From: Singulisphaera sp. GP187
GTDB taxonomy: Bacteria; Planctomycetota; Planctomycetia; Gemmatales; Gemmataceae
Length of the DNA: 39,419 nt
Assembly: GCA_945905925.1 (NCBI GenBank)
Contig: CAMDQN010000060.1
Location: 1 to 39,419, forward strand
Direction of reading: 5' to 3'
Part shown: positions 1 through 39,419 of the stretch, in pieces
Layout: each line of letters starts with the position of its first letter
Position numbering within the stretch: the stretch's first letter is position 1
Program-made: the position numbers and the translations under genes
The notes under the pieces: generated by a model
Database searches by the model: none
Told to the model about the DNA's origin: nothing
The model's input: the letters and a program-made list of their open reading frames with translations, nothing else

Positions 1-629
1 GACCTCGATGCTGGTATTACGTTAGCGTCGGCAGACCCGGTGACCAAGGCGGCAAAGCCGCCACAGAGTGATTATTCTGGATGCCGCGGGTGTCCCCGAT
101 CAAGGTCCGCGCCTGGCTCGCCGAAAAACACCACGGAAGTGCCATTCGACCCAGTCACGGTCCGCGCCGCCCCCCAGAACGTGACCGACGGTTCGGCGGA
201 GGTCTGAGGTTCTTTGGCCATGATGCCTTCGGGGGTGATGAAGCCGTCGGCTTGTGACGCCGGCACCACAAGCAGATTACGCCATCGACCCTCACACGGC
301 GCGGCTTACTTCGGGCGAACTGGGGCGATGATGCGTGACGCTCGCGTCTTGTCGTGGTGAACGGCGTTCGTCGCGAGAACGGTCTTCTCCGGGTCTTCGA
401 GAGCGGGGTCCGAACCCGGTCGGTTCGCGACAGCAGCCAAATGGCGTGCCAGCGTGTCTTCTCGGCGGGGGGTGCCTGCACGCTCGGTCCTTGGCTCCCG
501 CCTGGTTGGCAGTCAAATGACGCACCACCGGCAAACACCCCATCCCATTACCTCCCACAGCGTTACGACTACGATGGTAGGTATTCACTACGATTCGGTA
601 TCACGCCGAGTCGCGTATAAACTATCACG
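1..629. other. gene-poor stretch with gene remnants
   Basis: No intact gene is recognisable in these 629 bases. A small perfect hairpin lies at 48-62 (GGCGGC, AAA, GCCGCC); it could be the terminator of a gene lying left of the window, but no T-run follows. A remnant of a metallo-beta-lactamase-fold gene lies at 72-221 on the minus strand. The remaining open frames on both strands have Arg- and Pro-rich compositions expected of chance frames in GC-rich DNA. A TATAAA box at 619-624, close in front of the dihydrouridine synthase ATG at 630, could be its -10 element, which would give a very short leader. That reading is inference. Confidence 0.5.
72..221 (-). pseudogene. N-terminal remnant of a metallo-beta-lactamase-fold RNase/hydrolase
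   Basis: The reading frame starts at an ATG (221-219) and carries FWGAARTVTGS at residues 15-25. This is the first beta-strand signature of the RNA-processing metallo-beta-lactamase family, whose members usually begin with a phrase like LTFLGAAGTVTGS. After residue 25 the similarity stops, and the frame ends after 49 codons. The metal-binding HxHxDH motif and the whole beta-CASP part are absent, whereas family members are about 450 residues long. I therefore read it as the stump of a deleted or rearranged gene. The family call rests on one motif, so a chance match is possible. Confidence 0.45.
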
Positions 630-1601
630 ATGCTCGACGCCGATCGACCCGCACTGATTCTCGCGCCGATGGAGGGCGTGACCGACGCACCCATGCGGGC
701 GGTTCAGGGTGGTGTCGGCGCGTTCACATTCGCGGTCACGGAATTCCTGCGCGTCAGTCACGCGGTTCCGCCTCGACACGTCTTCCACAATCACGTTCCC
801 GAACTGCGTTCCGCTGCAATCACACTCACCGGGCTTCCGGTGCAGGTGCAACTGCTCGGTGGTGACGCGGGACGCATGGCGGAATCGGCGGTGCGCGCAC
901 ACGAACTCGGCGCAACCGCGATCGACATCAACTTCGGGTGCCCGGCTCCCACCGTGAACCGGCACGACGGCGGGGCCGCGCTGCTTCGACATCCGAAACG
1001 CATTCGCGAGATTGTGAGTGCCATTCGCGCGGCGCTGCCGCCAAGTGTGCCGGTCTCCGCGAAGCTCCGGCTCGGTTGGGATGGTATCGACGCGATCCAC
1101 GAGAACGCAACGATGGCCGCCGAAGGCGGTGCGTCGTGGCTCACGATCCACGGGCGCACGCGTGTCGCGGGGTACGCGCCGCCGATTCACTGGGAACCGA
1201 TCGGGAAGGTGCGCGAACGACTCGGATTGCCTGTTGTGGCAAACGGCGACATCTGGACGCTCGACGACTTCCGCCGGTGCCGCGACGCGACTGGGTGCCA
1301 ACACTTTATGCTCGGGCGCGGCGCGCTCGCGGACCCGCGACTGGCACGCCGCGTTGCTGCCGAACTCGGGCTGCTGACTCGCGAGGAGGAACCGCGCGAG
1401 CCGTTCGACTGGACCGCGCAACTGCGGAGCCTCGTTGAATGGTCACGCCACTTCGATATGCTGCGGTCCGACAAGAACGTGAGCCGGCTGAAACAGTGGC
1501 TGAGGCTGGCCGCTCAGTTTGGGAACTTCACCCGGTTCGACCTGATCAAGCGCACCGCGACCGTGGACGAGTTGTTCGCGGCGCTCGACTCGCCCGGCTA
1601 A
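630..1601 (+). CDS. tRNA-dihydrouridine synthase, DusC-like
   Basis: This 323-residue flavoenzyme should reduce uridine to dihydrouridine in the D-loop of tRNA using FMN and NADPH. The N-terminal APMEGVTD (12-19) is the FMN-binding start of the TIM barrel. NFGCPAP holds the catalytic Cys104 that protonates the uracil ring. Lys145 (SAKLRLG), IHGRTR and VANGDI are the other barrel-end signatures. The C-terminal helical part with RLKQWLRLA resembles the DusC subgroup, which acts on U16 in E. coli; that specificity is inferred. No Shine-Dalgarno sequence precedes the ATG and a TATAAA box lies 5 bases upstream, so the message may have almost no leader. It stands alone, with no co-directional neighbour within 280 bases. 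Confidence 0.93.
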   Translation: MLDADRPALILAPMEGVTDAPMRAVQGGVGAFTFAVTEFLRVSHAVPPRHVFHNHVPELRSAAITLTGLPVQVQLLGGDAGRMAESAVRAHELGATAIDINFGCPAPTVNRHDGGAALLRHPKRIREIVSAIRAALPPSVPVSAKLRLGWDGIDAIHENATMAAEGGASWLTIHGRTRVAGYAPPIHWEPIGKVRERLGLPVVANGDIWTLDDFRRCRDATGCQHFMLGRGALADPRLARRVAAELGLLTREEEPREPFDWTAQLRSLVEWSRHFDMLRSDKNVSRLKQWLRLAAQFGNFTRFDLIKRTATVDELFAALDSPG

Positions 1602-1885
1602 TCGGTGCAAGTGATCGGGCGACTAACTATCGAGAGTCTCGGGCTCACGAAATTGAGACAGGTACGCAACCCGCCCGCGAATGGTTCGATGGCTTCGCTC
1701 GACATTTGGTCAAGTTGGCGGACTGGGAGAAGACGCGAAACCGCTGCGGGTTCTGCCATCGCACTTGGAGTAGTTGCACATTTCGTGTGCCCTCGTACGT
1801 GCCAACGGCACGGCTCCTGCGTTACCATCGCCACCGACCCACGAACGGTTCGCGGGCCGGCAACAAATACAGACCGAGAACGGTA

Positions 1886-2047
1886 ATGCTTCCGCTCAAC
1901 ACCCTTACCAACACGTCGCAACCCGCCCAGCCCGACGTTACAGTTCCCCGATTCTTCCTCGACGACGCCATCGACGCGAACCCGGACGATGGCGACTGGT
2001 GGCTTGATATTGGAAGCGTTGATCTGCCGGGATCGCTGGCCGTGTAG
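1886..2047 (+). CDS. small hypothetical protein (53 aa)
   Basis: This short ORF starts at ATG 1886 and encodes 53 residues with an acidic, aromatic C-terminal half (FFLDDAIDANPDDGDWWLDIG), a composition unlike the Arg-rich chance frames around it. Only a weak GAG-containing purine stretch precedes the start. The N-terminal third is Thr/Pro/Gln-rich. It resembles the very short, family-less proteins often seen in Gemmata genomes, but I recognise no domain. The 284 bases between the dus gene and this start show no other coding signal, apart from a small hairpin at 1798-1812 (CGTGCC, AAC, GGCACG). Confidence 0.4.
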   Translation: MLPLNTLTNTSQPAQPDVTVPRFFLDDAIDANPDDGDWWLDIGSVDLPGSLAV

Positions 2048-2178
2048 CTCTTGCAAATGTAGTGAACGCGAGTGTAGATATTACGCGAAACAAACGGGAC
2101 CGTTCCGGCGCAAACGACAGTCCCCGATCCGTTACGAGGTCACGAGACGTGTGTGACTCACCCAAAGGAGAACCCGCC

Positions 2179-2367
2179 ATGGACCGCGAACTGGACGTGC
2201 TGACGATGCTGTTGCTCGATCCGTGTCTGACAGCCGATGAAGCGTCGCGCGAGGCGGCGGCCCGGCGCCACCTCGCGGTGATCGTGGAAGCCCGCGACGA
2301 GCGGACCGGACCCCGCAAGCCACGCCGCGTTCCAGCGCGTGACGACGGCTCCGCCGTCGGATTCTGA
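2179..2367 (+). CDS. small hypothetical protein (62 aa)
   Basis: ATG 2179 is preceded at good spacing by AAAGGAG (2164-2170), one of the clearest ribosome binding sites in the window, which supports real translation. The 62-residue product begins MDRELDVLTMLLLDP, continues with an amphipathic helix rich in Ala and Glu, and ends in a basic Pro/Arg tail. The predicted product is soluble, without a signal peptide or membrane segment. I do not recognise the family. The longer in-frame start at 2062 is rejected because it lacks a ribosome binding site. The gene ends 2 bases before a 100-base palindrome that separates it from the convergent gene at 2468. Confidence 0.6.
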   Translation: MDRELDVLTMLLLDPCLTADEASREAAARRHLAVIVEARDERTGPRKPRRVPARDDGSAVGF

Positions 2368-2369
2368 GG

Positions 2370-2469
2370 GATTCTTGTAGGTCGGGTCGAGTTTTCGAGG
2401 CCCGACGTCTTCTGTTCACCTTCACGGAAGATGTCGGGCCTCGAAGACTCGACCCGACCTACAAGAATC
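2370..2469. repeat. intergenic palindrome (GTAGG family), 43-nt arms
   Basis: Arms 2370-2412 and 2427-2469 are inverted copies matching at 41 of 43 positions around a 14-base loop. It fills the gap between two convergent genes almost exactly, and its right end forms the last two bases of the stop codon of the minus-strand gene. In RNA from either strand it would fold into a very stable hairpin, so it may act as a bidirectional transcription stop. Its edge (TTCTTGTAGGTCGGGTCGAG) resembles the edges of the elements at 22861 and 26131, which points to a dispersed family. Confidence 0.9.
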
Positions 2470-3613
2470 ACTTCTTTTTGGTGTAGCTCAGCGCGAGGAT
2501 CGCGAACGCGGTCGCGAGGGCCGGTTCGTTCTCCAGGAACGCGCGGGTGCCGACCCAACTGCCGTTTGCCTTCTGCTTCCCCTTCAGTTCGTCGAACAGT
2601 TCCTGCCGCCAGTCGTGCTTGACCTTCTTCGCGTCCTCGAACATGTCTTCACCCAGCGCGTCCATCGCTTTCGCGAAGGTGTGGTAGTAGTAGAACAGAC
2701 CGCTGTCTTTTTCCTTCATGCCGGGGTTCGCGGAGACCGTGTAGTTCTTGCGGATCCAGTCCACCGCAGCCTTCACGCGATCGTCGTTCTTGCCGACGCC
2801 CGCGTACAGGAAGCTCTTGAGACCAGCGTAGGTCATGCCGCCTTCGCTGCGGAGACCGCCCTCCGCGGTGCGCTTCTCGCTCTTCGGGTCGTTCTGCGCG
2901 GACAGGTTGTACACGAACCCGCCCTTGTCGGCGTCGCTCGCTTTCGCCGCGAACGGCTGGTCGTTGGCCTCGCCTTTGAGGTTCTGGCTGCGGCTGATGT
3001 AGGTGAGCGCCCGCCGGATGGCCGGATCGTCTTTGCTCACGCCGGCCGCGAGCAGCGCCTCGACCATGAAGTGCGTGTTCGACATGTCCGGGCCGCCCTT
3101 GCCGCCCGGCTTGTCGTAACCGGCCCCGCCGAAGTTCGCGTCCTTGTCGGTCAGACCGTCGGCGTACTGCAGTGACTTCACGTACTTCGCGGCGCCATCG
3201 ATCACTTTGTCGTACTTCTTGTCGGCGTTCATCTCCTTGAACGCGACGATGGCGAGGCACGTCATGTAGTTGGACATGCCCTTCACGTACACGCCGCCGT
3301 CTTTCTGCACGTTCTTTTCGAGGTACTTGATCGCCTTCGCGATGACCGGGTTGTCGGCCGCGACGCCATTGCGCACGAGCGCGGACGCGATGAGTGCGGT
3401 CAGTCCCGGTTCGGCCTGCGGGCTGTCGAAGAAGTTGCCGTCGTCCTTCTGCGCGCTCTTGAGAAACCCGAGCGCCTTATCGACGAGTGTCTTCACTTCG
3501 TCGGCGCTGGGCGCGGCCGAGGCGAGCGGGGGGCTTGAGCCAACCGAGACGGCGAGTGCTGCGGGCGTGACGGCGGCGACCTTGAGCCATTGGCGACGGT
3601 TCAGCGAAGACAT
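2468..3613 (-). CDS. Tat-exported prenyltransferase/squalene-oxidase repeat protein
   Basis: This 381-residue protein starts at ATG 3613 behind an AGAGG ribosome binding site. Residues 5-10 (NRRQWLK) form a twin-arginine signal followed by an Ala/Val-rich hydrophobic stretch and a cleavage-type ASA site, so it should be exported folded. The mature part is made of alpha/alpha repeats with the Gln- and Gly-rich turn pattern of terpene cyclase-type repeats (for example LKSAQKDDGNFFDS, SRSQNLKGE, KQKANGSW). Such proteins are common in planctomycetes. The catalytic DXDD motif of squalene-hopene cyclases is not visible, so it is probably a non-catalytic or otherwise acting barrel. It is a single gene bounded by a palindrome at its 3' end. 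Confidence 0.8.
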   Translation of the reverse strand: MSSLNRRQWLKVAAVTPAALAVSVGSSPPLASAAPSADEVKTLVDKALGFLKSAQKDDGNFFDSPQAEPGLTALIASALVRNGVAADNPVIAKAIKYLEKNVQKDGGVYVKGMSNYMTCLAIVAFKEMNADKKYDKVIDGAAKYVKSLQYADGLTDKDANFGGAGYDKPGGKGGPDMSNTHFMVEALLAAGVSKDDPAIRRALTYISRSQNLKGEANDQPFAAKASDADKGGFVYNLSAQNDPKSEKRTAEGGLRSEGGMTYAGLKSFLYAGVGKNDDRVKAAVDWIRKNYTVSANPGMKEKDSGLFYYYHTFAKAMDALGEDMFEDAKKVKHDWRQELFDELKGKQKANGSWVGTRAFLENEPALATAFAILALSYTKKK

Positions 3614-3739
3614 GCGAAACCTCTTGAGTTCGTGGAGCGAAAGCGGAAGTGGCTACGAACTTAGAGTACGCGCGCGAAGTGGGGGGGGAATGGACAATCG
3701 CTGACCACAGCGGGGCGAGAAGTGACCAGGGGAAAGAAG

Positions 3740-3770
3740 CGCGGGCACCGCTTGTGGGGTGGCGCCCGCG
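3740..3770 (-). terminator. probable terminator hairpin after the 120-aa gene
   Basis: CGCGGGCACC (3740-3749) pairs with GGTGGCGCCCGCG (3758-3770) with a short bulge. The hairpin begins 8 bases after the stop codon of the minus-strand gene ending at 3779. There is no T-tract, which is common in GC-rich bacteria. The assignment rests on position and stem strength only. Confidence 0.45.
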
Positions 3771-3778
3771 TGGATGGC

Positions 3779-4141
3779 CTACTTCTTTGGAGGCGGGATG
3801 GCGAGTACCCGGCGGACGTTCGGCTTCGGCCCGTCGCCGAGGGCAACGATGTGTGTGACGCGGGCCTTGTCGAAGGCGTAAAAGGTGACGCGGTTGCCGT
3901 CCCGCTTCAGGTGCCACGGCGGGTCGTCCTCCGCCCACTTGCTGTGCCAAGCGGCCATCTCAACCGGCCCGGTATCGACCCCGATCGTCGTTGTCAACTT
4001 GTAGTTGGGCAGCCCCTCGAAGTTGAACACGAGGCTGTACTTGTACAGCGGTGCGCTGTTGGGCGGAGGCAGCGCCCCGAAATCGACCTCGTAGGCGACA
4101 GGCAAGACTTTCAGCACCAAAAACAGCGGGAGCAATAACAC
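3779..4141 (-). CDS. small membrane-anchored or exported hypothetical protein
   Basis: The product is 120 residues long from a GTG start at 4141, preceded by GAGAGG. The first 16 residues (LLLPLFLVLKVLPVAY) form a short hydrophobic segment, either a signal peptide lacking its basic N-terminus or a membrane anchor. The rest is a compact beta-rich sequence ending in a Pro/Lys tail (IPPPKK). No family is recognised. It starts 10 bases after the stop codon of the 357-residue exported protein upstream, so the two are almost certainly co-transcribed, and the small protein may be an accessory to it. A hairpin at 3740-3770 lies just after its stop. Confidence 0.6.
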   Translation of the reverse strand: MLLLPLFLVLKVLPVAYEVDFGALPPPNSAPLYKYSLVFNFEGLPNYKLTTTIGVDTGPVEMAAWHSKWAEDDPPWHLKRDGNRVTFYAFDKARVTHIVALGDGPKPNVRRVLAIPPPKK

Positions 4142-4151
4142 AAAGCACCTC

Positions 4152-5225
4152 TCAGTTTGAAGGGTTGGGTTGGGTCAGTTGCCCGGTGACAGTGACGACT
4201 TGGGCGGAGGCGACGGAGGGACCGGCGAGCGTCGGGTCGGGGATGCCGTTGGCGGTATCGGTCGCGTAGTTGAGTGCCCCCCAAGTCCGACCCGTGCCCT
4301 TCATCGCCGGCTTGATGAGCAGCGCGCTGCCGGTGTACGTCGCAACGAACACCCCGCCGCTATTGATTTCAGCGGCCAACTTGTTCCCGATCACGTCGGT
4401 CACGTCCATTCTGCCCACCTCGACCGAGATGGTGGCGATGGTCGTCCCGTTGCCGTCCTTGAACGTCAAGTCGATGATGTAGTCCTTTCCGGTCGTGACG
4501 GGGTTGAGGTTGAACGTCACCTCCTGTTTCGGCGCCGGCATTTGCGGCACCGGGGCGGGCGTGCTGACGAACTGGTTGGGACCAGTCAGGACGGTTATGG
4601 TCCCGTTCGCGAAGGCGATGCTCAGGTAGGGCGTGCCGGGCGTGTTCACCGCGAAGTCCAGGCCTACGAAGTCGCCGTTGGAGAGCCGGAGAGCCGGCGG
4701 AGTGGTGAAATCGGCCGAGCCATAGGCGAAGTTCTGACCGGCGATGTTCAGGTTGAACGCCGTGAGCGGGAGGGTCTGGCTGGGTTGTGTCCAGTTGATC
4801 TGATCCCAGGGGATCATGTACGAGATCGATCCGACGGTGCCGTCGGGAAGCGTGAACGTGACCTCCGCGTCGGCCGTGTCGTAACCGATCAGTGCGACCT
4901 CGTAGTTGGCCGTGACCTCGGCGTCTATCAGGTCGTAGACGACGAACGGCGACGGGGCCACGGTCGCGGTCACCCCGACGAACACCCCGTAAGCGTAGTC
5001 GGCCGTACCGGATACCGCGTAGGTACCGTTGCCGAACGACGACCCGGCGATGGTCACTGTCAGGTCGTTCAGCGCCAGCGCCTGGGACGCTTCGGCCGGA
5101 TCCACCCCGTCGGGTGTGGTGAACTGTCCGGAACCGGTGATGCCGCTGGGGAGTTGGAACGACAGCGCGGCCGGGACTTCGCGGACTTCGAGCGCGTCCA
5201 GACTCGGGACAAAGCGGTTCGACAC
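4152..5225 (-). CDS. extracellular beta-rich protein with LExRxxPA N-terminal motif
   Basis: This 357-residue protein starts at GTG 5225 behind a strong AGGAGG site. Residues 8-19 (SLDALEVREVPA) match the LExRxxPA/LEPR-type N-terminal tag found on many large extracellular proteins of planctomycetes, where it stands in for a normal signal peptide. The mature part is rich in Thr, Val, Gly and Asp with repeated beta-strand patterns such as GTADYAYGVFVG and AYGSADFTT, consistent with Ig-like or beta-sandwich modules. No catalytic motif is visible. It is followed after 10 bases by the small membrane protein. Between this gene and the next start at 5226-5337 lie two small hairpins (near 5237 and 5250), possibly leader structures. 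Confidence 0.75.
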   Translation of the reverse strand: MSNRFVPSLDALEVREVPAALSFQLPSGITGSGQFTTPDGVDPAEASQALALNDLTVTIAGSSFGNGTYAVSGTADYAYGVFVGVTATVAPSPFVVYDLIDAEVTANYEVALIGYDTADAEVTFTLPDGTVGSISYMIPWDQINWTQPSQTLPLTAFNLNIAGQNFAYGSADFTTPPALRLSNGDFVGLDFAVNTPGTPYLSIAFANGTITVLTGPNQFVSTPAPVPQMPAPKQEVTFNLNPVTTGKDYIIDLTFKDGNGTTIATISVEVGRMDVTDVIGNKLAAEINSGGVFVATYTGSALLIKPAMKGTGRTWGALNYATDTANGIPDPTLAGPSVASAQVVTVTGQLTQPNPSN

Positions 5226-5337
5226 GGGCGGCCTCCTGAGCGGTGAAGTGACCGCTGAATGTCAGCGGCGTCACGATGTTCTCATGGGTGGGCGTAATAC
5301 CAACACAAATCCGGCGCGACATCCCATCTCGTTCGGT

Positions 5338-6459
5338 TCACACTGTTAGCACTCTGACCCTCGAAGCCACTTCCCATCGGCTCACGACCTTGCCGCCTTC
5401 GGCCACCAGCACGTGGTTGTGCAATGCCACCGTTGGGCAGATGTGGCCCGGCAGCGCGTACACCAAGTCGCCCGGCTTGTATGCGCTCGCGCCCGCTGTT
5501 TCGACGATCAGGTGTTCTTCGTTGTGGCCAACCGTCTTGTACTCCGGGAAGTCCAGCAGCGTGACACGCTTCTCCAACACCGGGTCCGCGGCGACAGACT
5601 TATTCCCCAGATCGAGCGTCACACGGTTCGCCGTCGGCCGGCTCACCACGCGCGTGATCAAGACCGCGGCCGGGGTGATGCCCGCGAGGTCCGCGTACTT
5701 CGGCCCATAACCCGCGTCGTGGAGAACGAACGTCCCCGGCGAACACTCGATGCCCGGTACGTCGGTCATCGCGGCATAGACCGGGAAACTCGGCGTGCCG
5801 CCGCACACGAGTCGCGGAACCGCGATGCCCTTTTTCTCCGCGCTTGCGCGCAGTTCCAGCACCGGCTTGATGAACTCGCGCACGGCCTTCTCGCGCTCAG
5901 CGCGTTCGGGCTGGTTGTTGTGGCCGTCGTAAAGTTGGAAGCCGTTCGGCGTGAGACCGGGCAGCGAACCGGCGAGTTCGTACAGCGCGAGCGCGTCCGG
6001 GCCGACCGCGATCCCGGTGCGATGTTGGCCCACATCCAGGTCGAGTATCACGCCGATCTGTAACCCAACCGCGTGCATCGCGGAGGAGAGTTCGCGTGTC
6101 ATGTTCGGGTCGTCGATCAGTGCCGAGAACTTCGTGCCGGGGAACTTGCGGATCAGAGCGCACGCGCGATTGATGTTAGGCCCGACCAGCGGGTACGCGA
6201 TCAGCACGTCCGGCGCGCCGGCGGTCGCCAGCATCTCGGCTTCCGCGATGGTCGCGCACTTGTGTTTTGTCACCCCCGCGTCGAGCAGCATCTTCGCGAT
6301 CTCGACTGTCTTGTGCGTCTTCACGTGCGGGCGGAGCCGGGTCGGGCTACCGGCCATTTCGATCACGCGATTGATGTTCTTGCGGATCAACTCAGGAAAG
6401 AACACAAGCGACGGGCTGAACACGGTCGCGGCGTCGGAGAGGGTGTATGCGGGGTGCAT
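5338..6459 (-). CDS. D-threonine aldolase-family PLP enzyme
   Basis: This is a 373-residue enzyme of the D-TA family (fold-type III, alanine-racemase-like barrel). PHVKTHKT contains Lys47, the expected Schiff-base lysine for pyridoxal phosphate. The C-terminal domain has LPGHICPTVALH with His339 and Cys341, the metal-binding pair characteristic of D-threonine aldolases, and LYDGHNN is also typical. It would cleave D-threonine or other D-3-hydroxy amino acids to glycine and an aldehyde, but related members act as D-serine dehydratases, and the sequence alone does not decide between them. There is no signal peptide, so it is cytoplasmic. It appears monocistronic: 112 bases separate it from the exported-protein gene downstream and 132 bases from the upstream operon. 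Confidence 0.88.
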   Translation of the reverse strand: MHPAYTLSDAATVFSPSLVFFPELIRKNINRVIEMAGSPTRLRPHVKTHKTVEIAKMLLDAGVTKHKCATIAEAEMLATAGAPDVLIAYPLVGPNINRACALIRKFPGTKFSALIDDPNMTRELSSAMHAVGLQIGVILDLDVGQHRTGIAVGPDALALYELAGSLPGLTPNGFQLYDGHNNQPERAEREKAVREFIKPVLELRASAEKKGIAVPRLVCGGTPSFPVYAAMTDVPGIECSPGTFVLHDAGYGPKYADLAGITPAAVLITRVVSRPTANRVTLDLGNKSVAADPVLEKRVTLLDFPEYKTVGHNEEHLIVETAGASAYKPGDLVYALPGHICPTVALHNHVLVAEGGKVVSRWEVASRVRVLTV

Positions 6460-6591
6460 GGCGTGGTCTCGGTGGGTGGAGGTTGAAGATACCAGAAGTC
6501 GTGCGCCGCGAACTCATGACGACGGGGCGACTTGCGTGAGGGGTCGTACCGGCACTCGTTTTGGGGTGCTCGAGGAACTCCGGTGGGGCGG

Positions 6592-9564
6592 TTACGGCTT
6601 TCGCGCGAGAATCGGAACCTCACAGAACGTGAGCGCCGCGATGCCGTTCGCGCCGACGAGCAGAGTTTTCTGGCTCCACGCCGCGCTGTCGAGATAGGTC
6701 AGCGTCTTCGCGTTGGAAGCGGCGACGAGTTTCAACGACAGGCTGTTCACGGTCGCGGTCCCGGAGGCGACCTTGCCTTTCTGCCCGTCGAGAGAGAACT
6801 GACCGCTCAGCGAGTCGTCCCACTTCACCGGCTGGTCGAACTCCAGCACGATCTCGTCCTTCTTGTCGCTCGCGAAGTACGCGCGTTTGAGGTTCGGCGG
6901 CGTGATGGAGGTAGTCGGCAGTTTCCCGTAGTGGTCGCGCTCGATGAGCGGACTGATGAGCCTGGCGAACTCGGCGTACCCCGCTGCCGGGAAGTGACAC
7001 CCGCCCGGTGGGTCAATGCCCAGCGTGGACATAATGCTCAGGTTCGAGAACGCCGTCGGCAGATTCCGTTGCACCTCGCGCAAGCGGTTGTCGGACCCGT
7101 TGATGCCCATCGAGCACGACTTCGGCCAAATCTGGAACACGTGGTAATGCTGGATGTTCGGGTAGTCCTGCTTCCACGCCGCCGCGAGTTCGATGAAATA
7201 CTTCCGGTACGTCTCCCACCCGTAGCCGCCTGTGGGGCCATCGGCGCCCTGGTCGTTCTCGCCCTGGTGCCACAGCACGCCGCGAATGCCGTGCGTGAGT
7301 TTCGCCTGCCGCGTGCGCCACAGCAGGCGCCCGTAAATCGTGGTCGTGTCTTCCGGGTCGACCAGGTTCCGCTGGTGTTGATCGATGCGCGATCCGCCGA
7401 CCGCGCCGTTGATGAAACAGACCGGAACCTTGTGCGTTTCGACAAGCCGTCGGCCCAGTTCCACGCCCCAATAGCCGATCTGGAGTTTCTCCGCATCGCG
7501 GCTACGGTGGACCGCGTTGCCCCACAGCGCGACCGGTTTCGGGTTGCCGGACATGCTGCCGAAGGTGCGAATCCAGTCGCTGCGGAACGCGGGGTCGTCC
7601 TTGCCGAAGTCGGTCGCGACCGCGTTCGACTGCCCGTTGATCAGGTACGCATCGCCGCACACCAGGTTCGACGCCTTGTGCAGGACCGTCTCGCGATCAC
7701 CGCTCTTGGAACCGAATTCCACGCGGTATTTGATCAGACCCGGCTTCAACTTCACCGCGAGCGAATACGACCCGTCTGCTGCAGGCTTCTGGCTTGTGGT
7801 GCCGAACAACTTCTCGTCAGCGTAGAGTTTCACGAAGACGGTGTCGGCTTTGGCAGCGAGCGTGCCAGTGTAGAACAGCGTGCCCTCGTTCTTGTCGTCG
7901 CGCGCGTAGAACTGGTTCTCTTCGGGCTTCTCGTCCTTTAGGGGCGTGCGCTCCACCCAGGCGTCTTTCGCCGGCTCTGCGACGATGATTGTGATCGACT
8001 TCACAGTGGGCGTGCCGCCGTTGTCGACGGTTGCCGTCACAGTCATCGGGCCGCTGTTCTGGGCGCGTGTGAGCGTGAGTGCAATCTTGCCCGGCGTGAC
8101 TTCTCGAATGGTGGCGATGTCGGAAACGCTCCAGACGACGTTGATTTTGTCCGCGCCTTTGAACTTCACCATTGCGTTCAGGTTGGTGATCTCTGGAACA
8201 ATTTCGATGGGCTTACGCCCGTCCCACATAGCCGGGCCATGAAGCTTGACAATCGGTTCCGGGACGTACTCCTTGATGGTAACGGGAACGTCCTTCGTCT
8301 TCGTTTCGGTCGCGTAAACCGCTTTGAACCGGAGCGTCAACTTCTGGTCGCCGACCACCCGGCCCGCGTCGAGCGTGTACGCGAAGCGGTCCGTCGCAAC
8401 GATGGTCTCTTTGCCGTCGCGAACGATGCTCCAGTAAACCTTCTGCGCGCCGCCGGCCTTCGCCTCAAAGGGCATGCTCTTGCCTTCCGGCAGTGCGGCT
8501 TCTGTCTCGAGCAACCCGAACTCGTTGCCGGAGCGCACTACCGGGCCGACCAGCGTTTGAAGCGGCTTCTGGTTCGCGTACTGCAACTTGATCCAGTCGG
8601 CCGAGCGCGCGACCTTCGAGACGCGGACCTCGTCGATGTCGCCGACGAAGTCGTAGTTGTTGTACCACCCGCCGATCCACAACCGGGCCGGGGTCTTGAT
8701 GTTCAGCAGAGGCTTCGCGCTCGCGTCGAGTTTCCCGTTGATGTAGACCTTGCCGTCTTCGCGGTCGTAGGTGTGGACGACGTGGAACCACTCGCCGAGC
8801 GGCACGTGGACCGCGCCGCGCACGTCGGAGAAGTCACTGTCGATGTGGAGGTGCGGCGGGCTGCGGAGTTGCATCCGCACCTTGCTCCCGCGCCCGCCGC
8901 CCTCGTTGCCCCAGCCGATTAGGGTCGCGTTCGACTTCTCGGCGCGGACCCAGAGTTCGGTGCTGTGCGACCCCGCGCCCGCGGGGTAATCGGGAATCTT
9001 GTCGCCGCAGAAAACACCCTGTTTGCCCGCAAAGTGTCTCGCCCGACCGACGACGCCGGCCGTCGAGATCGTGCCGGCGTCTTTCGATTCCAGCGTGCCG
9101 ACTTCGTCCTTCACCGCGTCGGTCATGTGCCACACGCTGACGTAGCCGTTCGATTCGTTGAACACGGCCTTGCCGTCGGATTCCGACTTCGCGTCGGTCT
9201 TGCCCCAGTGCAGTTTGATCTCCTGCCGCGCGTTGCCAGTAATCTTCGGAACGCGCACCCAGATGCTTGCCACGCCTTTCGTTGCGTCCCACTCCTCGAC
9301 CTGGTACGCGAGCGGTTCGCCCTTCGCGGACGAGAACCGCAGGTCTTCGCCGTTGGCTTTCGCCTGGGCGAAGTCGAAGTAGTCCTTGTGCAGTCGGACG
9401 AGCAGCGGGAAGTTCTCGACCGCCGCGGACGCCGGCAGGTCGGCCCCCTCGGGCGTGGTGAGAACGTACACCGAGCCGGTGTGTTTCCAGCCGGGGTAAT
9501 CAGCGGACGCCGGCCCCGCGAGCGCGAGAACGAGAAGCGAGGCCAGAGCGAGAAGCGTTTTCAC
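6592..9564 (-). CDS. secreted DUF2341-LamG-sialate O-acetylesterase (SASA) protein
   Basis: The chosen start is GTG 9564, placed behind AAGGA and followed by a clear signal peptide (residues 1-21, ending PASA); an ATG 405 bases further upstream would lie inside the preceding gene. The 990-residue protein has a DUF2341 domain (about 50-130), a concanavalin-like LamG domain (about 195-340, with the typical end YANQKPLQTLVGP), Ig-like linkers (about 360-630) and a SASA/DUF303 esterase domain (about 635-880). The last holds the nucleophile Ser646 in NGQSN, WHQGEND (765-771) and the Asp851/His857 pair in DPPGGCH. It should remove acetyl groups from carbohydrates outside the cytoplasm. It is the third gene of the DUF1549/DUF1553-DUF1501 unit. 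Confidence 0.87.
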   Translation of the reverse strand: MKTLLALASLLVLALAGPASADYPGWKHTGSVYVLTTPEGADLPASAAVENFPLLVRLHKDYFDFAQAKANGEDLRFSSAKGEPLAYQVEEWDATKGVASIWVRVPKITGNARQEIKLHWGKTDAKSESDGKAVFNESNGYVSVWHMTDAVKDEVGTLESKDAGTISTAGVVGRARHFAGKQGVFCGDKIPDYPAGAGSHSTELWVRAEKSNATLIGWGNEGGGRGSKVRMQLRSPPHLHIDSDFSDVRGAVHVPLGEWFHVVHTYDREDGKVYINGKLDASAKPLLNIKTPARLWIGGWYNNYDFVGDIDEVRVSKVARSADWIKLQYANQKPLQTLVGPVVRSGNEFGLLETEAALPEGKSMPFEAKAGGAQKVYWSIVRDGKETIVATDRFAYTLDAGRVVGDQKLTLRFKAVYATETKTKDVPVTIKEYVPEPIVKLHGPAMWDGRKPIEIVPEITNLNAMVKFKGADKINVVWSVSDIATIREVTPGKIALTLTRAQNSGPMTVTATVDNGGTPTVKSITIIVAEPAKDAWVERTPLKDEKPEENQFYARDDKNEGTLFYTGTLAAKADTVFVKLYADEKLFGTTSQKPAADGSYSLAVKLKPGLIKYRVEFGSKSGDRETVLHKASNLVCGDAYLINGQSNAVATDFGKDDPAFRSDWIRTFGSMSGNPKPVALWGNAVHRSRDAEKLQIGYWGVELGRRLVETHKVPVCFINGAVGGSRIDQHQRNLVDPEDTTTIYGRLLWRTRQAKLTHGIRGVLWHQGENDQGADGPTGGYGWETYRKYFIELAAAWKQDYPNIQHYHVFQIWPKSCSMGINGSDNRLREVQRNLPTAFSNLSIMSTLGIDPPGGCHFPAAGYAEFARLISPLIERDHYGKLPTTSITPPNLKRAYFASDKKDEIVLEFDQPVKWDDSLSGQFSLDGQKGKVASGTATVNSLSLKLVAASNAKTLTYLDSAAWSQKTLLVGANGIAALTFCEVPILARKP

Positions 9565-9599
9565 GGGCGGGTCCTTACAGGAAAAGAATCCCAGCGTGG

Positions 9600-11051
9600 T
9601 CACTTCAGCACGCCTTTGACGACGCTGCCGGCCACGTCGGTGAGGCGGTAGTCGCGCCCGCTGTAGCGGTACGTCAGTTTCTCGTGGTCGAGGCCCATCA
9701 GGTGAAGAATGGTCGCGTGTAGGTCGTGGACGTGAACCCGGTTCTCGACCGCGGTCAGTCCGAACTCGTCGGTCGAACCGTAGCTCGTACCCGGCTTCAC
9801 CCCGCCGCCGGCCATCCACACCGTGAACCCGTAATGGTCGTGGTCGCGGCCCTTCGCGCCTTCGGACGTCGGCGCCCGGCCGAACTCGCCACCCCATAAC
9901 ACCAGCGTCTCGTCCAGCAGCCCGCGCCGCTTGAGGTCGGTCAACAGAGCCGCGATGCCCTGGTCGCACGCTTTCGCCAGGGTCGCGTGGCCCTTCACGA
10001 TGTCGTCGTGTCCGGTGTCCCAGGCGATGTCGTAGCCGTCGATCGAGTGCGACAACTGAACCGCCCGCACGCCTTTCTCAATCAACCGGCGCGCCAGCAG
10101 ACAGCCCTTCGCGAACTCGCCGGGGCCATACAGTTCCAGAGTCTCTTTTGTCTCGCTCACAATGTCGAACACTTCCGGCACTGCGGTTTGCATCCGGAAC
10201 GCCAGTTCCATCGACTCGATCCCGGCTTCTAACTGCGCATCCTTCTCCGACCGCTGGAGGTGAAGTTGATTGAGGCGTGCAACCAGATCAGCTTGCTGGC
10301 GCTGTGCATCGGGTTTGAGTGACGGGTTGCGCAAGTGGCCGACCACCGCGTCCGGCTTCATCTGCGCGATGTTCACGTAGGTGCCGGCGTAGGCGCCCGG
10401 CAGGAACGCGCTGCCCCAGTTCGCGAGCGTACCGCGCGGCTGCGCCCGAGGCGACATCGACACGAACCCGGGCAAGTTCCGGTTCTCGGAACCGAGTCCG
10501 TACACGAGCCACGACCCCATGCTCGGGCGCGTGGGCTGGATGTGCCCGAGGTTCATCATCAGGATCGCGCCAGCGTGCTCCGGGATGTCGGTGTGCATCG
10601 AGTGAACGAAACAAATGTCGTCCACGCGCTCCGCGACCTTCGGGAAGATGTCGCTAACCCACTTCTCGCTCTTGCCGTACTGCTTGAACCCGAACGGCGA
10701 CGGCATCAGCCCGCCCTTGGTGTTCCGCAGCGACTTGCGGTCCACCAGTGTCGGGCGCTGACCCGCGTTCTTCGCCAGCGTCGGCTTGTAGTCGAACGTG
10801 TCCACCTGCGACGGGCCGCCGGGCATGAACAACTGAATGATCCGTTTCGCCTTCGGCGCGAAGTGCGGCGCCTTGGGCGTCAGCGGCGAACCGGCGTCCG
10901 GCGCCTCGGCGGCCGACAGCAGCCCCGCGTCGGCGAGCGCCGCGGTCAGGCCAAGGGTGCCGAAGCCCGCGCCGAGGCGGTTGAGGAACTGACGCCGCGA
11001 TGGCGCGGCAAGGGCCGCACGGACGGCCGACTCGTGTGCGCGGAATTTCAT
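9600..11051 (-). CDS. DUF1501 protein, Tat-exported
   Basis: This 483-residue DUF1501 protein is related to the alkaline phosphatase/sulfatase fold. It starts at ATG 11051 behind GGAGAAG. SRRQFLNRLG (18-27) is a twin-arginine signal. Family marks include QLFMPGGPSQVDTFDYKP, SMHTDIPEHAGA, PSMGSWLVYGLGSEN, LWGGEFGR and DHDHYGFTVWMAGGGVKPG; their His and Asp residues would bind metal. DUF1501 proteins are nearly always encoded next to DUF1549/DUF1553 proteins in planctomycetes, as here: the upstream gene ends 13 bases before this start and the downstream gene begins 35 bases after the stop. The biochemical role of the pair is not established; export and glycan context suggest a role in periplasmic polysaccharide breakdown. 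Confidence 0.93.
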   Translation of the reverse strand: MKFRAHESAVRAALAAPSRRQFLNRLGAGFGTLGLTAALADAGLLSAAEAPDAGSPLTPKAPHFAPKAKRIIQLFMPGGPSQVDTFDYKPTLAKNAGQRPTLVDRKSLRNTKGGLMPSPFGFKQYGKSEKWVSDIFPKVAERVDDICFVHSMHTDIPEHAGAILMMNLGHIQPTRPSMGSWLVYGLGSENRNLPGFVSMSPRAQPRGTLANWGSAFLPGAYAGTYVNIAQMKPDAVVGHLRNPSLKPDAQRQQADLVARLNQLHLQRSEKDAQLEAGIESMELAFRMQTAVPEVFDIVSETKETLELYGPGEFAKGCLLARRLIEKGVRAVQLSHSIDGYDIAWDTGHDDIVKGHATLAKACDQGIAALLTDLKRRGLLDETLVLWGGEFGRAPTSEGAKGRDHDHYGFTVWMAGGGVKPGTSYGSTDEFGLTAVENRVHVHDLHATILHLMGLDHEKLTYRYSGRDYRLTDVAGSVVKGVLK

Positions 11052-11064
11052 CGCACTTCTCCAC

Positions 11065-13326
11065 TCAGTGGGACTGCATGAACTCGTAGGAACTCAGAAG
11101 CGCCTGCGCGTACCGGGGCCACATCTCGGCTTCCTCACCGGCGCCCAGAAAAGCCTTCGCGACCTTCCGCTCCTCGTCGGTCACCGGGCGTCCGTACAGC
11201 AGCGAATAAGCTCGGTCGATTCGGCCGTCGGTGGTCTTTGCTTCGCGCGTCAGCCGCGCGGCGAGCACCTTCCCTCTCGCAGCCATGAACGGGCTGTTGA
11301 GCAGGAACAGCGACTGTTGCGGCACCGTACTCGACGACCGCTCCGAAACGGTGGCGCGTGCAGAAGGGAAATCGAACAGTCGCAAGAATTCGTCGGCAGG
11401 CAACTTGTCCCCGTTGCGGCTGACGGCTGCGTACAGGGTGCGGCGCTGGCTCGCCAGGATATCGCGAACGGACGCGCCGCCGACGCTGCGGTCCAACTCG
11501 CCGGTTACCGCGAGCACGCTGTCGCGCCACGTTTCCACTTCCAACCGCTGCGGCGACATCCGCCACAGGAGGCGGTTGTCGCCATCGATACGGAAACTGT
11601 CCGCGTCGAACCGGCTGCTCTGGCGGTAGGTGTCCGAGAGCATGATGAGACGGTGCAACTTCTTCAGTGACCACCCGTCCGCTACGAAGCGACCCGCAAG
11701 CCAGTCGAGCAATTCGGGATGGCTCGGCTTGTCCCCAAGAAGGCCGAAGTTGCTCGGCGTGGTCACCAGTGCCCGCCCGAAGTGATGCTGCCAGACGCGA
11801 TTGACCATCACCCGCGGCGTCAGCGGGTTGGTCGGGCTGGCGATAGCCTCCGCGAGTTGCAGCCGACCGCTGCCCTTCGTCCAAGTGGGTGCGTTCGGAC
11901 CAGCCAGCGCGCGCAGGAATCGTCGCGGGACAACCGGTCCCGGCTTTCGCGGGTCGCCGCGAAGAGCGAGGTTCATGTCCGCGGAGCCGGCGTCTTCGAC
12001 CGCGTGGATGCGCGTGAGCGGAGGTGGAGTGTTGGCTTTGAGTTTGGCGATCTCCTCTTCCAGTTCCTTCCGCTTGGCAGCGTCGGCATCCTTCGGAAGT
12101 TTTCTCAGCGCGGCACTCGCAGCGTCGAGTGCCTTCTTGTGTTCATCGGCGCGCTTCAGAACTTCGGGCGGGGCGGTGGAGCGATCCGCCGTCTTCGTGT
12201 TGTTGAACACCGCCGCGAGCGCGTAGTAATCGGCTTGCGGGATCGCGTCGAACATGTGGTCGTGGCACCGCGCGCAACTGACCGTCAGCGCGAGGAAACC
12301 GCGAGTCACCGTGTCCACGCGATCATCGAGCGTTTCGGCTTTGGCCTTCGCCACGCTGTCGGGGTCGCCGCCGTCGGAGGTGTACGTCGGGCCGACCGCG
12401 AGGAAGCCCGTTGCGGTCTGGGCTTCCCATCCGTCGCCGGTCAAGTCGCCCGCGATCTGGTGCTTCACGAACTTGTCGTAGGGTAAATCGTCGTTGAGCG
12501 CCTTCACGACCCAGTCGCGATAGCGCCACGCTTCGGGCAGCGGGGCGGGGTCGAGAAAGCTACCGTGACCGTCGCTGTGCCGGGCCACGTCGAGCCAGTG
12601 GCGTCCCCACCGCTCACCGTAGTGCGGCGATGCGAGCAACCGGTCGATCAGTTTCGGGTACGCGTCGACGGAATCGTCGGCGACGCACACTTCGACCTCT
12701 TCCGGTGTTGGTGGCAAGCCGATGAGGTCGAGCGATGCGCGACGAATGAGTGTGCGCCGGTCAGCGGGTGGCGCGGGCTTCAGCCCCTTCGCGGTGAGCG
12801 CGGTGAGAACGAACCGGTCGATCGGGTGGCGCTTGCGGTCGGCGTCCGTGAGGGCCGGTGGCTCGACCACCTTCAGCGGTTGAAATGCCCAGTGCTTGAG
12901 GCGCTCCGGTGTGAGGACACCGACCTCCGCGTCGACGACTGGCTTGACCGTGGTCGCGGGCCAGGGCGCACCCATCTCGATCCACTTTGTAAGCGTCGCG
13001 ATTTCGTCGGCGGGGAGTTTCCCGGTCGGCGGCATCTCCAAGCCGTCGTACTTGATGGCCTTCAGGAGCAGACTCGTCGCGGGTTTGCCCGGCACCATCG
13101 CGGGACCGCTGTCGCCGCCCGTGAGAACGGATTCGCGGCGGTCGAGGGTCAGCCCGCCCTTCGGCTTCTTGGTCGCTTGACTGTGGCAGGAGTAGCACCG
13201 GGCGGACAGGATCGGCCGAACCTTGTTCTCGAAGAACGCGAGTTGATCGGCCGTCGGCCCGTCGGCGCGGCCCGCCGTCGGCACGCAAACGAGGAGGATG
13301 ACCGCGATGGTGGAAGGCTTGAACAT
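11065..13326 (-). CDS. planctomycete cytochrome c / DUF1549 / DUF1553 protein
   Basis: This is a 753-residue exported protein with a signal peptide (about 1-21). The N-terminal planctomycete cytochrome domain has CYSCH (Cys44, Cys47, His48) for covalent haem and the distal phrase EMPPTGKL. DUF1549 follows (about 160-375) with the family's second CxxCH (SCARCHDH, Cys351 to His355). DUF1553 occupies about 475-735 (NPLTPRVMVNRVWQHHFG, LFDFPSARATVSERSSSTVPQQSLFLLN). A short charged coiled-coil-like stretch (about 390-430) lies between them. It is the first gene of a three-gene operon with DUF1501 and the LamG-esterase protein. The haem sites suggest electron transfer coupled to the partner enzyme; the substrate is unknown. 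No clear ribosome binding site precedes ATG 13326. Confidence 0.93.
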   Translation of the reverse strand: MFKPSTIAVILLVCVPTAGRADGPTADQLAFFENKVRPILSARCYSCHSQATKKPKGGLTLDRRESVLTGGDSGPAMVPGKPATSLLLKAIKYDGLEMPPTGKLPADEIATLTKWIEMGAPWPATTVKPVVDAEVGVLTPERLKHWAFQPLKVVEPPALTDADRKRHPIDRFVLTALTAKGLKPAPPADRRTLIRRASLDLIGLPPTPEEVEVCVADDSVDAYPKLIDRLLASPHYGERWGRHWLDVARHSDGHGSFLDPAPLPEAWRYRDWVVKALNDDLPYDKFVKHQIAGDLTGDGWEAQTATGFLAVGPTYTSDGGDPDSVAKAKAETLDDRVDTVTRGFLALTVSCARCHDHMFDAIPQADYYALAAVFNNTKTADRSTAPPEVLKRADEHKKALDAASAALRKLPKDADAAKRKELEEEIAKLKANTPPPLTRIHAVEDAGSADMNLALRGDPRKPGPVVPRRFLRALAGPNAPTWTKGSGRLQLAEAIASPTNPLTPRVMVNRVWQHHFGRALVTTPSNFGLLGDKPSHPELLDWLAGRFVADGWSLKKLHRLIMLSDTYRQSSRFDADSFRIDGDNRLLWRMSPQRLEVETWRDSVLAVTGELDRSVGGASVRDILASQRRTLYAAVSRNGDKLPADEFLRLFDFPSARATVSERSSSTVPQQSLFLLNSPFMAARGKVLAARLTREAKTTDGRIDRAYSLLYGRPVTDEERKVAKAFLGAGEEAEMWPRYAQALLSSYEFMQSH

Positions 13327-13426
13327 GAAGCAGCGGTGCCAGTGCGGGGTGTGTTGAGCCGGCGGGAGTTCTCACTCAGAGTATACCCGGGTCGCGGACC
13401 GGCAGAAAAGAGAAACGGAACGGACG

Positions 13427-13457
13427 CCGCGTACGCCCGATTCCTGGGCGTACGCGG
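13427..13457 (-). terminator. perfect 12-bp hairpin, likely terminator
   Basis: CCGCGTACGCCC (13427-13438) and GGGCGTACGCGG (13446-13457) are perfect inverted copies around a 7-base loop. The hairpin lies 48 bases past the stop of the minus-strand hydrolase gene, and on that strand it is followed by a T-rich run (TTCCGTTTCTCTTTTC), as expected of an intrinsic terminator. Confidence 0.6.
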
Positions 13458-13505
13458 ACAAGGCAGAAGTTCACCCGCAACAACGGCACGAACGCCGCTG
13501 CAGTA

Positions 13506-14882
13506 CTAAGGCTTGGGCGGCGCGGCCGGCGTCGCTTCCGCACTCGGCTTCGACTTCAGTCCAGCGGTATTCACGGCAATCACGCGGTAGGTGTGCTTCT
13601 TGCCGGCTTCCGCCTTCGTGTCGGTGAACTGCATTGGCACGAGCGGTTGCGTGGGCGTGTCGCTGTACTGTAGGTTTTGGAAGATCGGACGGCCGAACGA
13701 GTTCTTCCCCTGCTCGGGCACGTTGACGAGAACCTGACCGTCGCGCTCGATGACGAAACTCGCCAGCCCGCTTTCGAGATCGGCCTCAGCTTCCCAGGTC
13801 AACTTGTTGCCTTGCACGCGCACGTTCGTCGGCGCGGGCGGCGGTGTGCTATCGCTCACCTTCGTGTCCTTGACGTACTCCACCCACGCTTTCGCGATCG
13901 CTTCGTTCGGGAGCCACGTGGCCTTGAGTGGCTCGGCGTACTTCGCGGCCGGGGTCGCGTCGCCACCAAGAACTGGGGCGAGCCACGCTTTATCGGTCGG
14001 CATCGCCTGAAGCGGATCACCGGCCTTCTTCGGCAGACGAGCGATCAGGCAGGTATCGAGCCAGGGGATTGCGAGGTATCGCTGGTTACCGCAGTCGTGG
14101 CTCGACAGCGGATCGACCGCGACACCGACTAGCCCGCCCTTTCCACGAACCTCGTTGAAGAACACCTCGTTGGCGGGCCACACACCGGCGAACTGTTTGC
14201 CCTTTTCGGTGACACCTTCCTTCGTGCCGAGGTTGCACATCACCGGCACCTTCAGCGCTGCGTCCGGCAGTGTGTGCGCCTTGATCCCTTTGCGATTCGG
14301 ATCATCCTTCAACAGCGGCACGCCGGAGCGCAGCCACGCCGCCGCGATGCGGTCCGGGTGCAGCATCACCATTCCGCCGGCCCAGTGCCCGCCGCCGCTG
14401 TGCCCCCACAGCGCCCACGGTGCCTTCGCCAACTCCGGGTGTCCCGATTTCGCGCCGAGATCGGCGAGACACTTCTGGAACGCGGCATCGGAACCGTTTC
14501 GCGGGTCGCACCACATCTGGCAGTCAGCCTTGTCCGGTTGCTCGTAAGACGGCGACAACAGCGCGCAGTCGTGCTTCTTCGCGAGCACCTGCCAGTGGAG
14601 ATCGTAAGCGCCGGTCAGCCCCGACTTGCACGACCCTTCACCGCATCCGTGCTGATGCACGATCACACCGCGAAGCGACTTCACGCCCGGCGGAATCCAG
14701 ACCGTGTAGTTGACCGCGTAAGGCAGTTCGCCTTTCTTCTCCGAAGCCTCGTAGCGGACGCGGTAGTACGGCGTCTCGGCCGGCGGGAAGACATCGTAGG
14801 GTGCTTTCTGTGCGGGCGAGTCTGACACGCTCGCGACGAGAAGGCAAACCACCCCACAGCATTGCGCAGCAGTTCGGATCAT
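13506..14882 (-). CDS. secreted alpha/beta hydrolase with C-terminal fibronectin-like domain
   Basis: The start is ATG 14882 behind an AGGAG site; the longer frame upstream is translation of intergenic DNA and part of a palindrome. The 458-residue protein begins with a signal peptide (about 1-24). The hydrolase domain carries [13 protein letters not shown] (oxyanion-side loop) and the nucleophile elbow GHSGGGH with Ser162, followed by [11 protein letters not shown], which could supply the catalytic His. About 100 C-terminal residues starting at [10 protein letters not shown] form a fibronectin type III-like domain, a common carbohydrate- or surface-linked add-on. It is probably an esterase acting outside the cytoplasm; the substrate is unknown. 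It is transcribed away from the M23 peptidase gene, with a large palindrome in the shared upstream region. Confidence 0.8.
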
Positions 14883-14938
14883 CGAAGAGTTCTCCTGAGG
14901 AGACGCGATTGTCGCATTCGCCGCGGGCCAAGCAAGGA

Positions 14939-15099
14939 GATTGGCTCCGGTCGCGTACCTGGGGCTTACGCCCACAGGCTACGAACTGCCGCCCTTCCAG
15001 GGCTAAAACAGAAGAGGGCGCGCCTCTTTTCTTAGCCCTGGAAGGGCGGCAGTTCGTAGCCTGTGGGCGTAAGCCCCAGGTACGCGACCGGAGCCAATC
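14939..15099. repeat. palindrome with perfect 68-nt arms in a divergent promoter region
   Basis: Arms 14939-15006 and 15032-15099 are perfect inverted copies, 68 of 68, around a 25-base centre that is itself nearly palindromic (AAGAGGGCGCGCCTCTT). Translated, its arms give peptides such as [14 protein letters not shown] that recur as spurious protein ends in planctomycete annotations. It lies between the divergent starts at 14882 and 15125, so it would be transcribed in the leader of at least one of them. Such a perfect long palindrome suggests recent origin or gene-conversion-like upkeep. Confidence 0.95.
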
Positions 15100-15124
15100 C
15101 CCCTTGTTGCCGAACGGTGAAGCC

Positions 15125-16609
15125 ATGACCCGCGTGCGAATCTTCTCCCTCTTCGCTCTCCTGTCCGCGGTCAGCCTGACGGCCGCGGAGCCGAAACCGA
15201 CCGTCACGCCCCTGGTGCAAACGGTTGACCTGGACGTGGGCGGCTCGCAAGAAGTCGAACTCGGCGGGAAGAAAGTCACGGTCAAACTGCTCGACCTGAA
15301 GGAGACACGCGACGAGCTGCGGAACGCGGTCCGCATCGCGGAAGTAACGGTCGAAGTGAACGGCAAGAAGATAACGCTGGTCTCCTCGAACTACCGCCTT
15401 CCGGTAACGGTCGGTGGGGTGCAGATCGACTGCCCAGTCACGAAGGGGTTCCGCGAGCGGACCTCGACCGGCAACGTCTGGGGTCTGGAGAAGGACGCGC
15501 GCCTGCGGGTGTGGCCGGAAGGCTCGCCGCTGATGAACGCGGGCACTTTCCGCTACCCGGCCAAGCAGCGGTGGTTCGCCAGCGGCACGCAGATGGCCAA
15601 CGAACCCGTTCACGTGGATGGTGGCGAGATTCCCGGCAACAAGCCGATCTACTACCACTACGGTCTCGACATCGGCGGCGCGGAGGGACTCGTTGAGGTC
15701 ATCGCCGCGACTGACGGTGAAGTCGTCTCTTCAGGCAAGGAAGCGGCCGAGGGCTACACCGAAACGCCGGTCAAGCCCCGGTACGACGTGGTCTACTTGC
15801 GCGACACACGCGGCTGGTACTACCGGTACAGCCACCTGCACACCATCGACCCTGCCATCAAGGTGGGCGCGAAGGTGAAGATGGGCCAGAAGGTCGGGCT
15901 GCTCGGCAAGGAGGGCGGGAGCGGCGGGTGGTCGCACCTGCACTTCGACATCACCGCCAAGCAACCGTCGGGCAAGTGGGGAATCGTTGAAGGCTACGCA
16001 TTCCTCTGGGAAGCGTACCTCGAAGAACACAAACCGAAGTTGCTCGCGGTGGCGAGACCGCACCAGATCGCGAAGGTCGGGGAGAAGGTCGTCCTCGACG
16101 GCAGCCGGTCGTGGGCGGCGGACGCGGGCAAGCGGTCCTACGAGTGGACGTTCACCGACGGCAAGACCGCGACCGGGGATCGCGTTGAGCGGACCTACGC
16201 GAAGCCGGGCGTGTACAGCGAGGTGCTGAAGTTCACCGACGCGGCCGGGCGCGTGGACTACGACTTCGCGGTGGTGAACGTGCTCGACAAGGACAACCCG
16301 GACAAGCTGCCGCCGTCGATCCACGCCGCGTACCACCCGACCACCGGGATCAAGCCCGGTGATAACGTCACGTTCCTGGTCCGCACGTTCCGCACGGTTG
16401 AGGGAAAGGAGACGTGGGACTTCGGTGACGGCAGCCCAAAGGTGGAGGTGCGGAGCGACGGGAACGCGGTGCAATTGGCGAAGGATGGATACGCACGCAC
16501 CGTTCACCGGTACGAGAAGACCGGTCACTACCTGGTAAGGGTCGAGCGCAGCAACGGTCGGGGCGAAACGGCCATCGCCAGGTTGCACGTTCGCGTCGGG
16601 ACGGAATGA
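15125..16609 (+). CDS. secreted M23 (LytM-type) metallopeptidase with two PKD domains
   Basis: ATG 15125 is chosen because it begins a clear signal peptide (1-21, ending LTAAE); everything upstream in this frame is palindrome sequence. The 494-residue protein has an N-terminal beta domain, then a peptidase M23 domain (about 170-285) with the zinc ligands His178 and Asp182 in HYGLDIG and His271/His273 in SHLHFDI, plus YSHLHT (235-240) as the usual third motif. Two PKD-like domains follow (about 305-387 and 408-490, the second with WDFGDGSP). M23 enzymes cut peptide cross-links in peptidoglycan; here the PKD domains suggest a surface or secreted role. It ends 10 bases before the convergent SGNH hydrolase gene, with no room for a separate terminator. 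Confidence 0.85.
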   Translation: MTRVRIFSLFALLSAVSLTAAEPKPTVTPLVQTVDLDVGGSQEVELGGKKVTVKLLDLKETRDELRNAVRIAEVTVEVNGKKITLVSSNYRLPVTVGGVQIDCPVTKGFRERTSTGNVWGLEKDARLRVWPEGSPLMNAGTFRYPAKQRWFASGTQMANEPVHVDGGEIPGNKPIYYHYGLDIGGAEGLVEVIAATDGEVVSSGKEAAEGYTETPVKPRYDVVYLRDTRGWYYRYSHLHTIDPAIKVGAKVKMGQKVGLLGKEGGSGGWSHLHFDITAKQPSGKWGIVEGYAFLWEAYLEEHKPKLLAVARPHQIAKVGEKVVLDGSRSWAADAGKRSYEWTFTDGKTATGDRVERTYAKPGVYSEVLKFTDAAGRVDYDFAVVNVLDKDNPDKLPPSIHAAYHPTTGIKPGDNVTFLVRTFRTVEGKETWDFGDGSPKVEVRSDGNAVQLAKDGYARTVHRYEKTGHYLVRVERSNGRGETAIARLHVRVGTE

Positions 16610-16619
16610 CCGCGGGGCG

Positions 16620-17519
16620 TCACTTCTTCCGGCGGAGGGCGTCGATCTTCTCCTGAACCTTCGCCGCGTCCGCCTCGGTGGTCCCGAGCGGTTCCGGCTT
16701 CACGGTCTTCTCGCGCGTGTAGCCGACGTGCTTCATCCACGCGGCCGAACGCATTCCGCGTTTCTGCTCCACGAGTTTGAACAGCGGGTCGGCCTTGATC
16801 GTCGTGAGGGTTTCGTCCGTAGTCTTCACGCCGAGCGCGGTGAGGATCGTTTTCGCGATCAGCAGTTGGCCATCCTCGCCAGGATGAACCTTGTCGCCAG
16901 AAAAGGGCGTGGCACGGGCGTCACGAGCCTTGCGCATCGCGGTGTGTAGGTCGATCACGGTCACGCCATCAACCTTCAGTGCCGTTTCCCACTTCGCGTA
17001 CTCAGTCATCACCGCGTCGTAGTTGAACTCGCCGGCCTTCGGGATGAAGTCGTAGATCGGCGGCGTGATGAGGAAGATTTGCTTCACGCCCGCATCCTTG
17101 CACTGTTTGGTCAATTTCGTCACGCCATTCTGGAACGCCGAGAACCGGTCCTTGTCGAGCGGCTGGTAGATGCCGTCGTTGATCCCGTAGCACGCGAACA
17201 CCACATCCGGTTTGGCTTTCTCCAGAACGCGGCCGAGGCGCTCGAACAGGCACGGTCGCGGGAACTTCCCGCCGGCGTGCCCGTCCTCGCTCAGCCCCGA
17301 CAGCGTTTCGCTCGCCAGCCCCAGTCCGAGAACGTCGAAGTCCTTGTTCGGGTGCAACTTCTCCAGGTAGTACGTGGTGAACGCGACGTACCCGCCCGCC
17401 TGGGTGATGCTGTCGCCGAGGAACACAACCCGCTTCCCGGCGAGTGCGTTCGCGTCCTGTGCGAGCAGCGGGGCCGTGAAGAGTGAGCCGACGATGATCG
17501 CAAGCACAAATCGGAACAT
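16620..17519 (-). CDS. secreted SGNH/GDSL hydrolase
   Basis: The start is ATG 17519 behind GGGGGAG, giving 299 residues with a signal peptide (1-20, MFRFVLAIIVGSLFTAPLLA). The SGNH blocks are intact: FLGDSIT with the catalytic Ser (block I), YGINDG (block III, Asn of the oxyanion hole) and DKVHPGEDG with the Asp/His pair (block V). Such enzymes de-acylate carbohydrates or lipids; with the neighbouring exported hydrolases this one is probably a periplasmic or surface carbohydrate esterase. It lies in the same direction as the HEAT lipoprotein gene upstream, separated from it by about 350 bases including a palindrome, so co-transcription is doubtful. Confidence 0.9.
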   Translation of the reverse strand: MFRFVLAIIVGSLFTAPLLAQDANALAGKRVVFLGDSITQAGGYVAFTTYYLEKLHPNKDFDVLGLGLASETLSGLSEDGHAGGKFPRPCLFERLGRVLEKAKPDVVFACYGINDGIYQPLDKDRFSAFQNGVTKLTKQCKDAGVKQIFLITPPIYDFIPKAGEFNYDAVMTEYAKWETALKVDGVTVIDLHTAMRKARDARATPFSGDKVHPGEDGQLLIAKTILTALGVKTTDETLTTIKADPLFKLVEQKRGMRSAAWMKHVGYTREKTVKPEPLGTTEADAAKVQEKIDALRRKK

Positions 17520-17799
17520 GTGTCTCCCCCGTTTGACGCCACCCGCACCCGGAGTCACCTTACGACTTATCCCGCGGGTGTTGTATGGTCACGGAGGTCA
17601 CGCCGCGGCTTGCGCGCCGGTCTGATCGTCAGCCCATCGTATCGGCGCAATTCGTTGTGCCGATTCCACTTGGCGAGACGGATCTTCTGCTGATTTGTCG
17701 CCAGAAAATCGAAATTCGCCCGGCAACCCAAGCTGTTTTGAGCGGCATTCAAACACATCGCGCGCAAACTGCGGCGTGACCTCAATGGTCACGCGTCGT

Positions 17800-17852
17800 A
17801 AGGTCGCAAAGTCGAAAACCTCAGCAGTTCGGGTCTTCGACTTTGCGACCTT
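17800..17852. repeat. intergenic palindrome, 21-nt arms
   Basis: AAGGTCGCAAAGTCGAAAACC-type arms at 17800-17820 and 17832-17852 match at 20 of 21 positions around an 11-base loop. It lies 17 bases after the stop of the minus-strand lipoprotein gene and may end its transcript. The rest of the 350-base gap (17520-17869) has no gene that I can support. Confidence 0.8.
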
Positions 17853-17869
17853 CGACACGACGAAACCGC

Positions 17870-18811
17870 CTATTTCTTTTCCCAGAAGGTCGCGTTCTGA
17901 ATTGCGTTCTCGATCCAGGACGGCTCGGGGGCGATGACGACGCCGGCCTGAACCACCTCGTTCCATTTCTCCGGGTCCGGCGGGAGCCGCTTCCCCGTCA
18001 GTTTCACAAGGCCCGCGTGCGACTGGCGGGCCAGGACGATATCCTTTCCGGCGTGTTGCTTGAGAACCTCGGCGAGCGCCGCGACCGCTTCCGGCTGTCG
18101 GCAGTTGCTCAGCCCGCGAACTGCGGCCTGTTGAACCTCCGGGTCGTCACTGCCGGGCACCACCGTGTCCGGCCCGGACGCGCCCGCAACCGCCGAAAGG
18201 AACCTCGCCGCTTCTGCCCGGTGCGTGCGCCCGAGCGATTCCAGGCACCGGCACCGCAGCGCCGTGACCGTGTCCGGCGCGTACCCGGCCGGACCCTTGA
18301 GAGCCGCGCCCGGTTCCAGCCCGGTGCGTGTCATGGGACGACCGGCACTCGTGCCCCCGATGGGAACCGACGATTTCTCCGTTACCTTCGGCGGCGCGCG
18401 TTCGGCGGCGGTCAGGCCATCGGACGTTTGGTACGCGCTCAGCAGGATGGCGGTGGTGCGTGGGTCTTCAAACCGACCGAGCGCTTCGATGGCCGCGAAC
18501 CTGAGTACCACGCTCGATTCGGAGGTCGCGGTCCGGGCGAGGATGTCGATGACTTGGTCTTGGTCTTCTCGCGTGCCGTTGTTGCGAGCCGGTTCCTTGA
18601 GCCGGTACATGGCCTTGGCACGCTCGTCGCCAGACCGATCCGGCCCGGCTCGCAGCACCATCACCGGGTCTTCGGGCGCGATCACTTTGCCGACAGTTTT
18701 CAACGGCGCGTCCCGGAACTTCCGGCTGGTGACCGCGTCCCACGTATTAGCGCACCCCGTCGGCAGCAGCGACGCGGCGGCGATGACGGCGATCGTCAGT
18801 GCCCGGTACAC
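17870..18811 (-). CDS. HEAT-repeat-like lipoprotein
   Basis: This 313-residue protein starts at GTG 18811 with GGGGGT upstream. Its N-terminus is a lipoprotein signal ending in the lipobox LPTGC (Cys20), so it should be anchored in a membrane by lipid. The body has repeated helical pairs of HEAT type: LRFAAIEALGRFEDPRTTAILLSAY, LRCRCLESLGRTHRAEAARFLSAV, VQQAAVRGLSNCRQPEAVAALAEVL. Such repeats usually bind protein partners. No enzymatic motif is seen. It is divergent from the kinase-receiver gene at 19080, with a 268-base region containing a palindrome between them. Confidence 0.75.
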   Translation of the reverse strand: MYRALTIAVIAAASLLPTGCANTWDAVTSRKFRDAPLKTVGKVIAPEDPVMVLRAGPDRSGDERAKAMYRLKEPARNNGTREDQDQVIDILARTATSESSVVLRFAAIEALGRFEDPRTTAILLSAYQTSDGLTAAERAPPKVTEKSSVPIGGTSAGRPMTRTGLEPGAALKGPAGYAPDTVTALRCRCLESLGRTHRAEAARFLSAVAGASGPDTVVPGSDDPEVQQAAVRGLSNCRQPEAVAALAEVLKQHAGKDIVLARQSHAGLVKLTGKRLPPDPEKWNEVVQAGVVIAPEPSWIENAIQNATFWEKK

Positions 18812-18892
18812 GTTTACCCCCGGCCCACAAGGGGCGGTAGTTAGTCACGGAATCGAATCGGGGCAATAGCGACGGACATGGGGTGGGTCAAC

Positions 18893-19003
18893 GGCAGTCA
18901 GTGGGCAGTGGACAGCAGTCAGTGGGCAGTGCAGAACTAGAGAAGTCGAATCGCATTCTTTTCTTCGGCCGTCTTCTTCTCTCCCCACTGCCCACTGACT
19001 GCC
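18893..19003. repeat. combined direct and inverted repeat (CAGTCAGTGGGCAGTG unit)
   Basis: The unit GGCAGTCAGTGGGCAGTGG at 18893-18911 is repeated directly at 18914-18931 and inverted at 18985-19003; the first and third copies match perfectly over 19 positions. A perfect 12-base palindrome (CCGGCGCGCCGG, 19015-19026) follows. The element sits in the divergent region between the HEAT lipoprotein and the kinase, where it could affect either transcript. Confidence 0.85.
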
Positions 19004-19079
19004 GGATTGCGTAGCCGGCGCGCCGGTGGTAAGGTACGCACATCCCAATCCCTATCATCTAACCGTCAAGTTGGCGGGT

Positions 19080-20564
19080 ATGTCAGTTAACCTCGACGCC
19101 TCCGGGATCTCCCAACTCGCCCTCCGTCTCGGCCTGATCACGGCCGAGACGGTGCGTGAATGCCTCGAAGAGCTGGGCGACAATAACGCGCCGGCCACGG
19201 ACATGATCCGGCTCATGGAGCGGAAACGGCACCTCACACCGTGGCAGGGGAACAAGCTGCTCAAAGGCGAACTCGATGGCTACTTCCTCGGCGGCTTCCG
19301 GCTGCTGTACAAGATCGCGTCGGGCAGTTTCGGCCGCGTGTACCGCGGGGACGAGCCACGCACCGGACAGATCGTCGCGATCAAAGTGCTCCGCAACAAG
19401 TGGACGATGGACAAGCAGAAGGTCGATCTGTTTCTGCGCGAAGGGAAACTCGGTCTGTCAATCCGGCACCCGAACATCGTGTCCGTCCTCGCAGTCAACA
19501 AGGACACGAAAACCGGTCAATATTTCATCGTAATGGAGTTCGTCGAGGGCGGGAACTTACGCGACCTGCTTCAGGCGCGCAAGAAACTCGGCGCCGACGA
19601 GTCACTCCGCATCCTGGAAGAGTGCGCGCAGGGCCTGGCGTACTCCCACGCCCGTGGCCTGACCCACCGCGACATCAAGCCCACGAACATCCTGATCGCG
19701 GTCGCAACCGGACAGGCGAAATTAGTGGACTACGGCCTGGCGGAGATCACCGAGAGTTCGTCCGTCCAGTTGAAGCGTCAGGAGAAGGACGAGAACGTGG
19801 CCGTGGACCGCACCGTGGACTACGCGGGCCTGGAGAAGGCCACCAACCAGAAGCCAGGCGACGTGCGATCGGACATCTATTTCCTCGGGTGCGTGCTTTA
19901 CGAGTGCCTCACCGGGCACACGCTCATGCCGGTGACGAAGGACCGGCAGACGCGGATGCAGCCGCGCCGGTACATGGACGTGGAGGACACGCTCGCCAAG
20001 AACGGCCCGACCTTGGGCGTCCCGCCGCCGGTGATGCGCCTGCTCGCGCGGATGGTCGCGTTCGAGCCGACCGAGCGGCTCCAGACCCCGACGCAACTGG
20101 TCGAGGCGATCCAGGCGTGCCGCGCAGACCTGTCCGGCGCAGGCCGACAGTCGAAATCGCCGACCGGCCCGAAGACGCTGTTCGTGGTCGAGCAAAACCA
20201 GAAACTTCAGGACGCGTTCCGCGACAAATTCAAGGCGCAGGGGTATCGCGTCATGCTGACGATCGACCCCGGTCAGGCACTAAAGCGGTATCAGCAGCAG
20301 GCGTACCACGCGGTCATCATCGACGCGCGGACCGTGGGCCGCGAGGGGGTGGCCGCGTTCAACGACGTGCTCCGCGCCGCCGACCACGCGGGCATGGACG
20401 TCGGCGTGATCCTGATTCTGTCCGAGGAGCAAGAGAGTTGGAAGGCGGAGGCCCGCGAGCACGCGCGCGGAGCGGTCCTGATCGACCCCGGCGTGACCAT
20501 GAAACAGTTGTTCCGCACCCTCAACGAACTCACACCCGAAGACGACGAACCTGAAGAAGAGTGA
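19080..20564 (+). CDS. Ser/Thr protein kinase fused to a degenerate receiver domain
   Basis: This 494-residue cytoplasmic protein starts at ATG 19080 (a GTG at 19026 is the alternative; neither has a strong ribosome binding site). Residues 8-66 form a small helical N-terminal domain. The kinase domain (about 72-345) has GSFGRV (82-87), VAIK (Lys102), HRDIKPTN (Asp198, Asn203) and DYG in place of DFG (Asp217), so catalysis is possible; the APE-like segment is unusual (DYAGLE) and DVRSDIYFLGCVLYECLTG is standard. A C-terminal domain (about 366-482) has receiver-domain order: Glu371, the possible phosphoacceptor Asp415 in VIIDA, and Ser448 in the Thr position, but no obvious conserved Lys. There is no membrane segment. 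The acidic tail ends EDDEPEEE. Confidence 0.9.
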   Translation: MSVNLDASGISQLALRLGLITAETVRECLEELGDNNAPATDMIRLMERKRHLTPWQGNKLLKGELDGYFLGGFRLLYKIASGSFGRVYRGDEPRTGQIVAIKVLRNKWTMDKQKVDLFLREGKLGLSIRHPNIVSVLAVNKDTKTGQYFIVMEFVEGGNLRDLLQARKKLGADESLRILEECAQGLAYSHARGLTHRDIKPTNILIAVATGQAKLVDYGLAEITESSSVQLKRQEKDENVAVDRTVDYAGLEKATNQKPGDVRSDIYFLGCVLYECLTGHTLMPVTKDRQTRMQPRRYMDVEDTLAKNGPTLGVPPPVMRLLARMVAFEPTERLQTPTQLVEAIQACRADLSGAGRQSKSPTGPKTLFVVEQNQKLQDAFRDKFKAQGYRVMLTIDPGQALKRYQQQAYHAVIIDARTVGREGVAAFNDVLRAADHAGMDVGVILILSEEQESWKAEAREHARGAVLIDPGVTMKQLFRTLNELTPEDDEPEEE

Positions 20565-20572
20565 GGAGTGCA

Positions 20573-20658
20573 GACGAGCTGGGGACGTAAGCCCCCCTGC
20601 TCTGTTTCACGTCACAAGTGCGCGAAGGTTTAACAGGGGCTTACGCCCCCCTCTCGCC
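20573..20658. repeat. intergenic palindrome (GGGGCTTACGCCCC family), 23-nt arms
   Basis: Arms 20573-20595 and 20636-20658 match at 19 of 23 positions. The right arm agrees at 21 of 23 positions with the right arm of the element inside the RND pump gene (24833-24855), so the two are copies of one family. It separates the kinase gene from the following gene on the same strand. Confidence 0.8.
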
Positions 20659-20718
20659 TCCATACACTGACCGAGCGAAGGAATTCTCTCATCACCACGA
20701 CGGGGCTGGCCTGCCCGC

Positions 20719-22014
20719 ATGTCGATCGTTCTGTCCCTCATTGGCCAACTCGACCTGGCGGAGCGTCTCTCGCGCGCCGAGGCCCGCGACTGGCTGGCAC
20801 GCGCTGCCGTTTGGTTCGAGGGCGTCGGCGACGCCGTGCTGGACTCGCATGTCGTGCGCGACAACGACGAGAAGCCGGTGCTGCTTATCACTCTGCACTC
20901 GGCTTCCCCCGCGGCGGAAGTGAGGCTCGGCGCCGGTGGCAAACTGCGCGTCAGCGCGACGACTTCACCGACCGGTCCCGGCTATCACATTCACCTCTGC
21001 GAACTGTTTAAGCAGCTCGCCGCGGAGTTCGGGTTCGCGTGGATCGCGGACGACTGCGACGACCCGACCGGCTACTTTCGCACGAAGGACCGCGGCACGT
21101 GCGAACGGATTTTCCTCCGCTGGCTCGCGGACGAGTGCGCCGCCGGTTCCACGAACATCGGGCTGCCCGCGAGCCACGGGTTCACGTACCCGGCCGAAGT
21201 GTTCACACCGCTCGGCCCGTGGTCGCGCGCATGGTGCGCCGAAGTCGCCGCCGACCCGGCGAAGGGCCGCGACTTCTTCGCGTGGTGGAACCCGGACCTG
21301 GACTCCGCGTTCTACCGCGGTCGGGCGATCGTTAGCCTGTGGACCGAATTCTTCTGGCGCCCGCCGCTCTCGGAAGCCGAGGGCGAACTCGCCGATCAGA
21401 TCGCGAACGACCTCGCCAGCGCGTTCAAGCTCAGCCCCGCAGCCGAACTGCCGTGGGCCGAGTGGCTGGAGTTGCTCACCGCCATCGCGGGCGATGAGGA
21501 CGGCTACTGCGTCACGCCCAACGACGAGGAGTTGAGCATCGAACTGTGGAAACACATGGGTCCGGTCGCCACGCCGACCGAGAATGGTCGGACCGGGTAT
21601 CGTCGGTTCCCGGTGCGCGTACCTCTGGATGGCGGGTGGTCGATCGAGGTGCCGGGCGAACTGGCCCGCGAGCGGAACGCCGACCGCACCTGGACCGCGT
21701 GGGACCAGTCGCGCACGGTCTGGTTCCACCCGCTCCGGTTCACCAAACCCGGTGGCCAACCGCCGACCGCAAGTGAAGCGGCCGAAGTCGGTCGCAAGAG
21801 CCTGCCCGAAGGCGACCCGCTCGCGCCCTTTGATCGCGACGGGCTGCGCGGCGAAGCGGTGTTTGGTTCGGTGGAAGAAGACGGCCGCACGCTCTGGCGG
21901 TTGAGTGGCGTCACCGGTTCGCCGGGCCAGTTGGCCGTGTGCAACGTGTACATCCAGAACGAAGCGGACCGCGACTGGGCCGTGCGCACCTGGCACTCGC
22001 TGAAGCACTCGTAA
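20719..22014 (+). CDS. hypothetical protein (431 aa), family unknown
   Basis: This 431-residue protein starts at ATG 20719 with no strong ribosome binding site. It has no signal peptide, membrane segment or recognised motif, and I cannot assign a family. It is Trp-rich and acidic, with an N-terminal mixed alpha/beta part (DEKPVLLITLHSA, HIHLCELFKQLAAEFGFAWIADD) and a C-terminal beta-rich part (WSIEVPGEL, RTVWFHPLRFT, WAVRTWHSL) reminiscent of a small binding domain that handles stress or conditioned responses, but this is impression only. It is co-directional with the kinase gene 154 bases upstream, from which it is separated by a palindrome. It converges on the export lipoprotein gene and shares a hairpin with it. 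Confidence 0.7.
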   Translation: MSIVLSLIGQLDLAERLSRAEARDWLARAAVWFEGVGDAVLDSHVVRDNDEKPVLLITLHSASPAAEVRLGAGGKLRVSATTSPTGPGYHIHLCELFKQLAAEFGFAWIADDCDDPTGYFRTKDRGTCERIFLRWLADECAAGSTNIGLPASHGFTYPAEVFTPLGPWSRAWCAEVAADPAKGRDFFAWWNPDLDSAFYRGRAIVSLWTEFFWRPPLSEAEGELADQIANDLASAFKLSPAAELPWAEWLELLTAIAGDEDGYCVTPNDEELSIELWKHMGPVATPTENGRTGYRRFPVRVPLDGGWSIEVPGELARERNADRTWTAWDQSRTVWFHPLRFTKPGGQPPTASEAAEVGRKSLPEGDPLAPFDRDGLRGEAVFGSVEEDGRTLWRLSGVTGSPGQLAVCNVYIQNEADRDWAVRTWHSLKHS

Positions 22015-22049
22015 GCCGCTCGCGGCTTCGCGAGTGGTCGTCACTCGCG
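22014..22049. terminator. shared hairpins between convergent genes
   Basis: Two adjacent stems, AGCCGC/GCGGCT (22014-22027) and CGCGAGTG/CACTCGCG (22029-22049, loop GTCGT), follow directly on the stop of the plus-strand gene; the second stem contains the stop codon of the minus-strand gene. It probably serves as a bidirectional terminator. Confidence 0.55.
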
Positions 22050-22811
22050 CGGCTTCGAGAACGGCCACCAGTCGTCCGGCAGCAGGCCCGTCACGCGGCG
22101 GTATGCGGTGCCCAGCCAGTCGGGCAGCACCCGCGACAAACTCGACTGCTTCGTTTCCCCCACGTACACCTGATCGTCCCCTTGAAGTTGCACGTGCGTG
22201 CGGTTGTCACCGTCCACCAGCACTGCCGGCACGTTCACCTTGAACACCTGCGGCTTCGACGCGGCTGCGACGTTGGGTCTCACCACGTACACCTGATTCA
22301 GTTTCGAGCCGGGCGGCAACCCACCGACGCGCTTCAAGAAGTCGAGGACCGGTTCCGGCCCCTGGTAGGGCACGAGCCGGGCGCGCCCGCGAATGGGTCC
22401 GTAAACGATGACCTGCGCGCTGCGCGCCGCCGCGAGCGACACGGTCACGCGCTCGGTTTCGCAGCCCGCGAGCGCAGCGAGGTTGGTGCGGATCTCCGCG
22501 AGCGTGCGTCCGTCGGCGCGGATGGGTCCGGGTCGTGTGAGCGGCAACCGGCCATCCACATCGACGACCACGAGCGCGTCCCAGTCGGGGTGATCGCTGA
22601 ACGCGACTTCGAGTACGTCGGGACAGCCGACCTGATAGGTGGCGGAAGGTGCGGGCCGTTCGGCCGCGAGTTTCGGGTCGGGTGGCGTGGGACAGGTACG
22701 GCGGAGGAATTGTGTGTTACCGCACCCCACGGCGCCGAGGAGCGCGAGAAAGAGCACGCCGCCCGTCCTGAAGCGGCTACTCAAACCGGGGGTCGCGGTG
22801 CGAAATTCCAC
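22041..22811 (-). CDS. polysaccharide export (Wza-type) lipoprotein
   Basis: This 256-residue protein starts at GTG 22811 and has a lipoprotein signal whose lipobox is GAVGC (Cys30). Residues about 58-125 match the polysaccharide biosynthesis/export domain (YQVGCPDVLEVAF, VDVDGRLPL), followed by an SLBB-like domain (VIVYGPIRGRARLVPYQG, FLKRVGGLPPGSKLNQVYVVRP). Family members form the outer-membrane channel for capsule or exopolysaccharide export. Here it stands alone, without a Wzc-type kinase or glycosyltransferases beside it, so it may serve a cluster elsewhere. The C-terminal residues (DWWPFSKPRE) lack the amphipathic membrane helix of E. coli Wza as far as I can see. Confidence 0.85.
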   Translation of the reverse strand: MEFRTATPGLSSRFRTGGVLFLALLGAVGCGNTQFLRRTCPTPPDPKLAAERPAPSATYQVGCPDVLEVAFSDHPDWDALVVVDVDGRLPLTRPGPIRADGRTLAEIRTNLAALAGCETERVTVSLAAARSAQVIVYGPIRGRARLVPYQGPEPVLDFLKRVGGLPPGSKLNQVYVVRPNVAAASKPQVFKVNVPAVLVDGDNRTHVQLQGDDQVYVGETKQSSLSRVLPDWLGTAYRRVTGLLPDDWWPFSKPRE

Positions 22812-22860
22812 ACATCCGTTATCGTCGTCACGGTCCGCCCGGCTTGACGGGAAATGGTTC

Positions 22861-22976
22861 TTGTAGGGTGGGACAAGGCTTTGCGCAGGCCCACCCGTGC
22901 TGAACTGTAGTTACAAGGTCGGTCCTTGTTGGTTTCGCCGTGGTGGGCCTGCGCAAAGCCTTGTCCCACTCTACAA
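22861..22976. repeat. intergenic palindrome (GTAGGG-TGGG family), 35-nt arms
   Basis: Arms 22861-22895 and 22942-22976 match at 34 of 35 positions around a 46-base centre that holds a small nested hairpin (ACAAGG, TCGGT, CCTTGT). It lies between the RND pump gene and the export lipoprotein gene. Its outer TAG (minus strand, 22973-22971) is the stop codon of the pump gene. Confidence 0.92.
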
Positions 22977-25900
22977 AGCACTCTTCCCCACCGGGCGCCC
23001 GAACAGCGCGTACAGCGGCGGTAGCAAAAACAGGTTCAGCAGCGTCGATGTGATCAACCCGCCGAGGATGACCACCGCAAGCGGGTACTCGATCTCCTGC
23101 CCCGGCTTGTTCCCTGTGATCGCGAGCGGCAGCAGCGCCAAACCGGTCGCGAGCGCGGTCATGAGAATGGGCCCGAGGCGCTCTTCCGCGCCGCGCAAAA
23201 TCAAGCCGACACCGAACGGCACGCCCTCGTCCGTTTCGAGGTGCCGGAAGTGGCTCACGAGCATGATGCCGTTTCGCGCCGCGATGCCCAACACCGTGAC
23301 GAACCCGACCATCGACCCGAGCGACACCACACCGGTCGTAATGGTGACTGCGAACACACCGCCGACCAGCGCGAACGGGATCGTGAGCGCGACGAGCAGC
23401 GTTGGACGCCACGAGCCGAAATCGACTAAGAGCAGCAGCACGATCCCGATCAGCGCGAGGCCCGAGAGCGCGTAAAGACGTCGCGTCGATTCCTGGCGAG
23501 CTTGATATTCGCCAAGAAACTCGGGGTGGTACTCGCGTTCAAACGGAATCACTTTCACCTTCTCTTCGATCTCGCGCGCCACGGAGCCGAGGTCGCGACC
23601 TGACACGTTGCACGTCACATCAAGACGCCGGCTCGTGTTCTCGCGCTTCACCTCGTTCGGCGCGGACACAATCCGCACCTCGGCCACGTCCTTCAACCGT
23701 ACCTGCGTGCCGGCCTGAATGTCGATGGGCAGCATCTGAATCGCGTTCAGGTCGGTGCGCGTGTCGCGCGTGCCCCACACGACCACGTCGAATTTCTTCT
23801 GCCCGTCGTACACCTCGCCGACCTTCAACCCCTTCAGAAGTACCGTCGTGGCGCGGCGAACGTGACCAGGCGTGAGTCCGTAGCGGTCGAGCGCCTCCGG
23901 TCGCGGGCGAATCTCGACCTGCGCGACTAACACCTGTGGTTCGACCTTCAGGTTGGTCACGCCGGGGACCTCCTTCATCGCGGCTTCGACTTCCTTCGCC
24001 TTCGCGCGCAGCACCTCTTGATCCGGTCCATAGAGGCGCACGACGATGGCTCCGCTCGCACCGGTGAGAACTTCCTTGATGCGCTCGCGGAGGTATGTGA
24101 GCAGGTCGCGGTAGAGACCGGGGTACGCGTACACGACATCCGCGATGCGCTTCACGCTCGACTCGTACTCCACGTTCTCCGGGATGCTGATCCACAGTTC
24201 GGTGAAGTTCGGCCCGACCGGTTCGTCGGCCACTTCCGCCCGCCCGATGTGCGAGCCGAAGTTCCGAACGAGCTTCGTCCCCTTCTCGTCTTCGAGCGTG
24301 CGCAACTGCTTGCTCGCTTCTGCCGTGACTCGATGCATCGCCTCGACCGATGTGCCCGGCTTCTCGACGAAGTGCATCAGGAAATCGGTTTCCTGGAAGT
24401 TCGGCAGGAACTCTTGCCCGAGTCGCGTGGCAGCCCCCGCGGTAATCGCGAACGCAACGACAAGCGAGGCGAGGCACAGCCACGGTCGCGCAACGAACGA
24501 CGGCAGCACGACGCGATAGCCGCTCTTCAGCAATCGCGCGAGCGGCGGGTCGTGCTGAGCGATTTGCTTCCGCCCCGTGAGGAGCATGTACGACATCGCC
24601 GGCGTGACCGTGAGCGCGACGAGCAGCGACGCGCTGATCGCGACCACATACGCGAGCGCAAGCGGCCGGAAGAACGAGCCTGCCAACCCGTCGAGGAAGA
24701 ACACAGGCAGGAATACCAGCACGACGATCAGGCTCGCGTACACCACCGCCGACCGCACTTCGAGGGACGCTGCGAGGATGATCTGGAATGGCGAGCGGGT
24801 GGCGTTAGCCCCATGAGTTTCTGTACCCTCGAGGGGCTGACGCCCCCCGCTCGCCAGGCGCAAGCGGCGCGCGATGTTCTCCACGTCGATGATCGCATCA
24901 TCGACCACTTCACCGAGCGCGATCACCAGACCCGCGAGCACCATCGTGTTGATCGTCGCCCCGGAGTACGCGAACACGAGCAGCGCCGCGACCAGCGACA
25001 GCGGGATCGCGGTCAGGCTGATAACCGCCGTGCGCCAGTCGAACAGGAACACGATCAGGATGACCGCGACGAGGATGCAACCGATGACCAGCGCGTGCGT
25101 GAGGTTCTCTAGTGCGCGCTCGATGAACGTCGCCGGGCGAAAGATGGTCGGATCGATCTCGACATCCTTCAATCCGGGCTTCAGCGACTCGATCGCGGCT
25201 TCCACTTTGCGCGTGAGTTCGAGCGTGTTCGCTTCCGGCTGCTTCTCCACGATGAGCAGAATGCCGGGGCCGTCGTTGATAACCGCGTCACCGATCGCGG
25301 GCGGCGAACCGAACTGAACCGTCGCCACGTCCTTGAGGCGTTTCGACGTGCCGCCGCGATTATCCACCACGGTGCGGCCGAGGTCCGACGGGCCGTTCAC
25401 GAACGGCGTGTGCCGCACTGGGAGCCGCTGGTTCGGCGTGTCGAGGAACCCGCCCGCGTCCAGCGCGACCGCGTCGGTACTCGCGCGCGTCACCATCTCC
25501 ATCGTCACGTCGTTCGCGCGCAGCACGTCTGGGTCCACGATCACCTGATACTGTTTGTCGCGCTGGCCCCACACCGCGACGTTCGCCACGCCCGGCACCG
25601 CCATCAGCTTCGGACGGATCGTCCACATGACCACTTCGGTCAGATCGCGCTGCGAAAGCGTCTTCGACCAGATACCGATCTTCATCACGCGGCTTGTCGT
25701 GGATAGTGGTTGCAGAATGACCGGCGGCAGCGCGACCGTGGGGAGTTGTCGCGTGACCGCCGCGACGCGCTCCTGAACCATCTGCCGTACCTTCAGCGGA
25801 TCGGTTCCGTCTTCGAGAACGAGGACGACTTGCGACAGCCCGAACACGGACTTCGAGCGCACCACCTTCACGTTCGGCACGCCGTTGAGCGCGTTCTCGA

Positions 25901-26105
25901 TGGGCATCGTGACGAGCGATTCGACTTCCGTGGTCGAAAGCCCCGGCGCTTCGGTCTGAATCTCGACGAGCGGCGGCGCGAACTCCGGGAACACATCCAA
26001 CGGCGCGCGCCGGACCGACCGCGACCCGACAACGAGCAGCACCACGCACAGCGCCAGCACGACGACTCGCAGCTTGATCGAGTTGGAGATGAGCGCGGTG
26101 AGCAT
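22971..26105 (-). CDS. heavy-metal efflux RND permease (CusA/CzcA type)
   Basis: This 1044-residue inner-membrane proton antiporter starts at ATG 26105, after the palindrome at 26131. It has the usual RND order: TM1 ([21 protein letters not shown]), a first periplasmic domain, TM2-6, a large hydrophilic region, a second periplasmic domain and TM8-12 ([24 protein letters not shown] onward). The TM4 proton-relay acids are present in [14 protein letters not shown]. It should pump metal ions or other substrates through the adaptor and outer-membrane gene products encoded upstream. Residues 418-439, just after TM4, come from a palindromic repeat in frame; this loop is normally about 10 residues. 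The last codon and stop lie in the next palindrome. The metal specificity is not decided. Confidence 0.93.
24790..24855. repeat. palindrome inserted in frame within the RND gene
   Basis: Arms 24790-24812 and 24833-24855 match at 21 of 23 positions around a 20-base loop. The element is exactly 66 bases, 22 codons, and encodes residues 418-439 of the pump ([10 protein letters not shown]...TRSP). The right arm is nearly identical to that of the intergenic element at 20573-20658. It falls in the cytoplasmic loop after TM4, so folding of the pump should survive. Confidence 0.9.
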
Positions 26106-26130
26106 GGCAAAGGTGGTTTCGTGGCTTGGG

Positions 26131-26223
26131 TAGGGTGGGTCGAGCCGGCTTTGCGGCGAAGGCCTACCAGGACCGTCAGCGGGGGGGGTGGGCCTTCGCC
26201 GCAAGCCGGCTCGGTCCACCCTA
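26131..26223. repeat. intergenic palindrome (GTAGGG-TGGG family), 33/34-nt arms
   Basis: Arms 26131-26164 and 26191-26223 pair with two mismatches and one indel. It lies between the adaptor and pump genes. Its outer TAG (26223-26221, minus strand) serves as the stop codon of the adaptor gene. The edges share TAGGGTGGG with the elements at 2370 and 22861. Confidence 0.9.
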
Positions 26224-27474
26224 TTTGCTGAACCCGGTTTCGGTGCCGAACAGTTCGGCGGCGCCCGCGGTCACGACCTCTTTGCCCGGCGGCGGGCCTT
26301 CGGCGAGTACCGCGGTTTCGCCCGTGATGTACCGCACAAGGACGCGCGCGCGAGAGTAGGCGTGATCCTTGCCCTTCACATACACCCACGCACCGCCGTG
26401 GTAGTCGTAGATGATTGCGGACCACGGTACCGTGAGTGAGTCAGCCGGTTCCTTCAGCGCGAGCGACACCGCGACCCGCTGACCGGGACTGTACAGCGTC
26501 ACCTCGCCTGCGGCCGAGTTGGACATCGAGTAGAACAGATCGACCGTGCCGGTAACGGGGTTCGCGGTCGGAGGCGCGGACACGACCGCCGCGGGGCGTG
26601 TCGGATCGCCGGCACGCGACGCGAGCGACCCGACTGCTGCCGGTGCGTTCGCGTCGATCTCGTCGCGGTCGCCGACGTACACCGGCACACGCACCCACAC
26701 ACTATCCAGATCGACCACTTCGAAGAGTGGCGCGCCCGCGGGCACCGTCTGACCCGGAAGCGCGGTCACATTTCGGAGAACGCCGTTCGCGGGCGGTTCG
26801 ATCGCGATGGGCGCCGCGGACCCTGAGTCGAGTTCGCCGAGTACCTTCGCGAGCAAGTCCCGGCGCGCGGTCACGGTGGCGAGCGATTGCTTCGCTACCT
26901 CCATCGCGGCCTTTGCGTCGTCCACGTCGCGCTGCCGCCCGGCGCCGCCGGCCAGCACTTCCGTCGCGCGCTCGAACGTGATCCGCGTGAGCTTGAACTG
27001 TTCCTCCGCGCCCTTCACTTGTCCTTCGGCATCGACGCGCGACGCGGTGAGGTTCGCGCGCCCGACTGGGTCGAGGAGCGGGACGAGGTGAAGCACCGGC
27101 GTGCCGGTCCGCACGGCGCGGCCCGCGACCGGAACCGCGCCCGGCTTCAGCGTACCCGCGAGTGGCGCGGACACGATCAGAGACCGGCCCGGCGGAACGA
27201 TGATTTCACCACCGTAAACGCGCTTGCGCGGCATCGGTTTGCGGACCACCGGCGCGGTGCGGATCGCGAGTTTCGCTTCCGAATCGGCAGTGAGAATGAC
27301 CGTCGCGCCCTGATCTTCCTTGAACGTCTTGGGCACAGTCGCCTGCACGCCGGGGACGCTCGGCTTCGCGCCTTCCTTCGGCTTCGCAACGGCAAACCAC
27401 CACGTCGCACCGATGCCAACGGCCACGACCGCGGTGCCGAGGATGCCCGTTAGTAAGCCGCTGCGGTAGCTCAT
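26221..27474 (-). CDS. efflux RND periplasmic adaptor subunit (CusB/HlyD type)
   Basis: This 417-residue membrane fusion protein starts at ATG 27474, which begins the anchor ([25 protein letters not shown]). It contains the lipoyl-like half motifs ([21 protein letters not shown] and [32 protein letters not shown]), a helical hairpin with coiled-coil character (VKGAEEQF to LAKVLG) and a C-terminal beta barrel ([16 protein letters not shown]). It links the inner-membrane pump with the TolC-type channel. The longer frame upstream is palindrome sequence and is not counted. Its stop codon is the TAG at the edge of the palindrome at 26131-26223. It is the middle gene of the channel-adaptor-pump operon. 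Confidence 0.92.
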
Positions 27475-27490
27475 GTGGTGGTTCCGGGTA

Positions 27491-27592
27491 GGTGCCGCTT
27501 GCCGAGCGGCACTGCGATGCCCCACGTTCGAGCGACACGGACTTTCTGGACGCGATCCGCGTTGTGAAGCGTGCCGATCGGCAAGCGGCACC
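27491..27592. repeat. intergenic palindrome (GGTGCCGCTTGCC family), 22-nt arms
   Basis: Arms 27491-27512 and 27571-27592 match at 21 of 22 positions around a 58-base centre. It lies between the channel and adaptor genes of the efflux operon. The same arm sequence (GGTGCCGCTTGCCGAGCGGC) recurs in the element at 34407-34537, 7 kb away, so the two are copies of one family. Confidence 0.92.
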
Positions 27593-27603
27593 GACTTCCG
27601 AAA

Positions 27604-28929
27604 TCATCGTAGCCGCCGCCCGACTGACCTCTCCAGTTCGGCCCACGCGCGGCGGAGGTCCGCGTACAGTTGCGCTTCGCGGGCGTAGGTGTCGATCAGT
27701 TGGCGGTTCGTTTCCAACACGAACAGGTACGTCGCGCCGCCTTTCTCGAAGGCGGCCTCCGTGCGCTTGATCGCGGCTTCCACTTCCGGTCGCGTCTTTT
27801 TACGGAGCAGATCCAGTTCCGCGCGGGCTTGCTGGAACCGCGCGAACGCGGTGCGCACGTCGAGCACGATCTGGTTGTGAACGGTCGTCTGACGCCGGGT
27901 GAGCTGTTCGAGTTCCGCTTCGGCGCGAGCGATCCCGCCCTGGTTGCGGTTGAAGATCGGGACTGTGAACCGCAGCGCGGGGCTGAACTCGTGCCCGGTC
28001 ACGCCTCCGCTCGTTGCGTCGAGGATGCCGAGGAACCGCACCCAGCCGAGGCGCGCAACGCGTGCGCGCTCCGCGGCAGCGTGGGTCGCGTGCGCCGCGG
28101 CCAGCGCGTCGGGTCGCGATTGCACCGCTTCGGCTACAAGTGATTCGAGTTCGGCGGTCGTGCGTGGGTCGAACGCGGTATTCTCGGGCACGAGCGGAAC
28201 CGCACTCGCGGAAAGGCCGGTGAGGTTTCGCAACCGCTCCTCCGCGACCGGCACCTCGTACCCGACGCGGGTGAGTTCTTGGCGCGATTGCATCGCGTCG
28301 ATGCGCGCCGTGGACACTTCGAGCGCGCTGGCGTCACCGGCTTTGAGACGCGTTTCGGCGAGTTCCAGAATCCGCTCACGCAAGATAACGGCGCGCTCGG
28401 CGACCTTCACGCGGTCGTGCGCGAGTTGCAGATCCGCGTAGCCTTGTCGGGTGTCGCGGATGAGGTCGAGCGCGAGCTGCGTGAGCCGCGCGGTCGCACG
28501 CTCGTTTTCCGCAACGGTCGCCTTCAGGCGCATTGGGCGGAGCCAGATCGCTTCAATGGGGAAGTCGATGAGGTATTTGAACGGCTTGTTCCCGGCGGGC
28601 CAGAAGTACACGAACTCCGGGTTCGGCAGCAACCCGGCTTGCACCAGATCGGCCTTCGTGAGGTCGAGTTCGACGAGCGTTTCGTGGAACTGCGCGTTGT
28701 TCCAGAGAGCGACGACAACCGCCTGATCTTCCGCGAGCGGGTCGCCGCGTTCCAACGCGTCGGGCACGACCGCGCGATTCGCTTTCGGGCCAAGCGCGTG
28801 ACCGAAGCGCGCGTCCACCGCTTGGGAAACGTGCGAGCGGTCCGCCGCGGACGGCGTTTTACAGCCCGCGAGCGTGCTGAGCACGAGCGCGCACAGCACA
28901 GTGAACGGGAGTTTGCGGGAACACGCCAT
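27604..28929 (-). CDS. TolC-family outer-membrane efflux lipoprotein (CusC type)
   Basis: This is a 441-residue outer-membrane channel protein starting at ATG 28929. The signal ends in the lipobox TLAGC (Cys23), so it is lipid-anchored like CusC. The rest shows the outer-membrane efflux protein pattern of two long helical segments (TVAENERATARLTQLALDLI, RDTRQGYADLQLAHDRVKVAERAVILRERILELAETR and the C-terminal counterpart) around beta-strand segments (for example FSPALRFTVPIFNRN). It is the first gene of the operon and is transcribed divergently from the ECF sigma factor gene, with 215 bases between the two starts. No clear ribosome binding site is seen. Confidence 0.9.
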   Translation of the reverse strand: MACSRKLPFTVLCALVLSTLAGCKTPSAADRSHVSQAVDARFGHALGPKANRAVVPDALERGDPLAEDQAVVVALWNNAQFHETLVELDLTKADLVQAGLLPNPEFVYFWPAGNKPFKYLIDFPIEAIWLRPMRLKATVAENERATARLTQLALDLIRDTRQGYADLQLAHDRVKVAERAVILRERILELAETRLKAGDASALEVSTARIDAMQSRQELTRVGYEVPVAEERLRNLTGLSASAVPLVPENTAFDPRTTAELESLVAEAVQSRPDALAAAHATHAAAERARVARLGWVRFLGILDATSGGVTGHEFSPALRFTVPIFNRNQGGIARAEAELEQLTRRQTTVHNQIVLDVRTAFARFQQARAELDLLRKKTRPEVEAAIKRTEAAFEKGGATYLFVLETNRQLIDTYAREAQLYADLRRAWAELERSVGRRLR

Positions 28930-29144
28930 CAATCTCGCCGCACTTACCGAAATCGCGACGCCACCTACTTTCGGCAACGCCGCGTACCGGTGTTATCGGC
29001 AATCCGGGTTAAGCAGGAGATAAATTCCCTGCGGCAATCGCGACCAAATCGGGGGAAAAGTGTATGAAACCGCGTACAGTCGGAAATACTAGGTAGAGCA
29101 AACGACGCACCAGCACACAAAGCCATTCGGGGAAGACCGGGCCG

Positions 29145-30578
29145 ATGGGCGAGGCCATCCAACAACTCGGCCGAGTCGCGCTCGCTCTAGAGGCAAGCCG
29201 GGCAACCGACGCGCAGTTGCTGGAGCGGTTCCTCGCCACTCACGACGAGACCACGTTTGAAGTCCTCGTTCGGCGGCACGGTCCGATGGTTCTGGGCGTG
29301 TGTCGCCGCGCCCTCCCGAATCCACAGGACGCGGAAGACGCGTTCCAGGCTACTTTCCTCGTGTTGGTGCGCAAAGCCGATTCCATCGTGCCGCGGGGAA
29401 TGGTCGGCAACTGGCTGTACGGGGTCGCGTACCAGACGGCACTCAAGGCGCGGGCGATGGCCGACAAACGGAGGGCGCGGGAGGGGCAAGTCATGAACAC
29501 ACCCGAACCCGCAGTGATGGAAAACGACGAGACGCTCTGGCGCGAATTGCGCCCGATCATCGACGAGGAACTGAGCCGCTTACCGGCGAAGTACCGGGTG
29601 CCGCTCGTGTTGTGCGACATCGAGGAGAAGTCGTACAAGGAAGCCGCCGAACAACTCGGTTGGCCCGAAGGGACAGTGGCGGGTCGGCGAGCGCGGGCAA
29701 TGCTGGCCGACCGACTCTCGCGCCGCGGCGTGGTACTCCCGGCCGTCGCGCTGACAGCGATTCTGACACATAACGCGGCGACGGCATCGGTGCCCGCCGC
29801 CCTGATGGTTCCAACAGTCAACGCCGCGACCCTCGTCGTGGCCGGTCAAGCGACAACCGGTGCGGTCTCCGCCAACGTCGTCGCTTTAACAGAAGGGGTC
29901 GTGAAAGCCATGATGCTGACCAAACTGAAGATCGCCACGGTTGTTCTGCTCGGAGCGTGCATTGTTGTTTCGGGCATGGGCTTTGGGTTCTCGCCCGCGA
30001 CTGCCGACGGGCAGGAAAAGAAAGCCCAACCGCCGGCGCAACCGCAGCCGAAGGACAAGAAGGTCGATCCGAAGGTTGTTCCCCCGGTCGCTCCGAACAA
30101 CGGCAACGACGAGAAAAACGGGCAGAACAACCAGAACGGCAACGACGAAAAGAACGGCAACAATAACCAAAACGGCAACGACGAGAAGAATGGGCAGAAC
30201 AACCAGAACGGTACCGACGAGAAGAATGGCAACAATAACCAGAATGGCAACGACGAGAAGAATGGGCAGAACAACCAGAACGGCAACGACGAACAGGGGG
30301 TTGTAAAGGCGATCAATCAGAACGCCAACACGATCACGGTCGTGGTGAACCACCAGGGCAAGCCAGTCGAGAAGGTGTTCGCACTCCCCAAGAATGTCCC
30401 GGTCCAAGTCGCCGGCAAGCCGGCCAAACTCGGTGACCTGAAGGCGGGGATGAAGGTGGGCGTGGCCCTCGACAAGGACAAGAAGAACGTCGTCGGCATC
30501 AAGCAGGTGAACGAGCCGAACGGCCCGAACAACAACGGGCAGAACGGCAACGGGCAGAAGAATCAGAAGAACGGCTAA
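29145..30578 (+). CDS. membrane-tethered ECF sigma factor with Asn-rich repeat and extracytoplasmic domain
   Basis: This 477-residue protein starts at ATG 29145 after GGGGAAG. Region 2 (about 23-90, with GMVGNWLYGVAYQTALKAR) and region 4 (about 125-185, with LSRLPAKYRVPLVLCDIEEKSYKEAAEQLGWPEGTVAGRRARA) are intact and typical of planctomycete ECF factors. A hydrophobic segment at about 261-283 (KIATVVLLGACIVVSGMGFGF) should span the membrane. Outside it a Pro/Lys linker leads to five 12-residue repeats (319-378, GNDEKNGQNNQN type) plus a half copy. A C-terminal domain (about 385-455, VVKAINQNANTITVVVNHQGKPVEKVF) resembles small periplasmic DUF5666-like beta domains. The sigma factor thus carries its own sensor or tether, so no separate anti-sigma gene lies beside it. 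Confidence 0.92.
   Translation: MGEAIQQLGRVALALEASRATDAQLLERFLATHDETTFEVLVRRHGPMVLGVCRRALPNPQDAEDAFQATFLVLVRKADSIVPRGMVGNWLYGVAYQTALKARAMADKRRAREGQVMNTPEPAVMENDETLWRELRPIIDEELSRLPAKYRVPLVLCDIEEKSYKEAAEQLGWPEGTVAGRRARAMLADRLSRRGVVLPAVALTAILTHNAATASVPAALMVPTVNAATLVVAGQATTGAVSANVVALTEGVVKAMMLTKLKIATVVLLGACIVVSGMGFGFSPATADGQEKKAQPPAQPQPKDKKVDPKVVPPVAPNNGNDEKNGQNNQNGNDEKNGNNNQNGNDEKNGQNNQNGTDEKNGNNNQNGNDEKNGQNNQNGNDEQGVVKAINQNANTITVVVNHQGKPVEKVFALPKNVPVQVAGKPAKLGDLKAGMKVGVALDKDKKNVVGIKQVNEPNGPNNNGQNGNGQKNQKNG
30099..30296 (+). repeat. 36-bp tandem repeat (12-aa units) within the sigma factor gene
   Basis: Five consecutive 36-base units (30099-30134, 30135-30170, 30171-30206, 30207-30242, 30243-30278) are followed by a half unit (30279-30296). 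The amino-acid unit is NGNDEKNG(Q/N)NNQ, and the Q/N position alternates from unit to unit, giving a 72-base higher-order period. Nucleotide differences are few, which implies recent expansion by slippage or unequal exchange. Confidence 0.93.
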
Positions 30579-30607
30579 CGGTGTTCCGCCTGCCATGCCC
30601 GGACCAG

Positions 30608-31432
30608 TTATTCCCCATACAACCACGCAAGCAGTTCGGGCGCGTGTTCGTAATCGGGGATGATAAGGTCCGCGCCGGCGGCGATGAGCGTTTCGCGCTT
30701 GCTCGCGTTCACCCCGCGAACGCCCGCCGTGCTGCTCGCCACGCCGACCGCGACCCCGCCGGCCCGCTTCACCTCTTGCGTTTCTACCACACCGTCGCCG
30801 AAGCCGATCAACTCCTCGCCACGAACCGCGAGTTCGCGAATCGCTCGCTCGATCACATCTCGCTTGCGGAAACTCGCGTCGTTGTCTTTCGGCGCATAAA
30901 CGCGCCCACCCACGTAGGGCGTCAGTTCCAGGAGTTCCACTTCGCGCGAGACGTGCGCGAGGTCGGTGCCGCTCGCGACGAACAGCGGAACGCCGCGTTC
31001 CTGAAGGTTTCGCAAGATGCCGTGCGCGTTCGGCACGACCCAATCACTTGGTTGCGCGCGTTTCGATTCGAGCGCCTCCCACCGCCCGCGAACCACACTC
31101 ATCAGTGCGTCGAGATACTGCTGAAGGTACACGACCGGTTCCGCCGATGTGCCGCCGCGCGCGGTCACTTCTTGCGCGAACCGCTCCATCTGGCGCATCG
31201 TCGGGTGTCCGTTCAATGCCATCACGAACGCTTCGACGTGCGCCGCGCATTCCGCCTCCGGTTCCGCGATCAGACGCTGTTCGCGGAGGCGATCGAGCAT
31301 TAGCGAGACCATGACTTGGGGCCACCCCTCGCGGATGAGCGAGAGCGTGCCGTCGAAGTCGAACACCGCGACGCGAAACGGCCCGCGACGCACACGGGGG
31401 TTGATTAGCTCAGCGGAAAGAGGAAGGTGCAT
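30608..31432 (-). CDS. HAD-superfamily hydrolase (phosphatase)
   Basis: This 274-residue cytoplasmic enzyme starts at ATG 31432; the longer frame overlaps the leader of the divergent gene. The motifs of the haloacid dehalogenase phosphatase group are present: I FDFDGT (Asp25 nucleophile, Asp27), II VASGTD, III Lys in YAPKDND, and IV GFGDGVVET. An alpha-helical cap lies between motifs I and II. Substrates are typically small phosphoesters such as phosphoglycolate or sugar phosphates, but the sequence does not choose one. The gene converges with the sigma factor gene (29 bases between stops) and is divergent from the GT39-like gene, with 114 bases between the two starts. Confidence 0.88.
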   Translation of the reverse strand: MHLPLSAELINPRVRRGPFRVAVFDFDGTLSLIREGWPQVMVSLMLDRLREQRLIAEPEAECAAHVEAFVMALNGHPTMRQMERFAQEVTARGGTSAEPVVYLQQYLDALMSVVRGRWEALESKRAQPSDWVVPNAHGILRNLQERGVPLFVASGTDLAHVSREVELLELTPYVGGRVYAPKDNDASFRKRDVIERAIRELAVRGEELIGFGDGVVETQEVKRAGGVAVGVASSTAGVRGVNASKRETLIAAGADLIIPDYEHAPELLAWLYGE

Positions 31433-31546
31433 TCGTGCCCAGTGTTGTGGGTTAGCCTCGACCCGAAGGGGAGCGGCACAGCCGTTGGGGTTGTTCAGAG
31501 TGTCCGCTTCAGGTATCTCCCGCATTCTACCCAAAGGAGTGCGCAC

Positions 31547-33223
31547 ATGCGGGGGCGGCGGGTCGATGCGCTGTGGCTGCTCGTGTTTGGGGTTGCGTCA
31601 TCGGCGTGGTGCCTGACCGCCGCGGCGCAGTTCGGGGCCACGTTTGACGAACCGCTGTACGTGAAAGCCGGCCTTACGAGTTGGCGCACCGGCAGCAACA
31701 AGTTACTCATGCGCGCCGGCACCATGCCGCTCCCGGTCGATGTGCAGACGCTCCCGGTTTATCTCTGGGAACAATATCGCGGGCACGAGTTCGACCCAGT
31801 GCTCGAACTCCACACCGTTCTGCCGGTGTGCCGCGCGATGAACCTCGTCTTCTGGTGGCTGGTTCTCGCGTACTCGATGCGCCTGGGGCGCACGTTCGGC
31901 GGTTCGTGGGGCGGTCGGCTCGCGGTCGCGCTCGTCGCGTGCGACCCGAACTTCCTCGGGCACGCGGCGCTCGCCACAACCGACACCGCGCTGCTCGCGT
32001 GCATGCTGGTACTCGTCTACCACTTCCACCACTGCTACACGCCGGACGCGAGTTGGAAGCGCCGCGTCCTCGTGCCCGGTCTGCTCTACGGCTTGGCGAT
32101 CACCGCGAAAGCGTCCGCAATGGTGTTTGGCGCTCAGGCGATGCTCGTACTCGGCCTGTGGAATCTCGCGAAGGCCGGCGCGCTCACGCCACCGCCCGAT
32201 TGCTCGGTGTGGCGGAAGGCGGTTCACCTCTGGCACGCGACGTTCCAGTTCCGCAAAGACCTGTTCGTGATCGCGTACATCGGGTTCGGGTTCGTGTTCG
32301 GCTACTGCGGGTGCGACTGGAGTACCGAGCCGACGTTCATCAAGTGGGCCGACAAACTGCCCGACGGTGACCTGAAAGAAACGATGGTGCCGATCAGCCG
32401 CGAGTTGAAGATTTTCACGAACGCAGGCGAGGCGCTGACACACCAGATCAAGCACAACATCCGCGGGCACGGAACGTATCTGCTCGGCGAGTGGCATGCG
32501 CGCGCCACGCCTTCGTACTTCCCGCTCGCGCTCAGCATGAAGCTTCCGCTGCCCGCGATCGTGCTGCTCCTCGCGGCACTCGTCGCACACCCGCGGCGGC
32601 TGCTCATTCCCACCGCGGGCGTCGCGCTGATCCTGTTCGCGTTCACGCCGAACTGCCGCGTGCAGATCGGCATCAGGTTCGTGTTCGTGCTGATGGCGCT
32701 CGCGTACATCACCGTCGGCTCGGCGATCGCGCGCGCCTGGTCCGAACCGGGATCGCGTGTCGTTCCGCGGTGGTTCGTTGTAACGATGCTCGCGGTGCTC
32801 GCGGGGACTGCCGCGTGGGTGTGGCCGCACGGCTTGAGCTACTTCAATCAGGCGTGGGGCGGAACGCCGGCCGGAAACGCGCTCTTGCACGACTCGAACT
32901 ACGACTGGGGCCAGGGGTTGCCGGAACTCCGCGCGTGGAACGCCACGCAGAACAATAACGAACCGCTCGCGATCTGGTACTTCGGCGCCGACCCGGACGT
33001 GACGCACCCGCCACTCGTGTGGCTGCAGTTGAGCCACCTGCCGGTTCTCTCGGCCGACGACGTGCCGCACCATTGCCCTACGAAGTACCTCGCGGTATCG
33101 GCGGCGATTCTCAGCAACAACCCCGCGCCCACACCGCAGCACAAGGTGCGGCTCGAATGGGTTCGGGCGCGCACGCCGGTCGCGCGGACCACGCACTTCT
33201 TCATCTACCAAGTACGAGAGTGA
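31547..33223 (+). CDS. GT39-like membrane glycosyltransferase (ArnT/PMT type)
   Basis: This 558-residue polytopic membrane protein starts at ATG 31547 behind AAAGGAG. The first loop has FDEPLYVKAG with Asp34-Glu35, the catalytic acid pair position in the PMT/ArnT family, and DPNFLGHAALATTDTAL matches the second family motif. About ten hydrophobic segments follow (for example AIVLLLAALVAHP, VFVLMALAYITVGSAIA, WFVVTMLAVLAGTAAWVW), and a C-terminal soluble domain has the Asp-rich phrase NYDWGQGLPELRAW common in this group. It would transfer a sugar from a lipid-linked donor to an acceptor outside the membrane; the substrates are unknown. It stops two bases before the convergent secreted protein gene. 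Confidence 0.85.
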   Translation: MRGRRVDALWLLVFGVASSAWCLTAAAQFGATFDEPLYVKAGLTSWRTGSNKLLMRAGTMPLPVDVQTLPVYLWEQYRGHEFDPVLELHTVLPVCRAMNLVFWWLVLAYSMRLGRTFGGSWGGRLAVALVACDPNFLGHAALATTDTALLACMLVLVYHFHHCYTPDASWKRRVLVPGLLYGLAITAKASAMVFGAQAMLVLGLWNLAKAGALTPPPDCSVWRKAVHLWHATFQFRKDLFVIAYIGFGFVFGYCGCDWSTEPTFIKWADKLPDGDLKETMVPISRELKIFTNAGEALTHQIKHNIRGHGTYLLGEWHARATPSYFPLALSMKLPLPAIVLLLAALVAHPRRLLIPTAGVALILFAFTPNCRVQIGIRFVFVLMALAYITVGSAIARAWSEPGSRVVPRWFVVTMLAVLAGTAAWVWPHGLSYFNQAWGGTPAGNALLHDSNYDWGQGLPELRAWNATQNNNEPLAIWYFGADPDVTHPPLVWLQLSHLPVLSADDVPHHCPTKYLAVSAAILSNNPAPTPQHKVRLEWVRARTPVARTTHFFIYQVRE

Positions 33224-33225
33224 CG

Positions 33226-34398
33226 TTAACGGGTCACCCGCACGAGTTCGACGCCGTGGTCTTCGACCTTGAACGTCACCGTCTTCGCGTCCTGTTTGAG
33301 CGGCACCCACTTCTTCGCGGAGCGATCGAAGAACTCAACGCCCTTCACCTTCGCGTCGAGAAACAGCTCCACGTTCTGCGATTCGTAAGGGTTGTGGTTG
33401 GCGAACACGAACACGTCGCGTTTCATGTCGTCCGCGAACAGGCCGACGATCACTTCGCCGGCGATGATCTGGAACCAGCCGTCCTTCTTGATCCCGCTCA
33501 ACCCAGCCGGCACCGCGGCCGGGACCGCGTCGTTCTTCGCGGTCTTCGTGATCGCGGTCGAAAACACCGCGATCGGCACGCCGAGCTTCATCAACTCGTC
33601 GCCGACCGACGCGAACCGCTCGTTCACTTTCTTCAGGTCTTCGCCGAGGGGCGTCAGCGCGAACGTCTTCTTGTCGATCATGTCGGCCGCGAAGTGGTAG
33701 ATGTACCCCTTCAGCCCGAACGGCGTGCTCGTCGCGTAGGTGTACCCGACGCGGTTCGGGTTGCCCTTCCCCACAATGCCACTGGCCGCGTCGTCGTACC
33801 GCAGGAAGCCGATCTTCTTCGCCTGCGCGGTCGCCATTGCTTTATCGAGGTGCCCCCAGTGGCCGCCGCGCTTCCAGTGGAAGTCGTAGTAGCCGAACAC
33901 GTCCATGCCCTCGACGCGGTTCACGCGGTTCATGTACGTGGTGCCGATGTACGCGAGGTGGTTCGGATCCCATTCGTGAACGTTCTTCACGTCGCGCGTG
34001 CGCCCCGCGACGGTCGCGTCGGTGATGTTGTCGCTCCACAAGTGGTAGCCATACACCGTGTCGTTGTCCTTGAGGCTCTCGCACAGCTTCTTCGCCGCGT
34101 CGGTCGCCTTGTAGATGTGGTGCGCCGGCACGAGCAGATCGACGAAGATCTTCATGTCGTGCTTCTTGCAGATTTCGGCGCGCCACGTTTCGTACTGGCA
34201 GAGGATCACGTTGAAGTGTGCGGCCTTCGCGCTCTTCACGAGTGCCTCGAATTGTTCCTTGTCGGTGGGCAGGTTGTCGCCCGCGTAGCCGTGGTTGTAC
34301 ACGATCGCGAACTGCTTCGGCTGGCGATTGGCTTCGGGTTCCGCGGCGTAAGTTGTGCTTCCGGCGAAGAGCACCACGGCGAGTAGCACGCTGGGCAT
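33226..34398 (-). CDS. secreted glycosidase-like protein (putative)
   Basis: This 390-residue exported protein starts at ATG 34398 behind GGAGG, which abuts the palindrome at 34407-34537. It has a signal peptide (1-19). The main part alternates strands and helices in TIM-barrel fashion (FAIVYNHGYAGDN, HFNVILCQYETW, KIFVDLLVP, VYGYHLWSDN, MDVFGYYDFHW, KIGFLRYDD), followed by a beta-rich C-terminal domain (VFVFANHNPYESQNVELFLD). Planctomycete proteins of this look are often annotated as glycoside hydrolase-like, but I cannot point to a family or to catalytic Glu/Asp with confidence. It converges with the GT39-like gene, with two bases between stops. Confidence 0.55.
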   Translation of the reverse strand: MPSVLLAVVLFAGSTTYAAEPEANRQPKQFAIVYNHGYAGDNLPTDKEQFEALVKSAKAAHFNVILCQYETWRAEICKKHDMKIFVDLLVPAHHIYKATDAAKKLCESLKDNDTVYGYHLWSDNITDATVAGRTRDVKNVHEWDPNHLAYIGTTYMNRVNRVEGMDVFGYYDFHWKRGGHWGHLDKAMATAQAKKIGFLRYDDAASGIVGKGNPNRVGYTYATSTPFGLKGYIYHFAADMIDKKTFALTPLGEDLKKVNERFASVGDELMKLGVPIAVFSTAITKTAKNDAVPAAVPAGLSGIKKDGWFQIIAGEVIVGLFADDMKRDVFVFANHNPYESQNVELFLDAKVKGVEFFDRSAKKWVPLKQDAKTVTFKVEDHGVELVRVTR

Positions 34399-34406
34399 AG
34401 AACCTC

Positions 34407-34537
34407 CGTAGTAGGTGCCGCTTGCCGAGCGGCACGGCTTCGCGCGTCACCACGCATTGCGCGAAAGACAGCCCCGACGATTCGTAAGGCAACATGATGC
34501 GCGAAGCCGTGCCGCTCGGCAAGCGGCACCTACTACG
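34407..34537. repeat. intergenic palindrome (GGTGCCGCTTGCC family), perfect 39-nt arms
   Basis: Arms 34407-34445 and 34499-34537 are perfect inverted copies, 39 of 39, around a 53-base centre. It fills the space between the truncated desaturase frame and the secreted glycosidase-like gene: one edge supplies the stop codon TAG at 34535-34533 for the former, the other ends at the GGAGG site of the latter. Its inner arm sequence is also found in the element at 27491-27592. Confidence 0.95.
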
Positions 34538-34976
34538 AACCCCCAGCTACCGGGTCGGGTGCGGCGCTGCCCGCGAGCAGTTCCGCCGGCGGCACCTTCA
34601 CGTCCCACACCAATCCCACCAGCCGCAGAAGTCGGATGAACACGTAGCACATGTCGAACTCGTACCAGGCGAACCCGTGCCGAGCCGAGTACGGGGCGCG
34701 GTGATGATTGTTGTGCCACCCGTCGCCCATTGTCAGATAGCCCAGCACCATGTTGTTCCGGCTGCCCTCCCCGGTGGCGAACCGCTGTCGCCCGAACAGG
34801 TGGCCGATTGAGTTCACCGCGAACGTGACCCGGAACGTCCGCACGACGCTCAGGCAGAACCCGTAGATCAGCCCGTTCCACACCCGGCAGAGGTCAAGAA
34901 ATCGACCGCGTTCCGCGGCGAGAGGAACTTTAGTAATCTGCTGTATTTGGCTCGCCATCTTGCGTCTGGCAATCAC
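34533..34976 (-). pseudogene. truncated fatty-acid desaturase (C-terminal third only)
   Basis: This 147-codon frame carries the end of an acyl-CoA/lipid delta-9-type desaturase: VNSIGHLFGRQRF, then the third histidine box GDGWHNNHH followed by RAPYSARHGFAWYEFD. Functional enzymes are about 300 residues and have two more His boxes (HxxxxH and HxxHH) in the part missing here. The frame starts at GTG 34976, overlapping the glmS stop by three bases (GTGA), so it might still be translated by coupling. Since iron-binding requires all three boxes, it should be inactive. The 5' part is not found upstream in the window, where glmS lies. It probably decayed after a deletion that brought it next to glmS. 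Confidence 0.75.
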
Positions 34977-36805
34977 TCCACGGTCACGCTCTTCGCCAAG
35001 TTACGCGGCTTGTCCACATCGCAGCCGCACAAGAGCGCGATCTCGTAGGCGAGCAGTTGCAACGGAATCGCCGTGACGATCGGTTGCAGGTACTCCGGTA
35101 CATCGGGAATCGGGATCACGTCGTCGGCGACCGCGGAGACTTCGCGGTCGCCTGCGCTCGCGATCGCGATCACCGGGCCGCCGCGGGCCTTGATCTCTTG
35201 CATGTTCGACATCACCTTGTCGAACACGTTGCCGCGCGGCACCAGGAACACACTCGGCGTGTTCTCGTCCACGAGCGCGATCGGCCCGTGTTTCATCTCC
35301 GCGGCCGGGTAGCCTTCCGCGTGGATGTAACTGATCTCCTTCAGCTTCAGCGAGCCTTCGAGCGCGACCGGATACAGGTACTGCCGACCGAGATACAGCA
35401 CGTTGCGCGCGTCCGCATATTTGGCCGCGACGCGATTCACATGGTCGTGACACTCAAGCGCTTTGCGAACCGCGTCGGGGATCGCCTGAAGATCGTCGAT
35501 GATCTTTTGCCCCTGCGCACTCGACAGGTGCCGCGTGCGACCGAGGTACAGCGCGATCATCGTGAGAACACACACCTGCGACGTGAAGGCTTTGGTGCTG
35601 GCGACACCAATCTCCGGTCCTGCGTAGAGGTACACGCCGCCGTCGGCTTCGCGCGCGATGCTACTGGCCACCGCGTTGCAGATCGCGAGCGTGGTGTGAC
35701 CCATACGCTTGCTCTCGCGCAGCGCCGCGAGCGTGTCGGCCGTTTCGCCACTCTGCGTGAGCGCGAGCACCACCGTGCTGCGATCCATCGGCGGGTTGCG
35801 GTAGCGGAACTCACTCGCGTACTCCACCTCCACCGGCACGCGAGCCAACTCCTCAAAGAGGTATTCGCCGACCATCGCCGCGTGGTAGCTTGTGCCGCAA
35901 GCGGTCATCACGACGCGGTCGATCTGCCTGAGTTGCTGCGCACTCAGATTTAAGCCACCGAAGTGCGCGGTCGCGTCGTCGTTGGCGAGCCGTCCGCGCA
36001 TCGCGTTCGCGAGCGATTCGGGCTGCTCGTAAATCTCCTTGAGCATGTAATGCGGAAAGTCGCCTTTCTCCGCGTCACCATTTCCGAGGAAGTTCCCGAT
36101 GTCAGCGACCGACACGGACACCGGCGCGAGATCTTGATCCCGAATCTCCCAGTCGGTTTCTGTGAGCGTGCAAATCTGCCGGTCGGCGAGGTACACTACC
36201 TTGTCCGCGAAGCCCGCGAGCGCGTTCGCGTCGCTCGCGAGGTAGGTTCCGTCTTCGCCGACACCGACAACGAGCGGGCTTCCCAATCGCGCACCGACGA
36301 TCAAGCCGGGTTCGGCTTTCGCGATTACTGCGATGCCGTAGGTGCCTTTCACGAGTGCGAGCGCCTGCCGCACCGCGGTCGCAAGGTCGCCGTGGTAGTA
36401 GTGGCTGATGAGGTGTGCGAGGACTTCCGTGTCGGTGTCCGAACGGAACCGCACGCCGGCGGATTGGAGTTGGTGCTTGAGCGCGGCGAAGTTCTCGATC
36501 ACGCCGTTGTGAACGAGGGCGATGTCGTTACGCTCGTTGAGGTGCGGGTGCGAGTTGCGGTCGGTGGCACCGCCGTGCGTGGCCCAGCGCGTGTGGCTGA
36601 TCCCGTGACAGCCAGGTGCCGGGTGCATGCCGAGGTGTTTGGCGAGTTCCGCGAGCCGCCCGGCCTTCTTGCGCAGGTGCAACTCGTTGCCGGTGCCCGT
36701 GACCAGGCCCGCGCTGTCGTATCCGCGGTACTCCAGTCGGCGCAAACCTTCGAGCAGAATGGGGGACGCTTCGCGCCGCCCGGTGAACCCGACGATGCCA
36801 CACAT
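34973..36805 (-). CDS. glmS: glutamine-fructose-6-phosphate aminotransferase (isomerizing)
   Basis: This is a 610-residue enzyme that makes glucosamine-6-phosphate from fructose-6-phosphate and glutamine, the entry to UDP-GlcNAc and cell-wall or lipopolysaccharide synthesis. ATG 36805 follows AGGAG. MCGIVGF gives the N-terminal nucleophile Cys after Met removal. The glutamine amidotransferase domain has RWATHG and HNGVIEN. Two SIS domains follow, with CGTSYHAA, SGETADT and KLKEISYIHAEGYPAAEMKHGPIALVDE, and the end DKPRNLAKSVTVE is the standard C-terminus. It is upstream of the truncated desaturase. A palindromic G-rich repeat lies in its leader side at 36879-36977. No glmS ribozyme is visible. 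Confidence 0.97.
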   Translation of the reverse strand: MCGIVGFTGRREASPILLEGLRRLEYRGYDSAGLVTGTGNELHLRKKAGRLAELAKHLGMHPAPGCHGISHTRWATHGGATDRNSHPHLNERNDIALVHNGVIENFAALKHQLQSAGVRFRSDTDTEVLAHLISHYYHGDLATAVRQALALVKGTYGIAVIAKAEPGLIVGARLGSPLVVGVGEDGTYLASDANALAGFADKVVYLADRQICTLTETDWEIRDQDLAPVSVSVADIGNFLGNGDAEKGDFPHYMLKEIYEQPESLANAMRGRLANDDATAHFGGLNLSAQQLRQIDRVVMTACGTSYHAAMVGEYLFEELARVPVEVEYASEFRYRNPPMDRSTVVLALTQSGETADTLAALRESKRMGHTTLAICNAVASSIAREADGGVYLYAGPEIGVASTKAFTSQVCVLTMIALYLGRTRHLSSAQGQKIIDDLQAIPDAVRKALECHDHVNRVAAKYADARNVLYLGRQYLYPVALEGSLKLKEISYIHAEGYPAAEMKHGPIALVDENTPSVFLVPRGNVFDKVMSNMQEIKARGGPVIAIASAGDREVSAVADDVIPIPDVPEYLQPIVTAIPLQLLAYEIALLCGCDVDKPRNLAKSVTVE

Positions 36806-36878
36806 AGAGGACTCCTTCCGCTGGGCGGACGAGAAGTTTCGTGGTTGTGGTACGGAGAGAGGAAGATGAGATTGAAGA

Positions 36879-36977
36879 ACCCCTCCCCCCAACCCCCTCC
36901 CCTAAGAAGGGAGGGGGAGACAGAGAGACGACAGTTCTTGGCCCCTCTCCCCTTGGGGGAGGGGTTGGGGAGGGGTT
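36879..36977. repeat. C/G-tract palindrome upstream of glmS (AACCCCTCCCC family)
   Basis: The left half (36879-36920) and right half (36941-36977) are C-rich and G-rich inverted copies with small length differences in the tracts. The units AACCCCTCCCCAACCCC and their complement make a folded hairpin likely on either strand, and the GGGG runs on the plus strand could form a quadruplex. The GNAT reading frame runs through it and stops inside at 36904-36902 (TAG). It is the kind of repeat that gives NPSPKGRG-like peptides in annotations. Confidence 0.8.
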
Positions 36978-37411
36978 TTCGCTTCGACAGGCACGAACCC
37001 ACAGGCTTCGTACAGCGGGCGCAAACTCGCTTTGCTCGTGAGCATGACGTAGGGCACGCCACGCAAGAACGCCTGGTTCGCGGTCTCGGTCACGAGCGCC
37101 AACGCGATCCCCTGACCGCGAGACTCCTCGCACACCACCACGTAATCGATCTGCCAGTTGATCGGGGCATTCACCAGAAGGAAACCGTCGGCGTGGCGGT
37201 TGGTGTCGCGATGAACCGCGACGAACCGCACACCGGACCACACCGCGAGGAACTTCCCGCGTGTGTGGAACTGCGTGCTGGCCAGTTCCCAGAGCTTCTT
37301 GCACGCAGGCTCGTCAGCGACGAAATCCGGTGTCGTTACGAAGTCGATTGAGTGAGTGACCGCGCGCAGAACGGTCGGTTTGCAGAAGTAGTGCAGTTCG
37401 GGTTCGGTCAT
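36902..37411 (-). CDS. GNAT-family N-acetyltransferase
   Basis: This 169-residue acetyltransferase starts at ATG 37411 with a GGGGGG purine run before it. VVCEESRGQGIALALV (94-106) is the acetyl-CoA-binding loop (motif A, R/QxxGxG/A), and the end SLRPLYEACGFVPVEA is motif B. Residues about 145-169 are coded by the palindromic repeat at 36879-36977, so the natural domain probably ended near residue 144. The substrate is unknown. It follows the sigma-54 regulator gene by 58 bases on the same strand and may be transcribed with it. Confidence 0.85.
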   Translation of the reverse strand: MTEPELHYFCKPTVLRAVTHSIDFVTTPDFVADEPACKKLWELASTQFHTRGKFLAVWSGVRFVAVHRDTNRHADGFLLVNAPINWQIDYVVVCEESRGQGIALALVTETANQAFLRGVPYVMLTSKASLRPLYEACGFVPVEAKTPPQPLPQGERGQELSSLCLPLPS

Positions 37412-37469
37412 CTTCGACCCCCCAAGAGAATTGCCATCCGTTTAGCGGCGTCCCCGAGGAGACGCGAAG

Positions 37470-38909
37470 TTACACGTTCCCGGCACGCGGGCTGAACTCG
37501 TCGAGCGGGAAGCTCACGGGCGAGTCCTTTCCCTTGAACAACTTGTACGCTTTCATCTTCTTGTAAAGCGTAACGCGACTCACACCGAGCATTTGCGCAG
37601 CCCGCGTTCGGCACTGGTTCGACTTCTCCAGCGCACGCAGAATGTTCGCGCGCTCGGTCGCCTCGCGTGTCTGCTTGAGCGTGCCGTCGAAGCCGTTCGG
37701 CACCAAGAGCGTGGCAGCCGACGCATCGACGCGGGCCAGCACCTGCGGCGACAGGTGGTGCAACTTCAGTTCGTTGCCGGCGCTCGTCAAGACCGCTTGC
37801 TGAACGACGTTCTCCAACTGGCGGATGTTGCCGGGCCACGGGAACGCCTCTAGAACGCGGAGCGCCTCTGGGCACACGCCGAACAGCCGCTTGCTGTACT
37901 TCGTGCCGTACTTCGCGACCATGCCGCGCACCAGCGGTCCAATGTCTTCCGGGCGGTGGCGCAACGACGGCAACTGGAAACTGATCACTTGAAGGCGGTA
38001 GTAGAGGTCGCGGCGAAACGTGTTCCGCTCGACCGCGTTCGCGAGGTTCCAGTTCGTCGCGGCCACGATCCGCGCCTTGCACATTTGCGTTTCGTTGCTG
38101 CCCACCGGCTCGAACTCGCCGGTTTCGATCACGCGAAGCAAATTCGCCTGGTGTTCGAGGCCGAGCGTGTCGATCTCGTCGAGCAGAATCGTTCCTTCAC
38201 CGGCTGCGGCAAACTTCCCGACCTTCACGGCATCAGCGCTCGTGAACGCGCCTTTCGCGTGGCCGAAAAACTCACTCGCGATCAGGTTGCCCGTGAGCGT
38301 GCCGCACGACACCACCAGGAACCGGTTCGCGTGCCGCACAGAGCAGTCGTGAACCAACTTCGCGAGGAACGTCTTCCCGGTGCCGGTTTCGCCTTCGATG
38401 AGGACGGTCACGTCATGAGCGGAGGCGATGCACAGTTGCTCGACCATCGCGGTCAACGACGGCGTGTGGTTGATGAGCCTGCGGCGGATCGTTTCGGCCA
38501 CGGACTCGGTCGCGGGGTCGGCGAACGGCGTGCCCGGGGTGAGCGAGCGGTGCGCCCACGCGGTCAATTCGCGCGGGTGGTGCGGCCACAAGAACCGGTC
38601 GCTGATGTACAGGTTGAGTGAATCAAGTTTGCCGCTCTCGCGCACCGCGTCGGTTTCGAGAACCGACACGCCCGCCGGGAAGTGCTGAACCTTCAGCTCG
38701 CGCACGACGGTTTCGATGGCCTGTGCGTCCGAAGGGTCGGAGGCAAGCAACAGGAGATCGCCATCGGTTTCGGGCGTGAGCAGGTTCGGCACGTCCTCGT
38801 ACCGCACGATGGGCGCGACGACTTGAATGGCCCGCTGAAAGTGCGATTGAACGACTGCGGCAAGGCGCTGGTCCTGGGCAACGATGACGAGGCGGCGAGA
38901 CGAAACCAT
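37470..38909 (-). CDS. sigma-54-dependent transcriptional activator (NtrC type)
   Basis: This 479-residue regulator starts at ATG 38909. The first 120 residues look like a receiver-type domain without the usual phosphoacceptor Asp, so it is probably not phosphorylated in the normal way. The AAA+ domain (about 135-370) has Walker A GETGTGKT (173-180), Walker B ILLDEID (241-247) and the arginine-finger helix FRRDLYYRL (298-306). The loop that touches sigma-54 reads GAFTSA (220-225) in place of the consensus GAFTGA. A Fis-type helix-turn-helix closes the protein (about 433-455, RTRAAQMLGVSRVTLYKKMK). The targets are unknown. It is upstream of the GNAT gene and transcribed away from the IS end at the right edge. 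Confidence 0.93.
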   Translation of the reverse strand: MVSSRRLVIVAQDQRLAAVVQSHFQRAIQVVAPIVRYEDVPNLLTPETDGDLLLLASDPSDAQAIETVVRELKVQHFPAGVSVLETDAVRESGKLDSLNLYISDRFLWPHHPRELTAWAHRSLTPGTPFADPATESVAETIRRRLINHTPSLTAMVEQLCIASAHDVTVLIEGETGTGKTFLAKLVHDCSVRHANRFLVVSCGTLTGNLIASEFFGHAKGAFTSADAVKVGKFAAAGEGTILLDEIDTLGLEHQANLLRVIETGEFEPVGSNETQMCKARIVAATNWNLANAVERNTFRRDLYYRLQVISFQLPSLRHRPEDIGPLVRGMVAKYGTKYSKRLFGVCPEALRVLEAFPWPGNIRQLENVVQQAVLTSAGNELKLHHLSPQVLARVDASAATLLVPNGFDGTLKQTREATERANILRALEKSNQCRTRAAQMLGVSRVTLYKKMKAYKLFKGKDSPVSFPLDEFSPRAGNV

Positions 38910-39295
38910 GTGACACGAAGCCCCCGCAGGTACTCGCGGACGGCAGCACACCGGACCGCATGGTCGCTAACAGCCACCGCCGTCCGCTCAATCGGTGGCT
39001 TCGACTGATGTGGAAAGGTTTCGGCAGCGATCCCACGCTAAAGCAAAGTTTACAAACCGAGTCGAGGCAACCGATGAGGCTGAACGATGCCGGAAAAACC
39101 AGTTGGTTGGGTCCGGTCGTTGCGGCGAGACCCGAATGTCGAGACGTGGTCGGGCCAATTTCGTACCGTCGCGCGAATCCGTCAGATGAGAAGGGGTTCG
39201 GAAGAGAAGGGGTGAAAGGGAGAGAAGAACAGAGCCAGGGCGATTGGTGTTTCGTCTTACTCTCCCTTTCACCGGGTGTACGACATGCTTTGCAC
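38910..39295. other. gene-free stretch between regulator and IS end, with a hairpin
   Basis: No gene is supported in these 386 bases. It should contain the promoter of the sigma-54 regulator and the end of the insertion sequence. Inverted arms GGTGAAAGGGAGAG (39211-39224) and CTCTCCCTTTCACC (39260-39273) match perfectly over 14 bases; they lie downstream of the transposase stop and may be its terminator or another intergenic repeat. A terminal inverted repeat of the IS cannot be fixed without the other end. Confidence 0.55.
39211..39273. repeat. inverted repeat, 14-nt perfect arms
   Basis: GGTGAAAGGGAGAG at 39211-39224 pairs perfectly with 39260-39273, with a 35-base loop. It lies 22 bases past the transposase stop codon. 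It may be a terminator, an IS end or an intergenic palindrome of the kind seen across the window; the sequence does not decide. Confidence 0.7.
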
Positions 39296-39419
39296 CTACG
39301 CTGCGTCCTTGTGGCGTCGTTCGCCGGTGAGATTGGCTTGTCGTCGTTTCCAGAAGTCGTCGAGTGGCGTGGTTTCGCTGAGTAGGTCGGCCCGCAGTTG
39401 AAGGATGGCTTCGGCGCCC
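39296..39419 (-). mobile_element. C-terminal end of an ISKra4-like transposase (partial)
   Basis: On the minus strand a frame enters from the right edge and runs 41 codons to TAG at 39298-39296. The peptide (GAEAILQLRADLLSETT, then FWKRRQANLTGERR) matches the ending typical of ISKra4-family transposases, in which the phrase AEAILQLRAD and a FWxRRQ segment precede a short basic tail. The catalytic domain lies outside the window. This is the only insertion-sequence gene seen here. Confidence 0.7.

Follow-up and report, generated by a model that had tools for sequence, protein, structure and literature searches.

The loop that joins TM4 to TM5 in an RND efflux pump has probably captured an inverted pair of REP units, which was kept because the reading frame stayed intact and the loop is tolerant. 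The pump gene lies in a stretch of 39,419 nt from Singulisphaera sp. GP187, hereafter the window. The original prediction of a tolerated in-frame capture of a mobile intergenic palindrome is borne out by the size of the repeat family, the frame, the derived loop and other in-frame copies in the same genome. According to the mechanism that we propose, inverted units of a family abundant in the lineage would enter the TM4-TM5 loop, presumably moved by a RAYT-like Y1 enzyme, and the insert would be retained since the frame is unbroken and the loop accepts extra disordered sequence. The resulting loop peptide is probably neutral or nearly so, and the strong hairpin in the mRNA is most likely a by-product. 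The pump gene and its palindrome are laid out as follows.

22971-26219, minus strand: RND efflux pump ORF (ACR_tran, E 1.6e-226)
24790-24855, minus strand: in-frame REP pair (REPIN-like) of the pump gene, encoding about residues 455-477 of P0001
24833-24855, minus strand: first REP unit on the coding strand, GGCGAGCGGGGGGCGTCAGCCCC, an exact pattern match
24813-24832, minus strand: spacer of 20 nt separating both REP units, by direct sequence reading
24790-24812, plus strand: second REP unit, GGCGAGCGGGTGGCGTTAGCCCC, which differs from the consensus by a T in the stem and a T in the loop

The palindrome is made of two outward-facing copies of a ~ 28-nt repeat, GGCGAGCGGGGGGCGTMAGCCCCCTGWT, with the 20-nt spacer between them, and appears at 24789-24856 as an inverted repeat with arms of 29 nt, 86% complementary, at a spacing of 10 nt. 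Folded as RNA, the 68 nt of the coding strand reach -51.6 kcal/mol (z -8.9, equalled by none of 200 shuffles) and the identical hairpin forms inside a 171-nt context (z -4.8), in agreement with the strong mRNA hairpin that had been anticipated. The 66 nt of the element match two other full-length copies in the genome at 84% and 77%. An Rfam search of positions 24500-25200 gave no match up to E 1.

The repeat family was searched with the exact pattern GGCGAGCGGGNGGCN{3,6}GCC, the reversed pattern serving as control. In the 6.47-Mb GP187 genome 53+53 exact matches were found vs 1+1 for the reversed pattern, which confirms that the palindrome is real. A pattern match is present in 18 of the 19 genomes of the genus (GP187 included) with a very uneven spread: 107+114 matches in G015 and 46+51 in G010, a single one in G009, several genomes at control level and no match in the whole of G011. 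The consensus GGCGAGCGGGGGGCGTMAGCCCCCTGWT, drawn from 100 exact units, has a GGGGGC/GCCCCC stem, conserved ends GGCGAGCG and TGWT, and GTMA in the hairpin loop; A or T precedes the unit in 85% of these 100, with little conservation farther out. The head of the pump repeat is GGCGAGCG. Of the 86 GP187 loci that were read, 60 contain a single unit within one mismatch, and the other 26 contain two inverted units, of which six are 32-nt palindromes and 20 are pairs of 65-116 nt that face outward. The family thus shares with REPs and REPINs a palindromic unit of 20-40 nt in many genome copies, often paired and inverted (26/86 loci). Two further members lie in the window.

20573-20660, no strand assigned: diverged REP pair between two ORFs; the right unit, 20638-20658, departs from the pattern by at most one mismatch
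3521-3541, plus strand: partial REP unit, a pattern match with the left stem lost, within the Tat-like signal region at the N-terminus of the ORF 2468-3613 (minus strand)

The first of these, of the same family as the pump palindrome, is the related intergenic copy that had been placed at 20573.

The minus-strand ORF that holds the palindrome in frame is an ACR_tran/RND protein, as first proposed. Its top NCBIfam model is of the CusA/CzcA type, under that model's cut-off, and its top PDB matches are ZneA and CusA. The alignments of most homologues begin near residue 38, so that the start is more likely the ATG at 26105 than the 26219 end of the ORF. In an AlphaFold2 model (mean pLDDT 79; 20 sequences) residues 459-473 fall under pLDDT 50 and link two long helices, 425-457 and 477-507, which from the known topology of RND pumps we take to be TM4 and TM5 with a cytoplasmic loop between them; the predicted position after TM4 is consistent with this model. 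Loop length was taken as the distance between the conserved DDAIIDVEN and the conserved motif that follows, in 110 rows (GP187, 29 others and 80 more, a few near-identical rows included). The loop counts 24 residues in 95/110 rows, GP187's own row being part of the total, so that the claim of a usually short loop holds, and 36 residues in the GP187 pump, that is 12 more than the usual 24 and 13 more than the 23 of three genus-mates. A loop of 36 residues, which with unrelated codons would have spoken for an ancestral length, was found in none of the 108 other measurable rows (row L276 did not fit the motif). The long loop is a derived state. The statement that exactly 22 residues had been added stands for the DNA, 66 nt making 22 codons, but not for the protein, whose net gain is 12-13 residues (36-39 nt, less than the 66 nt of the element). 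No junction or target-site duplication is readable in the comparison with the nearest relatives, because their loops are too diverged. The outer ends of the element, GGCGAGCGGG and CGCTCGCC, resemble codons of the short-loop gene of G002, GGCGAGTGGG and CGTTCGCC, and the latter may be either pre-existing codons or a decayed remnant.

Palindromes occupy the same loop in other pumps as well. The G010 homologue has a single unit of the GP187 pump family in its loop (GGGGGCTGGTGCCCCCCGCTCGCC), ending on the same RSPF codons as the GP187 pair, and RSP-type codons are found at that position in several short-loop relatives; G018, the sister of G010, has a normal loop of 24 residues. In G003 the 40-residue loop is a different palindrome (z -4.4) with 38 matches in G003, itself counted, and no match in GP187 at E 0.01. 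In a Verrucomicrobia MAG (L240) a CCCTCTCCC/GGGAGAGGG palindrome (z -10.9) makes up the 90-residue loop, and the sister of L240, L246, has a loop of 20 residues. The 43-residue loop of G015 has just GCCCCCCGCTCGCC at its right end in common with the GP187 element and folds no better than shuffles. In a pump tree built with the loop cut out, GP187 and G015, both with long loops, are joined with modest support (83/65) and group with the short-loop G009 at 100/99, and G010 pairs with the short-loop G018 (99/96). Because the palindrome-bearing pumps of GP187, G010, G003 and L240 stand apart in this tree, at least four separate captures would be the simplest reading, and GP187 and G015 may share one of them.

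Other in-frame copies, which the original prediction had proposed to look for in the same genome, are numerous. At 22/86 loci the frame is open and codon use looks like that of coding sequence on either flank (score over 0.05). Under a stricter test, which asked for a codon score over 0.22 within the 180 nt flanking either side, 14 loci are in frame, none is out of frame and one lies between opposite strands; of the rest, 38 have a single coding flank, 32 have none and one is at an edge. If insertion were indifferent to frame, about a third of the in-frame and out-of-frame loci together would be expected in frame. At least one Pfam family is matched by 19 of the 20 other host proteins, L082 being without a hit. 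By Pfam the hosts include a class I tRNA synthetase (L093), presumably of the isoleucyl type, UvrA and a squalene-hopene cyclase (both L088), Hsp70 (L098), an FGGY kinase (L085), a thiolase (L128), two 2-oxoacid dehydrogenase acyltransferases (L090, L106) and a sigma-54 activator with the repeat between its receiver and AAA domains (L076). Such in-frame copies in several unrelated conserved genes are the behaviour of RPEs, and the recurring peptides coded by the repeat, RAGGVSP among them, represent several frames of one unit. The GGLRPPLA frame of the unit, or a variant of it, was also read by eye directly after the hydrophobic part of apparent Sec/Tat signal peptides, at window positions 3521-3541, at L061, L077, L101, L103, L109 and L123, and in G002 at L285, L298 and L302; it is placed there as if serving as the end of the signal peptide.

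Relatives from G015, G002 or G009 turned up among the fetched loci for 17 of 18 GP187 query pieces, L090 being the exception. A recognisable unit is common to GP187 and G015 at L075 (partly), L076, L085, L086, L093, L098, L106 and L113, and to GP187 and G002 at L085, L124 and L130. No unit was seen in the G015 orthologue at L130, in the G002 orthologues at L086, L087, L106, L128 and both L133 sites, nor, judged by peptide, in any of the ten G009 relatives shown. The net length vs G009 is +7 residues at L093 and L124, +4 at L070 and L087, +2 at L130, +1 at L088 (UvrA) and L113, 0 at L076 and -1 at L128, and vs G002 it is +4 to +6 at L086, L087 and L133:2300. One unit encodes 8-9 residues, more than any of the gains against G009; hence host loop sequence would usually have been lost, or was already variable, at the repeat sites. 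With a pump gain below 66 nt and gains of -1 to +7 residues in the other genes, below one unit, the units may not have gone in cleanly, and host sequence may have been lost.

The capture of a REP pair has to be weighed against the view that the loop was long beforehand and that codon drift produced its likeness to the repeat. The resemblance of the element's outer ends to codons in the short-loop G002 would suit such drift, but the 36 residues recur in none of the other measured rows and the 66 nt match full-length copies elsewhere in the genome, which makes this view extremely improbable. It is very unlikely that the hairpin has been kept for a function, slowing translation between two membrane helices or protecting the mRNA. 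Its great stability and its site, where pausing could matter, would fit such a role, as would the codons of the repeats shared between species: same-residue codons changed at 4/64 positions in these repeats vs 202/618 in the flanks (Fisher p 2e-6). However, a constraint at the DNA level was set aside as an explanation of this difference because the sampling is biased, the GP187 copies having been chosen by near-exact match and their partners by visible sharing; when repeats were chosen in G002 instead, some proved changed or decayed in GP187 or G015 (L284 and L296 sites). Moreover, two single units from other genes hardly exceed shuffles in folding stability (z -1.3 and -1.1) and most relatives do without the hairpin.

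Recurrent capture in the pump loop might also reflect a preference of the insertion machinery for certain sites, for instance those with CGCTCGCC-like sequence, beyond the tolerance of the loop. The G010 unit and the GP187 pair do end on the same RSPF codons, and the RSP-type codons of short-loop relatives could be such a target. On the other hand, palindromes of other families sit in the same loop of G003 and L240, which tolerance explains and a common target does not, and before the unit there is just a weak preference for A/T; site preference is therefore unlikely. Capture in a tolerant loop, with the frame intact, accounts for these observations best as a whole.

Linkers besides the pump loop also hold different palindromes in different species, and three such cases are known, those at L281 and L300 coming from a comparison of 10 G002 pieces; the cases were picked by eye and then folded, with no systematic count. 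The L281 site is occupied by a REP pair in G002, by a palindrome of CCTACCCCCC type in GP187 and by one of CCCTCTCCC type in G015, and no hairpin beyond shuffles was found in G009. The L300 site is occupied by a REP pair in G002 and by other palindromes in GP187 and G009. In the squalene-hopene cyclase the REP pair is that of GP187, and the G002 gene carries a CCCTCTCCC-type hairpin (z -3.4). The CCCTCTCCC sequences also form a repeat family, which gave matches in 17/19 genomes and none for the control. At L294, in a G002 protein that by its sequence we take to be tryptophan synthase alpha-like, one unit was observed where the loop of GP187, G015 and G009 is 8 residues shorter. It is possible, though we hold it with some reserve, that permissive linkers of conserved proteins are standing landing pads where unrelated mobile palindromes come and go, orthologues differing mainly by the palindrome in the loop. 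If so, palindromes would be a major origin of new sequence for linkers and signal peptides in this planctomycete group.

The enzyme was looked for among 80 Y1 matches in 19 genomes, with flanks of 1.5-2 kb trimmed at contig ends. An exact unit of the pump-loop family lies within these flanks at none of the 80. Allowing one mismatch gives a single match, without a stem (L350), and allowing two gives 4 matches around 32 of the Y1 matches and 10 around the other 48, most without a stem. Two exceptions stand out: a near-family pair about 1.45 kb from a Y1 gene that is itself flanked by other repeats (L330, in G008), and a sister repeat on both sides of a Y1 gene (L361, in G018), with an own-family stem lacking the GGC head some 250 nt beyond it. 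The L361 protein resembles a Y1 subfamily at 42-50% identity (L351, L340, L342, L346, L370 and L364), and 6/7 members, all except L364, were read by eye as lying between inverted GTMA-loop units. Several of these units have the head GGCGAGCG or GGCGAACG, as the pump-loop family does, and GGCGARCG-type heads flank the genes in L361, L346 and L351. The flanking units are GGCGAACGGCCGGCGTAAGCCGGCCGGTGAGA in L361, GGCGAGCGGCGCGGCGTCAGCCCGCCGGTG in L346 (G008) and GCGAGCGGCGCGGCGTAAGCCCGCCGGT in L340 (G010); similar units, with GTCA or GTAA as their loop, flank the genes of L351, L342 and L370 on either side. Hence the pump-loop repeat and the repeats flanking this subfamily follow a common plan of head and GTMA loop, and an L361-type enzyme may have moved the pump-loop repeat. 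The three Y1 genes of GP187, an assembly of 251 contigs, gave no match to the L361 subfamily at E 1e-5. Two of its Y1 matches, on contigs C29 and C99 (L136, L137; that on C99 just below the Pfam cut-off), lie each between other palindromes, GTTAGCCGCAAGCCG... and GCCCCTGCGGGTC..., and look like RAYTs with repeat families of their own. The repeats around L361, L346, L340, L351, L342 and L370 keep the GTMA loop and vary in their stems by genome, which makes this subfamily a series for studying the joint divergence of REPs and their enzymes. At L330 (1664-1912) three tandem 83-nt units with an internal palindrome were also seen, with inverted copies across the Y1 gene.

Palindromes inside genes are already known as REPs and RPEs. 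PMC3733652 describes REPs within genes of many species, uvrA and tRNA synthetases among the hosts, dimers encoding 20-30 residues, and different REPs at about the same recB site in two Xanthomonas species. The present units resemble these intragenic GTAG/CGTC REPs as small palindromes, single or dimeric, in many unrelated genes; they differ in that the unpaired GTAG or CGTC end tag of the super-families described there is absent from the unit consensus, and in that unrelated palindrome families here fill one linker. RPE-4 and RPE-6 are classed as CGTC REPs in the same source. As reviewed in PMC2229807, Rickettsia palindromic elements of 105-146 bp are tolerated in frame in conserved proteins, and Gmk with an insert retains activity with altered affinity. 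The likeness to RPEs is one of behaviour, and the units here are shorter, ~ 28 nt, with pairs of 65-116 nt. With REPINs, the paired REPs treated in PMC3116915 and PMC8049555, the family has in common two inverted units with a spacer, in many copies, and related designs flank RAYT-like genes in the genus, but a RAYT beside exact own-family units was found at 0/80 Y1 matches. The filling of one linker by unrelated palindromes is less expected and goes beyond what the available parts of PMC3733652 and PMC2229807 contain; a limited search of the open-licence literature found no report of it. A single oddity thereby becomes a countable process that turns mobile non-coding hairpins into protein. Furthermore, for a given conserved protein the genus provides loops with and without a palindrome (class I tRNA synthetase, UvrA and Hsp70 are examples), which allows the tolerance, cost and turnover of captured palindromes to be measured.

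Other repeats were observed in the window. The stop codon of the pump, TAG, lies inside another repeat, being supplied by the arm TTGTAGGGTGGG... of a GTAG-type palindrome; similar palindromes are present at L135 (136-222) and L136 (3857-3984), and according to PMC3733652 GTAG REPs often supply the stop codon TAG.

22861-22895 and 22942-22976: arms of the GTAG-type palindrome at the 3' end of the pump gene
29145-30578, plus strand: ORF containing the tandem repeat at 30096-30298

A second palindromic family, GTAGGTGCCGCTTGCCGAGCGGCAC, occurs at 27476-27601 and 34405-34545 in several copies and orientations. The tandem repeat at 30096-30298 has an 18/36-nt register and is rich in AAC, GGC, GAC and GAG (AACGGCAACGACGAG).
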